Positions 1 through 64,000 of a stretch of DNA of 64,000 nucleotides are shown piece after piece. The stretch lies in IMG/VR virus record IMGVR_UViG_3300047547_000167, positions 28,928-92,927 of that record. One strand, 5' to 3'. This DNA is from a virus. Under the pieces are notes generated by a model, which was given only the letters and a program-made list of their open reading frames with translations, had not been told where the DNA came from and searched no databases. The translations under genes were made by a program, and so were the position numbers. Numbering within the stretch: position 1 is the stretch's first letter; the number at the start of each line of letters is the position of its first letter.

Positions 1-9
1 GAAGGCGAC

Positions 10-369
10 ATGGATGCCTTCGGTGAATTCAGCCCAACCGGCGAAGTGGCCATGGCCAACGCCGCGCGCCACAAGCTGACCGTCAAGGCCGACACGCTGG
101 CTGCCGCCACGGACGCCCTGATCGAAGCCATCAAGCGCGGGTACAGCGTCACGTCGATCCGCCTGGCCCACGGCTGCTGCACCTTCCGCTTGACCTCCGA
201 CTTCCACCTGCGCGGCATCGACATCCCGCGCGAGGAAAACCCGGTGGGCAACGACTGGGAGCACGAAGCCGCGTGGGAGATGACCAACGTCGTCGCGGTG
301 ATGAACGACCTCTGCGCCATGTTTGCCTACAAGGCGCCCGAAGGTGCCGAGGAAGGCGGTGAGGCATGA
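10..369 (+). CDS. hypothetical early phage protein, possibly 5'-partial
   Basis: A 119-codon frame of unknown function. The reading frame is open to the first base of the window, so the true start could lie upstream. In-frame ATGs occur at 10 and 52. The product is acidic at its C-terminus and shows no recognisable motif, signal peptide or membrane segment. Its stop overlaps the ATG of the next gene (ATGA at 366-369), which indicates translational coupling and supports the frame. It is the first visible member of a tightly packed + strand run that includes thymidylate synthase. Confidence 0.6.
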   Translation: MDAFGEFSPTGEVAMANAARHKLTVKADTLAAATDALIEAIKRGYSVTSIRLAHGCCTFRLTSDFHLRGIDIPREENPVGNDWEHEAAWEMTNVVAVMNDLCAMFAYKAPEGAEEGGEA

Positions 370-593
370 CCAACCAGGAAACCGTCATGCAGCTGGCCGA
401 GCTGCTGCTGATGCGGGCCGCCGAGCTGGGAATGAACGTCACCATCACCCGCGTCCCCAACCACCCACTGGCCATGGGCAACATGCGCGACGTGATCGAG
501 GTGTGGCCCATCCGCCAGCTGGCGGAGCCCATCCGCCGCGCCCCCACCGTCCAGCACCTGCCCGCCGACGACACGGAAGGCGGTGAGCTGTGA
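366..593 (+). CDS. hypothetical small protein
   Basis: A 75-residue product of unknown function. It starts in an ATGA overlap with the gene before it and ends in a GTGA overlap with thyA, so all three genes are probably translated from one message. The N-terminal third (residues 1-25) is predicted helical with a Leu/Ala/Met pattern. No catalytic motif is visible. The coupling on both sides is the main reason for calling it a gene. Confidence 0.6.
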   Translation: MTNQETVMQLAELLLMRAAELGMNVTITRVPNHPLAMGNMRDVIEVWPIRQLAEPIRRAPTVQHLPADDTEGGEL

Positions 594-1387
594 AGCAATA
601 CACCGACCTCGTGAAACACGTGATCGACAACGGCGAGATGCGCACCGACCGCACGGGCGTGGGCACGCTGAGCGTCTTCGGCGGCATGCTTGAGTTCGAC
701 CTGCGCGAGCGCTTCCCGCTGGTGCAGGCGAAGGAAACGCGCTGGCGCACGGCGTTTCTGGAAATGCTGTGGTTCCTGCGCGGCGAGGACAACACCGACT
801 GGCTGCGCGCCAACGACTGCAAGTTGTGGGATGCGTGGACGGACGACGACGGGTACCTTGGGCCGGTTTACGGCGTGCAGTGGCGCAGCTGGCCAGCCAA
901 CGAAGGCCCATGGCACGACCAGATCAAAGCCATGATCGAAGGCCTGCGCAACAACCCCACCAGCCGCCGGCACATCGTCACAGCGTGGAACGTGGCCGAC
1001 CTGAACGACATGGCCCTGCCACCCTGCCACTGGGCCCACCAGTGCTACGTCGCAAACGGCTGGCTGGACATGATCGTGCACCAGCGCAGCTGGGACTTGG
1101 GTCTGGGTGCACCCTTCAACATCGCCCAGTACGCCCTGCTCCAGCACCTGTACGCCCGCGCCGCTGGCCTGAAGCCCCGGCACATGAAGTTTGCCTACGG
1201 CGACGCCCACGTCTACCTGAACCACGTCGGTGCCCTGGAGGAAATGCTGGGCCGCCAGTACCAGCCAGACAGCGCCAGCCTGGTGTTCAAAGCCGACAAC
1301 ACCGACATCGACGGCTACAAGCCCGGCGACTTCGACATCGAGGGCTACGAGCCGCAGCCGTTCATCAAGCTGGAGGTGGCCCTGTGA
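590..1387 (+). CDS. thyA: thymidylate synthase (ThyA type)
   Basis: Converts dUMP and methylene-tetrahydrofolate to dTMP and dihydrofolate in the cytoplasm, enlarging the thymidine pool for phage DNA synthesis. The 265-residue length matches bacterial ThyA. Visible family landmarks are DRTGVGT near residue 20 (phosphate-binding Arg), LWDAW and GPVYGVQWRSW at 79-101, the nucleophile Cys146 in LPPCHW, QRSWD at 165-169, PFNIAQYALL near 175-184 and GDAHVYLNH near 204-212. Asn177 at the pyrimidine-discriminating position favours dUMP over dCMP, arguing against a dCMP hydroxymethylase. Trp168 stands where E. coli ThyA has Cys in QRSCD. The start is a GTG overlapping the previous stop. A dUMP hydroxymethylase is the main alternative but is less likely because the Trp-rich folate-side motifs are intact. 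Confidence 0.96.
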   Translation: MKQYTDLVKHVIDNGEMRTDRTGVGTLSVFGGMLEFDLRERFPLVQAKETRWRTAFLEMLWFLRGEDNTDWLRANDCKLWDAWTDDDGYLGPVYGVQWRSWPANEGPWHDQIKAMIEGLRNNPTSRRHIVTAWNVADLNDMALPPCHWAHQCYVANGWLDMIVHQRSWDLGLGAPFNIAQYALLQHLYARAAGLKPRHMKFAYGDAHVYLNHVGALEEMLGRQYQPDSASLVFKADNTDIDGYKPGDFDIEGYEPQPFIKLEVAL

Positions 1388-1680
1388 ACCCGCCAACCCA
1401 CCCAGGCCAACGCTGCCGCGTCATCGGCGGCCGCATGGCCTTCAACGGCGAGGGCCAGGGGCCCAACCAGGGCAAAGAGGTCATCACCGTCTTCATGCAC
1501 GATGAGAAGGCGGGCGTGGAGCAGGAGAACGTCTGGCGCTGCCGAGCGGCCAGCGGGCACGCGCTCCAGACCTACTACGGGGCGGGCACCGAGGCTGACT
1601 TTTTGGAGTGCTGGCTGGAAATCGTTGAGCCGCCAAAGCAGGTGAACACGACCACCACCGAGCGCGAGGTCAAAGCCTGA
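1384..1680 (+). CDS. hypothetical small protein
   Basis: A 98-residue product chosen with a GTG start at 1384, which overlaps the thyA stop in a GTGA. A much longer frame is open upstream, but it only shadows thyA. The start of the protein (VIGGRMAFNGEGQGPNQGKEVITVF) suggests a small beta-barrel, as seen in many phage early proteins that carry a hydrophobic core between Gly-rich turns. The C-terminus ends in a Thr-rich tail. Function unknown. It is coupled to the next gene through a TGATG overlap. Confidence 0.6.
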   Translation: MNPPTHPGQRCRVIGGRMAFNGEGQGPNQGKEVITVFMHDEKAGVEQENVWRCRAASGHALQTYYGAGTEADFLECWLEIVEPPKQVNTTTTEREVKA

Positions 1681-2000
1681 TGGCACAAGTCCGGGTAAAC
1701 GCGCTTTCGTTCGCAATGATGGTCCGGGCCTTGTATGACGGCCCCAAGACCCTGCACCAGCTCTGCGAGATCACGGGCCTCCACGTTTGGACGGCCCGTC
1801 ATTACGTCAAGGCGATGCAAAAGCAGGAGGTGGTGCACATCACCGGCTGGACGAAGGACAGCATGGGCCGCGACGCCATCGCCCACTACGCCCTCGGCAT
1901 GGGCTTGGACATGCCGCGCGAGTGCAAGACAGGCGCACAGAAGCAGCAGGCACTGAGGGCCCGCAGGCGGGCTGCCGTCGAGGCCGCGAACAACTCCTGA
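1680..2000 (+). CDS. putative winged-helix DNA-binding protein
   Basis: A 106-residue basic protein. Residues 8-60 (ALYDGPKTLHQLCEITGL, then an Arg-His recognition-type helix and a beta-wing around VVHITGW) look like a winged helix-turn-helix as in MarR/ArsR-type regulators. The C-terminus is a basic Arg/Ala helix. It starts in a TGATG overlap with the previous gene and ends just before a bidirectional terminator, so it closes this + strand early operon. A role in early transcription or DNA replication is inference; the family is not identified. Confidence 0.6.
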   Translation: MAQVRVNALSFAMMVRALYDGPKTLHQLCEITGLHVWTARHYVKAMQKQEVVHITGWTKDSMGRDAIAHYALGMGLDMPRECKTGAQKQQALRARRRAAVEAANNS

Positions 2001-2023
2001 CACCAGGGTGGCCTGGGCACAAA

Positions 2024-2045
2024 AAAACCGCCAGATGGCGGTTTT
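2024..2045. terminator. bidirectional intrinsic terminator
   Basis: A perfect 9-bp stem (AAAACCGCC / GGCGGTTTT) with an AGAT loop. It is flanked by an A-run on one side and a T-run on the other, so it works in both directions. It separates two convergent units: the + strand thyA operon and the - strand primase-helicase operon. Confidence 0.85.
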
Positions 2046-2062
2046 GTCGTTTGGGCAGCTGG

Positions 2063-4810
2063 TCAGATTGGGGGCTCGTCGTCGTCCAGGACCAGGGACA
2101 GCGGAACGGTGATGACCTTGCTGTTGGTGCCCGCGTACTTCCGCGTCCGGTTCCCGTAGTTGGTCGCGCCAGGCAGGCGTGACAGCTGGCCGCGAAGGTC
2201 TGTCACGTAGGCCGTGTCCTTCACCAGCGCATTCAGGTTGGTCGAGCGCACGCCGAACAGGATGGCCTTGTCCTCGATCATCATCCCGTTTCGGCGCAGG
2301 ATATCCATGCAAAGTGGGCCGCCAATCGAGGTCGAGCTGACCTGGCGGCCAACCGCCTCGGACAGAATCTCGTGCACGGTCACGTCGGAGTTCGCCACGC
2401 GAATCTTGGCCTCCATGATGGCAGCCAGGGCCTTCTCTGGATCGCCAGGCCCGCCGGACACGTCGGTGTGGTCCGTCCAGTCGTAGCTGTTGATCATGGC
2501 CAGCGCCTCGGCTTCGCTTGCCACCTTGCTGGACGTCAGGCACCACGTACCGGCCAGCAGCGTGCCGTACTGGTCACCCTGGCGCTGCGTCCCAAACCGA
2601 GCGGCAGCGACCCGGCAGAACACCTCGACGTTGGCGATGACAGTGGGCAGCAGCCAGAGGCCGCGAGCCAGGATGCGGGCAGGCCAGGTGCCGTCGCGCT
2701 TGATCTTGTGGAGCGACTCCTCCAGCTTTTGCCACTGGTCGTCCGACGCGCCCGACTTGGCCGCAGGCCTCAGCACCAAGGGCGTGATGCGAGACTGGTC
2801 CGAGTCCTTGTCGAGCATGGTGTTGATCGAGGCCACGCAAAACATCGACCGGATGTGGAACCGCATGGAGTCGCCAGAAACCGTGCCCTTGGCCGTCTGG
2901 TGCGCGCCTTCGGATGACGACTGGCGCATCAGCATCATGATGGACTTCATGCGTTTGCGGTCGCCCTCGTCGTTGGGCTCGAACTCGTCAATCAGCGCGG
3001 GAACAGCGTCCGCCCGCAGGGTTTGCCGGATGCCGGGCTCGGTGGAATCGCCCTGGAACGGCTCCGAGATGCCAGACAGCAGCGCCTGAACGTAGTCACT
3101 CTGGATTGTGGACTTGCCGGACCCGGCCGCGCCAGTGATCCAGACGTGGGGCCGCCAATTCAGCGCGCCACCAATCGGGCTCAGGAACACCCAGCCCGCC
3201 AGCAGCGCAGCGGAGCCGGGCCGCGTCCAGCGCGCCATCTTCGCCACTTCGAGCATGTGCTGGCCATCCTCGTCGGACAGCGGCGTCTCGGCAGGCGGCG
3301 TCATGGTCCGCGACATGGGATAGACCCAGCGCGACTCGATATCGGTTATGTCCGTCCGCACGCCATCGACGGACAGGTAGTCGCCGTGGTGGAAGACCGC
3401 CCGGCCATTGTCGCGCCAGGCGCCACGGCCGCGTACATTCCGGGGGTCGTACACGCCACGCTTGTGAGCAATTGCCATGATCCACTCGAAGGCCTGCACG
3501 CGGTTGACGCCGCCTTTGTCGCCCGGGAAATGCATCTCCCACCAGTTCGTGGGGGCCAGCTCCGCCAACCCCATGTCGCTGAAGTCCTGCCGCGAGCGGT
3601 GGAGCACCATCCGCTTGGCGCGGTGGAAAAAATAGTAGTAGTCGCCGTCGTAGCCCAGGATGGCAAAGTGCCCGTGGTCGAGAAGCGCCTCGTCTTCGCC
3701 ATCCAGCGCCGGGATTGAAGGCTGGCCTTCCGGTGGGGGCTCATCGGGCGAGGCGGGCTCCCCCTCCCAAGGCGGCAAATCATCAGGCGGCACCGGCGCA
3801 GGCGCAGGAGCCAGCGCGGCATCAATGACGCCGGCCACGGCCTCCAGCCCCTCGGACTGCTGCAAGTCGTTGAAGTCGCCAGGAGGCGGCACGGCCACCA
3901 GGCCGCCGACGGCATCGGCCGCCTTGCGCGCAGCGGTCACGCCAGGGTTGCCCGCCGTCTGGGTGTCGTTGTCGGCAGCGAACAGGATGATGGCGTCGGG
4001 CTTGGCCGCGCGCAGCTTCTCGGCCACGCGCAACAGGTTCGAGGTGTCGAAGCACACCAGCACCAGGTGGCCGGTGGCCGCGTGCACGCTGGCACACGTG
4101 GCGTAGCCCTCGCCCAGCACGTAGACCACCCGGCCGTCGTGCTGCCGGGGCTTGCCGATTGGGAAGAAGTTGCCCGACTTGGCCCCGTCTTTGAAAAAGC
4201 GCTTCTTGCCACCTTCCTCTGGGTCGATGCCCTGAAGGCTCCAGAGCTTGCCCTTGTTGTCCTTGATCGGGATGAGCAGAGACTGCTGCGTGACCACGAA
4301 CACCTCGCCGGTGTCGGGGTCCACGCGCTCCCAGGTGCCCACACGCAAGCCGTAGGACGAAACGCCCTTGCGGGCGAGGTAGGGATGGGCGCCGCCAGGC
4401 GAAGCCGCGTCCCAGATTTGCTGGGCACGCACGGCGCGCTCTTCATGGAGCGCCGCCTCTTCAGCGGCGGCCTGGGCGGCACGCTCAGCAGCCCGAGCGC
4501 GGTCGGCGTCGATCTCGGCCTTGGAGCGCTTCTTGTGGGTGCCAGCGTCCACCCAGCCCGCCGACTTGGCGTCGTAGAACAGGCTGGCAATGGTCAGCTT
4601 GCCCGCCGTCTTGATCGACTTCCACACCGACTTGGCCGCGCCAGCGCTGTAGCTGTCGCACTGGGAGCCCCACTGGTCCCAAATTTCAAAGCCCTCGTCG
4701 GGAAACTCGCTCTTGATGCAGGTCGCGGCGCGAACCCAAACCTCACGGCTCGCCGGGTTGAGGTAGCTCAGCGCAGACCGGACACGCTCAATGCTGGTGG
4801 CGTCATGCAT
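2063..4810 (-). CDS. DUF927-type primase-helicase
   Basis: A 915-residue replication protein combining priming and unwinding. The N-terminus (about 5-75) resembles the PriCT-2 domain found after primase cores. A Lys/Ala/Glu-rich linker follows. Residues about 225-310 are TOPRIM-like (VLGEGYATCASV, later FAADND). A Pro-rich hinge near 340-375 precedes a DUF927-type ATPase with Walker A GAAGSGKST at about 560-568. No zinc finger is visible at the front. The chosen ATG at 4810 follows AGGGGCG at a suitable distance; an ATG at 4852 gives 14 extra unlikely residues. It is the last gene of the - strand replication operon and ends at the shared terminator. It likely acts at the phage origin with the SSB and SF2 helicase encoded upstream. 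Confidence 0.88.
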   Translation of the reverse strand: MHDATSIERVRSALSYLNPASREVWVRAATCIKSEFPDEGFEIWDQWGSQCDSYSAGAAKSVWKSIKTAGKLTIASLFYDAKSAGWVDAGTHKKRSKAEIDADRARAAERAAQAAAEEAALHEERAVRAQQIWDAASPGGAHPYLARKGVSSYGLRVGTWERVDPDTGEVFVVTQQSLLIPIKDNKGKLWSLQGIDPEEGGKKRFFKDGAKSGNFFPIGKPRQHDGRVVYVLGEGYATCASVHAATGHLVLVCFDTSNLLRVAEKLRAAKPDAIILFAADNDTQTAGNPGVTAARKAADAVGGLVAVPPPGDFNDLQQSEGLEAVAGVIDAALAPAPAPVPPDDLPPWEGEPASPDEPPPEGQPSIPALDGEDEALLDHGHFAILGYDGDYYYFFHRAKRMVLHRSRQDFSDMGLAELAPTNWWEMHFPGDKGGVNRVQAFEWIMAIAHKRGVYDPRNVRGRGAWRDNGRAVFHHGDYLSVDGVRTDITDIESRWVYPMSRTMTPPAETPLSDEDGQHMLEVAKMARWTRPGSAALLAGWVFLSPIGGALNWRPHVWITGAAGSGKSTIQSDYVQALLSGISEPFQGDSTEPGIRQTLRADAVPALIDEFEPNDEGDRKRMKSIMMLMRQSSSEGAHQTAKGTVSGDSMRFHIRSMFCVASINTMLDKDSDQSRITPLVLRPAAKSGASDDQWQKLEESLHKIKRDGTWPARILARGLWLLPTVIANVEVFCRVAAARFGTQRQGDQYGTLLAGTWCLTSSKVASEAEALAMINSYDWTDHTDVSGGPGDPEKALAAIMEAKIRVANSDVTVHEILSEAVGRQVSSTSIGGPLCMDILRRNGMMIEDKAILFGVRSTNLNALVKDTAYVTDLRGQLSRLPGATNYGNRTRKYAGTNSKVITVPLSLVLDDDEPPI

Positions 4811-5011
4811 AGACGCCCCTGAAGAAAGATGAAGACAAACCGCACTCCCCACGGAATCCTCCCCGACAAGTAAAGGTGGGCGGCGCGCACAGGGGGAGGA
4901 CTGCGCGCGCCTTTTCAGCCGGTAGCTAACCGGCGTAGCCCAAAAACGATTGTGGCCACACGGCGACCGAGTCGCTGACGTGAAGCCGGGAATTCGTGTG
5001 AAGGCTGCATC
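4811..5011 (-). promoter_or_regulatory. structured leader of the primase-helicase gene
   Basis: About 200 bp with no credible gene. It holds a long imperfect GC hairpin (about 4872-4903, arms GGCGCGCA and TGCGCGC) whose loop is purine-rich on the + strand. A second hairpin with arms CCGG sits around an AGCT loop near 4917-4934. On the - strand these lie in the 5' leader of the primase-helicase gene, so an attenuator or expression-control role is possible. A T-run after the first hairpin is seen only on the + strand (CCTTTTC), where no gene follows. Confidence 0.35.
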
Positions 5012-5455
5012 TTACAGCGGATCGGGGGCGCTCCCACGCCGCCATGCTGCAATAATTTCAACAGCCTGCTCGGGCGAGCTGGCAAACCCAGCGATCCCGC
5101 CAGCGCGGTGCATCTGCTGCACGAAGTTGATCTGCGCGTCGCGTTTGCGACCGCCGCCGCTGGCCTTGCACTCCACGCCAGTGAAGACGGGGATGGTTCG
5201 GCCCACCATGTCTGGGGTGATGACCACAGGGGTCCAGCCTATGAGGTCGGGCGCCCCTTGGAGCGGGTCACCAGTCGGAAGCGCAAGACCCAAAGCCACA
5301 GGGCGACTGCCAGGCGGCAGAACAACGGAGCCGTCGTTAAGCCGCCTGACCTCGCCATGACACACCCAGCCCTTGCCAGTATTCAACCTGAACAGGCGAC
5401 TGACCGGCCCGAGGGCCAGCCACACCTGGCGCATGACGGTGGACTCGGTAGCCAT
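5012..5455 (-). CDS. VRR-NUC domain nuclease
   Basis: A 147-residue protein that is essentially one VRR-NUC (PD-(D/E)XK-type) domain. Visible signatures are GAPDLIGW (metal-binding Asp) near residue 70, ECKASGGGRKRDAQINF (E-x-K, then the conserved Gln) near 105-120, and HRAGGIAGFASS near 124-135. Stand-alone VRR-NUC proteins in phages are structure-selective endonucleases linked to replication or recombination intermediates. The ATG at 5455 overlaps the upstream stop (TGATG); an upstream ATG at 5563 would add an Arg/Pro-rich shadow segment and was rejected. It lies between the conserved 173-residue protein and the primase-helicase. Confidence 0.85.
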   Translation of the reverse strand: MATESTVMRQVWLALGPVSRLFRLNTGKGWVCHGEVRRLNDGSVVLPPGSRPVALGLALPTGDPLQGAPDLIGWTPVVITPDMVGRTIPVFTGVECKASGGGRKRDAQINFVQQMHRAGGIAGFASSPEQAVEIIAAWRRGSAPDPL

Positions 5456-5976
5456 CAGCGGGGCACCACGCGGTAGGCGATCACGTCGCTGGGGAGGCCT
5501 CGATGCTCCCAGATGAAAATCGAGGCGCGCCCCATGCGGGGAATCTTGCCACGGCGCTGGCACTCAACGACCACGCTGGGGCCAACGGGGGCCGTCCCAC
5601 CACTCCACTTGATCCACCAGCCAGTAGTATCCACCACCGCCCCAGCAAACGCCACGCTGTCCGGGTCGTACTCAGGCGGCGGCGGGATGACCACGGCGTC
5701 GGCAGCGGCATCCTCGTCCAGCATTTCCAGCCGACGCGTCAGCGTGTCGATGGCTTCCTGCACGTCGCGCCTGAAGTCCTTGCCAGCGCCACGGCCACCA
5801 GGGGCGACCAGCTTCTTGATGGCGTGCCCCAGGGCCTGGTCGGTGACGCCGAACAGGTCCAGCATGCGGTAGATGTCAATCTCGCTCAGGTGGGCTACCG
5901 AGCGGAAGTAGTGGGCGTGTTTACGTGCGCCAGCCTGGTTTTTGCTTTGGGTTGTGGACGTCATGGTAGTGGTCAT
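5455..5976 (-). CDS. conserved phage protein with a DUF3310-like core
   Basis: A 173-residue protein. Residues 22-90 (HYFRSVAHL.EIDIYRML, then FGVTDQALGHAIKKL, GGRGAGKD and DVQEAIDTL.RRLEM) match my recollection of a small domain common in phage early regions (DUF3310-like), often found alone at 60-90 residues. Here it is fused to a C-terminal segment with PPPPEYDPD and a possible small beta domain. Its function is not established. The start overlaps the upstream HNH gene by 56 bp. ATGs at 5976 and 5964 are both possible. Confidence 0.7.
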   Translation of the reverse strand: MTTTMTSTTQSKNQAGARKHAHYFRSVAHLSEIDIYRMLDLFGVTDQALGHAIKKLVAPGGRGAGKDFRRDVQEAIDTLTRRLEMLDEDAAADAVVIPPPPEYDPDSVAFAGAVVDTTGWWIKWSGGTAPVGPSVVVECQRRGKIPRMGRASIFIWEHRGLPSDVIAYRVVPR

Positions 5977-6394
5977 CGGGGTAAGCCAAGTGAATCTCTC
6001 TGTGGTGAGGTGGACAAAGCCAGATCACATCAAGGGGGCGGGAGTAGTCAGGGTGGTGCGCCTCAACGTCCGCAGCGCCACAGCACGCGCAAGGCTGCTT
6101 TGCCAGCCTGCCGGTCTTCAAGGCGGCGGCCACTGCGCCGTTTGCTTTGTAGCGATCAGGAAACCGACGCCGGTATTCCGCCGTTCTCTCATGGCCGAGG
6201 TGGACACGGTGCGGGAGTTTTGACCGCTCACGGTCATAAGCGCGTATCGCGTCGCCGTTGGCGCGACGATGCTCAAGCATGTCGCGCTTTGTGCACGCCT
6301 TGCATTTGTTGAGGTGTCCATCCGCCATCATTTTGTGCCGGTAGAACTCCGACAGCGGCTGGCAAACACCACACTTGAAGCACGCTTTCACCAA
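5921..6394 (-). CDS. HNH/zinc-finger nuclease-like protein
   Basis: A 157-residue protein with two metal-binding parts. The N-terminus (CFKCG..QPLSEFY...KCKAC) is the Cys4 knuckle typical of phage endonuclease VII/HNH-like proteins. The C-terminus has CACCG, then VEAHHPDYSRPLDVIWLC and HHREIH, an HNH-type His-metal core with paired Cys. Many such genes are free-standing homing-type nucleases; others assist packaging. The gene overlaps ssb by 7 bp at its start and the DUF3310-like gene at its end, so it is embedded in the replication operon rather than inserted in a gap. Nuclease activity is inferred. Confidence 0.72.
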   Translation of the reverse strand: MVKACFKCGVCQPLSEFYRHKMMADGHLNKCKACTKRDMLEHRRANGDAIRAYDRERSKLPHRVHLGHERTAEYRRRFPDRYKANGAVAAALKTGRLAKQPCACCGAADVEAHHPDYSRPLDVIWLCPPHHREIHLAYPDDHYHDVHNPKQKPGWRT

Positions 6395-6846
6395 GGCCCC
6401 CGCATCGGAGCGAATGGGATGTCGTCATCCATTGCGCCATACCCACCACCAGCAGGCGCGGCAGCCGGTGCACGCGCTGGCGCGGGAGCAGGAGCTGGTG
6501 CGCCGCCTTCAGGCTTTGCCCCCAGCAACTGGAAGTCCTGGCCCCGCACCTCGGTGACGTACTTCTCGGCCCCGTCCTTGTCGGTGTACTTGCGCACCGA
6601 GAACTCGCCGTTCGCCCGCATCTGCGAGCCCTTCTTGGCGTACTGGCCAATCAGCTCGGCGGTCTTCCCAAAGAACGAGAACGGCACCCAGGTGGTCTGC
6701 TCCTTCATTTCACCGGTGGCCTTGTCCTTCCACTTTTTGCCCACCGCCAGCGAGATGTTCACCGCCGCGTCGCCGTTGGGCATGCGGCGCACCTCGGGAT
6801 CACGCCCCAGGCGTCCGATGACGCAAACCAAATTCAAATCAGCCAT
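6388..6846 (-). CDS. ssb: single-stranded DNA-binding protein
   Basis: Binds ssDNA during replication and recombination. The 152 residues contain the OB fold (NLVCVIGRLGRDPEVR near 5-20, AAVNISLAV, then TTWVPFSFFGKTAELIGQY near 60-75, and a YVTEVRGQDFQLL strand near 97-109). A Pro/Ala/Gly-rich linker follows (115-135). The acidic tip motif MDDDIPF, which recruits partner proteins in bacterial SSBs, is not at the very end: seven more residues (APMRGPW) follow. It lies between the SF2 helicase and the HNH protein, as expected for a phage replication module. Confidence 0.95.
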   Translation of the reverse strand: MADLNLVCVIGRLGRDPEVRRMPNGDAAVNISLAVGKKWKDKATGEMKEQTTWVPFSFFGKTAELIGQYAKKGSQMRANGEFSVRKYTDKDGAEKYVTEVRGQDFQLLGAKPEGGAPAPAPAPARAPAAAPAGGGYGAMDDDIPFAPMRGPW

Positions 6847-6873
6847 AACGAATACCCTTTCAAAAACTCACGG

Positions 6874-8484
6874 TTAGAAGGCCCGTGATTTGCCCGAATT
6901 CTTGCGCTGCCGCGCGTTCCACAAGTGTTGCGCCCACCCCCGGGAATAACCACGCTGGGCCGCGATCTTCTCCAGCTCCTCCAGCGTTTTCGCCCCCGCC
7001 ACCTCGACCTTCTTCTGTCGCTTCAACGCTTCCTCCATTTCCGGGGTGATCTCGGCCAGCTCGCCGTCCACGTGCTCGGGGCCCTTGCGGACGCGCCCTG
7101 GGATGGCGTGCCCGCAATTGGGGCAGACGTGCTCCTGGCCAGCGGGCCGGTCCTTGGGGTCGAAAACCGAGTAGCACTGGGGGCACTGCGTGAGGTCGAT
7201 CTTGGGCTCGTCGTCCTTCTTCTTGCCCTTCTTCTTTTTGATGCCGTCCAAGTCCCACTCGCGCTCGGCGTCGGCGAAGCCGTGCTTCTGCCAGAGCCCG
7301 CAGTGGTCGATGACAAAGCACTTGCGCCCCTTGGGGCCGGCGTCGATGGCCGCAAAGCGCTGCTCCGCAGTGTCCAGCGGCATGCCGGGCGCGAAGATGG
7401 GGCGCAGTCCGCGCCCGATGGTTTGCAGGTAGGACGACAGGCTCATGGTGAGCCGCAGCAGGATGACGGCGCCGATGGCCGGGCAGTCCACGCCTTCCAC
7501 TAGGAGCATGGCGAACGTGATCAGCTTCAGACGGCCGTCGGACAGCATCTGGAGCGCGCGGTCGCGTTCCTCGCTGGTGTTCTCGCCCGACAGCGCCAGC
7601 GCCGGGATACCGGCGGCGTTGAACTCCTCTGCGACGTGCCGGGCGTGGGCCACGTTGGTGCACCAGGCCACAGCTGGAACACCGGGGCAGATTTTCTTGT
7701 ATTCAGCGATGGCGCTCCCGGTGATGACGGGCTTGTCCATCAGGTCGGCCATGGCGTCGGCGTCGTAGTCGCCGCCCACCTTCTTCACGCCAGACAGGTC
7801 GATTTGCTGCTTGGAGGCGAACACGGCGGGCTTCACAAGATAGCCGTTGGCTATCAACTCCTTGATGCTGATACCCTGCACCATGGTGTCAAAGCAGCCG
7901 CCAGCGTGGCGACCCAGGCCCTTGCCGTCCAGGCGCACCGGGGAGCCGGTCACACCCAGCACGCGGGCCTGGGGCCACGCGGCCAGGATGTCCATGTAGG
8001 ACTTGGCGGCGCTGAGGTGGCACTCATCGATGACGATCAGGTCGAAGCCCACGCCCACCGCCTTCATTTTGTCGATGCGGCGCACCAGCGTCTGCACGCT
8101 GGCCACTTGCACCAGGCGGCGAGGGTTGGGGGTGAACCCGGCCATGATGATGCCGTGCTGCACGCCGTTGTCGTCCAGCTTGCGGCTGGCCTGTTTGATG
8201 AGCTGGTCGCGGTGCGCCAGGATGAGCACGCGAGAGCCTTTAGCGGCGGCCGACTTGGCGATGTAGCTGAACACGACCGTTTTGCCGGCACCGGTTGCAG
8301 CCACCAGCAGGACGGCCTTATGCCCGTTGCGGTACTCGATGCGGACCTTGTCCACGAAGTCGTGCTGGTAATCGCGCAGGCTCACAGTCGGCGCAGGCGC
8401 GGCTGGTCGAGCAGCAGGCGCGGGCCTTGGAGCGGCTGCATTGATGGCGGCAGCCAGGCGCCCGGGTTGATGGGGAGCGTTCAT
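6874..8484 (-). CDS. superfamily 2 DNA helicase (DEAD/DEAH, RAD25/UvsW-like)
   Basis: A 536-residue ATP-dependent helicase, probably acting on replication forks or recombination branches. After a Pro/Ala-rich leader it has DYQHDFV (Q-motif-like), Walker A ATGAGKT near residue 66, ILAHRDQL, the DECH box near 152, VTGSPVR (motif III), ALSGENTSEERD in RecA domain 2, and a motif VI of the form QTIGRGLRP. A four-Cys zinc ribbon (CPQC...CPNC, about 433-458) and a C-terminal helical tail follow. The architecture resembles the phage helicases annotated as type III restriction Res subunits, but no methylase or specificity subunit is present, so a restriction role is unlikely. Confidence 0.92.
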   Translation of the reverse strand: MNAPHQPGRLAAAINAAAPRPAPAARPAAPAPTVSLRDYQHDFVDKVRIEYRNGHKAVLLVAATGAGKTVVFSYIAKSAAAKGSRVLILAHRDQLIKQASRKLDDNGVQHGIIMAGFTPNPRRLVQVASVQTLVRRIDKMKAVGVGFDLIVIDECHLSAAKSYMDILAAWPQARVLGVTGSPVRLDGKGLGRHAGGCFDTMVQGISIKELIANGYLVKPAVFASKQQIDLSGVKKVGGDYDADAMADLMDKPVITGSAIAEYKKICPGVPAVAWCTNVAHARHVAEEFNAAGIPALALSGENTSEERDRALQMLSDGRLKLITFAMLLVEGVDCPAIGAVILLRLTMSLSSYLQTIGRGLRPIFAPGMPLDTAEQRFAAIDAGPKGRKCFVIDHCGLWQKHGFADAEREWDLDGIKKKKGKKKDDEPKIDLTQCPQCYSVFDPKDRPAGQEHVCPNCGHAIPGRVRKGPEHVDGELAEITPEMEEALKRQKKVEVAGAKTLEELEKIAAQRGYSRGWAQHLWNARQRKNSGKSRAF

Positions 8485-8534
8485 GAAGTAAAGCGCGGCA
8501 TCAGTAAAAGTCCGCGTTCAAAAAGAGTGGAAGA

Positions 8535-8843
8535 TCAGGACGGCTGCTCGGCCCCGTCCAGGATGATGACGCGCATCCCCAACTCGACGGCTACCTTGTG
8601 CTCCAGAGTCGCGCCACGCGATGCCGACCAGCCAGGCAACAGGGCGATGGTGTCGCACGTCACCAGCTGGGCCAGAGCCATCCTCATGTACGCAGCCCAG
8701 GTGCCACAGGCAGGCACCGGGTTCTCGGCTGGGTTTTCCACGTGCGCACCGGTTGCTCGAAGGCGAGCCGCCGCCGCGTGGAAAGCCGGGTAGTTAAAGG
8801 CTGGCAAACCGGACATCGGGCCAGCCAGGTACGTGCGGTCCAT
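8535..8843 (-). CDS. nucleoside 2-deoxyribosyltransferase-like protein (DUF4406)
   Basis: A 102-residue Rossmann-type protein. YLAGPMSG at 5-12, FNYPAFHAAAARLRATGAHVENPAE near 17-41, a central LVTCDTIALLPGW and SRGATLEHKVAVELGM near 75-90 match the DUF4406 family, related to nucleoside 2-deoxyribosyltransferases. The conserved Glu in LEHKVA would be the nucleophile by analogy. In phages these small proteins are thought to act on nucleotides or as anti-defence factors; neither role is shown here. It starts in a TGATG overlap with the upstream HTH gene. Confidence 0.82.
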   Translation of the reverse strand: MDRTYLAGPMSGLPAFNYPAFHAAAARLRATGAHVENPAENPVPACGTWAAYMRMALAQLVTCDTIALLPGWSASRGATLEHKVAVELGMRVIILDGAEQPS

Positions 8844-9070
8844 CAGGAGCCCGCAGCGGCCGCAGCCTTTTCGGCCTCCAGGCGCACCACCTCGGCCTCC
8901 AGCTCGTCAACCTTCGACACAGACTGGGGAGCGCGGTAGCGCCAGCGTTCGACCGTGGCGCGGGCGATGCCGGTCTTCTTGCAGATTTGCGTGAGATTGC
9001 TGCCCGTCGCCTTGGCGCGGGCTTCGATGGATTGCAGGCGGCTCTGCAGCTCTGCGGCGAAAGTGGACAT
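8843..9070 (-). CDS. small helix-turn-helix regulator
   Basis: A 75-residue protein with an HTH at about 22-50 (SNLTQICKKTGIARATVERWRYRAPQ), followed by a coiled-coil Glu/Ala tail (KVDELEAEVVRLEAEKAAA) that could mediate dimerisation. It is the first gene of the - strand replication operon and faces a divergently transcribed + strand unit across 164 bp, the usual place for a Cro- or CII-like early regulator. No full CI-type repressor with a peptidase domain is seen, so this may be the main lysis-lysogeny regulator visible, though that is inference. Confidence 0.75.
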   Translation of the reverse strand: MSTFAAELQSRLQSIEARAKATGSNLTQICKKTGIARATVERWRYRAPQSVSKVDELEAEVVRLEAEKAAAAAGS

Positions 9071-9234
9071 AGGTACTCCGTTGAAAAGATGGCGGAGTTT
9101 ACATTAAAAACGCTGCATCCCGCAAAAATGTTTTACAATAAAGCCGTGACGCAGCGGGAAATTCCGGTAATTCCGGGGTTTTTACATTGCAGGTTACTGA
9201 CGGTTTGTTTCAAAATTTTTGAGAAAGGTGATTC
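9071..9234. promoter_or_regulatory. divergent early promoter/operator region
   Basis: A 164-bp AT-rich gap between the divergent HTH and HNH genes. It contains a good -10 candidate TACAAT near 9134 on the + strand and a TAATGT-type box for the - strand near 9100. The direct repeat AATTCCGGTAATTCCGG lies at about 9160-9176, a plausible operator. CGGGAAATT recurs near 12284, upstream of another + strand gene, suggesting a shared regulator. Just before the + strand start, GAGAAAGG serves as ribosome-binding site. Assignments are by eye. Confidence 0.4.
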
Positions 9235-10092
9235 ATGATCCAAGCAGCGCAGCAGACATCAGGAGTTATCGCCAGAGAGGAAGCGGGCGCTGCCGGGTAC
9301 AAGCGCTACTTCACCGGCGTGCCGTGCATGAGGGGGCATGTCGCCGAGCGACTCGTGACCAACACGCGATGCGTCCAGTGCCACAGGGAGAAAGCCAAGG
9401 TGCAGCGGGCCGCCGATCCGAGGTTGGCGGCCAGGCTGGAGGCGGCCGCGTCCGCAGCAATAGCGGCCGGGAAAAATCTGCTGTCGCGCCAGGAGGCCAT
9501 CGCACTTGGCGCGAGGCACTTTTTCACGGGGGTGGCATGTATTCGAGGACACATCTCCGAACGACTTGTCAGCGATCACTCATGCAAAGAATGCAACAGG
9601 GCGAAGGCCGCACAAGAGCGCGCACTCAATCCCGAACTGGTCAGGCGCAGGGTTCGGCAAAGCTATCAACGCCACATCGAAAAGCAGCGCGAACAATCTC
9701 GTCAGTACATGAATGCCAAGTACGCATCCAACCCAGAGGCATTTCGAGATAGGCTGCGTCAACGACGTGCAAGCGACCCAGTTTTTGCCTTTAACCACCG
9801 CGCTCGACAGATGGTCCGATCAGCGTTGATGAGGACTGGATTCAGAAAGGCCAACAAGACAGAGGCCCTTCTGGGTTGCTCCCTGGCTGAATTTAGAGGG
9901 CACATCCAGCGTCAATTCTTGCCCGGTATGGGATGGCACAACATGAGAGCTTGGGAAATCGACCACATCGTCCCGATCTCAACAGCAAAAACCAAGGAGG
10001 AAGCCGAAGCCCTCAACCACTTCACCAACCTGCGACCGCTCTGGAAGATCGACAACAGAAGCAAGCACAGCAAGACCACGCACCTGATTTGA
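9235..10092 (+). CDS. HNH endonuclease with duplicated zinc-knuckle arms
   Basis: A 285-residue protein. The C-terminus carries an HNH core: WEIDHIVPIS near 234-243, then NHFTNLRPLW and NRSKHSK near 256-276. The N-terminal half holds two copies of one module (YFTGVPCMRGHVAERLV...CVQCHREKAK and FFTGVACIRGHISERLV...CKECNRAKAA, about 24-55 and 97-128), each a Cys/His zinc knuckle that probably grips DNA. A basic helical linker joins the parts. It leads the + strand recombination operon right after the divergent promoter, an uncommon place for a selfish homing gene. Either homing or genome processing is possible. Confidence 0.82.
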   Translation: MIQAAQQTSGVIAREEAGAAGYKRYFTGVPCMRGHVAERLVTNTRCVQCHREKAKVQRAADPRLAARLEAAASAAIAAGKNLLSRQEAIALGARHFFTGVACIRGHISERLVSDHSCKECNRAKAAQERALNPELVRRRVRQSYQRHIEKQREQSRQYMNAKYASNPEAFRDRLRQRRASDPVFAFNHRARQMVRSALMRTGFRKANKTEALLGCSLAEFRGHIQRQFLPGMGWHNMRAWEIDHIVPISTAKTKEEAEALNHFTNLRPLWKIDNRSKHSKTTHLI

Positions 10093-10100
10093 GCACCAGC

Positions 10101-10934
10101 ATGACTACAGAACCAAAGAAACTCGGTCTCGTGATCGAAACCAATGACGAATACCACTCCCACACGGAGTCGATCAGCAAGAGCCACCTGGACACGATAG
10201 CGTCCGGGTCTCCCCGCCATTACTGGTGGAAATACTTGGCGCCTAACCGCGAGCGCCAAGAGCCCACCGCCGCCATGATCATGGGTACAGCGGTGCACTC
10301 GGCCATCCTGGAGCCCGACCTTTTCACCACGGAGATCATCGAATCGCCGGACTTCGACCGCCGCACCAAGGTGGGCAAGGCCGAGTACGAGGCATTCCAG
10401 CAGGCGAACAAAGGCAAGATCGTCCTCGCCCCCGAAGACTTCGCCACCTGCCTGGCCATCCGCGATGCCGTGCACGCCCACCCGGTGGCCGCAGGCCTGC
10501 TCCAGGGCGGGCGTGCAGAACAATCGTTCTACGCCATCGACCGCGAGACGGGCGAACTCATCAAGTGCCGCACCGACTACATGCACGACAGCGGCGCGAT
10601 GATCGTGGACGTGAAGACGACCGAGGACGCCAGCCCCAACGGGTTCGGCAAGTCGGCGGCGAACTTCCGGTACCCCATCCAGACAGCCTGGTACAACGGC
10701 GTGCTGGATGCCGCGTTTGGGGAGCACCCGAACACCTGGGTGTTTCTCGCGGTCGAGAAGAAGCCACCCTACGCGGTCGGCATCTACTTCATGGACGACG
10801 ACACGCTGGCCCGCGCAGAGATCGCCGCGCGCCGGGACTTCCTGCGCATCGTGGAGTGCAGGCGGTCGGGCGAATGGCCCGATTACGGCATGCAGCCGAT
10901 GCCGCTGGCCCTGCCGGGCTGGAGCAAGCTCTGA
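10101..10934 (+). CDS. RecE-like PD-(D/E)XK exonuclease
   Basis: A 277-residue protein resembling the C-terminal nuclease of RecE (exonuclease VIII, DUF3799-type). Diagnostic stretches are ISKSHLDTIASGSPRHYWWK near 16-35, MIMGTAVHSAILEP near 53-66 (metal-binding His), KCRTDYMHDSGAMIVDVKTTED near 155-176 (the D...D-x-K core) and FRYPIQTAWYNG near 188-200. It would resect dsDNA ends 5' to 3' to feed single-strand annealing. The ATG at 10101 lies 8 bp after the HNH stop; a longer frame upstream only shadows that gene. No RecT or Beta homologue follows; an SMC-like ATPase and an unidentified conserved protein do. Confidence 0.88.
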   Translation: MTTEPKKLGLVIETNDEYHSHTESISKSHLDTIASGSPRHYWWKYLAPNRERQEPTAAMIMGTAVHSAILEPDLFTTEIIESPDFDRRTKVGKAEYEAFQQANKGKIVLAPEDFATCLAIRDAVHAHPVAAGLLQGGRAEQSFYAIDRETGELIKCRTDYMHDSGAMIVDVKTTEDASPNGFGKSAANFRYPIQTAWYNGVLDAAFGEHPNTWVFLAVEKKPPYAVGIYFMDDDTLARAEIAARRDFLRIVECRRSGEWPDYGMQPMPLALPGWSKL

Positions 10935-10960
10935 TTTCTCACCTCACGAAAACGACCACC

Positions 10961-12280
10961 ATGAAAATCTCATTCGTCAAAATCTCCAACATCCTCGGCA
11001 TCGACCACCTCGAATTCAGCCCCGAGGGCTTCACGCAGATCACCGGGCCCAACGGCCAGGGCAAGACCAGCGTGCTCGAAGCCATCAAGGCCGCCACAGG
11101 GCAAGGCCACGACGCCACGCTGCTGCGCAAGGGGGCCGACAAGGGCGAGGTAGTGCTCGTGCTGGACGACGGCACCGAAATCCAGCAGCGCGTCACCGCC
11201 AGCCGCACGACCCGCGATGTGGTGCGCGACGGCAAGAAGGTCACGAAGCCGGGCGACGCCATCAAGGCGCTCACCGACGCGCTGAGCGTGAACCCGGTCG
11301 AGTTCCTGACCGCCCGCCCCAAGGACCGCGTGCAGGTGCTGCTGGAGAGCATGCCCATCGAGCTGGACGCCGCCAGGCTGTCCCAGGCCTCCGGCCTGCC
11401 CGTCACCCCCACGGCAGGCGCCCACGCCCTGGCCATCATCGACCACGTGCGAAAGCAGGTCTTTGATGACCGCACGGGCACCAACCGGGCGGTGAAGGAG
11501 AAGGACGCGACGATCAACCAGCTGCGCATCGCCATGCCCGACGCGCCAGGTGGCGTCGAGGGCGACGAAGACAGCCTGCGCGCCCAACTGGAGCAGGCGC
11601 GAGTCACGCTCGACACCGAGCAGCAGCGCATCGACACCAAGCTCTCCACCATCCGCGCCGAGAGCGTGGCGCGTACCCAGGCCTTGAAAGATGAGGCCCG
11701 CGCCAAGATCGACGCCATCCAAGCGGAGCTGGCCGCAGCCATCGACGCCGAGCGCACCACGCTGGCCGACACAGAGGCCAAGGCCGGGCGCGTGCGCAGC
11801 AAGGCCGGTCAGACGTACCACGAAACGGCCAACCCGCTGGAAGCCGCCATTGCAGCCATCGCCGCCAACCGCGACGCCGCCGCCAAGCGCAAGGCCACCG
11901 CCGACACCATCGCCATGATGACCACCGAGCTGGCCGAGCTGCAAGCCGACGCCGCGCGCCAGACCAAGGCGCTGGACGACATCGACGCCTACAAGGCCGA
12001 GCTGCTGGCCAACCTGCCCATCCCCGACCTGGAAGTGATCGACGGCGAGGTCTACCGCAAGGGCGTGCCATTCGACCGCCTGAACACAGCCCAGCGCGTC
12101 GGCATCGCCTTCGAGATCGCCAAGCTGCGCGCGGGCGAACTGAAGGCGGTGTGCCTCGACGGCTGCGAGCTGCTGGACGACGAGCACCTGAAGGAACTGG
12201 AGCGCAACGCAGAAGAAAGCGGCATCCAGGTCTTCATCACGCGGGTCACCGGCAAAGAATTTGCGGTAGAAACCAAGTAA
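10961..12280 (+). CDS. SMC/RecF-like ATPase
   Basis: A 439-residue AAA_23-type ATPase. Walker A GPNGQGKTS at about 30-38 follows ISNILGIDHLEFSPEGFTQI, the typical RecF/SbcC N-terminus. Residues about 190-340 are a Glu/Ala/Arg-rich coiled coil. The C-terminal lobe has a Walker B/D-loop region (VCLDGCELLDDEHLKEL, about 392-408) and a final VFITRVTG strand. Phage SbcC partners usually come with an SbcD/Mre11-type nuclease; none is seen, but the RecE-like nuclease is directly upstream and may be the functional partner. Start ATG at 10961. Confidence 0.88.
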   Translation: MKISFVKISNILGIDHLEFSPEGFTQITGPNGQGKTSVLEAIKAATGQGHDATLLRKGADKGEVVLVLDDGTEIQQRVTASRTTRDVVRDGKKVTKPGDAIKALTDALSVNPVEFLTARPKDRVQVLLESMPIELDAARLSQASGLPVTPTAGAHALAIIDHVRKQVFDDRTGTNRAVKEKDATINQLRIAMPDAPGGVEGDEDSLRAQLEQARVTLDTEQQRIDTKLSTIRAESVARTQALKDEARAKIDAIQAELAAAIDAERTTLADTEAKAGRVRSKAGQTYHETANPLEAAIAAIAANRDAAAKRKATADTIAMMTTELAELQADAARQTKALDDIDAYKAELLANLPIPDLEVIDGEVYRKGVPFDRLNTAQRVGIAFEIAKLRAGELKAVCLDGCELLDDEHLKELERNAEESGIQVFITRVTGKEFAVETK

Positions 12281-12348
12281 TCGCGGGAAATTGCGTTAAA
12301 ATTAGTGCATCACAACCGCCCCATCGGGGGCTTCAACCAGGAGAATTC

Positions 12349-12621
12349 ATGAAACCCAAATCAACCAAAGCGCCCGCGAGCGCAAAACCCAAAGCAACCA
12401 CAGAGCCCGCAAGCGCACCAGGCCCGACGATCCAAGGCCCGACGATCCAAAATTGCAGCATCGTGAACACGAGCGCCGCCAACGAGCACACACGCGCCGC
12501 AGTCGAAGCACTGGCTGCAGCCGTCAAAGCTAACGCCGAGGCGATCACAGCTATCGCCAACGGCCTCAAAGGTTCACCGGCCACGATGCAGTCCGGCATT
12601 CACCTGCAGGGCCTGCAATGA
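12349..12621 (+). CDS. hypothetical small protein
   Basis: A 90-residue protein. A Lys/Pro/Ala/Thr-rich disordered N-terminus contains two tandem copies of GPTIQ, followed by an Ala-rich helix (about 48-78). Function unknown. A good ribosome-binding site (CAGGAGAATTC) precedes the ATG. The 68-bp gap upstream has TAAAAT as a -10 candidate and the sequence CGGGAAATT shared with the early divergent promoter. It could therefore start a new transcript that runs on into the next genes. Confidence 0.55.
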   Translation: MKPKSTKAPASAKPKATTEPASAPGPTIQGPTIQNCSIVNTSAANEHTRAAVEALAAAVKANAEAITAIANGLKGSPATMQSGIHLQGLQ

Positions 12622-12680
12622 CCTCCGTGCGCCTACACCGCGCCCACGCCTGATCACACCCCGCAACTACGAAAGAAACC

Positions 12681-13691
12681 ATGAGTCAAGAACTCGTCAC
12701 CCAGCAGCACCAGTCTGCACCGTTCGCGCAGGGCCGCGCGCTGGCAGCCAGCGTGAACGCCGGCGCCGTAAGCGTGGAACAGGAGCGCGCGGTCGCGGAA
12801 GCCCAGGGCCAGCTCGTGCTGGCAAAGAAATTTCCCCGCGACAACAGCGCGTCCTACGCGGAGCTGATGGAGTCCTGCAAAATGCCCGCATTCGCAGCGG
12901 TCGCGTTTTACAGCGTCCCTCGCGGCGGCGGGAAGGTAACAGGCCCCAGCATTCGGCTGGCTGAAGAAATCGCCCGCTGCTACGGGAACTTCAGTTATGG
13001 GCACCGCGAGCTGTCACGAAGCGCCGGAAAGTCCGAGGTGGAGGTTTACGCCTGGGACATGGAGAAGAACAACCGCCGCATCCGGCAGATCACGGTCGAG
13101 CACGTCATCGACACGCGCGACGGCCCCAAGAAGATGCGCGACAGCAAGGAAATCGACGACAAGATCAGCAACGTGGCGAGCAAGCAGGTGCGCGGCCTGA
13201 TGCTGGCCTTGATGCCAAAATGGATGGTGGAGAGCGCCATCGAGGAATGCCGCAAGACACTGGCCGGCAACAACGACGAGCCGATCAGTGTGCGGGTTCG
13301 CAAAATGACCCAGGCATTCGCCCGGTTCGGCGTGACCACAGAGCACTTGGAGCGCCACCTCGGCCACAAACTGGACGATGTGCTGGCTGACGAGCTGGTG
13401 GACCTGATGGGGGTTTTCAACAGCCTGAAGGAAGGCACCCCAGCATCCGAGTTCTTCGGCCAGCAGGAAGCCGCCGAGGCCGTGGCCAACACCGCCGAGG
13501 CGATCAAGGCCACGGCAGCCGCCGCGCCACGAAAGGCAGCCGCAGCGAAGCCCGAACCCGCCCCCGCTGCAGCGCAGCAAGAAAGCAAGGCTGTGACAAA
13601 ACCGAGCAATCCGGTGAAAGAACAGCCAGCCCAGGCAGAGGTACAGGAGCCCACCGCATCCCCCGCAGACGATGGAGCTGACGTCTTCTAA
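12681..13691 (+). CDS. conserved phage protein, possible recombination mediator
   Basis: A 336-residue protein I cannot assign to a named family. The ordered part (about 10-240) contains SYAELMESCKMPAFAAVAFYSVPRG-type, TGPSIRLAEEIARCYGNF, VEVYAWDMEKN and ISNVASKQVRGLML segments. The rest is an Ala/Pro/Lys-rich tail ending in DDGADVF, acidic like the tips of DNA-repair partner proteins. It lies just after the RecE-like nuclease and SMC-like ATPase where an annealing protein (RecT/Erf/Beta) would be expected. A single-strand annealing role is therefore plausible but not shown by sequence. Confidence 0.75.
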   Translation: MSQELVTQQHQSAPFAQGRALAASVNAGAVSVEQERAVAEAQGQLVLAKKFPRDNSASYAELMESCKMPAFAAVAFYSVPRGGGKVTGPSIRLAEEIARCYGNFSYGHRELSRSAGKSEVEVYAWDMEKNNRRIRQITVEHVIDTRDGPKKMRDSKEIDDKISNVASKQVRGLMLALMPKWMVESAIEECRKTLAGNNDEPISVRVRKMTQAFARFGVTTEHLERHLGHKLDDVLADELVDLMGVFNSLKEGTPASEFFGQQEAAEAVANTAEAIKATAAAAPRKAAAAKPEPAPAAAQQESKAVTKPSNPVKEQPAQAEVQEPTASPADDGADVF

Positions 13692-13909
13692 TGAGCACCG
13701 CACGATTTCTGAGCGCGCAGGAAGTCTCAGATCGCTACGACGGCAAGATCAGCGTGAGAACGCTGGCCAACTGGCGAAACCTGGGCTCCGGCCCGCCATA
13801 TTCAAAAATTGGAGGCCGCGTGCTGTACCCATCAGAGAAGCTGGTGGAATGGGAACAGCGCAACACAGTCAAATCCACCAGCGAATACTCAAGAGGTAAC
13901 ACAGCATGA
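13691..13909 (+). CDS. AlpA/MerR-like HTH protein (possible excisionase)
   Basis: A 72-residue protein with the HTH_17 layout: FLSAQEVSDRYDGKISVRTLANWRNLGSGPPYSKIGGRVLYPSEKLVEW. The GPPYSKIGGRVLYP wing is typical of AlpA-type regulators and recombination directionality factors. The ATG lies in a TAATG overlap with the gene upstream, and the end overlaps the HU-like gene. It could bend attP DNA (excisionase) or act as a regulator; the integrase is only 2 kb downstream. Which role holds cannot be told from sequence. Confidence 0.78.
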   Translation: MSTARFLSAQEVSDRYDGKISVRTLANWRNLGSGPPYSKIGGRVLYPSEKLVEWEQRNTVKSTSEYSRGNTA

Positions 13910-14181
13910 TGAAAAAAGCAGAACTGGCTAAGGCCATCGCAGAAAAAGTAGGCATCACCAACGTCAAGGCGCACGAGTGCCTGGATGCATTGGCCGCCGT
14001 CACCAGTGAGCAGCTGGCAGAAGGCCAGGAGATCTCTCTCCCTGGCATCGGCAAGCTCAGCACCACGGCGCGCCCCGAGCGCCCTGGGCGCAACGTGAAG
14101 ACCGGCGAGAGCATCACCATCAAGGCGTCGACCGGGGTGAAGTTCAAAGTAGCGTCATCCCTCAAGGACGCGGTTCAATAA
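13906..14181 (+). CDS. HU/IHF-family DNA-binding protein
   Basis: A 91-residue histone-like protein that bends or compacts DNA. KKAELAKAIAEKVGITNVKAHECLDAL, the GQEISLPGIGKLS strand and TARPERPGRNVKTGESITIKAS match the HU/IHF fold, including the beta-arm with Pro in RPGRNVKTG. It may support the integrase and the neighbouring HTH protein in recombination, or chaperone replication. It starts by overlapping the AlpA-like gene and is followed at once by a terminator, so it closes this operon. Confidence 0.92.
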   Translation: MMKKAELAKAIAEKVGITNVKAHECLDALAAVTSEQLAEGQEISLPGIGKLSTTARPERPGRNVKTGESITIKASTGVKFKVASSLKDAVQ

Positions 14182-14186
14182 AAAAA

Positions 14187-14204
14187 CGGGGCCTTCGGGC
14201 CCCG
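14187..14204 (+). terminator. intrinsic terminator after the HU-like gene
   Basis: A 7-bp GC stem (CGGGGCC / GGCCCCG) closed by a stable TTCG tetraloop. The A-run at 14181-14186 would act as the T-run for the opposite strand; on the + strand only a short GTTC tail follows, so it could be bidirectional. Confidence 0.7.
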
Positions 14205-14223
14205 GTTCATTCTCGGGAGGTGT

Positions 14224-14949
14224 ATGAGTTGTTTGCACGTTAGACCTGTCGCATACCATGTCACTTTGATGGATGGAAGGTGGTGCATTGCCTACGCGCT
14301 GCACAACGCGACCGCTAAAAATCGCGGAGCAAAATCACTTGGCGAGAAAAAAGGAAACGTCGCGTCATGCGTTCGGTTTCCAGAGCTTGACGCCGCTGCA
14401 CCAGACGAATCCTCACTGGCGCAAAAGCGTGGGCGCCCACTGCCTCCTGGCGCTCACGATGCCGAGAAAGCAGACCAGAACATCAGGTGTTGCACCACAT
14501 GCGGCAGCATGAAGCAAAAGTCAGAATTCAACATCTTGTCAAAAGCGTCTAACCAACTCACACGCGAGTGCAAGCAATGCAGGTCTGAGAGATGGAAGAA
14601 GCTGGAGCCTGAAGACAGGATAAATCAGATGCTCTCAATGGCGAGGCATCGCGCAAAGAAGATGAAAATACCATTCAACTTAAAGCCATCTGACATTAAG
14701 ATACCGGCGCTTTGCCCCGTCCTTGGTATACCAATTCAATTTAGCGATTTGCAGAATCGCCACAACTCTCCAAGCCTCGACAGAATAATTCCCGAGCTCG
14801 GCTACACACCAAGCAACGTGATTGTTGTTTCATGGCTTGCAAACGACATTCGGCGCAACTTTAGACCTGACGACATCGTGACGGTTGGGGCGTTTTACAA
14901 AAAAATTGCCGTGACCCGGGCGGCGGAAAGGGTGACGGTGGTGGTATGA
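14224..14949 (+). CDS. zinc-finger/HNH-like nuclease
   Basis: A 241-residue protein. The N-terminal 85 residues are not recognisable. A Cys4 knuckle (CCTTCGSMKQKSEFN...CKQCRSERW, about 89-122) is followed by MARHRAKKMKIPFNL, CPVLGIPI and NSPSLDRIIPELGYTPSNVIVVSWLANDIRRN (about 179-210). That is the C-terminal signature of a phage endonuclease VII/HNH-related family. The DRI and Asn residues are the likely active site. GGGAGG lies upstream of the ATG. The local G+C is lower than in neighbouring genes, consistent with a mobile nuclease gene placed after a terminator. Confidence 0.72.
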   Translation: MSCLHVRPVAYHVTLMDGRWCIAYALHNATAKNRGAKSLGEKKGNVASCVRFPELDAAAPDESSLAQKRGRPLPPGAHDAEKADQNIRCCTTCGSMKQKSEFNILSKASNQLTRECKQCRSERWKKLEPEDRINQMLSMARHRAKKMKIPFNLKPSDIKIPALCPVLGIPIQFSDLQNRHNSPSLDRIIPELGYTPSNVIVVSWLANDIRRNFRPDDIVTVGAFYKKIAVTRAAERVTVVV

Positions 14950-15173
14950 GCTACTACACCCCAATACAAACACTGGTCGCCCGCAAGGAGCACCGCTGCA
15001 CTAATTGCGGCGAGTCAATTAACGCGGGCGACGCCTACAAACGCTGGTCCAGCGTGGAGAATGTCTGGTTTACCAGCAAGATGCACCCCGAGTGCCTCCA
15101 GTGGCTCCTGGACGATGCCGATGGCGGAGAATTCGAGTACACGCCATACGATGGCGAGAGGCCCAAGCCATGA
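14946..15173 (+). CDS. small zinc-binding protein
   Basis: A 75-residue protein with CTNCGESINAGDAYKRW near 18-32 and HPECLQWLL near 47-55. Together these form a likely Cys3His zinc site like those in LIM-type or anti-restriction-style small phage proteins. It starts in an ATGA overlap with the nuclease gene and ends in an overlap with the next, so it is co-translated. Function unknown. Confidence 0.65.
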   Translation: MSYYTPIQTLVARKEHRCTNCGESINAGDAYKRWSSVENVWFTSKMHPECLQWLLDDADGGEFEYTPYDGERPKP

Positions 15174-15436
15174 CCCCCCAACACAAAACCCACATCGCCG
15201 CCGAACCCGGCCAGGTCTTCTGGCGCCACGGGCGGTGCCCGCATCGAGGCTCCAAGGTGCTGCTGCTGACCATCGGCGGAATCTGCGTCACCGGCAGCTG
15301 GTATGGCGAGCCGGGGCAGTATTTCTCCGCCTGGTCGCCCATGCCGAAGACGGGATCGCCGCCGCCGGACATCCGCAGCGCCTCGCTGTGGGAGCGCATC
15401 AAGTACGCCGTCAGGCTGGTGATGGGGTGGGCGTGA
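15170..15436 (+). CDS. hypothetical small protein
   Basis: An 88-residue product starting at the ATG that overlaps the previous stop. It has a compact beta-rich core (GQVFWRHGRCPHRGSKVLLLTIGG) with Cys and His, then SLWERIKYAVRLVMGWA, an amphipathic C-terminal helix. No family recognised. It is coupled to the next gene by a GTGA overlap. Confidence 0.55.
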   Translation: MTPQHKTHIAAEPGQVFWRHGRCPHRGSKVLLLTIGGICVTGSWYGEPGQYFSAWSPMPKTGSPPPDIRSASLWERIKYAVRLVMGWA

Positions 15437-15726
15437 AGCGCACCGGGTGGTACCGGCCGGATCAGGTTCCAGCCAGGCGCGGCTGGTACGAGCGCGACCA
15501 CCGCCAGGTGCCGTACCAGAACCGGGAAGACCGGCGAATCAGCCTCGACCTATGGGAGCCGGTGCGTGACCGCCGAAGCATCCTGTACCCGGGTGTGTGG
15601 TACGTCCAGGGCACGCCGTACTGGTACACGTGCGGGCGCACCGGGCAGCGCGTGCTGGCGGACAACATCAACGACGCCAGCCACCAGAACCTGCCGTGGC
15701 GGGGGGTGGTGGGGCCTGCGCCCTAG
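15433..15726 (+). CDS. hypothetical small basic protein
   Basis: A 97-residue protein very rich in Arg, Tyr and Trp. The GTG start overlaps the preceding stop; an ATG further upstream in the same frame only shadows earlier genes. Repeated WY and RR pairs (GWYRPDQVPARRGWYERDHRQVPY) suggest a nucleic-acid or membrane-surface contact, but there is no recognised domain. It is the last + strand gene before attP. Confidence 0.5.
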   Translation: MKRTGWYRPDQVPARRGWYERDHRQVPYQNREDRRISLDLWEPVRDRRSILYPGVWYVQGTPYWYTCGRTGQRVLADNINDASHQNLPWRGVVGPAP

Positions 15727-15803
15727 TTGCGCCCTTACTCCTGAGCTTGCGCCTCAATAATTTTGTGGCATACTCGTAAGTGCTTGGTTTTCAAGGGCTT
15801 TGA

Positions 15804-15849
<46 letters not shown>

Positions 15850-16037
15850 GGTGAAAATCAAGCATCCCGCAAATACACGGAGATGCCGAAAACCGCGCAA
15901 TTTCAACCGATTACCCGAATCCACACTTCCCGAAAACCCCCATAAATTCCCCGCACATCCCGGCGATTTGCGCCCTACCAGCGCCCCAACTTCTGGAGCG
16001 CGGCGCAAGCCGGGAGAAAAGGGCGCAAGAGGACAAC

Positions 16038-17201
16038 ATGCCAAAACTCACCAAGACCACCATCGACAACCTGAAGCCCGCCGCCACCGAGCAGTGGGTC
16101 TGGTGCTCCGAGCTCCCCGGCTTTGGGGTGCGCTGCCAACCCAGCGGCAACAAGACCTACATCGCCCGCTACCGCACCCAGGACGGCACCCAGCGCAAGC
16201 AAAAGATCGCCCGCACCTGCGACATGCCACCGGACAAAGCCCGCGACCTGGCGCGCAAGGTCTTCGCCGCCGTAGCCGAAGGCAAAGACCCCAAGCAGGA
16301 CCAGCGCGACGCCAAAGCCGCGCCAACGGTCGCCGAAATGTCGGCCCGCTACATGAAGGAACACGCCGAGCCCTTCAAGAAGGACGCCAGCGTGCGCAGC
16401 GACGCCAACAACTGGCGCCTCCACATCCTGCCAGCCATGGGCAGCAAAAAGGTGCGCGCCATCACCAAAGCCGACGTGCTCAGCCTCATGGGCAAGATGA
16501 CCGACAAACAAGCCGCAGCCAACCAGGTGGTGGCCCTGCTCAGCAAGTCCTTCAACCTCGCCGAAGACTGGGGCTGGCGAGACGCCAACAGCAACCCCTG
16601 CCGCCGCATCAAAAAGTACAAGATCGCCGAAAAAGAGCTGATCCTCAGCCCCGCCGAAATCGGCACGCTCGACAAGACCATGACCGACATGGTGGGCAGC
16701 GGCACCCTGCGCCCCGAGTTCGCGTCCTTCATCCGCCTGCTCATGCTCACCGGCTGCCGCAAGAGCGAAGTCATGCTGGCCCGCTGCGAGTGGATCGACC
16801 TGGAACGCGGACTCCTGCTCCTGCCCGACTCCAAGGTCGGCCAGCGCAAGATCGCCATGTCGCCAGCAGCCATCCAGATCGCCAAGGCGCTCATGGCCAA
16901 CGGCGGCGAATGGCTCATCCCCGGGCGGCGCGTCGGCAAGCCGCTCCAGACCCCGTACAAGGTGTGGAAGGCCGTGAAGGAAGCCGCAGGCCTGCCCATC
17001 GAACTGCGCCTCCACGACCTGCGCCACAGCGCCGGGTCACTGGCACACATGGCCGGCGCCAGCCAGAAGCAGGTGGCCACCATGCTGGGCCACAGCCAGC
17101 TCAGCACCACCGAGCGATACCTGCACGGCCTGACCGGCGACGCGGCCGCCACAGCGGCCAAAATCGGCGACGTGATAACGAAGGCATGGGCCACGGCGTG
17201 A
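16038..17201 (+). CDS. int: tyrosine recombinase (phage integrase)
   Basis: A 387-residue P4/lambda-type integrase that would recombine attP with a host tRNA-Lys gene. The N-terminus (TIDNLKPAATEQWVWCSELPGFGVRC) is the arm-binding DUF4102-type domain. A core-binding SAM-like domain follows (about 95-190), then the catalytic domain: Arg in TGCRKSE near 240, a beta-hairpin Lys in DSKVGQRKI, HDLRHSAGS near 326-334, LGHSQLSTTERYLH with His near 351 and the nucleophile Tyr near 361. All catalytic residues are present. It lies next to attP in the usual orientation. Confidence 0.96.
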   Translation: MPKLTKTTIDNLKPAATEQWVWCSELPGFGVRCQPSGNKTYIARYRTQDGTQRKQKIARTCDMPPDKARDLARKVFAAVAEGKDPKQDQRDAKAAPTVAEMSARYMKEHAEPFKKDASVRSDANNWRLHILPAMGSKKVRAITKADVLSLMGKMTDKQAAANQVVALLSKSFNLAEDWGWRDANSNPCRRIKKYKIAEKELILSPAEIGTLDKTMTDMVGSGTLRPEFASFIRLLMLTGCRKSEVMLARCEWIDLERGLLLLPDSKVGQRKIAMSPAAIQIAKALMANGGEWLIPGRRVGKPLQTPYKVWKAVKEAAGLPIELRLHDLRHSAGSLAHMAGASQKQVATMLGHSQLSTTERYLHGLTGDAAATAAKIGDVITKAWATA

Positions 17202-17210
17202 TGCCACAAT
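17196..17210 (+). promoter_or_regulatory. candidate phage promoter element (weak copy)
   Basis: GCGTGAT-GC-CACAAT, followed after 6 nt by a G. It fits the dispersed late element except for the first base. It overlaps the end of int and would transcribe the DksA/TraR-like gene. A hairpin at 17214-17236 spans the predicted +1, which lowers confidence. Confidence 0.35.
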
Positions 17211-17213
17211 ACC

Positions 17214-17236
17214 AGCGGCCCCAATCCGGGGCCGCT
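17214..17236. terminator. GC-rich hairpin after the integrase gene
   Basis: A perfect 9-bp inverted repeat (AGCGGCCCC / GGGGCCGCT) with a 5-nt loop directly after the int stop. There is no T-run, so it is either a weak terminator or an mRNA-stabilising 3' hairpin. Confidence 0.5.
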
Positions 17237-17253
17237 ATCACGTCGAGAACAGA

Positions 17254-17481
17254 ATGAGCCTTGAAGACAACGCCCAAGACTACGAAGCCAAGGAATGGGC
17301 GGCCAGGAACGCACCACGGCCAGAGCGCCCAACATACGCTCCAGGCGACGCCGGGTATGGCCCCGAGGAATGCGATCAGTGCGACGGAGCCGTGCACCCC
17401 GTGCGCCGAGCCAACGGCTGGAGGCTGTGCACGTCGTGCCAGTCGGCACGCGAGATCGTTACTGCCCGGCTGGCGCGCTGA
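17254..17481 (+). CDS. DksA/TraR-family C4 zinc-finger protein
   Basis: A 75-residue protein whose second half (ECDQCDGAVHPVRRANGWRLCTSCQSARE) is the C4 zinc finger of the TraR/DksA family. The N-terminus is a charged helix. Plasmid- and phage-borne TraR proteins enter the RNA polymerase secondary channel and alter promoter choice without ppGpp, so this could tune host or phage transcription. The coiled-coil tip Asp/Ala motif of DksA is not clearly visible in this short version. Its 3' end overlaps the convergent Rz1 gene by 23 bp. Confidence 0.75.
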   Translation: MSLEDNAQDYEAKEWAARNAPRPERPTYAPGDAGYGPEECDQCDGAVHPVRRANGWRLCTSCQSAREIVTARLAR

Positions 17482-17773
17482 GAGCCTCCACGACCTGCCG
17501 GTGGCGGTCCTGGCAGTCGCGGTACATCCGCGCCGTGTTCACACCCCAGCGCAGCACGGCGCCAGCAGTCCCGTCCACGGGCTCACCGAGATCAGGGCAC
17601 GGCTGGCGAAGGCTTGCCGGAATCGTTGTGGCCTCCGTGGATGGCATCGGAGAGGACGCGCAGCCCATCAGGATCGAGGCAGACATTGCGGTAAACAGGC
17701 CGCTCCACAATCCGGTCCACCGTCTCGGTGATGACTTGGTACACGACACGCTCGCGCTCCTTGAAAACTTCAT
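17459..17773 (-). CDS. Rz1: Rz1-like outer-membrane spanin
   Basis: A 104-residue lipoprotein. A basic N-terminus is followed by a hydrophobic stretch and the lipobox ILMGC, with lipidated Cys at residue 38 if the ATG at 17773 is used. The mature part is Pro-rich (PCPDLGEPVDGTAG) as in other o-spanins. Its 5' part lies inside the Rz reading frame in another phase, and it extends past the Rz stop. With Rz it fuses inner and outer membranes in the last step of lysis. A longer frame up to 17923 is open, but the lipoprotein signal favours the shorter start. Confidence 0.78.
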   Translation of the reverse strand: MKFSRSASVSCTKSSPRRWTGLWSGLFTAMSASILMGCASSPMPSTEATTIPASLRQPCPDLGEPVDGTAGAVLRWGVNTARMYRDCQDRHRQVVEALSAPAGQ

Positions 17774-17948
17774 GGGTGGCCGCCGCCGTGTCGGCCTTGC
17801 GGGCACGCAGGCGCACCAGCTCGGCAGCATCCTCGCGCCGCTCCAGCTCGGCAGAATCGCGTCGCCAGCCCTGAGCCTTCCAGCCCGCGCCAAATGCCAC
17901 AGCAGCCGCCACAGCGGCGACAACCAGGTGCGACTGGAACGGGATCAC
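17592..17948 (-). CDS. Rz: Rz-like inner-membrane spanin
   Basis: A 118-residue type II membrane protein. A single N-terminal transmembrane helix (about 7-25, LVVAAVAAAVAFGAGW) precedes a charged coiled-coil ectodomain (RRDSAELERREDAAELVRLRARK) and a Cys-containing periplasmic end. It spans the periplasm by pairing with Rz1. The GTG start overlaps the endolysin stop (GTGA). The order holin, endolysin, Rz/Rz1 is the classical lysis cassette. Confidence 0.85.
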   Translation of the reverse strand: MIPFQSHLVVAAVAAAVAFGAGWKAQGWRRDSAELERREDAAELVRLRARKADTAAATHEVFKERERVVYQVITETVDRIVERPVYRNVCLDPDGLRVLSDAIHGGHNDSGKPSPAVP

Positions 17949-18568
17949 GCCAGCGCTCGGTCGGCGGCCAGCGTCACCTCGGCGCGGTGCTCAATACCCA
18001 CCGTGCCGCCATTCACGCGGCGCGTGACCTTCACGATGTTGTCCATGATGGAGTCCGGCAGGTTGCCCTCCCACCACGCCACGGATGCGCGCAGCGCGCA
18101 CTCAGGCTGCGCCAGGAGGTCGGGGTTGCCCGTCAGGTCCACACCAATGGCGCGGCCCACGGCGGTGTAGTTGTCCCGGCCGGTGACCTGGAGCAGACCG
18201 CGACCCCGGAAGCGGAAGCCGTCGCCATGCTGCATGTTGCCCATGCGGCCGCTGTAGACGTAGTTCGCCAGGCCCTCGGGGTTGCGCACGTAGGGAGCCG
18301 CGTCGGCCGGCGTGCGGAACCGGCGCGGCCACACTTTGCACAGGCGGTCGGCGCTGGTGTACGTGAGGCCTTCCTCGACGCGCTCCAGCATGCCGGACTC
18401 GTGGAGCACCTGACCCAGGAAGTCGCCCAGCTCGGACGCGCCAGCGCTGAAAGAGCCGTCTGTGATGACGGCAGAGAATACGGGGGCCCAGCGGGTTGCC
18501 GTGGCGCGCTTGACGCCGCAGCGCGTGAGAATTTCAGTCCACTGGGCGGGAGTCTTGGAAATCGTCAT
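17945..18568 (-). CDS. GH19-family endolysin (chitinase-like lysozyme)
   Basis: A 207-residue peptidoglycan hydrolase. FLGQVLHESGMLERVEEGLTY places the first catalytic Glu in HESG near residue 58 and the second acidic residue a few positions later. FRFRGRGLLQVTGRDNY and the C-terminal WWEGNLPD and RRVNGG are hallmark GH19 segments. No signal peptide is present, so release depends on the holins encoded just upstream. The ATG at 18568 (MTISKTP) overlaps the membrane-protein gene before it by 35 bp; an in-frame start at 18589 is also possible. Confidence 0.9.
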   Translation of the reverse strand: MTISKTPAQWTEILTRCGVKRATATRWAPVFSAVITDGSFSAGASELGDFLGQVLHESGMLERVEEGLTYTSADRLCKVWPRRFRTPADAAPYVRNPEGLANYVYSGRMGNMQHGDGFRFRGRGLLQVTGRDNYTAVGRAIGVDLTGNPDLLAQPECALRASVAWWEGNLPDSIMDNIVKVTRRVNGGTVGIEHRAEVTLAADRALA

Positions 18569-18848
18569 CGGGGTTCTCGCGGAAGGCAAACGGCACGCCG
18601 TGGCGCCAGTGGAATGCCGTCACGGCCTGCAGAGCGAGGATCGCAAACAGCATGAAGATCGAGTCAGGTGTCGCCCGCCAATCCGGGACGACGAGGGGGG
18701 CGAAAAGCGAAAAGACCACCGCCGCCGTGAGCAAGTAGAAGGCCAGGAGAATCGGCAGCTTGGTGCTGCCGTCCGTCTTCACCGCCCTGCAAAACTGGGA
18801 GTAAAGCAGGGCCAATGACAGGGCGATGTGGAGGTCTGTGAGGCTCAT
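18534..18848 (-). CDS. membrane protein, probable holin or antiholin
   Basis: A 104-residue protein with two clear hydrophobic helices (about 35-58, LPILLAFYLLTAAVVFSLFAPLVV; about 67-85, SIFMLFAILALQAVTAFHW) and a weaker N-terminal one. A charged acidic tail (ENPDDDFQDS) follows. Position between the upstream holin and the endolysin, with ATGA coupling to the former, suggests a second lysis-timing membrane protein. Confidence 0.7.
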   Translation of the reverse strand: MSLTDLHIALSLALLYSQFCRAVKTDGSTKLPILLAFYLLTAAVVFSLFAPLVVPDWRATPDSIFMLFAILALQAVTAFHWRHGVPFAFRENPDDDFQDSRPVD

Positions 18849-19231
18849 TTCTGGTCCCCGGAAGATGCGCCGCCAATACCGCGAGCCAGTGCGGCCAGCC
18901 CTTGCTTCAGCGCGTTGAGCACCGTCGTCCAACCGTTGCCCATCGCTCCAATCGCAAACGCCACCACGGCCATGCCGTGGATCGCCGGGAAGCCGTAACT
19001 GGTCTCAAGGTGCCAGGCGGTCGGGATGGTCAGGATCAGTGCGGCAGTGATGATCCTGAAAAGGAAAAAGGCACCGCCAATCTTGGTGGTGCCGTGCATC
19101 GTTGACAGAGGCCACATCGCGCCCAGCAGGGAGCCCATGACGATGACCGCGTAGGGGCCAGCAAGGGGCCCGAGAAAGGCGGTCAGCAAGACAATGAGCG
19201 TGACGCCGCTGGTGGAAGTTGGTTCTGCCAT
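18845..19231 (-). CDS. holin
   Basis: A 128-residue membrane protein with three hydrophobic segments (about 9-36, GVTLIVLLTAFLGPLAGPYAV-type; 53-72, FFLFRIITAALILTIPTA; 83-100, GMAVVAFAIGAMG) and a Lys/Gln-rich cytoplasmic tail. Size and topology fit a class I holin that forms the inner-membrane lesion releasing the endolysin. A candidate late promoter lies 31-45 bp upstream and would drive the lysis cassette. Confidence 0.8.
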   Translation of the reverse strand: MAEPTSTSGVTLIVLLTAFLGPLAGPYAVIVMGSLLGAMWPLSTMHGTTKIGGAFFLFRIITAALILTIPTAWHLETSYGFPAIHGMAVVAFAIGAMGNGWTTVLNALKQGLAALARGIGGASSGDQK

Positions 19232-19261
19232 TTTTCGGATCGTTTGGGTGTGACTGGGCAG

Positions 19262-19276
19262 ATTCTGGCGTCACGA
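19262..19276 (-). promoter_or_regulatory. dispersed late promoter element ahead of the lysis cassette
   Basis: TCGTGAC-GC-CAGAAT on the - strand; after 6 nt the predicted +1 is an A. It lies just downstream of the 27-codon ORF and upstream of the holin gene, so the lysis genes would get their own start. Confidence 0.65.
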
Positions 19277-19286
19277 CGACCGGGTG

Positions 19287-19370
19287 TCAGGCCGAGATTT
19301 CGCGCACGGTCAGCGTGGACGCGATGAGGCCGCCGAGGTTGATGTCCTGGTGGGTCTTGTTGAGAGTCAT
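19287..19370 (-). CDS. 27-residue hypothetical peptide
   Basis: A very short frame (MTLNKTHQDINLGGLIASTL...) that begins in an ATGA overlap with the preceding structural gene and ends before the lysis promoter element. Coupling and a protein-like composition are the only evidence. It may be a small tail-tip or chaperone peptide. Confidence 0.4.
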   Translation of the reverse strand: MTLNKTHQDINLGGLIASTLTVREISA

Positions 19371-19846
19371 GGCCCCAGTGTTGTGCCCACCCGGACGTTG
19401 AACGTGGTGGCCGCAGTGGAGCCAGCCACAACCCGGTAGCGGATCAACGCAGAGCCGCTGGTGAGGTGGTTCCCGCCGCCGTTCATGCCACCCACGAAGC
19501 TGGCCGCCACGGCGTCAGCCCCAGAGTCGCGGAACAGCGCGGCCAGGATAGAGTCGCCCACGTTGGTCAGCTCAGAGCCGTGCACCACGGCCTCAACATC
19601 CAGCAGACTGCCGGCAGAGGTTGGAGTGATGGTCGCCGTCAGCACCTGGGTGCCTTCGGTGTTTTGCGGGATGGTCGAATCGGCGGGTATCGTGGCCGAG
19701 ATCACGGTGTTGTCGGTATTCGACTGGAACACCGACTGCACCACCTGACCGCTGCGCGCCACGAATGGCGCAGCCCCAACGCTCAGCAGCTGGGAGAGGT
19801 AGTTTTGCAGGCCGGAGAGCTGGGCAATTTTGACGGCAAGGCTCAT
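19367..19846 (-). CDS. putative tail fibre/appendage protein
   Basis: A 159-residue beta-rich protein (many Thr/Ser/Val strands and a GGMNGGGNHLTSGSALIRYRVVAG turn near 119-143), likely a small trimeric tip or fibre-associated protein. It follows the fibre genes and precedes the lysis cassette, where phages often encode receptor-binding tips. No specific family recognised. Confidence 0.6.
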   Translation of the reverse strand: MSLAVKIAQLSGLQNYLSQLLSVGAAPFVARSGQVVQSVFQSNTDNTVISATIPADSTIPQNTEGTQVLTATITPTSAGSLLDVEAVVHGSELTNVGDSILAALFRDSGADAVAASFVGGMNGGGNHLTSGSALIRYRVVAGSTAATTFNVRVGTTLGP

Positions 19847-19882
19847 AAAACTCCAATGAAGCGGTCAGACACCGCGCAAAAA

Positions 19883-20512
19883 TCAGTACAGCCAGCGACG
19901 GAAGCGCAGCTTGTCCGTTGTCGCGGCTCCGACGGTCAAAACAACCGACACGCCGCTGCTCGCCGTGAAATCGTCGCCTTCGCCGAAAAGCATGGAGCCA
20001 TTCAGGTACACGTCAATTTTGCCAACGGTGTACCCACCGGTGATCGTGAACAGCGTCTGCCCCTCAGTGCTTGGCACCACGATCTCATCGGAGAACAGGG
20101 CGCCGACCGCAGCCTTGGCGCGGGCGTTCGTGAAGTAGAGGTTTGTCGAGCCTTCGGTGACTTCATCCGTGGAGCCGGGCGAGCCGACGATCTCCACGTA
20201 GGCCGAACCCCCCCAGCGATACTGGGCGTTGTCGTTCAACGTGATGTAAACCTTGCCGGACTCACCTGTCCCGGGCAGCGAGGCAAAGTCGGCGACCTCA
20301 ATCACATCGTCCACAAACGAGGGTAACTGGGCCGAAGGCACCTTGCCGCCCACCAGGTCGGCCTTGATCGCCAGCGTCTGGTCTTGAGCGTTGAGGGCCG
20401 AGTCCACGCTGGTCAGGGCCTCGCGCAGCCGCGCCACGTCATCCTTCAGGACGTTGCTCTGGTTGGGCAGCGCCAGGTTGTAGTGCGGGGTTCGGTCATT
20501 GATGATGGGCAT
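19883..20512 (-). CDS. tail fibre-like protein
   Basis: A 209-residue protein. The N-terminus (PHYNLALPNQSNVLKDDVARLREALTSVDSAL) is the short coiled coil often found at the start of phage fibre proteins, followed by VGGKVPSAQLPSFVDDV, a repeat-type fibre motif, and TNLYFTNARAKAAV. The C-terminus is beta-rich (EGQTLFTITGGYTVGKIDVYLNG), like small adhesin modules. Probably part of the distal tail fibre. Confidence 0.75.
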   Translation of the reverse strand: MPIINDRTPHYNLALPNQSNVLKDDVARLREALTSVDSALNAQDQTLAIKADLVGGKVPSAQLPSFVDDVIEVADFASLPGTGESGKVYITLNDNAQYRWGGSAYVEIVGSPGSTDEVTEGSTNLYFTNARAKAAVGALFSDEIVVPSTEGQTLFTITGGYTVGKIDVYLNGSMLFGEGDDFTASSGVSVVLTVGAATTDKLRFRRWLY

Positions 20513-20525
20513 TCAGGGCTCCGGG

Positions 20526-23500
20526 TTACAGGACAAACACCCGCAGGTCGCGCACAACAGGCCGGAAGGCCGTGCCGCCGGACAGCACCAGCTTGATCTG
20601 CACCGCTGTCTCGTTGATGCCGGTGGCCGAGTGAACAAACTCCACGAAGCCGTCGTCCACGTTGCGGGTGGTGGGGCTGGTGATTTCGGCCCACACGTCG
20701 CCGCCGTCGATGCCCTTCCAGTAAGCCTGGACGGTGGCACCGCTCGGGATGATGGCCTCGTAGATGATCTTCACGGCAACGCTGGCCCCGCCAGGGATGG
20801 CGCGGGTCACGTAGTCGCCGGTGGCCGCGACCTGGCCGGCCACAAGCTGGGTGCCGGGGTGCAGCACAGCCGACCAATCGGCGGTGCCGTTGATCTTCGC
20901 GGACACGGCCACTGTACCCGTGACTGCAGATGGCAACCGGATCGACTGACCATCCGATGCCGACACGGTGGACGCATCGGGCAGGGTCAACAGGTACTCC
21001 ACGCCGGTGGCGCTGGCTGGCGTCTCTGCGTAGGACATGAGCAACAGGTCGGTCGCCGCCGTGACGTTTGCGGAGCCCAGCGCCACAGTGCGGGTGGTCT
21101 GGGTGAAGGCCGCCGAGAGCAGGCGAAACGCCATGTCGCGGTCTTGGTGCGGCGTCCAAGTGCTGGCGTTGCTGGACGACAGCAGCACACCCACGGTGTA
21201 CGGCTGGCTGGTGATCCAGCGCTGCGCGTTGCTGTCGAACTTGCCCAGCTCAGCCACGGACAAGGCACCCACATCGTCGTCGCACAGCACCACCAGGGCG
21301 TATTCGACGCCGCCCAGCAGCGTGACAGGAGATGGGAACACCACCCGCGTGTGGCTTCCGTTGGTGACGATGGAGCCACTCGGAATCACCACGTTGGCGA
21401 TCACGGTCTGGTTAGGCAGCCCTGTATCGGTGGCCCGCACCTGGAGCCGCACGGGCGTGGTTGGCGCAGCCGTGAACCAGAGGTCCACCGCCGTCGCCTG
21501 GGTGCCGGACACGAGGGTGAAGGTTTGAGCCAGGGGGTCGCTGCCGCCGCCTTCAAACACCACAGCGGGAGCCGGGGGTGGCGGCGACTGCCAGCGGCGC
21601 TCGTTGATCGTCGTCTGGCTCTGCCAAGTCTGACGTTCCAGCGTGCCCTGGCCTGAATACACCGCGCTTCCCGAGCTTCCACCGGCACCCGTGAAGACAA
21701 CCGACTTGCTGCCCGACGGCACGCCGCTGGGCACCGTGAATGTGCCAGTGACCACGCCGCCGCCGTTGGCCACAGCGCCGCCAGTGGGCAGGCTCAAGCC
21801 GTCAAACGTCAGCGACTGGAGCACCTCGCCGCCGCCGAAGCCAGACACGCTGTACGACACCGTCGTCTGGCGCAGCGTCTCCACCGCGCTGAAAGACGTG
21901 TTAATCAGGGCGGTACGCGTGCTGGACGACGTGTCGGACTGATCTCCCCAGCCGAAAGTGAAGCGCTGCGTCAGAGGCCCAGCCCAGTCGGACTGAACCA
22001 CCGTCCAGCGGTCAACCGATGGCGTCAGCGTGACCTGCGCGGGCACCGGGGCAAACGACAGATACGGGTTGATCTTCATGGAGCCCGTTCGCAGGGACTG
22101 CTCCAAGGTGATCACGTCGGTGTATGTCAGCGTCGTGGGCGTCGCCACATCGGCGGACATCTGCAACACCACGCCAGTGATGGGCAGCATGAGCAATCCG
22201 CTAACAATCGCGGCAGACTGCACAGTCCCGGCGTCGCGCTGGCTGTCATCTAGGAACGGGTCAACGAACAGCCCTTTCTTCGTGCCACCCTCGCGGGTGT
22301 GGATGCTCGACTCCAGGCGCTGCTGTGCGATCAGCTGGGCCAGCAGGTCCATGCGGCCATCAATCGCGGCCAGCGTGGGCATGGGCACCACGCGCACGCC
22401 GTCATTGATGACGCGGCGCGCAGAAGTCCAGGTCTGATAGACCGTGGAAATGGACAGCAGGTCGCCGGGAACAGTGGGGAATTGCGGATTGGCGTCCGAC
22501 GACACGCCGTGCAGCCACACAATCGCGCCGGACTGGTCCAGGCACAGCTTGTCGTAGCGTGGCAGCATCTGGCTGTAGGTCAGCAGGATCAGGGTGCCGG
22601 TGACGGCGCCGGTGACCGTGAGGCCCGTTTCATCGACCAGCGTGGGCGTCACCAGGGTGATGTAGCGGTAGGTGCACGAGTACGTGCTGCCGGGGGCGGG
22701 CTCTGCGCCAGGCGGCGTCCAGTCCACCTTGCCAGCGGTCAGGACGTAGTCCGTGCCCTGGGTGTAAATCGTGGCACCCTGGGACACCTCCATGATCTGG
22801 AGCACCGACGTGTCGGGGAGCTGGTCCTGAGCGCCGGTGAACACGCCGTGCGTGAGCGTCACCGTCTTCTCGGCTGTGATCGAAACGGCGGTAACAGCGG
22901 TGCCCGGCGCGCGGTCGAAGTTGACGCGCTGCGCAGCGGTGCCCGTGGATAGGTGCGGCTCGTTGGTGATCAGCTTCAGGTCCGGGTCGGAAGCCAGCGT
23001 CAGGCGTCGCCCGGTGGGGTGCTCCACACTGAAGCCGAACACGCGCGCCCGGCCCTCGGACAGCGAGTAAACCTGATTGCCACCGACATCGGGCAGCGCC
23101 TTCAAGTTGAAGCCAGACACCACATAAGCGCCGCCCGCGCTGTCACGGTCGTAGCGGGCCAGCGCCTGGTTCACGCCGTCCAGATTGGGCGGCGGCTCTT
23201 TGGACTGCGCGAAGCCGTTGGACACCTCGTAGACGGGGTAGAACTCCCCCGTGGTCACGCCGTCGCCCGACCAGCCCCAGGCGGCATCCACGCGCAGGCG
23301 CTCGGCACCCGGCGAGTTGTAGTTGCGCGTTCCAGTTGCAGGGTCACGCAGGTCTGGGTCTTGGAGCGATGTGACAACGCTCTCGGTCAGCCGGACGCCG
23401 ATGGCAATCGTGCCTGTGGTGGGCACGGTGAAGGCCGCCGGGGGCACGCCACGCACGGCCCCACGGATGTAGACGGCACCGGACGCGCACTGCACGGCAC

Positions 23501-23717
23501 CGGTGATCTCGTCCACCACAACACCGGCATCGCGGATGATGTCGCCGTCCTTGAAGATGGCATCGGCCAGCCCCTTGGTGCGGTACGCGGCCGTCTTCTG
23601 CACCTCGTTCAGCTCTGCGGACTGAAGGGCCCTGCCAGCAATGAACAGGTGCTCGTCGTAGTTGTCGGCCGGGTCAAACCGGCTGTAATACTGGCTCGGC
23701 ATCGTGGCCATAGTCAT
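20526..23717 (-). CDS. large tail fibre protein, DUF4815-like N-terminus
   Basis: A 1063-residue structural protein. Its N-terminus (QYYSRFDPADNYDEHLFIAGRALQSAELNEVQ) is what I recall as the start of DUF4815-type phage proteins, thought to attach fibres to the baseplate. The rest is beta-rich with Gly/Ser/Thr repeats; an Ig-like or lectin-like region is plausible around 640-800. It follows the 160-residue baseplate-side protein with only 2 bp between and probably forms the long fibre or a spike. Confidence 0.8.
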   Translation of the reverse strand: MTMATMPSQYYSRFDPADNYDEHLFIAGRALQSAELNEVQKTAAYRTKGLADAIFKDGDIIRDAGVVVDEITGAVQCASGAVYIRGAVRGVPPAAFTVPTTGTIAIGVRLTESVVTSLQDPDLRDPATGTRNYNSPGAERLRVDAAWGWSGDGVTTGEFYPVYEVSNGFAQSKEPPPNLDGVNQALARYDRDSAGGAYVVSGFNLKALPDVGGNQVYSLSEGRARVFGFSVEHPTGRRLTLASDPDLKLITNEPHLSTGTAAQRVNFDRAPGTAVTAVSITAEKTVTLTHGVFTGAQDQLPDTSVLQIMEVSQGATIYTQGTDYVLTAGKVDWTPPGAEPAPGSTYSCTYRYITLVTPTLVDETGLTVTGAVTGTLILLTYSQMLPRYDKLCLDQSGAIVWLHGVSSDANPQFPTVPGDLLSISTVYQTWTSARRVINDGVRVVPMPTLAAIDGRMDLLAQLIAQQRLESSIHTREGGTKKGLFVDPFLDDSQRDAGTVQSAAIVSGLLMLPITGVVLQMSADVATPTTLTYTDVITLEQSLRTGSMKINPYLSFAPVPAQVTLTPSVDRWTVVQSDWAGPLTQRFTFGWGDQSDTSSSTRTALINTSFSAVETLRQTTVSYSVSGFGGGEVLQSLTFDGLSLPTGGAVANGGGVVTGTFTVPSGVPSGSKSVVFTGAGGSSGSAVYSGQGTLERQTWQSQTTINERRWQSPPPPAPAVVFEGGGSDPLAQTFTLVSGTQATAVDLWFTAAPTTPVRLQVRATDTGLPNQTVIANVVIPSGSIVTNGSHTRVVFPSPVTLLGGVEYALVVLCDDDVGALSVAELGKFDSNAQRWITSQPYTVGVLLSSSNASTWTPHQDRDMAFRLLSAAFTQTTRTVALGSANVTAATDLLLMSYAETPASATGVEYLLTLPDASTVSASDGQSIRLPSAVTGTVAVSAKINGTADWSAVLHPGTQLVAGQVAATGDYVTRAIPGGASVAVKIIYEAIIPSGATVQAYWKGIDGGDVWAEITSPTTRNVDDGFVEFVHSATGINETAVQIKLVLSGGTAFRPVVRDLRVFVL

Positions 23718-23719
23718 CC

Positions 23720-24202
23720 TCAGAAAGTGATCACAACTTCAAAGCTCTCGCGGATGGCCGGTGAGCGGTAGATGGGCCCGATGTTCTCCAGGGACAGCAT
23801 GCGGCCGGGGCTGGAAACCTGGGCGGGGGTGAAATACTCCTGCCCAGGTGGCAGGCCACCCACCGTGACGGTGCCCACGAAAACCGCGATTTCACGGATG
23901 ACCTCGGACAGGCCGTCCTCGAAGTCGAAGGCTGTGCGGATGTAGAGGTGGTTGGTAGGTGTCACCGACCGGCTGAATGTTGCGTCGTTTGGCAGCACAA
24001 TGTTGCCGCCAGCGTCAGGCACCACGAAGGCAACCTCGGTAGCGGTCCGACGCCCGATCTCAGCCTGCAGGGCTGTTGCAACCAGGGATTCGGCGGGTGG
24101 TGTGACCCACGCGCCATCGCCGCTACCCCAAGCCAGGTGTATGGCGCGCAGGGCGATGGACTCGGCGATAGATACGCGGCCAGCGTCAACAAGGATAGAC
24201 AT
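23720..24202 (-). CDS. putative tail fibre adaptor protein
   Basis: A 160-residue protein resembling small phage tail proteins that precede large fibres. Features are SILVDAGRVSIAESIALRAIHLAWG at the start, then PNDATFSRSVTPTNHLYIRTAF and GLSEVIREIAVFVG, which look like a small beta-sandwich tip. GGAG lies 6 nt before the ATG, unlike the leaderless genes elsewhere. A late promoter element 25-39 bp upstream could start its transcript. Confidence 0.65.
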   Translation of the reverse strand: MSILVDAGRVSIAESIALRAIHLAWGSGDGAWVTPPAESLVATALQAEIGRRTATEVAFVVPDAGGNIVLPNDATFSRSVTPTNHLYIRTAFDFEDGLSEVIREIAVFVGTVTVGGLPPGQEYFTPAQVSSPGRMLSLENIGPIYRSPAIRESFEVVITF

Positions 24203-24226
24203 CGGTGCTCCAAATTTCCTGGGGCC

Positions 24227-24241
24227 ATTGTCGCGTCACGA
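24227..24241 (-). promoter_or_regulatory. dispersed late promoter element ahead of the large fibre operon
   Basis: TCGTGAC-GC-GACAAT on the - strand, then 6 nt (GGCCCC) and an A as predicted +1. The gene start lies further down, after a normal leader with GGAG. Confidence 0.7.
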
Positions 24242-24273
24242 CGAGCCGCGTCGGTCTGAGATCACGCGGCCGA

Positions 24274-24561
24274 TTACACCAGCCCGGAGGCGTCCAGCAA
24301 TCCGGCGACCGCTAGGGTGGCCACAGCAGGCAAGGCCCAATCGAGGATGGCCTTTTGGTTCCAGGCCCTAGCCTGTCGAAGCGGCGCGAACGCGGGCATG
24401 CTGGACCGCTTGCCACCGTAGTAGTGCTCAATCAAACGGTACTCGGCCTGGGCGTATTCGCGCCCCACGAAGTACCAAGCCCCCGCAGCTGCTCCAACCC
24501 ACCATCCGAAGACTGGGGCTGTGCAGAGCTGGATAAAGATGGCGAGCGGGACGTGGTGCAT
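24274..24561 (-). CDS. small membrane protein
   Basis: A 95-residue protein with hydrophobic stretches at about 5-33 (LAIFIQLCTAPVFGWWVGAAAGAWYFVG) and 73-93 (WALPAVATLAVAGLLDASG). A conserved-looking VGREYAQAEYRLIEHYYGG with basic residues lies between. Such two-helix proteins are common next to phage fibre genes. Roles in exclusion or surface modification have been suggested for relatives, but none is shown. It starts immediately after the upstream stop. Confidence 0.6.
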   Translation of the reverse strand: MHHVPLAIFIQLCTAPVFGWWVGAAAGAWYFVGREYAQAEYRLIEHYYGGKRSSMPAFAPLRQARAWNQKAILDWALPAVATLAVAGLLDASGLV

Positions 24562-24771
24562 TTACTCACCGTTTTGCTGATGTGTTTTTGGACAGATCAC
24601 ATCTTGATTTGTCATGACCCGCGCCTTAGCAGTCTCCGCATGCGGAGACTGGCTAGATTTGCCAATCTCTGAGTTGATGTGGGCAAACAATGGCGCTGCA
24701 AGGTGATAAGGCAGTTGCTGCAACGCCTTATCAATGATTGCGAGTTGGTCCTGCGTGAATGTAATGTTCAT
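24562..24771 (-). CDS. hypothetical small protein
   Basis: A 69-residue protein. The ATG at 24771 is preferred to one at 24783 because AGGAAAG precedes it at the right distance. MNITFTQDQLAIIDKALQQLPYHLAAPLFAHINSEI is a helical core common among small phage ORFs of unknown role; the remainder is polar. It lies downstream of the first copy of the 26-bp repeat and its promoter-like element, in a locally AT-rich patch. Confidence 0.5.
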   Translation of the reverse strand: MNITFTQDQLAIIDKALQQLPYHLAAPLFAHINSEIGKSSQSPHAETAKARVMTNQDVICPKTHQQNGE

Positions 24772-24820
24772 TTCTTTCCTCATGCGTTGTAAATTGATAC
24801 TTTGATAGTGTACTATTAAT

Positions 24821-24846
24821 TTTTAGTGTTGCATCACGACGAGGTT
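24821..24846. repeat. 26-bp direct repeat, copy 1
   Basis: Identical over 26 bp to 26259-26284, beginning TTTTAGTGTTGCATCACGAC on the + strand. The two copies bound the 463-residue fibre gene. The - strand of the repeat encodes the peptide end NLVVMQH plus stop in one frame, which is intact in copy 2 and only a remnant here. Confidence 0.9.
24825..24839 (-). promoter_or_regulatory. promoter-like element within repeat copy 1
   Basis: TCGTGAT-GC-AACACT on the - strand. It is part of the direct repeat, so it is not an independent instance. It would serve the small 24771 gene after a leader of about 45 nt. Confidence 0.45.
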
Positions 24847-26236
24847 AGCCGGTTGTGCCGTTGTTGATGAGGCCCATGTCTGCGAGCGCGGCAAGCAGGT
24901 CAGACAGCGCAGCGTTACCACCTCGTGACCCCGTGATTGTAGGCTTGGAAACGGGAGTCGCGCCGAAAAAGCCGATGCCAGTGGTATTGATCCGAATTTG
25001 TTGAGCTGTGCTCCCGGCGGACAGAACAACGCCACCCCCACCCTTGCCTCGCAGAACAAGGTCAATGTCGGTATCTGCGCCATCAGCAATCAAGTGTGGG
25101 TTGCCCCCAACCCCGAATGCAATTGCCCGGATGTGGTTTACAGGCGACCCAAAGCTAGCGTCTTCGACGCGAAGCGTAAGCCCGCCATTTGAGATAAGCT
25201 GGGTCTCATGGTTAGCGAAAACGATCTGCTGATGGGCGTTGGCTGCGTTTACATCCGAGCGGATTGCTGCGCCCAGGTAAGCCCCAGTTTTCCACTGGAT
25301 GACATGGCCCTTCGCCATCTCCATGGCAATGCCTAATCCAGTGATGCCATCAGTCCCGGCAATCGCATTGGCGCCAAATACGATGCCCTTTGCATATCTA
25401 TTGCCAGCTGCCGCAGACTCAGAGTTGATGATGCCGATGCAGCAAGAAACGTTTTGCAGCAGCGCGCCCTGGCCGTTCGCCTGCAAGCCCTGGGCGGTTT
25501 CTCCACCAACCCCAAACCAAGCCGTTGCAGTTGTGCCATTAGCCCCGGTCAAGTACGGGTTGACCTCGACCGCCGGCTGCAAGCTGCACACATCCAGCTC
25601 AATCGCCGTTGTAAAAAAGTTCGACTGCTCGTGGGCGGCGTGTCCGTAGATCGCCCAGGCCGACTTTGCTAAAGCTGGATTCGTGTTGTCATTCTTCGCG
25701 AAGAATGCCCCGCCTATGGTGTTGAGCTCCTCGGGCAGTCCATCCGATGTGCGAGAGGCCCCGGCAATACCGATTCCGCCGATTGACGAAAATGAGGCAA
25801 AACTGCCACGCGTCTCAAAGTACGTCATGTACCCATTGGCCGAGTACCCAACCCACGATTTTTGAGAGCCTCCAGCCTTTGTTCCAGCCCCCTCCGTGGC
25901 AGCGTCGTCAACAAACACGCGGCGCCCCATGCGGAAAAGACGCCCAGGCGTTGGGTCATCATCCCAAAACCCGGCGGGTGCGGATGCGGTCGCCGCAACA
26001 CGGGCGGCCTCGGGCGTGCTGTAGTCCTGCGTTGCGATAACGCTCCGCATCTTGCCCTGAGCACTCGTAGGAACAGCGCCCGCACCTGCCGGGAGGTAGC
26101 CAGGATACGTTCCCAACACCCAATCAGCCAACGCCGACAGCGGCGAGCGCCGCGTCACCACGTTCTGCACCAGGGGGACGATCTCAGCCCCGGTAAGCGG
26201 GAGCGCGGGGTCGAGTTCGGTGATTTTCTTGGTCAT
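24845..26236 (-). CDS. tail fibre/spike protein, paralogue B
   Basis: A 463-residue protein. The N-terminal 60 residues (ITELDPALPLTGAEIVPLVQN...SALADWVLGTYPGYLPAGAG) align by eye with the next gene upstream; they form the anchor shared by many phage spikes. The C-terminal domain differs. It holds GGIGIAGASRTSDGL, NGTTATAWFGVGGE and GKGGGGVVLSAG segments typical of beta-solenoid or head-fibre adhesins. The gene lies between the 26-bp direct repeats. Its start is coupled to a 7-codon leader. Confidence 0.82.
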   Translation of the reverse strand: MTKKITELDPALPLTGAEIVPLVQNVVTRRSPLSALADWVLGTYPGYLPAGAGAVPTSAQGKMRSVIATQDYSTPEAARVAATASAPAGFWDDDPTPGRLFRMGRRVFVDDAATEGAGTKAGGSQKSWVGYSANGYMTYFETRGSFASFSSIGGIGIAGASRTSDGLPEELNTIGGAFFAKNDNTNPALAKSAWAIYGHAAHEQSNFFTTAIELDVCSLQPAVEVNPYLTGANGTTATAWFGVGGETAQGLQANGQGALLQNVSCCIGIINSESAAAGNRYAKGIVFGANAIAGTDGITGLGIAMEMAKGHVIQWKTGAYLGAAIRSDVNAANAHQQIVFANHETQLISNGGLTLRVEDASFGSPVNHIRAIAFGVGGNPHLIADGADTDIDLVLRGKGGGGVVLSAGSTAQQIRINTTGIGFFGATPVSKPTITGSRGGNAALSDLLAALADMGLINNGTTG

Positions 26237-26256
26237 GGTTTTATTTTCTTGGTCAT
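26233..26256 (-). CDS. possible 7-residue leader peptide
   Basis: The ATG lies exactly 6 nt after the hexamer of the promoter element and reads MTKKIKP, then a TGA overlapping the fibre ATG (ATGA). It arose by a 20-bp tandem duplication of the fibre start region. It could load ribosomes on a leaderless message and pass them to the fibre gene. Confidence 0.4.
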   Translation of the reverse strand: MTKKIKP

Positions 26257-26258
26257 GG

Positions 26259-26284
26259 TTTTAGTGTTGCATCACGACGAGGTT
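26259..26284. repeat. 26-bp direct repeat, copy 2
   Basis: Exact match to 24821-24846. It contains the promoter-like element and the end of a small ORF that is complete on this side. Confidence 0.9.
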
Positions 26285-26386
26285 GGGTGACACGCCGCTG
26301 CGCTGATTCACCACGCTGAAGACGTGGATGTCGCCAACTTGAACCAACGCAATACAGCGAGACGCCCTATCACACACGTCAATCAA
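26261..26386 (-). CDS. small ORF after fibre A (intact copy of a repeated tail end)
   Basis: A frame of about 41 codons from a TTG at 26386 (or GTG at 26377) overlapping the end of fibre A. The product (ASRCIALVQVGDIHVFSVVNQ...NLVVMQH) looks protein-like. Its last seven codons are duplicated in repeat copy 1, where the rest is missing. It may be a small fibre-associated peptide; no good ribosome-binding site, so coupling is needed. Confidence 0.35.
   Translation of the reverse strand: MIDVCDRASRCIALVQVGDIHVFSVVNQRSGVSPNLVVMQH
26263..26277 (-). promoter_or_regulatory. dispersed late promoter element ahead of fibre B
   Basis: TCGTGAT-GC-AACACT, 6 nt (AAAACC), then the ATG of the 7-codon leader. 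The geometry is identical to that at five structural genes further right. Confidence 0.6.
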
Positions 26387-27797
26387 TGATTGCCAGTTTT
26401 CTCTGATTACCAAGAGAATCTTTTATGACAATGAACCCGGTAATTAAAGAATCCACCGTGGCCGCATGAATACCAAAACGCACCAACCCGCTACCTTTAC
26501 CCAGCAAAGTGAGGTCTATATTTGCATCCACACCCTGGGGTAGAATCACAGGCCCATTTCCGGGGCCGCCACCGTAGATGTTGATGCCGCATGTGCTGGC
26601 GCTGTCACTGGTCAGCGTAAACAGTGCGTTCTCGCCGCGCCTCAAAGACATTTCGGCAGTGTTTGCTAACATTCCCCACTTGATTGCGGATGTGTTGGCG
26701 CCAACAATTTCAAACGCTGTGTTGCCCGCCGCGTTGTACCATCGGATTGCGTGGGCACCACCGATGCCCTCACTTGACATAGCGATAGCTTCGCCGCTTG
26801 TCAGAGAGTTACGCATAAAAACGATGCCACTGTTCCAGGTGTTGAACGCGGAGCTTTCCCCCGCAAGCACGACCATCGCAGCGGTGGCCGGTGCGGTTGG
26901 CGATCCAGCAAAGCGCTCATCTCCACCAGCTGCATACCAAGAGCCGTACATGCCCACAACTTGCGCGTTTGGCGTCAGGACTGCGTTGTTGCCTTTGTTC
27001 TTGGCTCCGATCTCAATGCCGTAGACTGATGCATCACTGATCTCCCGCTGCATCTCAAAAATAGAACCCCAGGCGTAAGAGCCTGGTCGATTTGCGATTA
27101 CGTTTACACCTAGGCCAATCGCTTCCTGGTTCGTGTCTGAAGTTCTAACTCCTGCGACGAACATGTACGGCACATCGTCATAATCCGGGGTGCTCGAAAC
27201 AACAACCTTGCCGTTTCGAGCCAAGTAGTGCGCAGATATGCCGGCGTCAGCAAACCAGCTCGTCCCCGCATTCGCGGTGTCTTCTCCAGACAACTTAGCT
27301 GCCGCATCCCCAATAAACACCCGGTCGGCAAATCGCCAGATGTTCTGCCCATCCGCCCAATTCGGCCTTCCGCCTCGCAAAATACTCAATTTTCCAGAAT
27401 CGGTTAAAGCCTCCCAGCGAGCGGCGGGATCGAGAAAAAATGCCACTTTTTTTGGGGTAATTGGCGCGGCAAATTTATAGCTGGACACCGGGCGCCCAAC
27501 AAAAGTGTAAATGCCGTTTTCTGCTGCAGCCAAAAACGCATCCGAGTCATCCCCGCTACCGCTACCTGATCCGCCATAGTCTTTGACGCTGCTGGCCATT
27601 TCGCGCAGCTTTTCCTGCAGGCTTCTGCGAACGCCGCCCAAACCCAACGGGATGTAACCAGGGTATGTACCAACCACCCAGTCAGCCAAGCCACCCAGCA
27701 AGGTCTTCTTGGTAGCGCCAGCGTTGACGACCGGCAGAGCGTCCGCCGAGGACAGCTCTGAAGCCTGAGTCATTTCCGAAATTTTGATGATTGACAT
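26379..27797 (-). CDS. tail fibre/spike protein, paralogue A
   Basis: A 472-residue protein. It shares its N-terminal anchor pattern (SEMTQASELSSADALPVVNA...GGLADWVVGTYPGYIPLGLGG) with fibre B. The body differs: an FVGRPVSSYKFAAPITPKK region, then beta-rich repeats. The end KDSLGNQRKLAIID resembles the C-terminal trimerisation segments of phage adhesins. Local base composition is less G+C-rich than in the tail genes, suggesting exchange. It lies directly after the gpI-like baseplate gene, the standard fibre position. Confidence 0.82.
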   Translation of the reverse strand: MSIIKISEMTQASELSSADALPVVNAGATKKTLLGGLADWVVGTYPGYIPLGLGGVRRSLQEKLREMASSVKDYGGSGSGSGDDSDAFLAAAENGIYTFVGRPVSSYKFAAPITPKKVAFFLDPAARWEALTDSGKLSILRGGRPNWADGQNIWRFADRVFIGDAAAKLSGEDTANAGTSWFADAGISAHYLARNGKVVVSSTPDYDDVPYMFVAGVRTSDTNQEAIGLGVNVIANRPGSYAWGSIFEMQREISDASVYGIEIGAKNKGNNAVLTPNAQVVGMYGSWYAAGGDERFAGSPTAPATAAMVVLAGESSAFNTWNSGIVFMRNSLTSGEAIAMSSEGIGGAHAIRWYNAAGNTAFEIVGANTSAIKWGMLANTAEMSLRRGENALFTLTSDSASTCGINIYGGGPGNGPVILPQGVDANIDLTLLGKGSGLVRFGIHAATVDSLITGFIVIKDSLGNQRKLAIID

Positions 27798-27828
27798 TGC
27801 GTTACTCCATTTTTTTAACTGGCCGCGA

Positions 27829-29199
27829 TCATTCTTCAGCCCCCAGCAGGCGTCCGCTTTCGGTCAGGATGTAGAACTCGCTCTCCGCGACCACAGCGGT
27901 ATCTGGCGAGACAAGCGCGGCCAACAGCTCGTCGCTCTCGGTTGTGAGGTACTCGGACGCCTCGGTGAGCAGCAGCTCCTCGGGGGTGAGCAGGCGTGTG
28001 ACCTCGCTGCGCACCGCCGGGCCAATTGCCGCCCAGGTCTCGATGTCGCTCCACGCGGATGGCCGCTCCCAGCTCTGCTGGTACTCCACCCGTGCGTAGT
28101 GGGTGCGGTAGTCGCGGACGTGCAGTGCGGCCCGGACGATGTACTGGAAGCCAGCCCACGTCTCGGCGCCCCACGGCAGGTCCACCCAGGCTTGGGACGG
28201 CACGACCACGTGCGCGAGCCCCCGGCGGACCTCGCGCACGTTGAACAGCGCGGGGTGATTGAGCACGATGCCGGTGCCGTCGCTCAGCACCAGGGTGTTG
28301 TCCAGCGTCTGGCCGCCTTCCATCAGCGCCACACCAGACCTCTGCCGCAGCACACCCAGGCGGGCCACGTGACCGGCAGACCCGTCCACGCCTGACGTGT
28401 GGGTGATGAGCGGTGGCAGGCTGATAACGCCAGCGGCGCGGTTGCGCTCGATGACGGCATTCACGGCATCCCATTCAACCGTGGAGCGCGCCACGGGCTG
28501 GATCAGGTGGTGCCCTACCCGTTGGCCGTCCTGAAACTTGGCCGACCCCGACAGCTCGGAGTTGTCCAGCTGGAAAATCTCGCGCCAGGGCTCCTCGATG
28601 CGGACATCAAACCCGGTGGCGTCGAGGATGGCCAGCTCGATGGCGCGGGCGTTGTTGCGGGCGCGGAAGGCCTCGCGCGGGATGCGTATGCGCAGAGCGG
28701 CATCCGCCTCGCCGGGCAGGCGTGGCACGCCGTACAGGGCAGCCCAGAGGTCGAGCCATTCGCCTTCGGCGGTGCCAATGACCATTTGCAGCAGCGCCTG
28801 GCGCACCTGCTCCTTGGCCCCCAGCACCTCGTCGGCGTAGCCGCTCAGCAGCACCCACAGCAGGGAGGTGAAGCCCGTGATGTGGTCGCCATTGGACTGC
28901 GCCTGGTCGCCCGAGCCCTCCACCAGCACCACGGCGGACAGGCCGGAGAATTTCGTGGACAGCGACTCGACGGTGAACCCGTCGGCAACCAGCGCGGCGG
29001 CCAGCCCACCCACGGTGTACTGCCGCAGGTCGTGGGTGACGGACAGCATGCCAGCGGTGGCCGTGAGCACGCGGTCTGCAATTTCCCAGGACGCGCCATC
29101 GGCGTGACTGAGCCGGAACGCCAGCTCAGCCGCAGGCGCAGCGTCAAACACCGCAGCATGCGGGTATTTGAGCAGCCGCTGGAGCGCCGTCTGGGTCAT
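27829..29199 (-). CDS. baseplate protein, gpI-like with long C-terminus
   Basis: A 456-residue protein that follows baseplate J and precedes the fibres, as gene I does in P2-type tails. The middle contains GTAEGEWLDLWAALYGVPRLPGEADAALRIRIPREAFRARNNARAIELAILDATGFDV (about 142-198), the conserved core of phage tail protein I families. N-terminal (about 1-140) and C-terminal (about 250-456) extensions are larger than in P2. The start overlaps the J stop (ATGA). Confidence 0.78.
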   Translation of the reverse strand: MTQTALQRLLKYPHAAVFDAAPAAELAFRLSHADGASWEIADRVLTATAGMLSVTHDLRQYTVGGLAAALVADGFTVESLSTKFSGLSAVVLVEGSGDQAQSNGDHITGFTSLLWVLLSGYADEVLGAKEQVRQALLQMVIGTAEGEWLDLWAALYGVPRLPGEADAALRIRIPREAFRARNNARAIELAILDATGFDVRIEEPWREIFQLDNSELSGSAKFQDGQRVGHHLIQPVARSTVEWDAVNAVIERNRAAGVISLPPLITHTSGVDGSAGHVARLGVLRQRSGVALMEGGQTLDNTLVLSDGTGIVLNHPALFNVREVRRGLAHVVVPSQAWVDLPWGAETWAGFQYIVRAALHVRDYRTHYARVEYQQSWERPSAWSDIETWAAIGPAVRSEVTRLLTPEELLLTEASEYLTTESDELLAALVSPDTAVVAESEFYILTESGRLLGAEE

Positions 29200-30290
29200 A
29201 GCGCCGTGACAGTCAGCGCGCCAGCCACCAGCGCCTCACTGGGGCCGCATACGATGTTGGCCGTGGAGCCGGGCACGATGGACGCCACGCCGGGCGCGGC
29301 CAGCATGGACTCGACCAGCGAGCCCAGGTACAGCGTGGCCCCGGGCGGGACGGCGGCAAGCTCTGCGGCCATGATGTCCCCCAGGCGCTGCTCCACGGTG
29401 CTGTTGAGCGTGTAGCCGTCGAACATGCCGACCTGCACGGCCAGTGGCACGGCACGCTCCACCATGGGGAGCACCTGAATCTCGACCCCGGCAGATCGGT
29501 ACCCGGGCGTGATGACGCCCAGCTGGTCGTCGCGGCTGCCTTCGAGCAGTGCTTGGGCGGCCTCCAAAATCTCTGAAGATGGCTCGCCACGGTTGGTGTA
29601 GAGGTAAATCCGAACCAGGCCAGGCTGCTCATCGAGCCCGGCGCGGGTGACGTATTCGAAGACGTTGCCGTCGGCATCCAGCACCACAGGCGACCGTGCG
29701 GCATAGAGGCACGCATACACGGTGCCGCGCGACAGCGCGCCGACAAACTCGGCGAACCGCGCCTCGCGCTCGGCGTCGGTCTCTGGGTCGCGCCCGGTGG
29801 TGATCGCCGGATTGCTGACGGTGTAGCCGTCGCCGAACGCCGACGATACCGTGATGAGCCCGGCTGCGATGTTGCCCACCAGGCCGGGTGTGCCAAACGA
29901 CACGGGCACGCGCACCACGGTCTGGCTTGCTGCCCAGGTGACGGCTGCCGTGGACTCGTAGACGCGGCCATCCACGGCGGTGAACACCGTGCCAATCGGG
30001 ATGGCCAGCGGCGACACCACGGGGGCCGGGCGGGAGATGCTGACGAACCCGGAGGCGCGCGCCGCCGGTAGCTTGGTGAAGCCGAACGACTGGAACGTGG
30101 CCACCGGAATGGCGTCGCGCAACCCCAGGAACATCTGGAGGTAAAGCTCCTCCATTTCCACGGCTGGGGCTTCCATGAGCGTGCGCGCCACAGAGCCCGG
30201 CTGGAAGTCGGTGATCTTGGTGGTGACGCTGCGCGCGTGGTTGATCTGCGCGGCGACAATCGAAACAAAGTCCTTCAGCTGGAACGGCAC
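29196..30290 (-). CDS. baseplate J-like protein
   Basis: A 364-residue baseplate wedge protein. DFQPGSVARTLMEAPAVEMEELYLQMFLGLRDAIP near 28-62, GTVFTAVDGRVYESTAAVTW, the GLVGNIAAGLI turn and GRDPETDAEREARFAEFVGALSRGT near 189-213 are hallmarks of the baseplate_J/gp47 family. It forms part of the ring that holds the sheath-contraction trigger. It lies between the gp25-like and gpI-like genes, the same order as P2 W-J-I. Confidence 0.93.
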   Translation of the reverse strand: MPFQLKDFVSIVAAQINHARSVTTKITDFQPGSVARTLMEAPAVEMEELYLQMFLGLRDAIPVATFQSFGFTKLPAARASGFVSISRPAPVVSPLAIPIGTVFTAVDGRVYESTAAVTWAASQTVVRVPVSFGTPGLVGNIAAGLITVSSAFGDGYTVSNPAITTGRDPETDAEREARFAEFVGALSRGTVYACLYAARSPVVLDADGNVFEYVTRAGLDEQPGLVRIYLYTNRGEPSSEILEAAQALLEGSRDDQLGVITPGYRSAGVEIQVLPMVERAVPLAVQVGMFDGYTLNSTVEQRLGDIMAAELAAVPPGATLYLGSLVESMLAAPGVASIVPGSTANIVCGPSEALVAGALTVTAL

Positions 30291-30298
30291 AGGAATCC

Positions 30299-30916
30299 TT
30301 AATCGCTGACCACGAGGTCAACGGAGCTACCCTCAATCGCCACCGCGCGAGCGGTGACCTTGACGGCATCAAACTGCACATCGGCGCGCGAGGAATCGAC
30401 GCTCGCCACCCTGTAGTCGGCCTCCAGCGCGGACTTCACGTACTGGGCACCCAGCAGGCCCGCCACGGGGCCGTTCATGGAGCCCAGGAGCCGCCAAACC
30501 CGGCAGCCGTACTCCGGGTGCCGACGGGCCTGCCCGGTGGGCGTGATGAGCCTGTGCTCCAGCTGCTGCCGCAGGTTGTCCAGCCCGGCGCGCACCATGA
30601 TGTCGCCCGCGCCGTCGTCCTGAAGCTGCCGCCCCACCATGGCGCAATCCCGCTCGTAGACCTGCCCGCGCTCGGCATCGTCGGTCCACACCCCAACCGG
30701 CGCCGGAACCTTCAGGGCCGCCCCGCTGAGCACCACGCCCGGCGCGACACGCTGCGGGTCGTCGGTGATGTAGGGCCACACCAGCTTGTTCAACCAAACC
30801 AGCTCCACCCATCGGTTTGCGTCGCCCAGCTCTCGCGCGGCAACGGACTGCAGGTCGTCGCCGCGATGGGTTTCCACCAGGCGGTAATTGGGCTCGCCGC
30901 GCTCAAACTCGCTCAC
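30299..30916 (-). CDS. baseplate protein: LysM-like N-terminus fused to gpW/gp25 domain
   Basis: A 205-residue protein. Residues about 10-65 (VETHRGDDLQSVAARELGDANRWVELVWLNKLVWPYI, then a VAPGVVLSG turn) fit a LysM-like module as in XkdP/gpX proteins. Residues about 95-205 (DIMVRAGLDNLRQQLEHRLITPTGQARRHPEYGCRVWRLLG) match gp25/gpW baseplate wedge proteins. In many phages these are separate genes, so this looks like a fusion. ATGA overlap with the preceding gene. Confidence 0.78.
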   Translation of the reverse strand: MSEFERGEPNYRLVETHRGDDLQSVAARELGDANRWVELVWLNKLVWPYITDDPQRVAPGVVLSGAALKVPAPVGVWTDDAERGQVYERDCAMVGRQLQDDGAGDIMVRAGLDNLRQQLEHRLITPTGQARRHPEYGCRVWRLLGSMNGPVAGLLGAQYVKSALEADYRVASVDSSRADVQFDAVKVTARAVAIEGSSVDLVVSD

Positions 30917-32100
30917 GCCGCCACCTCCACACCGCCAGAGATGATTGAGGTGAGGCGCCCGATTTCAGGCATGGGCACAGGAGCCAGCACGGGGTCCATG
31001 CCAACCAGCGTCGAGATGCCGCCCAGAGCCGCACTGCTTACCGAGACGGGCCCCTTTTCGGGCGTCATCAGCTCAAAGACGTTGAGGTTGGCATACGGGC
31101 TGTAAGGGCGGCCACCGGTCGTACTGGAGCAGTTCGATGCCCCGTAGAGCCCCGTGTACTGCTCGTAGACTTTGCGAGGCCGCAGGCTGTTGGCGAAGAT
31201 GCACAAGGCCTCGTTGTAGGCCGCCGCCACGTTGGAAATTTTGGAGCGAATGTCGCCAGGCAGGCCAGCAATCGAACTCACGACGCGAAACACATTGAGC
31301 CCCACACTGGCCAGGCTGCTGGCGACCGAGATCAGGCGGTTGCCGACACCGGTGGCCAGGTTTTTTGCGTCGCGCAGCACGCTGAGCACGGAACTGAGCA
31401 CGCCGTTTGTCATGGACACGAATCCGGTGATGGCCTCCGAGACGCCCGCAAACACCCCGTCGAGCGCACCCAGCGCATCATCCAGCCAGCTCTTGACGCT
31501 GGGCTGGTAGGACGCCAGGCGGCCGACCGTGCGATCAAGCGCGACCACGCCGTTGGCCGGGCTCCCGTACCCTGGCCCAAGTTTCACGGAGGCCTCCACC
31601 GAGGTGCTGACGGCCTGCAATGTGATGTTGTACTGCCAGAGCAGAGGCCGAGACTTTGAGCGGCGCAGCACGAACTGCATGGGCACCACGGACCACGCGA
31701 AGCCGTCCAGCGTGTCGATGAACAACAGCTTCACCATGGCGGGGTCCATCCCGCGATCAATCGCCGCCTGCTTGGCATTGTGGTAGTCGTGCACCACTAG
31801 CTGATTCAGGGCGTCAAACGCCTGCGCGCCGTCCATGCCGGTGCCAAGGGCCTGGCGCCAGCCGGTGTGCCCGGAGATCGTGACCGAAGGCATCCCGGCG
31901 CCAAAGTTGTCCACCCAGCCCTTGATGTCGCCATGCGCCAGCGTCTGGTGCACGGCAGAGCGCGATGGCTCGTTGCGGGTCAGGTCTTCCGGGCGAATGT
32001 TGAGGCTGACAGCGCGACCAACGGAGCCCACGTTGTCCAGCGCGAACGCAATCGGACGAACTCCGGCTCGCTGTTCTGTGGGCGCAGGGCGGTCAATCAT
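30913..32100 (-). CDS. tail/baseplate structural protein (DUF6046-like)
   Basis: A 395-residue protein. The stretch IDTLDGFAWSVVPMQFVLRRSKSRPLLWQYNITLQA (about 128-163) is what I associate with DUF6046-type tail proteins; helical regions with Val/Ser/Leu repeats follow (about 190-280). The ATG at 32100 is exactly 6 nt after a promoter-type hexamer and has no Shine-Dalgarno sequence, consistent with leaderless translation. It lies between the spike and the LysM-gp25 gene, so a hub-associated role is likely. Confidence 0.7.
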   Translation of the reverse strand: MIDRPAPTEQRAGVRPIAFALDNVGSVGRAVSLNIRPEDLTRNEPSRSAVHQTLAHGDIKGWVDNFGAGMPSVTISGHTGWRQALGTGMDGAQAFDALNQLVVHDYHNAKQAAIDRGMDPAMVKLLFIDTLDGFAWSVVPMQFVLRRSKSRPLLWQYNITLQAVSTSVEASVKLGPGYGSPANGVVALDRTVGRLASYQPSVKSWLDDALGALDGVFAGVSEAITGFVSMTNGVLSSVLSVLRDAKNLATGVGNRLISVASSLASVGLNVFRVVSSIAGLPGDIRSKISNVAAAYNEALCIFANSLRPRKVYEQYTGLYGASNCSSTTGGRPYSPYANLNVFELMTPEKGPVSVSSAALGGISTLVGMDPVLAPVPMPEIGRLTSIISGGVEVAA

Positions 32101-32106
32101 GCCGCC

Positions 32107-32121
32107 ATTCTTGCGTCACGA
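32107..32121 (-). promoter_or_regulatory. dispersed late promoter element, leaderless geometry
   Basis: TCGTGAC-GC-AAGAAT, then GGCGGC and ATG of the 395-residue tail gene. Confidence 0.72.
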
Positions 32122-32131
32122 CGACGGCGGA

Positions 32132-32875
32132 TCAGCCGACGGGTGGGTCGGTGTTGTCCGGGCCGCGCAGAATGCCGCTGTGCACGTGCTCCAGGAAGCT
32201 GATGCCGTCGATGGTCACATCGCCATCCACCACCACTGGGCCGGTGATGTGGGTGCTGGGCGTGTCGAGCGTGACTGATGGGGCCTTGATGGTGAGCGCC
32301 TCGGCGAATTCAAGCGCCCCGCCCTTGGCCACCGTCACACTGAGCGCGCCGTCTGGTGTCAGGCTCAGGTCGAAGGCGCCAGGCACGAACACGCGCACGC
32401 CGATGTTGCGCTCGGTGTTGCGGTCGAGCGCCAGGTTCTTGTCCACGTTCTTGCCGCCCAGGTCTTCGTGCTCCAGGCTTTCGGCGAACCGGACGAATGC
32501 GCCGCTGGGGTGGTGCAGCTCCATGTTGCCGTTGGCGTCCACGGTCGAATAAACGTCCGATGTGTGCCGCGTGAAAGCGCGGTCCTGCTCCTTGAACGTC
32601 ATCTGGGAAATCTGCGGGAACAGGTAGCCCACAACCACGGGGTTGTTGCGGATAAACCCCACGATGGCGATCTGGTCCTGCCCGTTTCGCTTGGTGATAT
32701 CCCACTTGTCCTTGCGCGCCGGCACGCTCGGCATGTTGACCGAACCCGAGCGGGCGCTGCCGTTTGACGTGAGCACCTGCACGCCGATCATGCGGGAGCC
32801 GTCGTCCATCATGACCAGATCGACGGAGTGATCCTCCGGGTGAACGTCCACCACGATACCTTGACGCATGTTCAT
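32132..32875 (-). CDS. baseplate spike (gpV-like)
   Basis: A 247-residue protein. The OB-like N-terminus (RQGIVVDVHPEDHSVDLVMMDDGSRMIGVQVL) fits gpV/gp5-type spikes. VVGYLFPQISQMTFKEQDRAFTRHTSDVYSTVDANGNMELHHPSGAFVRFAE leads into a repetitive beta-prism region. The C-terminus (FLEHVHSGILRGPDNTDPPVG) has the conserved H-x-H metal motif of the spike tip. The ATG at 32875 gives an ATGA overlap with the hub gene. It forms the membrane-piercing centre of the baseplate. Confidence 0.85.
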   Translation of the reverse strand: MNMRQGIVVDVHPEDHSVDLVMMDDGSRMIGVQVLTSNGSARSGSVNMPSVPARKDKWDITKRNGQDQIAIVGFIRNNPVVVGYLFPQISQMTFKEQDRAFTRHTSDVYSTVDANGNMELHHPSGAFVRFAESLEHEDLGGKNVDKNLALDRNTERNIGVRVFVPGAFDLSLTPDGALSVTVAKGGALEFAEALTIKAPSVTLDTPSTHITGPVVVDGDVTIDGISFLEHVHSGILRGPDNTDPPVG

Positions 32876-34428
32876 GGCAGCACCCCTTGGCGGCTGGACT
32901 GTTCCACGAGCCACGGAGACGACGACAGGCCCTCCATGGATGTGCGCAGGGCAAAGCCCTCCCCGCGCTCGAATGTGAGCGTGGTCACGTAGCCCTGGTA
33001 CGGAATGAACTCATGGTCCACCTGGACGATGTAGGCGTCCCACACCATGCGCCCGAGCACGAAACGGGCGTAGTCGCCAGCCTTCAACATCTCGGCGCCA
33101 TCTGGGCGCATGAGGCCGCCCTTGATGCGGGCGGTACCGCGCTCCAGCACGACGTTGTCCCGGTTCATCTCCACCATGTGGCGGCGGCGGCGCTCGATCC
33201 ACGCCTCCTGCTTGACGGACCGCTCGTCCTGTTCCTTTTCGGGCTGCCCGCTTTGCTGGTTGGTGATCTCGTCCCCGGCCTGCTGCGTCTCGGCATACAT
33301 GGGCCGCACGCCGTAATACTTCACAGCGGTGTTTGGGTACTCGCGGGTGGAGACGGTCTCGCTGTTTTCAGCGATAGCCGACAGCTTGCGCTGCATGTCA
33401 TCAATCAGGTCGAAGCGGCTGTTGTTGACCCAGTAGAAGTTGGCCACCGTGGCGTCGGTCCGCATCACGGACATGCTCACGATCTGCTCATCCAGCACCG
33501 GTACGTAAACGGGGTCTGGCGCGTCATCCTGAATCTTGCGGTCGGTGGAGCCATCCGGGGCTGTGAGGTGCAACGCCGGGATGGCACGGTACACGCAGTG
33601 CACACCGTCCTCGCGGTCCTCCACGTAAAGCTCGTTCCAGACACCAACATCGCCGTGCAGCCGCATGATCTCGTAGAGCGACCCCTGCATGGACTGGAAC
33701 GACTGGTTCACCGAGCCGTGCTTGACCGAGATGCTGTCGCCGGTCTGTATTTCCTTCGGAATGTCGGACGGCAGCGTGTCCGGCAGGAACCCAGCCAGGT
33801 GCGGATTGATGATCTTCTCGACCATCTGCCGAATGAACTCGCCAGCTGGCAGCGCCGCAACCACGCTGACACCGAAAAGCTCGGACAGGTTGAAGCTGGT
33901 GAGCAACGCTTTGCCCTCAACATAAGACGGTAGGTGCAGCACCTGGAACGTCTGCCAGATTTTCCCGTAGTCCTGCCCGGTGATGGCCACTTGCCGCTGC
34001 GGCGTTCCGTCCTGGCTCATGCTCTGGCTGCGGTGCACCTCGGACACGAAGCCCCGCATGACGATGGGGTACTTGCCGCCAGGCGGAGCGGAGCCAACCC
34101 CGCTCCACATGCGAATCTCGATCACGTCCATCGGCTCCACGAGGCCGTAGACGGTTTCCAACGACTGGAAGCCGGGCGGCGTGAAGTTTGACACCCAGTC
34201 CTTCTGGGCTGCGTCCATGAAGGTGATGGACCAGCCGCCTGCTGGCTCGCGCACGGACTTGCTTGTCCGCACGGATGAGCCATCCCCAAGAAATGGGGTC
34301 AGATCAATGTAGGGGTCTTTGCCCTGGTACCGCGTTGACACGCCGGATTTGCCATCAATGGTCCGGCGGTCGATGGTTTTGAAAAGCCAGACCGCGCAGC
34401 GTGGGGTTGCGTCTTGAAGCGTTGCCAT
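32872..34428 (-). CDS. baseplate hub protein (gpD/gp27-like)
   Basis: A 518-residue protein in the position of the tail hub, right after the tape measure gene. Segments such as DLTPFLGDGSSVRTSKSVREPAGGWSITFMD near 42-72, PMDVIEIRMWSG near 98-109 and RGFVSEVHRSQSMSQDG near 125-141 resemble late-control D/gp27-like beta barrels, which form the ring below the tube. A charged region (EKEQDERSVKQEAWIERRRRH) near 400-425 may be a linker. Identification rests on these motifs plus synteny. Confidence 0.78.
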   Translation of the reverse strand: MATLQDATPRCAVWLFKTIDRRTIDGKSGVSTRYQGKDPYIDLTPFLGDGSSVRTSKSVREPAGGWSITFMDAAQKDWVSNFTPPGFQSLETVYGLVEPMDVIEIRMWSGVGSAPPGGKYPIVMRGFVSEVHRSQSMSQDGTPQRQVAITGQDYGKIWQTFQVLHLPSYVEGKALLTSFNLSELFGVSVVAALPAGEFIRQMVEKIINPHLAGFLPDTLPSDIPKEIQTGDSISVKHGSVNQSFQSMQGSLYEIMRLHGDVGVWNELYVEDREDGVHCVYRAIPALHLTAPDGSTDRKIQDDAPDPVYVPVLDEQIVSMSVMRTDATVANFYWVNNSRFDLIDDMQRKLSAIAENSETVSTREYPNTAVKYYGVRPMYAETQQAGDEITNQQSGQPEKEQDERSVKQEAWIERRRRHMVEMNRDNVVLERGTARIKGGLMRPDGAEMLKAGDYARFVLGRMVWDAYIVQVDHEFIPYQGYVTTLTFERGEGFALRTSMEGLSSSPWLVEQSSRQGVLP

Positions 34429-34433
34429 GACCG

Positions 34434-37295
34434 TCAGTATCCCATGGATGGCCGCCAGTTTGACTGGACGCGGGTCTGGACCTGCTGGGGCGCCCCCATG
34501 GGCCGTCCATTGGCATCCACCACGCGCACAGTGATGTCGTCGGCGCTGATGTTGTAAGACGGGGTGGCGCCGCGACTCGACCCAGCGCCAGGCGGCAGCG
34601 GAGTCCCCTCCCCGATCTTGGTTCCATCAACGCGGGCCATGATATCGGCGGCATAGGCCTCGGCGGCGGGGCCCGAGCCGTTGTAGGCACGAACACCGGA
34701 GCGCACGCTGCCCGTCCGCTGAATGTTGTTCTTGAGCAGCTTCGCAGCCTCTTCAATCGACCGCTCGGGATTGCGCCAGTCGTCGGTCAGCCCGCGCTCG
34801 GCCAGGAAGGCGGAGTTGTGTTGCATCAACCCGTAGTCCCGGGTGCCGTTGCGGTTGACGCCGCCCACCGCGCCAGGGCGCATGTTGGACTCCTTCATGG
34901 CGATGGCCTTCAGGATGCGCGGGTCCACGCCGTACTGCTTGCCGTACTTCACGAACAGGTCGTCAAACGTGCCAGGCGCCTCTGCGCCGCCGCTCGACGT
35001 GTAGCTGCGCCCGCCTCCACCTGCGGCTGCCGGAGCATTCCCCATCCGGCCCAGCCGCGCACTCTCTGCTGCCGACTGGTTGATGCTGCCGGTGATTTCG
35101 GGCTGGATGTCCGCCATCGCGCGAACTTCGGCGTCCTTTTCCATGCGCTTTATTTCAGCGTCGCGGCGTTGGTTTTCCTTCTTCAGCAGCTCAGACTTTT
35201 CATCTTCGAGCGCCTTGATTTTCTCCTCAACCTCGACCAGCTCTCGCTGCACATCCACGCGCTCCTTCAACTTCTGCGCAAGCACCTCCGGCTTGTCGCG
35301 GTAGGTGTGCGCCAGCGCCACGGGGTCGAGCGAGCGCGCCTTGTTTCGCAGGTGGCTTGCTCGTTCTTCAAGCGGGTCGATTTTCCCGGCGTACTGGTTC
35401 TGGATCGACTTCGAACGACCCTCCGAGTCTGCGTTTGCGACCTCGCGCATGATGTCCATCGAGGTCTTGCCTTTTCCGACGCCAGCCAGGTGCATGATGC
35501 CGTGGCGCATCTGGTCAACATAGGGCACCAGCTTGTCGGCCAGGCTGGTCTTGATGTTGTCCAGGGCGTTCTTGCTGTCGCGGATATCCGAGCCTTGGGT
35601 GCGCTCTTGGTCGTACTGGGCGGTGAGCTTGGCCAGCGTTTCGCGCTCCATGGGGGTGCCCAGCGAGCGGCGCAGCTCCTCCTTGTCGGCCCCGCTGACA
35701 TCCGAGCGCCCCAGCAGGGTGTCAGTCACCCCTTTGCGGTCGGCGTCGGAGCCATACAGGGACTTGGACAAGTTGGCGATACCGTTCCCCGTCAGCTTCG
35801 ACAGGTCGCCATACTTCTGCATTTCCCCGATCTGGTTGGGGTCCACGGACAGAATGCCCATGGCTTGCCGCATGCTGATGCCCAGGTGGTTTGCCGTGGC
35901 CATGGCCAGCATGCCATTGTTCTTCCCGTACTGGCCGCGCAGCTTATCGAGCGACGACTGCAGCAATGTCTTGTCGCCACTAGGGCCGCTGATGCCGAAG
36001 CGCTTGGCGACGCTGCCCTCGCCAAAGGCCTCGTCGTTGGTTGCGAACGCACCGCCCTCGCGCAGAATCTGGGTCTGGAACGGGTCGAGCCCCATTCCGG
36101 CGCCAACCATGGAAGTGAAGAACTGCGAGGCCTCACCCTTGGCGCCACCTGCCGACAGGGAGCCATTGATGCGCCCCAGCAGACTGGCTGCGCCGGCCGG
36201 GTCCATGCCGGGGATGCCCGAGCCAACCATGCTGGAAAACATGCCAGCGTAGCCCGCCACGTTGGCCACACCCATGTTGCTGCGGGTCTGGGCGGCGGCG
36301 TACCCACCCAGGGCGTCCATGACCTCCTCAGCCTTGGCAAACGCCCCGGCCTTGCCAATCGTCTCGCCAATCAACAACGCGAACCGACGACTCTCCTGCG
36401 TGTTGCTGGTGACGCCCAGGCCGCGCATCTGGCCCATGACGCCCACCCCCTGGGACGGGTCGAGGCCGAAGGCGCGGGACATACCCACCCCCACGTCCAG
36501 CTCGTCGCTGATGGTTTTGTACTGGTCAGTGGTGACGTTCCCCAGCTTCGTGAACTGCGTGGCCAGGCGCCCGGCCTCGTCATAGGTGATCTTCAGGTTG
36601 TCGGCGCTGCCGTGCACCACGGCTTTCAACGCGGCAAACGACACGTTCACGTCGCCCAGCGTGCGCTTCAGGGTGTCGAGCCCGATGTTGTTGCGCTCGG
36701 CCTGGTCGATCTTCTCCATGACCCCGCTCACCAGCTTGCCGACACCAAGGGCCAGCATGCCGCCCATGAGGCCCGACAGGCCCGCGCCGAAGCCTGCGGA
36801 CATGCCGGTGCCAAATGCGTTGGCTGCAACGCCTCCAGCGGGCCCTGCGGCCCCCAGACCGGTCTGCGCAACACGCTGCCATGTCGGCGCGACGTGAGGG
36901 CCGCCAGGGGCCCCAGGATGCGGGGTGGTGGGCTGAGAGCCTGCGGGCTGCGCACCGCCGCCAGTAAAGGCGGCACCAGTCGAATACTCGAAGGCCTTGC
37001 GCATCTGCCTGGCGCGGGAATTGGGGTCTGCATAGAGCCTCTCCCAGTCCACATTCAGCAGACTCGCGCCGCCCTGGTTCGTGTCCTTCATGCGCTTATT
37101 CAGGTCGCCCTGAATTTTGCGCAGCTGCTCGAACTGCCGGACGATCTTGTCAAGGTCGGCCTTGGTCGTGCCAGAGAATGGCGTGAACTGCACCTTGTTT
37201 GCGGCGGCGATCTTCTGCCCCAAGGCGTTGATCTTCTGCTCAATACCCGAGGCGTCGAATTCCGCCTTGATGCCAATCCCAACCTTGTTCGTCAT
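34434..37295 (-). CDS. tail tape measure protein with lytic transglycosylase domain
   Basis: A 953-residue protein that sets tail length. The N-terminal part is helical and Ala/Gly-rich with a hydrophobic patch near 140-190 (GGVAANAFGTGMSAGFGAGL...GGMLALGVGKL), as in other tape measures. The C-terminal 160 residues hold an SLT-type domain: DLFVKYGKQYGVDPRILKAIAMKESNMRPGAVG with catalytic Glu near residue 802, then RDYGLMQHN and VRAYNGSGP. This enzyme would open peptidoglycan during DNA entry. The ATG overlaps the stop of the frameshifted chaperone frame (37292). Confidence 0.92.
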   Translation of the reverse strand: MTNKVGIGIKAEFDASGIEQKINALGQKIAAANKVQFTPFSGTTKADLDKIVRQFEQLRKIQGDLNKRMKDTNQGGASLLNVDWERLYADPNSRARQMRKAFEYSTGAAFTGGGAQPAGSQPTTPHPGAPGGPHVAPTWQRVAQTGLGAAGPAGGVAANAFGTGMSAGFGAGLSGLMGGMLALGVGKLVSGVMEKIDQAERNNIGLDTLKRTLGDVNVSFAALKAVVHGSADNLKITYDEAGRLATQFTKLGNVTTDQYKTISDELDVGVGMSRAFGLDPSQGVGVMGQMRGLGVTSNTQESRRFALLIGETIGKAGAFAKAEEVMDALGGYAAAQTRSNMGVANVAGYAGMFSSMVGSGIPGMDPAGAASLLGRINGSLSAGGAKGEASQFFTSMVGAGMGLDPFQTQILREGGAFATNDEAFGEGSVAKRFGISGPSGDKTLLQSSLDKLRGQYGKNNGMLAMATANHLGISMRQAMGILSVDPNQIGEMQKYGDLSKLTGNGIANLSKSLYGSDADRKGVTDTLLGRSDVSGADKEELRRSLGTPMERETLAKLTAQYDQERTQGSDIRDSKNALDNIKTSLADKLVPYVDQMRHGIMHLAGVGKGKTSMDIMREVANADSEGRSKSIQNQYAGKIDPLEERASHLRNKARSLDPVALAHTYRDKPEVLAQKLKERVDVQRELVEVEEKIKALEDEKSELLKKENQRRDAEIKRMEKDAEVRAMADIQPEITGSINQSAAESARLGRMGNAPAAAGGGGRSYTSSGGAEAPGTFDDLFVKYGKQYGVDPRILKAIAMKESNMRPGAVGGVNRNGTRDYGLMQHNSAFLAERGLTDDWRNPERSIEEAAKLLKNNIQRTGSVRSGVRAYNGSGPAAEAYAADIMARVDGTKIGEGTPLPPGAGSSRGATPSYNISADDITVRVVDANGRPMGAPQQVQTRVQSNWRPSMGY

Positions 37296-37561
37296 AAAGT
37301 CTCCCAGTCATCCGGGTTGTTGGCCCCGATCAGCGCTGCCACGTCGTCAGGGTTGAAATCATCATCCTCCACGTCCTCAAGCGATTTCGGGTCGTCATGG
37401 AACATGTGGGCGTAGTAGTCGGCCAGCATTTCCTCGGCGGTGACGTCCAGAAAGCGCGGGTCAGTGACCGGAAGGCTGTACTTTTTACGGTACCAAAACT
37501 CCACCGTCTTGACCCGATGCCGCGCCAGCTCCTTTGCTTCCGCCGTTCTTCTGGCGACGAA
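37292..37561 (-). CDS. tail assembly chaperone T-type extension (reached by frameshift)
   Basis: A region of about 90 codons with convincing protein-like sequence (ARHRVKTVEFWYRKKYSL, TAEEMLADYYAHMF, DDFNPDDVAALIGANNPDDWETL) but no good start of its own. It overlaps the end of the G-type gene in the +1 phase and ends in an overlap with the tape measure start. Both the place and the size fit the T part of a GT fusion, made only by ribosomes that change frame. An independent internal start cannot be excluded. Confidence 0.7.
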   Translation of the reverse strand, partial: FVARRTAEAKELARHRVKTVEFWYRKKYSLPVTDPRFLDVTAEEMLADYYAHMFHDDPKSLEDVEDDDFNPDDVAALIGANNPDDWETL

Positions 37562-37862
37562 AAGAGCGCTCCTGTTCGGCCAGGGCGTCGTAGACCTTGC
37601 CCATCGTGGCATACGTCTCGTCGTCCAGCGGGTCCAGATCGTCCACGCTGAACCCGGCGGGGGCTCGAACGGTGAGCACGCGCAACGTGGACATCCAGCC
37701 GCCCACGGTCTGCAGCCACGCCGTGGGCTCCACACCGTCGATGATGCGGGCGAACTCCACCTGGATGGCGATCTCGTCGCGCATGGTGCGTTTGCCAAAC
37801 GTGAAAGCGCCAACGCCTTCGACCTTCACAACAAAATCGGTATCCTGGGGTGTGCGTGCCAT
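37485..37862 (-). CDS. tail assembly chaperone G-type
   Basis: A 125-residue protein between the tube and tape measure genes, the canonical place for G. KVEGVGAFTFGKRTMRDEIAIQVEFARIIDG near 12-42 and LDPLDDETYATMGKVYDALAEQE near 75-97 are typical of tail chaperone families. The ATG at 37862 is preferred over 37877, which would sit directly on the T-run of a terminator. The coding sequence ends in a Gly/Lys/Ser-rich tail after the likely frameshift site, the usual appearance of an unshifted product. Confidence 0.8.
   Translation of the reverse strand: MARTPQDTDFVVKVEGVGAFTFGKRTMRDEIAIQVEFARIIDGVEPTAWLQTVGGWMSTLRVLTVRAPAGFSVDDLDPLDDETYATMGKVYDALAEQERSFRRQKNGGSKGAGAASGQDGGVLVP
37559..37565 (-). 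other. candidate programmed frameshift site
   Basis: On the - strand the zero-frame codons are TCT TTT CGT. The T frame reads TTC at the next base, so tRNA-Phe paired with TTT could slip +1 to TTC. The two frames differ by +1 (equivalently -2), not by the more usual -1. Confidence 0.45.
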
Positions 37863-37878
37863 TTTGAGTCCATTCATG

Positions 37879-37912
37879 AAAAAGCCGCCCGCTCCACCAT
37901 TGGAGGGGCGGC
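37879..37912 (-). terminator. intrinsic terminator between tube and chaperone genes
   Basis: A stem of 7+5 bp with one bulge (GCCGCCC...GGGCGGC) and a T-run at 37883-37879 on the - strand. Read-through would lower chaperone and tape measure expression relative to the highly expressed sheath and tube. Confidence 0.8.
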
Positions 37913-37929
37913 CTGATTATCGGGCAGGA

Positions 37930-38352
37930 TCAGGCTGCAGTGCCGACCACATCCAGCGCGTTGAACTGGCCGCTGGCCACGATGATCTGGTGGGCGTTGA
38001 TGTCGATGTCGCCGGAGGCGTAAGACACGCCAACGTACTTGCGCAACAGCTTGCCGTCGTCCTTGGAGTACCACTCCAGGTCGAACACCAGGCCCTGCAG
38101 CATGGCGTCGCCGTTTTCAGCGGCAATCCCTGCCTCAAGCATGGCGCCCTTGATCAGCACCATCTGGGACACGCTGATGGAGTGCCGCGCCATGGTTGGC
38201 ACGTACTCCTGGACGTGAATGTCGCCGATGCCGGATGCAGGCTCGGGGCTGTAGTCGTCGTTCAAGCGAACCGAGCGGACCATGCCGATCTGCTTGCCAT
38301 CGAACACGACAACAACGCGGTTGCCGCTGCGGGTTTTGATGTTTTGTTTCAT
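37930..38352 (-). CDS. tail tube protein
   Basis: A 140-residue protein directly downstream of the sheath, the tube position in all myoviruses. RSGNRVVVVFDGKQIGMVRSVRLNDDYSPEPASGIGDIHVQEYVPTMARHSISVSQMVL reads as the tube beta-sandwich with its inner loop; DIDINAHQIIVASGQFNALDVVG closes it. It polymerises into hexameric rings inside the sheath. The 38353-38363 gap carries an AGGAGAA ribosome-binding site. Confidence 0.85.
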   Translation of the reverse strand: MKQNIKTRSGNRVVVVFDGKQIGMVRSVRLNDDYSPEPASGIGDIHVQEYVPTMARHSISVSQMVLIKGAMLEAGIAAENGDAMLQGLVFDLEWYSKDDGKLLRKYVGVSYASGDIDINAHQIIVASGQFNALDVVGTAA

Positions 38353-38363
38353 TCAGGTTCTCC

Positions 38364-40082
38364 TTATGCCGCAGTGGCAGAGCCGCTGAACGGCACGGCA
38401 AACACGGTCACCAGCACATAGTTGACGGGGATCACGGGCGAGCACTCGAACTCAACCCGCAGCACATCGCCCTCAAGCGTGGCCTTGATATTGCGGTAGG
38501 CCGGGCTTTCGGTGTTGCCAGCCAGCACGCCGGGGCCCTGGGGCTCTTCGCGGGCCAGCTCGCGCAGTGTGGACTCGGCGATGCTGATGGCGCGGGACAG
38601 CACCAAGGGGTTGCCCTTGGCGCCGCGCAGCACGTCCAACGCCTCGCGGATGTTGCGGTTGGTGAAGTCGAGGGCCACACCGCAGGACTGCTCCACGCGG
38701 TTGTAGTTGTCGTTCACCAGCCAGGTGCTGATGGACTTGACCACCTTGTAGCCGCTGGCCGTGTTTTCCAGGCACAGCACGCCGCCGGTGATCAGCACGT
38801 CGGTGTCGATGGGGTTGCGGAGGTCGCGCTCCAGGCCCTGCACGGCAATCGTCTTGTTGGTCAGCGGGGTGCCTGGGTTGACGCCGGCAAAGGCGCCAGC
38901 GATCAGGGCCGCAGAGATGTAGGCGGGGTACAGCGTCAGCACACCGGCCGCGTTGTATTTATAGTGCCCGAGGTGCACCAGTGACGTGCGGTCGCTGTTG
39001 AGCGCCTTCGCGGCCGCTACAGCGGCTGCGTCGGTGCTGCTCAAGCCCATGCCGACGATGGCGCGGCGCTCCATGCGGGCCACGTTGCTCATGTAGACGG
39101 CGTGGGCGTCGGCCATGGCGTGAATCGATGCATCGCCGGTAACCGGGCAAATCCACTGCGCGTCAACCGTCTGCAGCACCTCGAAGGCGTCAGCCCAGTC
39201 GTTTGTGGTGGTCGAGCCATTCGAGCCGCCGGACAGGAACGCAAAGGCGGACACTGCGGGCGTCTTTCCGACGGATGCCACACGGGTTGCGCGTACAAAG
39301 TCCTGCTGCGCGCCGTTGAACCAATCCACCAGAGCCTGGAGGTCGGCCTTCACGGTGTAGGGCGTGGTCTTCACGTTCTGGGCCGTGATGTAGTCCAGTC
39401 CATTCAGCGCGACCTTGGAGTAGTTGCCGTCGCCAACGGTGGCGGAGAACCCAGCCACCAGATTGATGCGATCCACCACGTCCTGAATGGTCGTGTACAG
39501 CGTCATGTCGATGGTCGCCACCGTGGTGCCAGTTGGGGCCTGCAGGACCACGCTGGTACCGTTGATGGTTGCCACTGCGGTGGCTTCCGCGCCGGTGTAG
39601 ACCAGCGAGAACGCGTTGCGGGTCAGGTTGTCGATGGTGTAGTAGGCGTCGTCCTTCTGCACCGTGGGGCGCAGACCGGTCACGCTGCCAGCCTCGATCT
39701 TGACCTTGATCTTGTTCTCGTTCACGCCGTAGCCGATGGACGTGAGGTTGATCACGTCGGCGGCGGTGGAGTCCCTCAGGACGCCGGTGGCCTGCAGGGC
39801 GGGGTTCACGCGGACTGCGATCACCTGGCTGGGGCCGTTGGTTTCCCGGCTGGGGTCAAACGCAGCCAACACGGCATCCAGCAGCTCGCCAGACTCCAGC
39901 GTGCGCTGGGCTTCCTGGGGGCTGCCAAAGCGCAGCGCCGTCTTGGGCGTGCCGCCAGCGGACGAGCCAACTATTGCGACGACGTTGCCGACGCTGAGGT
40001 TCTGGTTGCGCATCGCGTCGTCGTTAACGACAGACGCGGTGGTTGGAGTGATGAGCAGGCGCCCATTGAAGAATACAGACAT
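38364..40082 (-). CDS. tail sheath protein
   Basis: A 572-residue contractile sheath subunit. Diagnostic pieces include the N-terminal linking arm (MSVFFNGRLLITPTTASVVND), the VVAIVGSSAGGTPKTALRFGSPQEAQRTLESGELLDAVLAAFDPS strand-helix pattern, and the conserved C-terminal domain with GVLCLENTASGYKVVKSISTW, NRVEQSCGVALDFTNRNIREAL and VEFECSPVIPVNYVLVTVFAVPFSG. The last strand exchanges with neighbours and wraps the tube. It proves the contractile-tail morphotype. Confidence 0.93.
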   Translation of the reverse strand: MSVFFNGRLLITPTTASVVNDDAMRNQNLSVGNVVAIVGSSAGGTPKTALRFGSPQEAQRTLESGELLDAVLAAFDPSRETNGPSQVIAVRVNPALQATGVLRDSTAADVINLTSIGYGVNENKIKVKIEAGSVTGLRPTVQKDDAYYTIDNLTRNAFSLVYTGAEATAVATINGTSVVLQAPTGTTVATIDMTLYTTIQDVVDRINLVAGFSATVGDGNYSKVALNGLDYITAQNVKTTPYTVKADLQALVDWFNGAQQDFVRATRVASVGKTPAVSAFAFLSGGSNGSTTTNDWADAFEVLQTVDAQWICPVTGDASIHAMADAHAVYMSNVARMERRAIVGMGLSSTDAAAVAAAKALNSDRTSLVHLGHYKYNAAGVLTLYPAYISAALIAGAFAGVNPGTPLTNKTIAVQGLERDLRNPIDTDVLITGGVLCLENTASGYKVVKSISTWLVNDNYNRVEQSCGVALDFTNRNIREALDVLRGAKGNPLVLSRAISIAESTLRELAREEPQGPGVLAGNTESPAYRNIKATLEGDVLRVEFECSPVIPVNYVLVTVFAVPFSGSATAA

Positions 40083-40094
40083 GCTGGGCCTCGC

Positions 40095-40310
40095 TTAAAC
40101 AGGCTTGTTGCGGAATGCGTCGAACCGAGCCTTAAACTCGGACTCGGTGGCGCTCACACGCCCACCGGTGCGCTCGTGGTGCTCAAAGGCACCGATCAGC
40201 TCCGGGCGCTTTACGGTCGCCGACAGGCGAGCGCAAAACTCATTCAGATGCTGCGGAAGTTCCGGCGTCGCGGGCTGCGCCGACGCTTCAGCGGTGGCTA
40301 ACTTGCTCAA
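40095..40310 (-). CDS. hypothetical small tail-region protein
   Basis: A 71-residue protein between the sheath and the tail-terminator candidate. ELPQHLNEFCARLSATVKRPELIGAFEHHERTGGRVSATESEFKARFDAFRNKPV is helical and conserved-looking, but no family is known to me. ATGA overlap with the upstream gene. Possibly a chaperone for the terminator or sheath. Confidence 0.65.
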   Translation of the reverse strand: MSKLATAEASAQPATPELPQHLNEFCARLSATVKRPELIGAFEHHERTGGRVSATESEFKARFDAFRNKPV

Positions 40311-41143
40311 TTGGTGCTCCTTGAAATGACTTCGTTGATGACGCTGTTCACGCGACCGGCAACGCGAACCGGGGCCAGGCAGGTAAACGTGTTCATCACC
40401 TGATAGATGTGAGCGGGATACTCGCCATTGACCGCGTCAATGTCCTGCTGCGACAGGTTGCACTGCTGCCAACCCTCGTCGGCAAACACGGGCAGGTTGG
40501 CAACGATGATCCGCCTGATGGCCTTGCGAAGCTCCAGGCGCTCATCGCTGTTCAAGCTCCAGCCGATCAGGGTCACGCTGACATTCGCCAGCCACCCCTC
40601 GGATTCGGACCAGTCGCCACCGATCTCGTCGAACTGGTCGCCGATCATGTCCTCGCCCAAGAACCGCTCGCCGGGCTCCTCGTTTTCGAGGTGCACGGTC
40701 ACCAGCGGCATGGCGAGGTCACGCTCCAGCGAAGGTGACGCGGTGTAGACCTGGACGTAGCCCAAATCGGTGGCGAAGTTGCCGCGCTGGCACTCCACCA
40801 ACAGGCCGGACTCGATGCGCTGACGCAGCACCGACAACACGTCGGTGGATAGGTCTTCAAAGATTGCCGCAGGCGTTCCGCTGGCCGTTGGGCCCGCCGT
40901 CCACACGATGCCGTCGGCTGTGTAGTACGGGCGGTAGAACGCCATGACCTGATTCTGCAGGAAGGAAGAATCGACGGTTATGCGCTCGTCGCCTTCGTAA
41001 GCCACGACCGCAGATGCGTCGTCGTGGCCAGAAAATGTATCGGACCCCTTGCGGAGCACCTTCCACCGGGCGGCCCCGACTGGCGGCTCAATAAAGAGCC
41101 GCAGAGCGTTTCCGACGTGGAGTGGTTGCACCATGGAGATCAC
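40307..41143 (-). CDS. tail terminator/completion-like structural protein
   Basis: A 278-residue protein just upstream of the sheath, where tail terminators lie. The N-terminus (VQPLHVGNALRLFIEPPVGAARWKVLRKGSDTF) is a beta domain; the rest has WLANVSVTLIGWSLNSDERLELRKAIRRIIVANLPVFADEG, a helix-strand arrangement. The start is a GTG at 41143, exactly 6 nt after a promoter-type hexamer and without a Shine-Dalgarno sequence; an ATG 9 nt downstream is the alternative. Function is inferred from position. Confidence 0.68.
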   Translation of the reverse strand: MISMVQPLHVGNALRLFIEPPVGAARWKVLRKGSDTFSGHDDASAVVAYEGDERITVDSSFLQNQVMAFYRPYYTADGIVWTAGPTASGTPAAIFEDLSTDVLSVLRQRIESGLLVECQRGNFATDLGYVQVYTASPSLERDLAMPLVTVHLENEEPGERFLGEDMIGDQFDEIGGDWSESEGWLANVSVTLIGWSLNSDERLELRKAIRRIIVANLPVFADEGWQQCNLSQQDIDAVNGEYPAHIYQVMNTFTCLAPVRVAGRVNSVINEVISRSTN

Positions 41144-41149
41144 ACCGGA

Positions 41150-41164
41150 ATTCTGACATCACGA
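41150..41164 (-). promoter_or_regulatory. dispersed late promoter element, - strand half of a divergent pair
   Basis: TCGTGAT-GT-CAGAAT, then TCCGGT and the GTG start at 41143. It is 4 bp away from the oppositely oriented copy. Confidence 0.7.
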
Positions 41165-41168
41165 CCGG

Positions 41169-41183
41169 ACGTGACGACACAAT
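41169..41183 (+). promoter_or_regulatory. dispersed late promoter element, + strand half of a divergent pair
   Basis: ACGTGAC-GA-CACAAT on the + strand, then CAGCGC and the ATG at 41190. The same geometry serves an oppositely oriented gene. Confidence 0.65.
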
Positions 41184-41189
41184 CAGCGC

Positions 41190-42050
41190 ATGAGCGCACT
41201 CAGTTACAAGATCACGTTCTCCGCCGGGGCACTGCTTGACCTCTCGGCAGGCATCAACGCCAAGGTGGCGCCGCTGCTCAACAAGACGGTGCGCGCGGTG
41301 GCCCAGCAAACCGTCATCGACTGGCATAAGGCCGTGAACCAGGCCAAGCTGTGGAGCGGCGAGAAGGAAGCCTACATCCAGAGCATCAAGTGGGAGATGA
41401 CGGGCGACTTCAGTGCCATGGTCGAAGCCGACTACAAGCACGCCGCCGAGATCGAAACGGGGCGCGGGCCCCGCGACCTGAAGAAGATGCTCGACACCAG
41501 CAGCAAGGTCAGGCGCACCAAGGACGGGCGCCGGTTTCTGGTTATTCCCATGCGACACAACACGCCAAACAACACCGCGCACGCGAGCGCGATGCCCGGC
41601 GCCGTGCACAACCTGGCGTCAGCCATGGCGCCGTCGCGGGTGGTTTCCACTGGTCAGCGCCCCAGCGGCGAGGTCACCAACCTGTCCCCGAAATCCGGCA
41701 TGTCAGCGGCCAGCAAGCAGAGCCCGTACCTGAGCAACCCCAAGACCAAGCAGGCCTCCATGGTGGCTTCGCAGAAGTACGCATGGGGCGGCCGGTTGAC
41801 GATGGGGGCGCTCAAGGGTGCGGGGCTGGATGCCGCGACCGCCCGCCGCTACGCGGGCATGGTCAAGTTCCCGGACGGGTCGGGCGGCCACAGCCATGTG
41901 ACGTTCCGCGTGATGATGGAGGGCGCGACCGGCAAGTGGGTCATCCCAGCTCAGCCGGGCAAGTTCCTCGCCCGAAACGTGGCCCAGGCCATGCAGCCGA
42001 AGGCCGAGGCGGCATTTGCAGCCGCCGTGAAAAAGACCGTCAGCGGCTGA
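41190..42050 (+). CDS. gp10-like/tail-completion structural protein, strand-inverted
   Basis: A 286-residue protein that resembles HK97 gp10-type or minor tail proteins. HKAVNQAKLWSGEKEAYIQSIKWEM near 46-70, ADYKHAAEIETGRGPRDLKKML near 80-101 and the HVTFRVMMEGATGKWVIPAQPGKFLARNVAQAM region near 230-262 (PGKFL.R is characteristic) support this. It is encoded on the + strand inside an otherwise leftward structural operon and has its own promoter-like element. It ends in an 11-bp tail-to-tail overlap with the next - strand gene. Confidence 0.75.
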   Translation: MSALSYKITFSAGALLDLSAGINAKVAPLLNKTVRAVAQQTVIDWHKAVNQAKLWSGEKEAYIQSIKWEMTGDFSAMVEADYKHAAEIETGRGPRDLKKMLDTSSKVRRTKDGRRFLVIPMRHNTPNNTAHASAMPGAVHNLASAMAPSRVVSTGQRPSGEVTNLSPKSGMSAASKQSPYLSNPKTKQASMVASQKYAWGGRLTMGALKGAGLDAATARRYAGMVKFPDGSGGHSHVTFRVMMEGATGKWVIPAQPGKFLARNVAQAMQPKAEAAFAAAVKKTVSG

Positions 42051-42681
42051 ACAAGTCCCACTTGCGGGCGACCACCTTCTTGGGCAGGCGCATGCCGCTG
42101 TGCATGTTCCGGTTGCTGGGCAAAGCGCCCCACACGAAATACTCCAGGTACCGCGTCCCGGTCAGCGAGTAGCTGGTGCCAGCGGGCGGCTCGCCCACGC
42201 CACCAGGCCACGTGGGGCGGCCATCGGCGCCGATCACCGGCAGCCCGCCCTCCACCACCAGGCGGGTGGTCGGGCGCAGCCAGAAGCACCGCGTGATGGT
42301 GGCCACAGCGAAAATCAGGCGCTCTGCCGGGGCCCCGCGCAGCAGCGGCTGCGAGAACACATCGCTGGCGTTGAGCATGACCACGCGGTCGAACTGGCCG
42401 GCGTCCCACAGGGGGCTGGCAGCCGGGATGCTGAGCACGGTGTCGCCGGATTCCCACAAACCGGACTGAGCCCACTCTGCGATCGTTTCCTGGCCAGCGA
42501 TACCGGTCACCGTCCGCACGGGGTCGTCCCACAGGCGCCCCTTGCCGGAGCACAGGGCGTGCTTGGAATCTGCCGCGCCGGATTGCGGGTTGACGCACGC
42601 GCAGGCATACGAGCGCCGCCAATCCACGGACTGCCCGATGTTGGCGAGGTGGCGATCAAACGCCGCTGAATTGAACCGCAT
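42040..42681 (-). CDS. neck/head-completion-like protein
   Basis: A 213-residue protein with an N-terminal metal-binding look (ACACVNPQSG...ALCSGKGRLW, about 26-50). Similar Cys-x-Cys-x-N-P patterns occur in phage neck proteins that lie between the capsid and tail genes. The middle (GDTVLSIPAASPLWDAGQFDRVVMLNASDVFSQPLLRGAPAERLIF) is a beta domain. The start codon overlaps the upstream stop. Role inferred from position. Confidence 0.65.
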   Translation of the reverse strand: MRFNSAAFDRHLANIGQSVDWRRSYACACVNPQSGAADSKHALCSGKGRLWDDPVRTVTGIAGQETIAEWAQSGLWESGDTVLSIPAASPLWDAGQFDRVVMLNASDVFSQPLLRGAPAERLIFAVATITRCFWLRPTTRLVVEGGLPVIGADGRPTWPGGVGEPPAGTSYSLTGTRYLEYFVWGALPSNRNMHSGMRLPKKVVARKWDLFSR

Positions 42682-43760
42682 CAGATCACCACCATTCGCA
42701 CGCCATGAATGCGCGCCATGAGCCCGCCATTCGAGCCAGCCGGCCCGTTGAGGATGGTGTCAACGGCATCGTGGTACTTGCCGGCATCCACGGACAGGCT
42801 CTGCGAAAGGCCGTCGGCGCTGATTGACCCGGACTGCGGCATGAAGCCGTCCTCCACGACCTTGACCACGGCCATCTTTTGCACGGCGTCGATCAGGTCG
42901 GGGTAGTCGCGGGCGGCGTTGACCAGACCAGCGGTGTATTCCATTTCGATGGTGAACGGGAGCTGGCGGCCACCTGAAAACTGGCTGAGGAACATGCCAC
43001 CCAGCAGCGTCTGGTACGCCGTGCCCGTGGGCACGATCTGCACCTGGCCGTACCTGCCGTCATGGCGCACCCAGTCGGCTGGCACTTCCATGATTGTCTG
43101 CGTCGGCGTCGGATAGACGAACTTCATGCCGACGATGGACTGGATGGGCTTCTGGCGAGCGACGATCATCCCCCACTTGTCCCCGGTGTAGTTTGCCGGG
43201 TCGTAGTCATAGGCGGGGTCGATGTCCCACGGCATGCCCGCTGGCAGGGCCGCAATCTGCTCGGTGGTGGGGGCACGCGGAAAGAACCGGGTCGGCGCCA
43301 GAGGCACGCGCAGAGCGTGCGCCACGTGGGCCTCTGCCGCGAGAAGCTTCTCCCACAGGTACTGGTCGCTCACCTTCAGGTCGGGCATGATCGAATTGGC
43401 CAGCAGCATGAGCCGGTCGGCACGAATCTTGTCGATGGCCACGTCCTGAATGAACAGCGCAGAGCGCACGATTTGACCCAGCGCCACGGACGTGACCGCA
43501 AAGCGCTTCACGCCATGCGACCAGGCCACCGCCAGGAGCGCGTCACCAGCCGGGATGGCGAGGGTTTCCGCCTCGGTCAGATCGACCGACACGGCACCAG
43601 CGTCAGGGCCCAGCGTGGCGGCCTTTGAGGGCACGTAGACGGTGCCGCCATCGATGGAGATGACCGACGCCGTCACCGCGCCAGTGATGGGCACGGCAGC
43701 GCCACTGGCCGTGACGAGGACGGCCAGCGTGGCCGGCAGGTTCTGTGTGGTCGTGAGCAT
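42681..43760 (-). CDS. head-tail connector-region structural protein
   Basis: A 359-residue protein starting at ATG 43760 (MLTTTQNLPATLAV). Upstream in-frame ATGs at 43775 and 43817 lie inside the promoter element or the terminator and are rejected. It has an N-terminal beta module (VSIDGGTVYVPSKAATLGPDAG-like), then a helical region (ALFIQDVAIDKIRADRLMLLANSIMPDLKVSDQYLWEKLLAAEAHVAHALRVPLAPT) and a C-terminal PAGSNGGLMARIHGVRMVVI. Position suggests an adaptor or neck protein. Confidence 0.68.
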   Translation of the reverse strand: MLTTTQNLPATLAVLVTASGAAVPITGAVTASVISIDGGTVYVPSKAATLGPDAGAVSVDLTEAETLAIPAGDALLAVAWSHGVKRFAVTSVALGQIVRSALFIQDVAIDKIRADRLMLLANSIMPDLKVSDQYLWEKLLAAEAHVAHALRVPLAPTRFFPRAPTTEQIAALPAGMPWDIDPAYDYDPANYTGDKWGMIVARQKPIQSIVGMKFVYPTPTQTIMEVPADWVRHDGRYGQVQIVPTGTAYQTLLGGMFLSQFSGGRQLPFTIEMEYTAGLVNAARDYPDLIDAVQKMAVVKVVEDGFMPQSGSISADGLSQSLSVDAGKYHDAVDTILNGPAGSNGGLMARIHGVRMVVI

Positions 43761-43770
43761 GATGGCGGCA

Positions 43771-43785
43771 ATCATCGCATCACGA
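43771..43785 (-). promoter_or_regulatory. dispersed late promoter element directly after a terminator
   Basis: TCGTGAT-GC-GATGAT, 10 nt before ATG 43760; the predicted message has a leader of only 3-4 nt. It begins three bases beyond the T-run of the 43788-43810 terminator. Confidence 0.7.
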
Positions 43786-43787
43786 CG

Positions 43788-43810
43788 AAAAAAGCCGCCC
43801 GGAGGCGGCT
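43788..43810 (-). terminator. intrinsic terminator after the 125-residue gene
   Basis: Stem AGCCGCC / GGCGGCT with a 4-nt loop and a 6-T run (43793-43788) on the - strand. Confidence 0.85.
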
Positions 43811-43830
43811 GGGTCACTCTGGAGCGATGG

Positions 43831-44208
43831 TCAGAAGGTGGTGTCGTCGTCCGCTGCGTCGGCCTTGGCGGGCTTGACGGCTTTCACGGGGGCGGGGGCG
43901 GGCGCGGCTGCCTTGGCTGCCACGGCCTTGATTGCCGCCGCATCGGCGTCCTGGCGAGCCTTGGCAGCGGCTGCAGCCTTTGCTGTGGCCTCGTCGGCTT
44001 CGCGCTGGGCCTGGGCTGCAATCTCGGCCTTGCGGCGGGCTTCTGCCTCGGGGTCTTCCTTGTGCTCCGCGTAGCCTGGGATGGCCAGGAATGATTCGGC
44101 CTGCTCGGCGGAGACTTCATCGGACAGCATGCCGCCCTCGACCAGAGAGAACTTCACGCCGTTGATTTCGGCGGCGGCGTTCGGGAGGGTGCAAATGACT
44201 TTTGGCAT
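43831..44208 (-). CDS. capsid-associated Ala-rich protein
   Basis: A 125-residue protein directly downstream of the major capsid gene. An N-terminal globular piece (KVICTLPNAAAEINGVKFSLVEGGMLSDEVSAEQAESFLAIPGY) is followed by a long Ala/Lys/Glu helix (about 50-100) and an acidic DDDTTF end. Such proteins are often minor capsid or decoration components or head-to-tail linkers. Intrinsic terminators lie on both sides, so it may be its own small unit. Confidence 0.65.
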   Translation of the reverse strand: MPKVICTLPNAAAEINGVKFSLVEGGMLSDEVSAEQAESFLAIPGYAEHKEDPEAEARRKAEIAAQAQREADEATAKAAAAAKARQDADAAAIKAVAAKAAAPAPAPVKAVKPAKADAADDDTTF

Positions 44209-44231
44209 AGAAAACTCCTAAGTTGGATGAA

Positions 44232-44255
44232 AACAAGCGCCCGGAGGCGCTTGTT
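44232..44255. terminator. bidirectional terminator after the major capsid gene
   Basis: A perfect 10-bp stem (AACAAGCGCC / GGCGCTTGTT) with a 4-nt loop and T-rich flanks on both strands. It gives the capsid gene a strong, separate 3' end. Confidence 0.88.
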
Positions 44256-44274
44256 TATTTTCACCGATCAGCGA

Positions 44275-45783
44275 TCAGGCAAACGGCTTCCAGGTGCTGT
44301 TCCGGGGCAGAATGTTCTTGATGTAACCGTGATGCTTCGGCTTGGTCACGCGGAGGTAGCCAAACAAGAACTGGAACCAGCTCACAACCGGCACGCCACC
44401 CACACCGAAAGGCAGGGGAATCTTGGTCATGGGCTGGAACTGGCGCCAACCGATGGCGTCAGCCGACTGGGCCAGGTTCAACACGGGCACCTTGCAGGTA
44501 CCAGGGATGTCGCGGTTCAAGTCGGTGTACACGGTGCTGGCACCGGTGCGGGGGATGATGCACATCAGGCGCAGGTCGCTGGTGCCGTCGGTGCCGTTCT
44601 GGCGGCCGCGATAGATCGCGTAGCCAGTCTCGGTGCCAGAGGCCGACACGGTGATGGTCACGACAGCCTTCTTGCCTGCGGCCACGGCGATCTGGCCGGA
44701 CTTCAGGATGGTGGACTGACCCTGACCAGCGCCACCCACGCCAGCGACGGCGTAGTAGTAGTTACCGGCGCGAGGTGCGGTGAACTGGCTGGCTGCATCG
44801 CTGGTGGCGGCATCCACAGCCACGGCAGCGGGCTTGAAGCTGTTGTTGGTTGTGGCCAACGCGGGCTGAGACAGCTCGAATGGCTTGGACATCACGAAGT
44901 CGCCGTGCTGCAGGAAGGTGTCGATGTTGGTCTTCAACACGCCTTCAGTCAGACGGATACCGGAGACGTGCGCACCGATTGCCATGTTCTGGTTGCCACC
45001 ATCGGGGCTCCAGCGGAAGGCGGGGTCCAGGCCCATGTTCAAGTCGGTCTGAACAGCGGTAGGCATGAACACGTCGGTGATGCGACCCCACGAACCGTAA
45101 TCAAACACCGAGGCGTTGATCTTGGTGAAGGGCTCCACGGTGTCCAGGGGCAGAGCGCCCATGTCGATCACGTTGCCTTCGGACATGCCGCCGGCGGCGA
45201 TCTCTTTGTCGATCTGCGCGAAGATGCCGTCGAACTCGGTGGGGCATGCAGCGGCGTTGCCGTAGAACAGCAGGTATTCAGCGTCGGTCATCAGCTGCAG
45301 GGCGCCGTTGCGCTCTTCCACAGCGGTGGCTTCCACGATGTTCTTGCCGATGTTCAGCACGTAGCCGACCTGGCGCAAGGTCATCAGGAATTTGACCAGA
45401 CCCACTTCACGGCTGTACTCGCCCTGAGCAGCGCGGACCACACCCATCTGGGAGTTGGTCGAGCCGCCGAGGAAGCCACCGATGCCGGTCTGGCGGGTGT
45501 ATTCGTCAACGATGTTGCTGGCGCTGGTCTGCTGCAGGCGCTTGAACAACACGAAGTGTTCCTGCTCCTGAATGGTGGTCTTCATGGCGGTGTCCAAAGA
45601 CTGCACGCCCAGAGCGCCACCACCGGTCAGGGTGGAAACGTCGGTCTGGTACGAGCTGGCTTCGAGGGCCTTCTTCAGATCGCCCATGGCGTCCAAAGAG
45701 CCGCCCATAGAGGCGCCGAGGGAGGGATTGCTGCCGCCGGGGGCCATGCCCGCAAACTGCTGCATCAAGGTTTGAGCGTCCAT
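44275..45783 (-). CDS. major capsid protein
   Basis: A 502-residue capsid subunit, identified by place (after protease and scaffold) and content. It has an N-terminal propeptide-like helix (GSLDAMGDLKKALEASSYQTD), TRQTGIGGFLGGSTNSQMGVVRAAQGEYSREVGLVKFLMTLRQVGYVLN as a capsid-type E-loop/spine region, and GVLKTNIDTFLQHGDFVMSKPFE. A domain of about 95 residues (near 310-410, FTAPRAGNYYYAVAGVGGAG...GYAIYRGRQNG) looks like an inserted Ig-like or fibronectin module that would decorate the capsid surface. The end (WRQFQPMTKIPLPFGVGGVPVVSWFQF) is typical. It is probably processed after the N-terminal helix. Confidence 0.85.
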   Translation of the reverse strand: MDAQTLMQQFAGMAPGGSNPSLGASMGGSLDAMGDLKKALEASSYQTDVSTLTGGGALGVQSLDTAMKTTIQEQEHFVLFKRLQQTSASNIVDEYTRQTGIGGFLGGSTNSQMGVVRAAQGEYSREVGLVKFLMTLRQVGYVLNIGKNIVEATAVEERNGALQLMTDAEYLLFYGNAAACPTEFDGIFAQIDKEIAAGGMSEGNVIDMGALPLDTVEPFTKINASVFDYGSWGRITDVFMPTAVQTDLNMGLDPAFRWSPDGGNQNMAIGAHVSGIRLTEGVLKTNIDTFLQHGDFVMSKPFELSQPALATTNNSFKPAAVAVDAATSDAASQFTAPRAGNYYYAVAGVGGAGQGQSTILKSGQIAVAAGKKAVVTITVSASGTETGYAIYRGRQNGTDGTSDLRLMCIIPRTGASTVYTDLNRDIPGTCKVPVLNLAQSADAIGWRQFQPMTKIPLPFGVGGVPVVSWFQFLFGYLRVTKPKHHGYIKNILPRNSTWKPFA

Positions 45784-45821
45784 TGCTGTGTCCTTAAAAG
45801 TGAAAGTTGATGAGGCCGCGA

Positions 45822-46466
45822 TCAGGCGAGGGCGATCTTCTGGATCAAGCCCGGCTCAATGGGGTGATTGCCGCGCAAGCTGACGCTCACCACATTGAGT
45901 TCTTTGCCGCTGATCTTCCCGGCATCGAAAGCTGCATTGGCCTTGGCGAAGAACTGCTCGGGGGTGACACCCGCGTCAGCATTGGCCTTGGCCATCGTGT
46001 CGCCGATGGCGGGCTTCTCAACCACGGTCAGCATGGCTTTGCGGCCGCGACCCTGGGACGAGAGCTGCGCCACTTGGGCGGACAGCGACTTGATCATGTC
46101 GCCCTGCTTGCGCACGACGGTATTGAAAGAGTCCAGCGCCTTGGCCAGCACCTCTTCGGACTGGCCCTGGCGTGCCATCAGCGACTTCACCAGATCGGTG
46201 GCATCCACGGCTTCATGGGTTGCGCCAGACTCGTCGGTGAACGCGAAAGACTTGCCGAAGTCGGGCTTGTCGCCAGCGGCGGGCGCGGCATCGGCGGGGG
46301 CTGCGCCACCATCGGCGGCAGCGGCGGCGATTGCGGCGTCGTCGCCATCCTCGTCGTCGTCGTCCTCGGCGGGCGCAGGTGGCTCGGCGATAGCCTTGGC
46401 CATCGTGTCGGTTTCGGTGCCAATAGCACCCAGCTCCTCAAGGAGCGCTTCAAAGTTCTTGCTCAT
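45822..46466 (-). CDS. capsid scaffold protein
   Basis: A 214-residue protein between the protease and capsid genes. A very acidic Asp/Glu and Ala/Pro-rich N-terminal half (EPPAPAEDDDDEDGDD, AAAAADGG) is followed by a coiled-coil region (LVKSLMARQGQSEEVLAKALDSFNTVVRKQGDMIKSLSAQVAQLSSQG). The basic C-terminus probably binds the shell. Acidic composition, helical prediction and gene order match scaffolding proteins of myoviruses. Confidence 0.82.
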   Translation of the reverse strand: MSKNFEALLEELGAIGTETDTMAKAIAEPPAPAEDDDDEDGDDAAIAAAAADGGAAPADAAPAAGDKPDFGKSFAFTDESGATHEAVDATDLVKSLMARQGQSEEVLAKALDSFNTVVRKQGDMIKSLSAQVAQLSSQGRGRKAMLTVVEKPAIGDTMAKANADAGVTPEQFFAKANAAFDAGKISGKELNVVSVSLRGNHPIEPGLIQKIALA

Positions 46467-47371
46467 TTAATTCTCCGGTTTTTGGAAAGACCTGATTTCA
46501 GATCGCTCAGAAAGCGATCCACCCACTCGGCCGACTCATCGAGCGAGAGCACGAAGGCTTCTGCGCTGTAGTGCATCAGGCCATTCGCAGACGTGTCGCT
46601 GACCTTGCCGCTTTTGACGGCGGCCGCGAGACGCTCACGAAAGTCGAAGTATGACTTCGGGGAGCGCGCCCCACTGTCCAAGGACTGAGTGGTCAGCGCG
46701 GCTCCGCCGGTTTTTGCCGTGGCGTCGGTGGCATAGGAGGCTTCGAGGGCTTTGGTCATGTCAAAGCCGCCCGCGCCCCAGGACTTCGCCAGGACGCCGA
46801 AAGGGATCGTAGACACACCACCAACGGTCTGATTCACCGGGTGCTGGCTGAGCGCAATGTTTGTCCAGCGCACGCCGCTGACGACGCCCACGCGGTCACC
46901 GGTATCGGGGTCGATGCGGGTGGACTTGGCCAACACCTTGCCACCCACGCTGGGGTACCACTTGCGGGGCGGGTGCAGCTTGGTCATGCTGTCCCAAACC
47001 TCGTTGGCGCGCTGAGCGAGGGGTGTATCGCCGGTAAATAGCTGGGCCTTCACGAAGGTCGAGGCACCGCTGACGCGAACATCAACAGGCGTGCCGATTT
47101 CCCAGTGCTCAGGGTTGTCTATGCCGTACATCTTGGCGACGGCAGGCATGGATTTGTGGTCGAGGTCGATGTTGCCGAACTTGAGGTAGTGCCCGGCTGA
47201 CTCTTCAAGAGCCTTTGCCAGCACGATCTCGTTCTGCTGGTCGCGTGCCTCGCGGGAGGCTTCCAGATAGACGAAGCGACCCGCGCCTTCCTGAGCAGGC
47301 GTGGCCTTCAGCATCATTTCGATACTGAGGTAATCGGGGAGGCCCGCAATCAGCTGCGCTTCGCTGGTCAT
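46463..47371 (-). CDS. prohead maturation protease
   Basis: A 302-residue protein. RFVYLEASREARDQQNEIVLAKALEESAGHYLKFGNIDLDHKSMP near 32-76 and WYPSVGGKV near 138-146 fit head maturation proteases, with His72 and Ser141 as likely catalytic residues. After about residue 200 it carries a segment (KALEASYATD...TQSLD, 207-231) that copies the capsid N-terminus, possibly a self-cleavage site. The ATG at 47371 sits 6 nt behind a promoter-type hexamer, with no Shine-Dalgarno sequence. Overlaps scaffold by 4 bp. Confidence 0.8.
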   Translation of the reverse strand: MTSEAQLIAGLPDYLSIEMMLKATPAQEGAGRFVYLEASREARDQQNEIVLAKALEESAGHYLKFGNIDLDHKSMPAVAKMYGIDNPEHWEIGTPVDVRVSGASTFVKAQLFTGDTPLAQRANEVWDSMTKLHPPRKWYPSVGGKVLAKSTRIDPDTGDRVGVVSGVRWTNIALSQHPVNQTVGGVSTIPFGVLAKSWGAGGFDMTKALEASYATDATAKTGGAALTTQSLDSGARSPKSYFDFRERLAAAVKSGKVSDTSANGLMHYSAEAFVLSLDESAEWVDRFLSDLKSGLSKNRRIK

Positions 47372-47377
47372 GAGCGA

Positions 47378-47392
47378 ATTCTTGCGTCACGA
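47378..47392 (-). promoter_or_regulatory. dispersed late promoter element, leaderless geometry
   Basis: TCGTGAC-GC-AAGAAT, TCGCTC, then ATG of the protease. It would drive protease, scaffold and capsid. Confidence 0.72.
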
Positions 47393-47419
47393 CTGAGCGC
47401 GTGGGCTGGCCACCTGGAT

Positions 47420-47677
47420 TTACTCGCCCAGCGCCTGCCGCGCCTTCGCAATGACGGTGGCGAGCTGGCCGCGTTCGGTGATCAGGGATAGATAGCGGTC
47501 CTGCGACGCGCCAGGGGCCGTCTCCACTCCCGGGCGCAGCCGCTCGATGGCCGCATTCACCTCATCCAGCCTGGCGGTGGCCCGCTCCAGGATGCGGCGC
47601 TCGGCGGCTTCGGTTTTGGCGGCCAGGCCGTGCAGCTCGCCCAGGTGGGCGCGGGTGTTCTCGATGTGGCGTTTCAC
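47420..47677 (-). CDS. hypothetical coiled-coil protein
   Basis: An 85-residue protein that is almost entirely helical (HIENTRAHLGELHGLAAKTEAAERRILERATARLDEVNAAIERL) and ends in ATVIAKARQALGE. No family known. Its ATG overlaps the upstream secreted-protein gene. It could be an assembly chaperone or a head-internal protein; nothing in the sequence decides this. Confidence 0.65.
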   Translation of the reverse strand: MKRHIENTRAHLGELHGLAAKTEAAERRILERATARLDEVNAAIERLRPGVETAPGASQDRYLSLITERGQLATVIAKARQALGE

Positions 47678-47886
47678 TTGCGCACCTCAGCCAAGCACTG
47701 GGCACGCAGGTCGGGGCGCTGGATGCTGTAGCACTGACCAGGGTCGCGGCGAGCGCGCGCCAGGCACATGGTGCGGGCATCGGCGTTCTGGATGTTGTAG
47801 CAGGCGCTGGTGTTGGCGATTGAGCCCGTTGCTGCGTGGCAGGCGCCAGCGGCAAATAAAAGGAGCAGTGCGGCAATGGTTTTCAT
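47674..47886 (-). CDS. secreted Cys-rich small protein
   Basis: A 70-residue protein with a classical signal peptide (MKTIAALLLLFAAGACHA, cleavage near 18). The mature part holds two copies of a motif, CYNIQNADARTMCLA and CYSIQRPDLRAQCLA, giving four Cys that could form two disulfide bonds in the periplasm. It has no business in capsid assembly and looks like a cargo gene (moron) in the head operon; superinfection exclusion is one possible role. ATGA overlap downstream. Confidence 0.75.
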   Translation of the reverse strand: MKTIAALLLLFAAGACHAATGSIANTSACYNIQNADARTMCLARARRDPGQCYSIQRPDLRAQCLAEVRK

Positions 47887-47900
47887 GGCGCGAGGTTACC

Positions 47901-48452
47901 TCAAACGCTGGGGCGCGACTTGAGGAACAGTCGGATGGGTGGAGTGGCGGATTTTGTCATGGGGGCTGGGCACCCCCAGACAAGAACGACCTCGGCATCG
48001 CTTAGAAGCACCTCTCCGGGGTCTTCCCCCGCGCCCCGGCTGTCTCCGCGAACGAGCGCCACTTGTGCGCCAACGTACCCGCCTTGGTTCAAAACCTTGA
48101 TTGCACGCTCAACACTTCCGTTTGCGCGAATTCCAATTGTTGATGTGCCATCCAGCTCTTCGTCCGTCTGCTCGCCGTCATCCCACCGGTAGCTTGGTGG
48201 CAATTCGTCGCCTTCGTTGACCGGATGGTCATGAGGAATAACGCGCAAACCCCAATCCGCATGCGGGTCGTCTTCGATGGCTTCTTTGATCTGATTAACA
48301 ACCGTGTCGCCGCCCCATACATGCCCGGCAGGCTCATTGTCATGGCGCGCCACCCGCTTATCCTCATGCGCCGCAACAAACGTGCCGTCCTTCTTGGTAT
48401 AGGCGGCAACGTGCGACTTGTAAAAATCAGCGGAAACGAAAAGTATCTTCAT
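47901..48452 (-). CDS. hypothetical head-module protein
   Basis: A 183-residue protein. The N-terminus has HVAAYTKKDGTFVAAHEDKR, a short motif (K-D-G-T-x-V-x-x-H) that recurs in otherwise unrelated phage head-region proteins. The rest is acidic with EGDELPPSYRWDDGEQTDEELDGTSTIGIRANGSVERAIKVLNQGGYVGAQVALVRGD, perhaps a small beta domain. Function unknown. It lies 8 bp downstream of the SNF2-helicase gene. Confidence 0.6.
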   Translation of the reverse strand: MKILFVSADFYKSHVAAYTKKDGTFVAAHEDKRVARHDNEPAGHVWGGDTVVNQIKEAIEDDPHADWGLRVIPHDHPVNEGDELPPSYRWDDGEQTDEELDGTSTIGIRANGSVERAIKVLNQGGYVGAQVALVRGDSRGAGEDPGEVLLSDAEVVLVWGCPAPMTKSATPPIRLFLKSRPSV

Positions 48453-48460
48453 GGAAACTC

Positions 48461-51400
48461 CTAAAACAAACCCTGTTGATCAGACTGCGCAGCAGCACGG
48501 CGCGCAGCAATTGCGCCAGCCACACCGGTGTCATCCAGGCCGTCCAGCGGTGAAGCCATCATATTCTTGAGCCCGTACTTGCGGTCGAGGCGCTCGCGGC
48601 TGCGGCGTTCCTCCGGGTGGTCACCCTGCAGGTCGATCAGCTCCACGCCCTTCTTCTGTCCCAGCCGGTGAATGCGGGCATTCCGCTGGCTGTGAGTTTT
48701 TGCGGTTTGGCTGATGTCGTGCTGGATCAGGAACTGGCCCGATTGAAGGTTCATACCCACGGCACCAGCGTCGGACGCAATCAGCACGTCGGCCTGCGCC
48801 TCGCCCTGTTCCGGGTTGAACATGCGGCGCTTGGCATCCTTCTCCTTGGCGCTGTCCGCCCCCGTGATGACCACGACGCGCCGCCCGGCCTTCTCCATGG
48901 CTGCCTTGTACTGGTTCACGGCCTCGCGGTTGCGGGCAAAGATCACGCCTTGCTTGCCCGGCCGAGCCTGCACCATCTCCACCGCACGCTGCACCTTGGC
49001 GTTGTCGGGGTGGGTGTTGATGACGCGGTTCACCGCCGACGACTTGAGCATGCCCACGGCTTTCTGGAGCTTGGAGGCCACGGCCTCGTGCTCCGCCTCG
49101 GGCACGCCATCAAACGAGCCAGGCGAAATGTGGCGCACGGCCTCCACGTCCACCTTGCCAGCGCGCTGCGCCAGGCGCGCGCGGGCCAGGTGCTTGTCGA
49201 GCTCGCCCAGCGCCTGCTGCTGCCCCTTGGACAGCGGCACGGTCTCCGTGCTGCGGCTGACAGCCACGTCGGGCGTGATGGAGGTCGGGAAGACGTAGCG
49301 GGCCATTTCCCGCTGCAGCGCCTCCTTGCTGGCAATGGTGTCGGCGCCGTAGCGACGCATGAAGGCCGCCCTGTCGCCGTACCGCTGCGGGTCCATCTTT
49401 TGCAGCATCGAGTGAATCTCGCTGGCGTCGTTCTTCACGGGGTCGCCTGACGAAAGCACGTGGTACGGGGTGTGGTGGCCGACCGCCTCGATGACGTTGG
49501 CCAGGCTGGAATTTTCCTTTCCAGCGCGATTCAGGGTGTCGTGGGACTCGTCCACAAACGAGGCGTCGAAGTTGATACCCTCCTTGGCCATCACACCGGC
49601 CACCCACTCGCGCCGCTGGTCGGTGCTCATGCCCTGCAGCTTCGCCGTCATGGCGCCCTCGTCAATCCCGGCATGCTTGGCCCCGAGGTGCACCATGTCG
49701 TCGCGGAAGGATTGGTGGGTCATAACGCAGATGTGCGTGCCGGCATCCTTGTAGGCCGCGATGCGCTCGGACTGGCTCGCGCCGGGCTGAATGTGGGTCT
49801 TGAACTTGCCGGGCTCCAGCAGGCGCAGGGCCTCGCCGGAGAACTGCCCCTGCACGATGGACGGCACCATCATGATCGACCGCTTGACCTTGCCCATGCC
49901 GGACAGGTGCGCGTGGGCACCCAGCATCATGTTGGTCTTCCCCGACCCCGCCCCGGCGGCCAGCATGGCGCGCTTGTTGGCGGCCACCAGCTTGATCGCG
50001 CGCTGCTGGGCGGCGTACTTGCCCGACATGGACACGCCCCACAGCTTCGTGGGCTGGCCGGGTTTGAAGTTCTCGCCCACGTGGCCAACCATGGCCGCAA
50101 TCTGCCGCTCGGCGGCGTGCCCCAGGGTGTGGCGCTCGTCGGCCCCAAGCGGCGCAGGAGCGCCATCCTGGCCAGGCCCTGCGGCCTCCGGCGCATCCTC
50201 GGACGAGAAGAACCCCATCTGCGCCTGCTCGAACGCGGCCTGCTCCTGCTTGGCGGCGTCGATCTTGTCCGCCACCGAGCCGCTGGAATACTTGCCGCCC
50301 ACCCGGTTGCGCAGCCGGTCCACCAACTCCTTGTCCTTCGCCAGCCGGGCCTCGCGGGCCGCAGGGTCCACGGCGTCCAGGTGGTTGAGGTTGTTTCGGA
50401 TGGTGCGCTTGCCCAGCTTCATGGGCGCGTCGGGGTTGAGCTTGTTGTGAGCCTCCACAAACGAGCTGGCCATCTTCGAGCGAATGACGTCCTGCACTGC
50501 CTCGTAGGCGCGCTCGTTGCCGCCCATGGTCTTCAGGTACTTGGACCACGTGAGGCTGCTGGCATTGAGCTTGGCGGCCAGGCCGTCGCGGTGCGCCTTC
50601 CAGTCCTGCCAGTCGGGATTCGGCACGGTGTCCCCGAACATATCGGTGGACTCCTTCTCGGGCTCGCTGGCGACGTGTTCCTCCAACTCCTTGCGCATGG
50701 CGCCAGCGGCGGCATCCTCGCGGGCGATGTGGCGGTAGAAGTGATCGCGCAGGGCGGCCTGGTCCTTGTTGGTCAGCTCGCCGATTTGCTTGTAGGCGGC
50801 GGTGCCCTCCGGGGTTTCAGCCAGGGCGCGGTGGAGCGCGTCCACCGATTGCTGGTCAATCTGGAATTTCTGCCGATTGAGCGTGGTGCGCTCGCCCCCC
50901 AGGGCGGCCACGTGGTCGTCGGCGTACTTGTCGAAGGTGTCGGCCAGCGCCTCGGCGCGCTGCTGCTTGCCGTCCGCGCCCTTCAGTGGGGCCACGGCAT
51001 CCAGCGCCGCCCGGTATTCCTCCGCGCGCCCCGCCCCGACCTTTTGGAAGAAGTCGGCGGATTGCACGTCGGACAGGATATCGGCTGGCGCATCGCCGTC
51101 GGCGGCACGCGCCCCAATGTAGGTCTTCAGGCTTGCCTTCAGGTCTTCACCGGCCTGGAACGGCTGCGCCATGCGCTCGGCCACGCCCGGCTTCACGTCC
51201 ATGACCATGTCGGGGCGATTGGCAACCCCCATGGGCAGCCAGCCATCCTCGTCGTGGTCGCCGCGCATGATCGCCAGGTTGCGCCGCACCTGGGCAATGT
51301 CTTCGCGCGCAACGGGCCTGGCCAGGCGCGACATGCCCGCAGGCGTGACCGTGAGGAACGTGTCGCCACCGACCTTCTCCAACTCGTAGTCGCCGGGCTG

Positions 51401-53011
51401 GAGCCCAATGGCGCGAACCTGTGTGATCGCAGCCTCGGGCGACGTGTTCCCCAGGGAAACCTGGAAGTCGCCCGACCCGGGGCCCTTCATGGCCACCACG
51501 AGCGCGGCGTTGGCCTCCATCTCGCCCAGGGCTTGCCCCAGGATGCGCTGGGCATCCCCGACGGCGGCACGACGGCGCGAATTCAGCTCCTGCGCCACGG
51601 CCAGGTCCGCCCCGGTTTTGGCCTCGTCGGAGAGGTCGATGGCGGCGGCCGCGTCGGTCAGCTCCCGCGCCTGCTTCAGCGCCTTGGTGCTGGTGGTCAT
51701 GTAGTGGTTGACGTGCCAGTCCTGGATGCCCTCGGCAACGTGCTGCACCTCGTCGGGGTTGAGGTCGGCGTGCAGGCGACGCGCCAGCACCTGGGCGGCA
51801 CCGGCCACCCCCAGCACGTCCACAACGGAGCGATCCACCAGGGCGTCGCCCCCCACGGCCATGGCCAGGGCGTTGATGCTGTTGTAAGCGCCAACCCCCA
51901 TGTGCCCCCCCAGGGTCTCGTTCGGCTGAGCCCCGGCGATCTTGCCGACCTCGGACAAGAACGCCCGCGTCTGGGCGGTGCGCAGGTCGTTCTTCAAGTC
52001 TTCCTGCACCGAGGCGTCCACATCGTCCGTGGTTTCCAGGACGAAGGCCTTGGGCTCCACGGGTGACTTGTCCACATCGGCATTGGCCTCGCGGGCGGCC
52101 TTTTCGATGAGGGCCAGCTTCTTGCCCTCCTTCACCAGATCGAGTGCGTCCTTGGCCGACAACAGGCTGGCGTCGGCTTTTGGGGCTGCGGGCTCTTTGA
52201 TGCCCGCCAGCTCCTGCTTGATCAGTTTGGCCGCGTCGCCCTTGGCCAGCGCCTTCTGCCGTTGCTCGGGTGTCATGCCGCCGGTTTTGACCTCCGACGC
52301 CTCGGCTTCGAGTTTGTCCTGCGACAGCCCAGCGGCCTCGGCGCGGCCCTTGTAGTCGGCCTGGAACCCCAGCCCGGCGCCAGGCGGGCGAACGGGGTCA
52401 AGGTCAGCGGCGGCAATCTCGTCGGGCGAATCGGAGAACAGCGGCACCTCGCCCACGCCTGCCTCTTCGCGCGCGGCGGGGCTTATCACCAGCATTTGAC
52501 GGCTCTGCTGGATCACTTCCTTGGCTTTGCTGAGCAGGTCGCGGTGGAACTTCGAGCGCACCTTGTCGCGTGCGGATTCGGACAAGTGCTCGTAGTCGGC
52601 CTCGGGGAACTCCAGCTCTTCCGGCGCCCATCCGGCCTTTTTCGCCACAGCGTTGATGACCGATTGCTCGGCCTTTTTGCGCTGCTCGGCAATGTCCTTG
52701 CGGACCTGCTCCTTGGCGCCATGGATGCCAGCGGCCTTGTCGGCGGCGATCTGCTCCTTGCGGGCCGCACGCTTGTCTGCGGCCTTTTTCCCAGCCTCAG
52801 CCTTGTAATCCGAGTGCGACTTGACCCCGCGCAGCTTGAGGTAATTCAGGCTCCCTCCAGCGCCGCCAATGACGCGAGCGGAGCCGTCCGGGTGCGGCTG
52901 GATGAGCACAGCCTGACCCTTCGACCCCGGCCCGTTGGGATGGACTGTTATCCAATGGGCGTCAGCCGGAATTGCGTCGGCCTTGATGAGAAGTCGTGGG
53001 ATTTGCCGCAT
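48461..53011 (-). CDS. giant protein with C-terminal SNF2-type helicase
   Basis: A 1516-residue protein inside the head gene cluster. The N-terminal 1000 residues are charged, helical and Ala/Glu/Lys-rich with no named domain visible; a short N-terminal piece (HPNGPGSKGQAVLIQPHPDGSARVIGGAGG) resembles N-termini of phage head proteins. The C-terminal 500 residues are an SF2/SNF2-like motor: Walker A AAGAGSGKT near 1020, the VDESHD box near 1154, GVIFARNREAVNQYK, DAGAVGMNLQSGQFLIQHD and the SQRNARIHRLGQKKG motif VI near 1443. It is probably packaged or head-associated, as with P1 DarB-like proteins. The start is leaderless-type. Confidence 0.85.
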   Translation of the reverse strand: MRQIPRLLIKADAIPADAHWITVHPNGPGSKGQAVLIQPHPDGSARVIGGAGGSLNYLKLRGVKSHSDYKAEAGKKAADKRAARKEQIAADKAAGIHGAKEQVRKDIAEQRKKAEQSVINAVAKKAGWAPEELEFPEADYEHLSESARDKVRSKFHRDLLSKAKEVIQQSRQMLVISPAAREEAGVGEVPLFSDSPDEIAAADLDPVRPPGAGLGFQADYKGRAEAAGLSQDKLEAEASEVKTGGMTPEQRQKALAKGDAAKLIKQELAGIKEPAAPKADASLLSAKDALDLVKEGKKLALIEKAAREANADVDKSPVEPKAFVLETTDDVDASVQEDLKNDLRTAQTRAFLSEVGKIAGAQPNETLGGHMGVGAYNSINALAMAVGGDALVDRSVVDVLGVAGAAQVLARRLHADLNPDEVQHVAEGIQDWHVNHYMTTSTKALKQARELTDAAAAIDLSDEAKTGADLAVAQELNSRRRAAVGDAQRILGQALGEMEANAALVVAMKGPGSGDFQVSLGNTSPEAAITQVRAIGLQPGDYELEKVGGDTFLTVTPAGMSRLARPVAREDIAQVRRNLAIMRGDHDEDGWLPMGVANRPDMVMDVKPGVAERMAQPFQAGEDLKASLKTYIGARAADGDAPADILSDVQSADFFQKVGAGRAEEYRAALDAVAPLKGADGKQQRAEALADTFDKYADDHVAALGGERTTLNRQKFQIDQQSVDALHRALAETPEGTAAYKQIGELTNKDQAALRDHFYRHIAREDAAAGAMRKELEEHVASEPEKESTDMFGDTVPNPDWQDWKAHRDGLAAKLNASSLTWSKYLKTMGGNERAYEAVQDVIRSKMASSFVEAHNKLNPDAPMKLGKRTIRNNLNHLDAVDPAAREARLAKDKELVDRLRNRVGGKYSSGSVADKIDAAKQEQAAFEQAQMGFFSSEDAPEAAGPGQDGAPAPLGADERHTLGHAAERQIAAMVGHVGENFKPGQPTKLWGVSMSGKYAAQQRAIKLVAANKRAMLAAGAGSGKTNMMLGAHAHLSGMGKVKRSIMMVPSIVQGQFSGEALRLLEPGKFKTHIQPGASQSERIAAYKDAGTHICVMTHQSFRDDMVHLGAKHAGIDEGAMTAKLQGMSTDQRREWVAGVMAKEGINFDASFVDESHDTLNRAGKENSSLANVIEAVGHHTPYHVLSSGDPVKNDASEIHSMLQKMDPQRYGDRAAFMRRYGADTIASKEALQREMARYVFPTSITPDVAVSRSTETVPLSKGQQQALGELDKHLARARLAQRAGKVDVEAVRHISPGSFDGVPEAEHEAVASKLQKAVGMLKSSAVNRVINTHPDNAKVQRAVEMVQARPGKQGVIFARNREAVNQYKAAMEKAGRRVVVITGADSAKEKDAKRRMFNPEQGEAQADVLIASDAGAVGMNLQSGQFLIQHDISQTAKTHSQRNARIHRLGQKKGVELIDLQGDHPEERRSRERLDRKYGLKNMMASPLDGLDDTGVAGAIAARRAAAQSDQQGLF

Positions 53012-53017
53012 CGTCAG

Positions 53018-53032
53018 AGAATACGGTCACGA
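53018..53032 (-). promoter_or_regulatory. dispersed late promoter element, leaderless geometry
   Basis: TCGTGAC-CG-TATTCT, then CTGACG and ATG of the giant gene. It overlaps the start region of the oppositely oriented AraC-like gene. Confidence 0.68.
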
Positions 53033-53064
53033 CACCCCTGATTCTTTTGGATGAGAGACTTGCC

Positions 53065-53448
53065 ATGAATTGTGTGCTCTTACGCTGCGCCGCACAAGAA
53101 CAGGGGGGGCAAAGGGTGGGGAACGACAATCGCGCTCGGATTGAGCGCGCCGAGAGGTATGCAAAGTCGGACGAGGGGGTGAACGCGAGCCTTGGTGAGA
53201 TGGCGGAATGCGCATGCATGAGCCGCTTTCACTTCGCCCGCGTTTTTCGTGACGTTACAGGCAAGACTCCGATGGAGTACGTGCTCGAACAGAAGATCGA
53301 GTGCGCCAAGAGGCGGCTGGCCACGGGGCGCTGCAGTATCGCAGCCGTCGCGGCGTTGTGTGGGTTTTCAGACCAGTCCCACATGACGCGGGTGTTTAGG
53401 CGCAACCAGGGAGAAACCCCGGCGCAATTCAAGCGCCGCCAAGAATAG
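53065..53448 (+). CDS. lone AraC/XylS-type DNA-binding domain
   Basis: A 127-residue protein consisting of the two HTH motifs of AraC-family regulators and almost nothing else. LGEMAECACMSRFHFARVFRDVTGKTPMEYVLEQKIECAKRRL is followed by SIAAVAALCGFSDQSHMTRVFRRNQGETPAQFKRRQE. The ligand-binding domain is absent. It is on the + strand between two - strand head genes and overlaps the MuF gene end by 20 bp. It may be a transcription activator of phage or host genes. ATG 53065 follows GAGA; upstream in-frame starts run into the opposite gene. Confidence 0.82.
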   Translation: MNCVLLRCAAQEQGGQRVGNDNRARIERAERYAKSDEGVNASLGEMAECACMSRFHFARVFRDVTGKTPMEYVLEQKIECAKRRLATGRCSIAAVAALCGFSDQSHMTRVFRRNQGETPAQFKRRQE

Positions 53449-54586
53449 CGCGAAGCTCATCCCCGAACGCCGGATCGTCGCCGGGGGCGTCCTCGATCAC
53501 GGGCACCCAACGGCCACGGCAGTGCGGGTGGGCCAGCCCGGCTGGGATTTGCCACATCTCGTCAGGCTCGCGGTCCACCAGCACGTCGCCGACGCGCTTC
53601 TTCGGAGAGGCAGAACGGCCCACGTTGTTCTTTCCCGGCCAGATCATGGTGTCGGGGTTTTTGTCCGGGCGGTCGGCGGCGACAACCGTGACCACGCGGC
53701 CATCGATGCTGCGGCAGAAGGCGCACGCGCCCTCGTACCGCTCCACGCGCTGGACCTTGGTGCCGGGCTTCAGGCTGGCGATGTAGCCCTGCAGCTGGGC
53801 CTCGCCCGCCTCGGTGACGGCGATGCGCCGCCAGTCCCGATTGAGGGCGCCGAACTCGTCCAGCAGCTTGGTCTCCAGGCTGCTGGTGCCCGGCGGCAGG
53901 TTGCCCAGAGCCCGCTGCTCCAGATCGGCGACTACCACGGCGCGCAGGCGGTGGCGGGTGTTGTCGGACAGGGCCTGAACGTGCTCGGCTGCGCGGGCGC
54001 GGGCGAACGTGAGCACGGCCTGGGTGGCTGCCGACAACGCGGTGGCCTGCGCAGCCGACGAAGGCAGTGCCGCCAGGATGGCGTCGGCCTGCTTGGCGGT
54101 TGGCGTCTTGCCTTCGAGATTGGCCTGCACCTTCCCCATCATCGTGGCCTTTGTGGCGAGCCAGTCGGCCTCGGCCACCAGCTCGCCAGCGGGCAGGTGT
54201 CGCTGCACCACGTACTCGATGGCGAGAAGGTGGTCGTCCAGCGTCCAGACGGCGGGCGGCAGGCTTTCCAGGTACAGGCGGGCCAGGGACAGCTCGGCCT
54301 CGTTCCAGCGGGAAAGCATGCCGGGCGGTGTGGGCTGGATGGATGCGGTGGGGGTGTGATTCGCGCCAGACTGCCAGGCCAGCAGCTGCTGGTGCACGGC
54401 ATCCAAGCGGGCCAGGCCGCGCTCGGTAAACAGCTCGATCAGGCGGCGCACCAGGGGGGAATCGTGGGGCTTCCAGATGCCGTCCTTCCCGTGGTCGTGG
54501 CCGTCGGAAAGCGCTTTGTAGAGCCCCTCCAGCATGTCGTTGGTGGCGCGGATCGGGACGTGCAGCAGGTCGAGGAATAAGCCCAT
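53429..54586 (-). CDS. MuF-type head morphogenesis protein
   Basis: A 385-residue minor head protein of the SPP1 gp7/Mu gpF family. The C-terminal part has the hallmark order RRIAVTEAGEAQLQGYIASLKPGTKVQRVERYEGACAFCRSIDG and HPHCRGRWVPV (the GACAFC...HPHC signature). The N-terminus is long and helical. MuF proteins are injected or help portal and capsid assembly. The ATG at 54586 is 6 nt after a promoter-type hexamer without a ribosome-binding site. Confidence 0.9.
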   Translation of the reverse strand: MGLFLDLLHVPIRATNDMLEGLYKALSDGHDHGKDGIWKPHDSPLVRRLIELFTERGLARLDAVHQQLLAWQSGANHTPTASIQPTPPGMLSRWNEAELSLARLYLESLPPAVWTLDDHLLAIEYVVQRHLPAGELVAEADWLATKATMMGKVQANLEGKTPTAKQADAILAALPSSAAQATALSAATQAVLTFARARAAEHVQALSDNTRHRLRAVVVADLEQRALGNLPPGTSSLETKLLDEFGALNRDWRRIAVTEAGEAQLQGYIASLKPGTKVQRVERYEGACAFCRSIDGRVVTVVAADRPDKNPDTMIWPGKNNVGRSASPKKRVGDVLVDREPDEMWQIPAGLAHPHCRGRWVPVIEDAPGDDPAFGDELRAILGGA

Positions 54587-54592
54587 CCGGGC

Positions 54593-54607
54593 AGTGTCGC
54601 GTCACGA
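54593..54607 (-). promoter_or_regulatory. dispersed late promoter element directly after a terminator
   Basis: TCGTGAC-GC-GACACT, GCCCGG, ATG of the MuF gene. It starts two bases after the T-run of the terminator at 54609-54636. Confidence 0.75.
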
Positions 54608-54608
54608 C

Positions 54609-54636
54609 AAAAAAAAACCCGGCGCAAGGCCGGGTT
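54609..54636 (-). terminator. intrinsic terminator upstream of the MuF gene
   Basis: Perfect 8-bp stem AACCCGGC / GCCGGGTT, 5-nt loop and a run of T (54617-54609) on the - strand. Confidence 0.92.
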
Positions 54637-54868
54637 CAAAACTCCGGCCCAGGGAGGAAAGGCCGGCCACCTGTAGAGTGGAAGGTCGGCAGCCTGCCGC
54701 ACGGGGCATGGAGCCCACTACGGCGGCAGTGCGTGCCAGATTTGGCACCGGGAGCCTTTCACCCAGTTGGCTTGTCGCGGCTCTCACGCGCATCAGCCGG
54801 GAAACCCCAGCCTGCCGGTTACGCTATCCGGCCCCGTGACGAGCAACTGAACTGCTCGCTGGTCGGCG
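54609..54868 (-). ncRNA. candidate structured non-coding RNA, module B
   Basis: About 260 nt without a convincing gene on either strand. On the - strand it starts near a TATAGT box (54880-54875) and ends at the strong terminator. Visible hairpins are CGAGCA/TGCTCG (54858-54840), GCCGG/CCGGC (54832-54814), GTGCCA/TGGCAC (54748-54733), CGGCA/TGCCG (54699-54687) and CCGGCC/GGCCGG (54666-54645). The density of perfect stems exceeds that of flanking genes. The -35 region is poor. Could be a trans-acting phage RNA or a long leader. Confidence 0.5.
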
Positions 54869-54913
54869 GAACGAACTATACAACAACTTTATCGGCGCGG
54901 TGCGTCCACCACG

Positions 54914-54948
54914 AAAAAATGGTGGCGTGCTACCAACACGCCACCATT
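54914..54948 (-). terminator. intrinsic terminator upstream of module B
   Basis: Perfect 12-bp stem AATGGTGGCGTG / CACGCCACCATT, 7-nt loop and T-run on the - strand. It would end transcripts coming from the surface-protein genes to the right. Confidence 0.9.
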
Positions 54949-55080
54949 CTCACCCACCATTCGACTACGGGCGAACCCGCTGGCGGGAGCGTTTTCAGCG
55001 CATCTGCCTCCGACTGTTACCAGCCGAGGAACCCGGCTGCGCGGGTTGAAAGTTCTCCCGGCGGCTTAGCCCCCGCCGGA
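54914..55080 (-). ncRNA. candidate structured RNA, module A (attenuator-like)
   Basis: A gene-free segment of 167 nt after the 73-residue gene. On the - strand: hairpin CCGGCGG/CCGCCGG, then two mutually exclusive hairpins sharing CAGCCGGGTT (AACCCG/CGGGTT or CAGCCG/CGGCTG), a purine-rich stretch and finally a strong terminator. Alternative pairings before a terminator are typical of attenuators or RNA-based antitermination sites. The opposite strand holds a low-quality ORF that I reject. Confidence 0.4.
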
Positions 55081-55100
55081 CCTGCCAGACTTCAGGCGTT

Positions 55101-55322
55101 CTAGGGCGTGCTGCTGATTCCAAGGAGCATCAAAATGAGCGCCTCTTCCTCCTGTTGCCGGCGCTTTCGCGCCAGCGATGTGCTGCTGATTCCGGTGCTC
55201 GACGTGCTTGTTGGGCCCCAGTCGTAAACGGTCGCGGGCGGCAGCGGCTCTGGCACGGCCAGCATCCGGCCAAATGAATTGCCGAATGCCTTGCCAAACG
55301 ACAGGCCCCATGCTGAAGCCAT
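55101..55322 (-). CDS. small conserved-looking head-region protein
   Basis: A 73-residue protein (ASAWGLSFGKAFGNSFGRMLAVPEPLPP, then a Ser/Thr segment and RKRRQQEEEALILMLLGISSTP). The N-terminal SFGKAFGNSFG pattern is common in small phage structural ORFs. The ATG follows the TAA of the preceding gene directly. The repeat GISST appears twice (near 44-48 and 68-72), encoded by a short direct DNA repeat. Function unknown. Confidence 0.6.
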   Translation of the reverse strand: MASAWGLSFGKAFGNSFGRMLAVPEPLPPATVYDWGPTSTSSTGISSTSLARKRRQQEEEALILMLLGISSTP

Positions 55323-55952
55323 TTAAGCACCCGGGCCCCAGGGGTCCGTGTCGCTACCCGTCCCACCCAGCTCCTGTCCTCTGACTTGCACCATGTTGAC
55401 CGGCAGCGGTGCCGCCTGCAGGGCCGCAACCACGGCAGCGACGATCTGCACCAGGCCAGGGTCGAGGCTTTCCGTGAGGCTGCGCTGCGCAGCACTCCAC
55501 ACGGCAGAGGCTGTCTGCTCCGGCGTGAGCGCCGTGCCCGTGACCACGTTCTGATAGCTCACCGAGTTGTTCACCAGCGCCGAAACCGTGGCTGGGTAGA
55601 TGGGCTGGCCATCGGCGGCCCAGTACGCGGTCTCGTAGTCGTCCGAATAGAGCACGCCGGTCACGCGAACCTTGTTCATGTCGATGATCAGCTTCCAGCC
55701 GTTCTGCAGGAAGTAGATCAGGCCCGAGCGACCGCCAGGAATGGAGTCGTAGCCCGTGCGGCGCATGGCCAGCGTGTGGTAGTCGTTCCCGGGCAGCGCA
55801 GCCCAATCCACCCAACGCGACCACACATCGGTCTGGAGGTTGAGGGTGGTCACGTCGCTGTTGACGGTGATCGTGCGCGCCAGGCCGTTGAAGGCGACCT
55901 TTTTGTTTTGCGCCCACTCGGCCCCCCAGGCGCCCCAGACTAGAGCGGCCAT
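55323..55952 (-). CDS. virion-associated surface protein
   Basis: A 209-residue protein. KVAFNGLARTITVNSDVTTLNLQTDVWSRWVDWAALPGNDYHTLAMRRTGYDSIPGGRSGLIYFLQNGWKLIIDMNKVRVTGVLYSDDYETAYW reads as a beta-sandwich with an interaction surface. The C-terminal part is helical and Ala/Leu-rich. It follows the 453-residue protein with 3 bp between and is probably part of the same appendage system. Family unknown to me. Confidence 0.6.
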   Translation of the reverse strand: MAALVWGAWGAEWAQNKKVAFNGLARTITVNSDVTTLNLQTDVWSRWVDWAALPGNDYHTLAMRRTGYDSIPGGRSGLIYFLQNGWKLIIDMNKVRVTGVLYSDDYETAYWAADGQPIYPATVSALVNNSVSYQNVVTGTALTPEQTASAVWSAAQRSLTESLDPGLVQIVAAVVAALQAAPLPVNMVQVRGQELGGTGSDTDPWGPGA

Positions 55953-55955
55953 CGA

Positions 55956-57317
55956 TTACCAAAGCTCCTTGTAGCCCAGGTTCAAGCTGGCGTTGGTGGC
56001 GCTCGTCGTCAGACGGGTTACCAGCACCGACCACACCTCCGGCTGGCCGTTCGCGGCCGTCATGATGCCCTCGTCGTTCTTCTCGAAATACTGGTCCAGG
56101 TCGAAAGCCTTGGCGCCCGCGCCAAAGTAGATCGTCTTGAACCGCTGCGCAGCCGAGGCATCGACCGCGCCGGTGTAGTTGACCTCGCAGGCCGAAGCCA
56201 GCGCATCCCACGTGCCGCCCGTGACCACGGTGTTCTGCCACAGCGTCACGGCCACCGGCTGGTCGCACCAGGCGTTGAGTGTCTCGGGGTACACCACCAC
56301 GCTGTTGTGCTTGCCGTTGTAGGTGGCCAGCGTGCGAATGCTGAAGGCGACGGTATCGGCGGTCACGCCGGTCAGTGAGCGATCCACGTCGGCAAAGCGC
56401 CAGAAGGCGTAATCCGCGAAGTCGCCCTCGGTGTAGACCGCAGCGCAAACGGAGCGAAGCTCGCTCGAAGAACCCGTGGCGCCGGTGTTGACGTTCTCCA
56501 GCGCGACCGGCAGCGTCCCTGTTCGCATGTACGGCAGGGGGTTTGCCCCCGCGTTCTGGAAGGTGTGGCACGTCACGCGGGAGCCGTCGGGGGCGAAGAC
56601 GCCAAAGCGCACTCGGCCCGCGCCAAGCCACTGGTAGTCGATCCAGTAGACGTTGATCCCCGTCAGGTTCACGGCGTAGCCACTCAGGCCAGTACCGTCG
56701 AGCCGGTCGCCGCTCCACGCGGTGCTGGGGACGCGAGTCTCCACCACCGAACCGCTGGTGCTGTTGCGGATCACGGCATTCAGGGTGGTGCCCTGCAGCT
56801 CGAAGAACACGCCGTCGTTGTCATCGAAGCCGCCCCAGCGGCGCGTGTTGTTCGCCTTGCCCACATCGCCCAGGGCAATGGTCATCTTGAACAGGTTGCT
56901 GGAGCCCGGCAGGTAGTAGTGGTACCGGTTGGTGACCAGCAGCGCGCGGCTACCGGCCACCGAAGTGGTGGACAGCACCTGGCTCGATTCGGCGGGGGTG
57001 TAACTCGATGCGCCACCGTTTGCCGTGACCGTCGAGAACAGCGCGTCGTAGGTGTCCAGCGACCCCTCGTAGACGCCCAGCGCGCGGGCGGCGCTGACCT
57101 TCAGCGAGCCGAAGCCGGACAGCGTGGGCTGCCCCTCCGCAAACCGCACCGAGGCCGAGCCCTGAACGTCCACGGCAATCATGTTGCCAGGCGCATCCGG
57201 GTCAGCCAGGTGCATAACCTGGGCCTGCACGGTGTCGGCGCCAACAGAATGCTGCTGCGAGTAGAGCTTCTTGCCCGTGCTGTCAGGGGGTACCTGAACG
57301 AATGAATCCGTGCCCAT
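55956..57317 (-). CDS. surface/appendage protein, beta-rich
   Basis: A 453-residue protein. NNTRRWGGFDDNDGVFFELQGTTLNAVIRNSTSGSVVETRVP near 160-201 and VYWIDYQWLGAGRVRFGVFAPDGSRVTCHTFQN look like a carbohydrate-binding or jelly-roll module seen in phage head fibres. QQHSVGADTVQAQVMHLADPDAPGNMIAVDVQGSASVRFAEGQPTLSGFGSLKVS is an N-terminal beta domain. The end (SLNLGYKELW) lacks the shared tail of its neighbours. Probably a capsid or tail decoration. Confidence 0.65.
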   Translation of the reverse strand: MGTDSFVQVPPDSTGKKLYSQQHSVGADTVQAQVMHLADPDAPGNMIAVDVQGSASVRFAEGQPTLSGFGSLKVSAARALGVYEGSLDTYDALFSTVTANGGASSYTPAESSQVLSTTSVAGSRALLVTNRYHYYLPGSSNLFKMTIALGDVGKANNTRRWGGFDDNDGVFFELQGTTLNAVIRNSTSGSVVETRVPSTAWSGDRLDGTGLSGYAVNLTGINVYWIDYQWLGAGRVRFGVFAPDGSRVTCHTFQNAGANPLPYMRTGTLPVALENVNTGATGSSSELRSVCAAVYTEGDFADYAFWRFADVDRSLTGVTADTVAFSIRTLATYNGKHNSVVVYPETLNAWCDQPVAVTLWQNTVVTGGTWDALASACEVNYTGAVDASAAQRFKTIYFGAGAKAFDLDQYFEKNDEGIMTAANGQPEVWSVLVTRLTTSATNASLNLGYKELW

Positions 57318-57330
57318 CGGTTACTCCAAT

Positions 57331-58923
57331 TTAAGCGGCTGTGTAGGACGGGTCTGCCGTCGGACTGATGGCCACACCCATGTTGGCTGGGCCCAACGTG
57401 AAAGCCGTGTTCTCGGGCTCGATGAAGCCGGGACGGTTCCAGGTCAGGCGCAGCGGGATCGGTGTGTTCGGTGGGTGGCCGCCGTTATTGTAAGTTGAGT
57501 AAGCAACCACAATGTCCTGCGACGCCGCGATGGTGATGTCCTTCTGGTCGGTGCCAGCTTCGTTCTTCAGGTACACGGGTGTCGCGGTGCCGAAGGTGTC
57601 CTCGTGGATGAGCGAGAACGTGCCGCCGACGGCCAGGGAAGGCGCCGTGGGGGTCAGCGTATAGATGGCGGGCCAGGCGCGGTTGTTGCCGCCAGAATCG
57701 ACCAGCGTCAGGTTGTTACGCTGGCTGGCCTTGTAGTCCAGCAGGTACGCCTTGACGGTGAAAGCGTCACCCGAGAACACGGTGAGCGGCCACTGCTTGT
57801 CGCCGCGCTTGGTGGCGCCGGTGCCGTCGCTGTTGACGTTGGTCGGCTGGCGCCACAGGTAGTTGATCTTCTGGTGGACGGCTTCGTTGGTCTGCAGGTC
57901 GCCATCAACATACCCGGCGAAGTTGTAGTTGCTGCCATCGACGTTGCCGGAGTAGATGCCGTCCACGTCCAGGTTGTAGGTGATGTTGGCAAAGATGCCG
58001 CCAGCAGCGATGGTCGCATCCGCGACGATCAACTTTGGGTCGATGGCGTTGGCGGCTGAAATTGGGATAATTTCAGCGTAGTTCAACGCGTGCTGTTCCA
58101 TGATGATGGTCTTGCCTTCGATGGCAAGGCGCGTGTACCAGGTGCCGCGCTTATCAATCGGGGTGCCGCTGTTGTAGTCGTACAACAGCACCAACTGGTT
58201 GGCGTAGCCAGTCATCACGAAGTCGTTGGGGGCGGTCAGCTCGGCATCGCCGCCATACCAGTAGGTGATCTGGTCGGTGGGGGCGTGCGCGTTGCTGGTG
58301 GAGCGCAGCAGAGCGTAAATCTTGGTCGCGGCAGCGGTCTTGCTGGGGCGAATTTCCAGAGCGGTATCGCGCACCGCGTTGGTGGTGCTGATATCGTGCG
58401 GCTCCCACCCGTTGATCGAGGCAATCGACTTGGCGCGAGGTTCGATAGACGTGAAGGCGGGGTCGTACTTGTCCAGGTCGCTGGTGTCCCACAAATCGAC
58501 CATCTTGGATGCCAGGATGATACCCTGCACGCCGTCAATGAACGACAGGCCGCCAGCCGCCAGGAACTGGTAGGTTTTCTTGATGGCCACGATGTTGATG
58601 TCGGCCCCGGCGGTTTCTGTTGCGCCAGTGCCGCTGACGATGGTGGCCGTGATGCTGGTCGCGCTCACAGCGGACACCGTTGCGGTCAGGCCCTCGTTGG
58701 AGGCGTTGCCGGTGTTGCTGAGCTTGATCACGTCACCGATGGCAATCGCCCGGTTCACCACGCCAGCGGTCTCGCTGGAGCCGGTGAAGTTCGCAGCTGT
58801 GGTGGTGATCGTCAGGGTCGCGCCAGACTTTGCAATCGCAATGTCAGTGCCGCTTTTGTCGGCAATGTGAAACTTCAGGTTTGTGCCAAGCGTCAGCCCA
58901 GCTTTGGTAGTGATTTTTGCCAT
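57331..58923 (-). CDS. surface/appendage protein with shared C-terminal tail
   Basis: A 530-residue protein. The N-terminal 110 residues are repetitive beta (KAGLTLGTNLKFHIADKSGTDIAIAKSGATLTIT, then TATVSAVSATSITATIVSGTG). A middle part has MVDLWDTSDLDKYDPAFTSIEPRAKSIASINGWEPHD. The C-terminus is again beta and ends ISPTADPSYTAA, closely like the end of the next gene (APDPSYSAT). The shared end suggests a common binding site in the virion. No enzyme motif visible. Confidence 0.65.
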   Translation of the reverse strand: MAKITTKAGLTLGTNLKFHIADKSGTDIAIAKSGATLTITTTAANFTGSSETAGVVNRAIAIGDVIKLSNTGNASNEGLTATVSAVSATSITATIVSGTGATETAGADINIVAIKKTYQFLAAGGLSFIDGVQGIILASKMVDLWDTSDLDKYDPAFTSIEPRAKSIASINGWEPHDISTTNAVRDTALEIRPSKTAAATKIYALLRSTSNAHAPTDQITYWYGGDAELTAPNDFVMTGYANQLVLLYDYNSGTPIDKRGTWYTRLAIEGKTIIMEQHALNYAEIIPISAANAIDPKLIVADATIAAGGIFANITYNLDVDGIYSGNVDGSNYNFAGYVDGDLQTNEAVHQKINYLWRQPTNVNSDGTGATKRGDKQWPLTVFSGDAFTVKAYLLDYKASQRNNLTLVDSGGNNRAWPAIYTLTPTAPSLAVGGTFSLIHEDTFGTATPVYLKNEAGTDQKDITIAASQDIVVAYSTYNNGGHPPNTPIPLRLTWNRPGFIEPENTAFTLGPANMGVAISPTADPSYTAA

Positions 58924-58935
58924 TGTGGGCTCCTA

Positions 58936-60471
58936 TCAGGTTGCAGAATACGAAGGGTCCGGCGCCGATGTGACCGGCAGCTCTTGGTTGGTGGCGTTCA
59001 ATGTGACGGTGATGTCCTCGAACACGGTCCCGGGCAGCGTGAACTGTACCGTCACGGGCTTGTCGTCGGGCGTGTAGCTGAAAATGTAAGTGCCGGTGGT
59101 GACGTTGCCATCGACGGCCAAGGTCTTGCTGCCACGGCGCACGCGCACCTCGGTGCCGACCGGCAGGCCGGTGAACGTCTTGGTGGCGGAGCTGACAACG
59201 ACAACCGTGGCGCCAGCCGTGCGATAGGTTGGCGTGCTGCCGCCGCTGATGTTGATCGTGACGGTGCCGCTGGCGATGTTGACGAAAACCGCCTCGTTGC
59301 CCGTGCTGCCATTGGTGCCCGCGTAGCCGGTGAAGCCGACGTTGGTTAGCGTCAGGCTGGTCGCCGTCCCGGTGATCTCAATGGCGTGGCCAGTGCCATC
59401 GCTCACGAACTGGGTGTTTGTCACGAGCGCACACTGCGCCGGCGTGCCGGTGACGGCGGTGGAGCCGGATGGACGGTCAAACGTGCAGCCGTCATAGGAC
59501 GCGCCGCCCAGCGTGACGATCCCGCAGCGGCGGAACGTGGTGTCGATCAGGGAGCTGCTGCTCTGGAACGCGAAGGTGTCCATGCCGGTGAACGAGCAGG
59601 CGTCGATGGTGACGGCGGCGTTGTCCACCACTTGCAGGCGGCCCTTGGCAACGGAGCCCAGGGCGAGAAACGAAATACCGGTCCAGTCCACGCGGCTGGA
59701 GGCGTTGCGAATTTCAATCCGGTTGAAGTTGGCGCTGACCTTGGTGGTGTTGTCGATCAGGATTTGCGTGTTGCTGTCCCGGAAGTCCACCGCGCTGGTG
59801 TAGCCCAGCACCATCAAGCCCTTGAACAGATACCCGCCTGGCACCGCTTCGATGAGGCCCCAGCGGTTGCTGACGTTGTCGTTCTGCGCAGCGTAACCCG
59901 CGAAGGTGGCATAACCGTTGGCCAGGTCGCCACCGTTGAACCGCGACTCGCAGCGCCCATACCGCAGGGCCCCGGCTGCAAACGGGTTGCCCTTGGTCAC
60001 CGGGTTGCTGTTGTTGGCCGCCCACCCGAAGGTCAGCAGCGTAGCGGTAGGCGAACCAACGGTGTAGTCGGCGGTAAGGCTCGGGTCCACCGCCAGGTTC
60101 TGCCAGAGCTTGCCGGTGTGCACGTCCGAGCCGCCCAGGTTCCACGCCTTGAAGGCCGTGGTTCCAGAGCCGACGATCAGCCGGATGCCGCCGTTTGCGC
60201 CGGTGGCCAGGGCGTTCTGGCAGCTGAAATACTGCCACGCCAGAAACGCACCGTCGGTCGGAATGGTCACCCCAGCACCAGCGGTGTAGACCAATCCACC
60301 CAGGCCGGTGGCGTTATAGGTCTTCGAGATGCAGCTCGTGCCGTTGATGAAGTAATCGGTCTCCAGCGCGGGAGTCTGGCCAGCAGTCCAGGTGCCCGGC
60401 TCCGTCCACCCTGTCGTGGCTTGCGCCGTGGACAGGGTGGACAGGTCGGTCGTGTAGCTGGCAGCGGCCAT
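58936..60471 (-). CDS. surface/appendage protein, beta-helix-like
   Basis: A 511-residue protein. The middle (GRLQVVDNAAVTIDACSFTGMDTFAFQSSSSLIDTTFRRCGIVTLGGASYDGCTFDRPSG, about 280-340) has the repetitive Asn/Thr/Val turns of right-handed beta-helix proteins such as pectate-lyase-like spikes. A small Ig-like domain follows (FTGLPVGTEVRVRRGSKTLAVDGNVTTGTYIFSYTPDDKPVTVQF) and the tail APDPSYSAT. It starts in a TAATG overlap with the upstream large gene. Confidence 0.68.
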   Translation of the reverse strand: MAAASYTTDLSTLSTAQATTGWTEPGTWTAGQTPALETDYFINGTSCISKTYNATGLGGLVYTAGAGVTIPTDGAFLAWQYFSCQNALATGANGGIRLIVGSGTTAFKAWNLGGSDVHTGKLWQNLAVDPSLTADYTVGSPTATLLTFGWAANNSNPVTKGNPFAAGALRYGRCESRFNGGDLANGYATFAGYAAQNDNVSNRWGLIEAVPGGYLFKGLMVLGYTSAVDFRDSNTQILIDNTTKVSANFNRIEIRNASSRVDWTGISFLALGSVAKGRLQVVDNAAVTIDACSFTGMDTFAFQSSSSLIDTTFRRCGIVTLGGASYDGCTFDRPSGSTAVTGTPAQCALVTNTQFVSDGTGHAIEITGTATSLTLTNVGFTGYAGTNGSTGNEAVFVNIASGTVTINISGGSTPTYRTAGATVVVVSSATKTFTGLPVGTEVRVRRGSKTLAVDGNVTTGTYIFSYTPDDKPVTVQFTLPGTVFEDITVTLNATNQELPVTSAPDPSYSAT

Positions 60472-63400
60472 TAAGCAGTCACCTCGGCGGCACGCTCAGG
60501 TGTGATCAGTCCGACCTGAGCGAAGTAAGCCACCGAGTCGATGGTGAGCTGCTCCTGCAGGTTGATGTACCGGAGCACGTCAATCCGGGCCATGATGTCC
60601 TTCACCACCTGGTCAGTGCTGGCGCGGATCGCAGCCAGCTCCGCCACGGTGAAGCGGGCCAGGAAAGCCACCCGCGTGGGCAGGCTGCTCTTGAACTGGT
60701 CCAGCCCGTAGTCCCACACGTTGAAGTTGAGGTCTGGCACCTGCCCCGACATTTGAGCGATGGAGTAGCCCTCCGGCCACTCAATGTCGGTGGGGTCGTC
60801 CGTGGTGACGCCGATCAGCTGGTTGCCGTTGCGCGTGATCACGTACCACTGCTTGTTAGGGTCGTAGGCGTCGAACATCTGATTGGAGAGGCGCGCGTCA
60901 ATCGCGGCGAAGTCATCCAGCAGGCGCGCCTGCACGGCGGCAGCAATGTCGGCGGTGGCCCCGGTCTCGGGCACGACCTCGGCGGCCACAGACTCCTGCT
61001 GATTGACCGGAATCAGGATGTGCTGCGCGTATGGCACCGCCAGGGTTTCGGTGTGATACCCAGCCTTGGTGACGGTGACCACGCAGTCACTCGCATCCCG
61101 AGCCGGGTAGCTGATCGTGGCCGAAGCGGTGACGCTGGAGCCGGTGAACACGGTGACGCCGTCCAGCGCCACGGTGATGTGGCTGCCAAACTGGAGGCCG
61201 GTCAGGGCGAGGGACGCCAGGGGCACGTCGATGGGGTACAGCGCGGCATTCTGCGCCTGCAGCGTCGTGACGCCATCGACACGCACGCTGGTGATCTGGT
61301 TGCTGTAGTTGCTGGCCGTGCAGACCACGCGAATGCTCAGCCGGAAACCAGCGGGGGAGATTTGCTCGGCGGCCAGGCGCGCGTTCGTCATCTCCTGGTA
61401 CGCGCCACTGAAGCCAGTCCCACGGTCAATGTCGTACTCGATCCGGTGGTGCGCGGTGTTGTTGCCCGTCACGGCGAAGGACGTCAGGCCGGTCCACCCC
61501 AGGATGGGCGCCGGGCTTGTCCAGACCGCCGCGTCACCAATCGACATGACGATGCCACCAGCCCCGGTGAATTGCGGGTTGCCGGACTGCAGGGTGTACA
61601 CACCGTCGCTGGTCAGCGGCTCAGTCATGGCGACGACCAGGCGTGCCGTGGTGTCGCCGGTGAAGGCGTCCCAGAAAGGGGTGCCATAGGTGCCGGCGTA
61701 GCTGGTGGGCACGGCGCCGCCATTGTGCCGGTTGCCACGGCTGATGGCCCGGCACTGCGTGGGGGCCTGCGTTTTGCTGGCGTCGGTGGTGTAGCAGTTT
61801 TCCTGCCGGTGGCCGGTGGACGAGCTGTTGGGCAGCACAAGCCCGGAGCGCAGGGCCGTGACCCAGCATCGGCGCAGCCACGTGTCCACGTTGTTGCCGC
61901 CGTCGCTCATGATCTGGCCCATCACGTTGACGGTGCCAGCGTTGTAGGGGGCGGACTCCGACCCAACATGACCCGCGATCAGTTTGCGGGTTGTGCTGGC
62001 GAATACGAGGCCGTTGTATGGATGCACGTTGGCCACACCGGGCCAATTGCGGGTGTCCAGCACCTCGCAGTCTGCGGCACCCAGCACCTCGACCGCGTGG
62101 GAGGCCGCCGTGGTGAGCGTGGTGCCCTTGACGTTGTCGGCGTAGGTGTGGCGCTTGACGCGGACCTTGCCGCCGTTGTTCACCAGCACGCGCTTGCCGA
62201 CGGTCTCCGCCTCCATGACCGTCACGTCTTCGCAGGCATTGAAGAACGCGGACCCAGCGACGGCAGTGCAATCGCTGGCGAACGTCGCGCGCAGCTTACC
62301 GAATGTCCACGCGCCAGCCAGGTTGCCGAAATAGGCGGAGTAGTGGCTGGGGCCGGTGCAATCAGCGCGAACACCGCTCATGCGCCCCACGATGCCGCCA
62401 GCCGCGCATTGCGTGATGCTGATTGGGCTGACTGCGGCAAACGTGTTCTTGGTGGACAGGCCCACATGCAAGCCGTCGATTTCAGGGCGCGTCGCGCAGC
62501 GGCTCATGGCGAACTGGTCGCACGTGTGCATGTCGTTGATGATCACGCTGTGCGCCTGGGCCAGCGTCCAGTACCAGGCGCCAGTGCTGCCGCCGTGGCG
62601 GATATTGCCACCCGAGGCAAACGAGGTCTTGAAGCGATTGGACAGCGTGTCGCTGGGCTCGCTGTTCTGCGCCCTGTTGCCGCCGCAGCTCTGCAGCACG
62701 AGGTTGGGCACACGCACCGCGCAGCCGGCCACAGGCAGGTCGCCCGCATTCTGGTTGTCCAGGCCGCGCCCCAGCGTCACGACGCCGGAGGCGCTGATGT
62801 GCACGTACCGGCTGCGGCTGTCGTCGGAAATGTGGGTGCTTTTGAACTTATTGCCCACGTTTGGCCAGAAGTCGTACACACCAGAGCCGGGAGAGGTTTC
62901 GACCTCAATGCCGGGGTAGTGAGTGGCGCCGTCCGATGTGAAGTGCGGCAGATGGATGGTTTGACCACGCGCCCCGCTGGTGACGCCGACGGCAAACCAG
63001 ATGGTCGCGCCGTTGTTGATGTTGAGCAGCCCCCGGCGGCCCATGACGATGGACTTGCCCTCGGAGCCAACAACGACCATCCAGCCAGTCTCGTCGGGGC
63101 CCGTGGCGGTCGCCGCGATGCCACCCAGCGCGCCAGCAGCGAAACCGCCGCCTCGCACCTTGAGCCAGCCGGTGGCGGGCATGTTGCCGGTGTGCACGTC
63201 GCCACCGGTCCGGCTTGCCATCACGCACAGCAGCTCGGCGCTTACCGCGCCCTGCGTGATGATTGCGCCAGCATCGGGCACACGCCCGGAGCCGGCAGAA
63301 AATGGGATCAAGCGCACAGCGCTGGAATCGATAAACAGCTCGCCACCAAGGGTGCCGGAGCCGGTGACGTGCCCCAGAGGGCCGCCTGTTGCTGACTGGT

Positions 63401-63524
63401 TCGGACCGTGACGGCTGTCGCAATCAATCGTGAGCTTGCCACCGTTGATGCTGTAGCTGTCCGCTCCAGACTTGCCCGAGAGTTCGGTGATGCGCTGGGC
63501 GCTGGTGATAGTGAAATTACCCAT
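60471..63524 (-). CDS. large beta-helix surface/spike protein
   Basis: A 1017-residue protein. The N-terminal two thirds are a long repetitive region rich in Gly, Asn, Ser and Thr (GGKVRVKRHTYADNVKGTTLTTAASHAVEVLGAADCEVLDTRNWPGV and similar), suggesting a beta-solenoid. Two beta-sandwich domains follow (about 640-840). The last 170 residues are helical (LLDDFAAIDARLSNQMFDAYDPNKQWYV, then FTVAELAAIRASTDQVVKDIMARIDVL), an end typical of virion-anchored proteins. Many Cys for a phage fibre. Receptor binding or capsule recognition is possible. Confidence 0.7.
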   Translation of the reverse strand: MGNFTITSAQRITELSGKSGADSYSINGGKLTIDCDSRHGPNQSATGGPLGHVTGSGTLGGELFIDSSAVRLIPFSAGSGRVPDAGAIITQGAVSAELLCVMASRTGGDVHTGNMPATGWLKVRGGGFAAGALGGIAATATGPDETGWMVVVGSEGKSIVMGRRGLLNINNGATIWFAVGVTSGARGQTIHLPHFTSDGATHYPGIEVETSPGSGVYDFWPNVGNKFKSTHISDDSRSRYVHISASGVVTLGRGLDNQNAGDLPVAGCAVRVPNLVLQSCGGNRAQNSEPSDTLSNRFKTSFASGGNIRHGGSTGAWYWTLAQAHSVIINDMHTCDQFAMSRCATRPEIDGLHVGLSTKNTFAAVSPISITQCAAGGIVGRMSGVRADCTGPSHYSAYFGNLAGAWTFGKLRATFASDCTAVAGSAFFNACEDVTVMEAETVGKRVLVNNGGKVRVKRHTYADNVKGTTLTTAASHAVEVLGAADCEVLDTRNWPGVANVHPYNGLVFASTTRKLIAGHVGSESAPYNAGTVNVMGQIMSDGGNNVDTWLRRCWVTALRSGLVLPNSSSTGHRQENCYTTDASKTQAPTQCRAISRGNRHNGGAVPTSYAGTYGTPFWDAFTGDTTARLVVAMTEPLTSDGVYTLQSGNPQFTGAGGIVMSIGDAAVWTSPAPILGWTGLTSFAVTGNNTAHHRIEYDIDRGTGFSGAYQEMTNARLAAEQISPAGFRLSIRVVCTASNYSNQITSVRVDGVTTLQAQNAALYPIDVPLASLALTGLQFGSHITVALDGVTVFTGSSVTASATISYPARDASDCVVTVTKAGYHTETLAVPYAQHILIPVNQQESVAAEVVPETGATADIAAAVQARLLDDFAAIDARLSNQMFDAYDPNKQWYVITRNGNQLIGVTTDDPTDIEWPEGYSIAQMSGQVPDLNFNVWDYGLDQFKSSLPTRVAFLARFTVAELAAIRASTDQVVKDIMARIDVLRYINLQEQLTIDSVAYFAQVGLITPERAAEVTA

Positions 63525-63706
63525 TATTCAGCCCATTTATTGAGGGGGCACCGAGTCTGCGGCAGCCAGGTCTTTGTCAGTATCGGGCAGGAGCAATCCC
63601 ACAGTTTACATCCCTCCACCCCCAGCTTCAGCGGGATGCGCTGATCGCAAGACTTGCACGTGGCCAGTCGTTGCAGCCGGACGGCGGAGATGCGAACCGG
63701 GTTCAT
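63524..63706 (-). CDS. small Cys-rich zinc-binding protein
   Basis: A 60-residue protein with six Cys in a pattern CKSC...GCKLWDCSCP...TRCPLNKW (about 17-55). It resembles the small zinc-ribbon proteins often encoded between phage structural genes, which end in CPL-x-KW. The start ATG at 63706 and the stop in a TAATG overlap with the large spike gene indicate co-translation. Function unknown. Confidence 0.68.
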   Translation of the reverse strand: MNPVRISAVRLQRLATCKSCDQRIPLKLGVEGCKLWDCSCPILTKTWLPQTRCPLNKWAE

Positions 63707-63723
63707 GCCCCTGCCATTATGGC

Positions 63724-64000
63724 TTAGTTGCCCTGGCCGTTACCGCCAGCCAGGCCGAACAAGCGGCCGCGCAAGGCAGTGCGGAAGGACTGGCCGTGCA
63801 CCACGCAGTTCACGTTCTTGATCATGTCCACGGTGATGAACGTGTCGTGGGCGGTGGCGTTGGATGCCTCCAGAGCGGCAACAGCAGCAGCAGCGCCAGC
63901 GGCCACGGTGCTGGCGTTGTTGGCGGTTGCCTGGGCAGCAGCAGCGGCAGCAGCAGCGGCAGCAGCGTCGGCTGCAGCAGCGTCGGCTGCAGCCGACGCT
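63724..64000 (-). CDS. Ala-rich protein, 5' part beyond the window
   Basis: An open frame running to the window edge; only the C-terminal 91 codons are visible. The upstream part is a low-complexity helix of Ala with regular Asp (AAADAAAADAAAA), then AAAVAALEASNATAHDTFITVDMIKNVNCVVHGQSFRTALRGRLFGLAGGNGQGN. The regular pattern suggests a coiled-coil stalk, as in a tail or head fibre, ending in a small globular piece. The real start is outside this window. Confidence 0.6.
   Translation of the reverse strand, partial: ASAAADAAAADAAAAAAAAAAAQATANNASTVAAGAAAAVAALEASNATAHDTFITVDMIKNVNCVVHGQSFRTALRGRLFGLAGGNGQGN

Follow-up and report, generated by a model that had tools for sequence, protein, structure and literature searches.

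The window, a stretch of 64,000 nucleotides from a virus record 92,927 bases long, contains on its minus strand an interval between a 73-aa open reading frame ending at 55101 and a minor-head (gpF-like) gene at 53429-54586. Virion-structural and other genes lie upstream of this interval, and in named relatives the minor-head gene is found between the portal gene and the capsid protease. The first-pass annotation had flagged 54609-54880 as a gene-free stretch adjoining head genes and carrying a probable novel non-coding RNA with its own -10 box and terminator. The absence of genes was borne out, as was the head gene directly downstream in the same direction, but the limits were not: the non-coding stretch is longer, running from about 55107, and a further conserved RNA and a further terminator (54948-54918) lie within it. 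The flagged RNA is called here RNA2 and its neighbor RNA1. The interval and its flank comprise:

54953-55107, minus strand: RNA1, about 155 nt, with two predicted pseudoknots (covariance model R1, 139.9 bits)
54918-54948, minus strand: predicted terminator of RNA1 and the upstream operon, a 12-bp perfect stem followed by a U run
54875-54880, minus strand: -10 box of RNA2, TATAGT, with no -35 match
54609-54868, minus strand: RNA2, the flagged candidate non-coding RNA, about 260 nt
54644-54666, minus strand: anti-Shine-Dalgarno (anti-SD) hairpin, loop UUUCCUCCCU (54660-54651) on the stem CCGGCC/GGCCGG
54609-54637, minus strand: intrinsic terminator of RNA2, a 9-pair stem followed by nine U
54593-54607, minus strand: predicted phage promoter motif TCGTGACGCGACACT of the minor-head operon, with the ATG 7 nt later
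53429-54586, minus strand: minor-head gene, 385 aa, weak match to phrog_2662

The weak match of the 385-aa protein is to a head-and-packaging family, and the annotation of one relative reads "putative minor head protein". At the start of RNA2, the TATAGT box was confirmed by direct reading, and the sequence GTxGTATAGTT around it is invariant in all four phages compared. A consensus scan found no two-hexamer promoter here and no -35 box to go with 54875-54880, and the start point of RNA2 was placed from the position of the -10 box. Its terminator ranked strongest among 12 terminator-like sites in the surrounding 14 kb. RNA2 is isolated on both sides, since a terminator stands upstream (54948-54918) and a phage promoter motif downstream, and it would constitute a transcription unit of its own.

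The downstream motif belongs to a set of eight copies of TCGTGACNNNANACT (one mismatch allowed) in the window, at 54593, 53018, 47378, 32107, 26263, 24825, 24227 and 19262, all on the minus strand, against 0.54 expected. At 54593, 53018, 47378 and 32107 the ATG of the next gene follows after exactly 7 nt. Among 88 relatives, a set reduced for near-duplicates, the spacing from CGTGA to the ATG of the minor-head gene is exactly 20 nt in 47, and only 8 have an SD-like stretch. The simplest reading is that the motif with its fixed ATG spacing is a phage promoter giving a leaderless mRNA. RNA2 immediately precedes the minor-head gene and shares its orientation, as would be expected if it served the head operon as a 5' leader or attenuator, with read-through of the terminator setting head-gene expression. 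However, this reading leaves the promoter motif between terminator and gene, its spacing and the rarity of SD sequences unaccounted for, and many relatives lack RNA2 altogether. It was rejected because the gene has a separate promoter motif just downstream of RNA2 at a fixed distance from the ATG, and we regard it as very improbable. Two side observations were made along this strand. Directly behind the head gene, 48461-53011 (minus strand) encodes a protein of 1516 aa whose C terminus carries an SNF2/DEAD helicase domain; a large ORF in a like position in phage PHB04 is annotated as N-6 DNA methylase. The stretch 24242-24824, which looked gene-free, contained ordinary small genes on checking.

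Within RNA2, six perfect hairpins were counted at a stem length of at least 5, one more than first reported, against 2.4 expected; this count was reached in 5 of 300 dinucleotide shuffles. At a stem length of at least 6 there were four, against 0.73 expected (1 of 300 shuffles). The hairpins of the 5' domain are:

54840-54858, minus strand: H1, CGAGCA/TGCTCG
54814-54832, minus strand: H2, GCCGG-ATAGCGTAA-CCGGC
54795-54812, minus strand: H3, GGCTGGG-GTTT-CCCGGCT
54776-54790, minus strand: H4, loop UGARAGC
54747-54767, minus strand: H5, ACTGGG/CCCGGT
54733-54748, minus strand: H6, GTGCCA-AATC-TGGCAC

Taken as a whole, the flagged stretch has an only slightly lowered fold energy (z -2.2); its complement does no worse (z -2.6), and nothing unusual is seen for the 5' part by itself (z -0.24). 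Thus, the case for RNA2 rests on comparison with relatives, which were retrieved with the minor-head protein as query; searching phage records with the nucleotide sequence of the region gave chance matches only. RNA2 is present in at least four phages. The closest loci, L015 and L017, keep its start and end and have 300-400 nt of extra folded modules mid-way, and at the point of H6 relatives carry inserted modules of 100-400 nt. More distant, with a neighboring protein 66% identical, L022 retains the 5' part. A covariance model (R3) built from four 5' cores of 91-113 nt, that of the window among them, detects the core in L015, L017 and L022, in the last of these at the corresponding site, and finds a fifth, independent and partial copy in L033 (E 5e-7). 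Weaker R3 matches beyond L033, among them window 63174-63104, were taken as chance. Coding potential was dismissed, since relatives have large insertions and the reading frames are not kept.

Compensatory change in homologues, proposed by the first-pass annotation as a check, was found in the core hairpins H4 and H5: across five sequences 97.7% of cells pair, with 5 two-sided changes, a level of covariation that none of 500 shuffles reached and that slid versions do not show. The H4 loop UGARAGC, which we take to be T-loop-like by consensus, is kept while its stem varies (CGCG/CGCG, CGGU/ACCG, CAGG/CCUG), with 100% pairing and two-sided change in three of four pairs. H5 reads ACCCGG/CCGGGT in L022, and H1 reads CAAGCA/TGCTTG in L017, a change of one compensatory pair. 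As the sequence set is small and related, the covariation in these two hairpins is support rather than proof. A module of the form UGARAGCCCGNGC...GAGACGUAC is common to L018, L020, L034 and L071 and resembles H4 and H2 of RNA2. Were the stretch nothing but spacer DNA between two terminators with a chance -10 box, the ordinary fold energy of the 5' part would be as found, but not the conserved -10 box, the compensatory pairs, a hairpin count above chance, the core at the same site in L022 or the independent copy in L033. We consider that explanation improbable. Good support for a non-coding RNA that has a -10 box and a terminator of its own, as proposed, comes from the invariant box in four phages, the compensatory changes in five sequences, and the separate terminators and promoters delimiting the unit at either side, and RNA2 is very probably a genuine RNA gene.

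The adjacent RNA1, overlooked in the earlier annotation, is the stronger finding: comparative sequence evidence identifies it, with good support, as a structured RNA family. At its 5' end it runs into the final codons of the 73-aa ORF, and it recurs in about 35 phages, far more distant than those carrying RNA2. Comparison by hand of 23 copies gave five helices and two pseudoknots, the first between a 5' GCCC and the P2 loop GGGY, the second between the P1 loop GYCUG and a later CAGRC. A covariance model of nine sequences, limited to the nested helices, was run over 98 loci and gave matches with E 6e-41 to 7e-6. In an alignment (A4) of 34 distinct copies, 93.1% of cells are paired vs 71.3% in shuffles, two-sided changes occur at 36 of 41 pairs, and the covariation score is 0.546 vs 0.181 shuffled and at most 0.09 slid. 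The pseudoknot helices, which lie outside the model, are 97.5% and 92.9% paired, support that is not wholly independent because some of these sequences had already served to propose them. Compensatory change thus extends across the whole structure, pseudoknots included, as for a structured family of its own.

Isolates with RNA1 include Pseudomonas phages Dolphis and Jeremy (both of P. putida) and Touem01, Aeromonas phage ST4, Yersinia phage fHe-Yen8-01 and Enterobacter phage phiT5282EW, and the loci include L111, L112, L114, L115, L117, L118 and about 28 others. Model R2 found no RNA1 in Bordetella phage PHB04, Morganella phage Mecenats66 and many other group members, so RNA1 is not universal. 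A motif scan of IMG/VR yielded linked copies only, plus contig L120, which fails the model. Variant copies were seen at L058:1331-1470, L061:1725-1854 and L071:1522-1641, where the P2 loop is UUCG and the first pseudoknot is lost, and the second pseudoknot has exchanged strands (CCAGAU with AUCUGG). RNA1 usually starts within about 50 nt of the preceding stop codon, and by strict criteria a terminator follows in 15 of 34 copies vs about 6% in shuffles; from this arrangement, RNA1 may be set free from the transcript of the portal operon. It has no match among Rfam families. Specifically, phi29 pRNA gave nothing at the Rfam cut-off in the window, nor any match within 54500-55400 at E<=10. No description of RNA1 was found in the literature searched, which lay mostly outside subscription journals, and its novelty is likely, not certain.

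The interval that holds both RNAs is best described as an exchangeable, plastic phage RNA island at the junction of the portal and head operons, a context which had also gone unnoticed. In relatives the same interval carries tRNA-Met, tRNA-Gly, tRNA-Pro or tRNA-Tyr, and on the phage contig L034 a permuted tmRNA (1677-1927; RF04321, E 2e-16) lies beside tRNA-Met. In the window, Rfam and ARAGORN detected no tRNA or tmRNA. Several further modules were observed in the island. In L015, L017, L022, L024 and L045, modules of about 70-150 nt are enclosed by long inverted repeats CCATCA...TGATGG, and a similar module ending in CGTGTGGTG is found in L056, L058, L061 and L071. In the last ~250 nt before the minor-head gene, L031, L033, L034 and L045 share another conserved non-coding unit (TGCGGTTCATTCGGGATATAAAGGCCGCAG and CCGATACCGCGCGA) with its own TCGTGAC promoter and terminator; it occurs in phages with no detected RNA1, for which it may stand in.

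The earlier annotation could not match RNA2 to tmRNA, RNase P RNA, 6S RNA, a tRNA or a group I intron, and this was confirmed: none of these, nor GOLLD or ROOL, reached its Rfam cut-off in the window. Covariance search also qualified the claim of novelty, which holds for the 5' domain only. Although nothing in the window reached a cut-off, the last 61 nt of RNA2 match anti-hemB (RF02837) with E 2.9e-9 and 45.5 bits, short of the cut-off of 49.5 bits; because this 3' third is so close to a known RNA, RNA2 is only partly novel. The model is matched end to end (positions 1-81 at 54669-54609), covering the anti-SD hairpin and the terminator. Four phages, the window among them (G000, G038, G001, G037), match with E 7e-11 to 2e-9, and the relative L018 (record G039) passes the cut-off at 50.6 bits. 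Of 14 control genomes, 8 also gave weak matches, all short of the cut-off, which were not counted, and a plasmid search with the 3' module returned short weak matches only.

The loop UUUCCUCCCU is complementary to Shine-Dalgarno sequences. Hexamers of the CCUCCC type, common in GC-rich DNA, stand before the promoter in 10 of 69 loci vs 5.5 expected. The anti-SD hairpin is absent from L022 and L033, which retain the 5' core, and is therefore not essential to the RNA2 family. Pairing at the ribosome-binding site is how host sRNAs of the NfeR1 type, which have anti-SD loops, silence mRNAs (PMC10746234), and anti-hemB is listed as the expressed sRNA ncS04 in Burkholderia cenocepacia biofilms (PMC5688073).

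These data bear on a further explanation, that RNA2 serves a phage translation island as a stable structural RNA, much like the unexplained RNAs found next to phage tRNAs; in the window the island would have shrunk with the loss of tRNAs and modules, and the anti-SD hairpin would be incidental. The tRNAs and permuted tmRNA in relatives fit such an origin, as do the roughly 300 nt of additional modules at the same point in L015, whose neighboring protein is 98% identical, and the 5' cores conserved without the anti-SD end. Decay, however, would hardly leave promoter, core and terminator intact with compensatory change, and the anti-hemB-like module has been retained in phages whose middle parts are wholly different. 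We regard this explanation as unlikely.

The reading we put forward, with about even confidence, is that RNA2 is an independently transcribed, trans-acting non-coding RNA with an anti-SD 3' hairpin, a minimal version of the variable island between the portal and head operons. Transcription would run from the TATAGT box to 54609, and the head gene would be expressed from its separate promoter just downstream. Most likely acting in trans, RNA2 would use its loop UUUCCUCCCU to pair with host or phage mRNAs at their ribosome-binding sites and lower their translation, while its 5' hairpins might provide a stabilizing or protein-binding scaffold. The anti-SD action itself is proposed because the loop is complementary to SD sequences and host sRNAs with such loops silence mRNAs; we advance it tentatively. 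A broader scheme, in which the exchangeable island has an RNA1 core required in assembling heads, in packaging or in controlling the portal message, and RNA2 blocks SD-dependent translation from which leaderless head mRNAs escape, is speculative and, in our estimation, improbable.

Only 21 phage non-coding RNAs had been described according to a 2021 count (PMC8545117), and in a group of proteobacterial phages of ~90 kb one intergenic site adds two structured RNAs as candidates. RNA1, with strong comparative support, absent from Rfam and present in cultured phages, is testable at the bench. To judge by the anti-SD end of RNA2, phages may use riboregulator modules of host type, and the predicted leaderless head mRNAs beside it raise the testable question of how such phages would keep translating.

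Among known systems, anti-hemB (Burkholderia RNA 7) resembles the last ~60 nt of RNA2 in its UUCCUCCCU loop hairpin, a UUUG and a CCCGGC terminator; RNA2 differs in its unrelated 5' domain of about 200 nt and in a score (45.5 vs 49.5) below that family's cut-off. The anti-SD sRNAs cuckoo and alpha-r14/NfeR1 likewise have hairpin loops with an SD-complementary motif, and are defined by several hairpins, each with a CCUCCUCCC loop (PMC10746234). RNA2 has one such loop, UUUCCUCCCU, whereas they have three, CCUCCUCCC, and the bulk of RNA2 is something else, which places it outside this group. GOLLD and ROOL are structured phage RNAs found close to tRNA islands and contain pseudoknots or variable regions (PMC12286853). 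RNA1 and RNA2 are also structured phage RNAs at an island site that holds tRNAs in relatives, but they are smaller (about 155 and 260 nt, whereas many GOLLD members exceed 800 nt) and match neither family in Rfam. Lastly, the 3'-UTR-derived non-coding RNA of phiKZ (PHIKZ298), thought to be released from the transcript of its gene, is like RNA1 in being folded, directly behind a phage gene and ended by a terminator (PMC8545117). That RNA is about 100 nt long with two stem-loops and no comparative support described, whereas RNA1 has two covarying pseudoknots.
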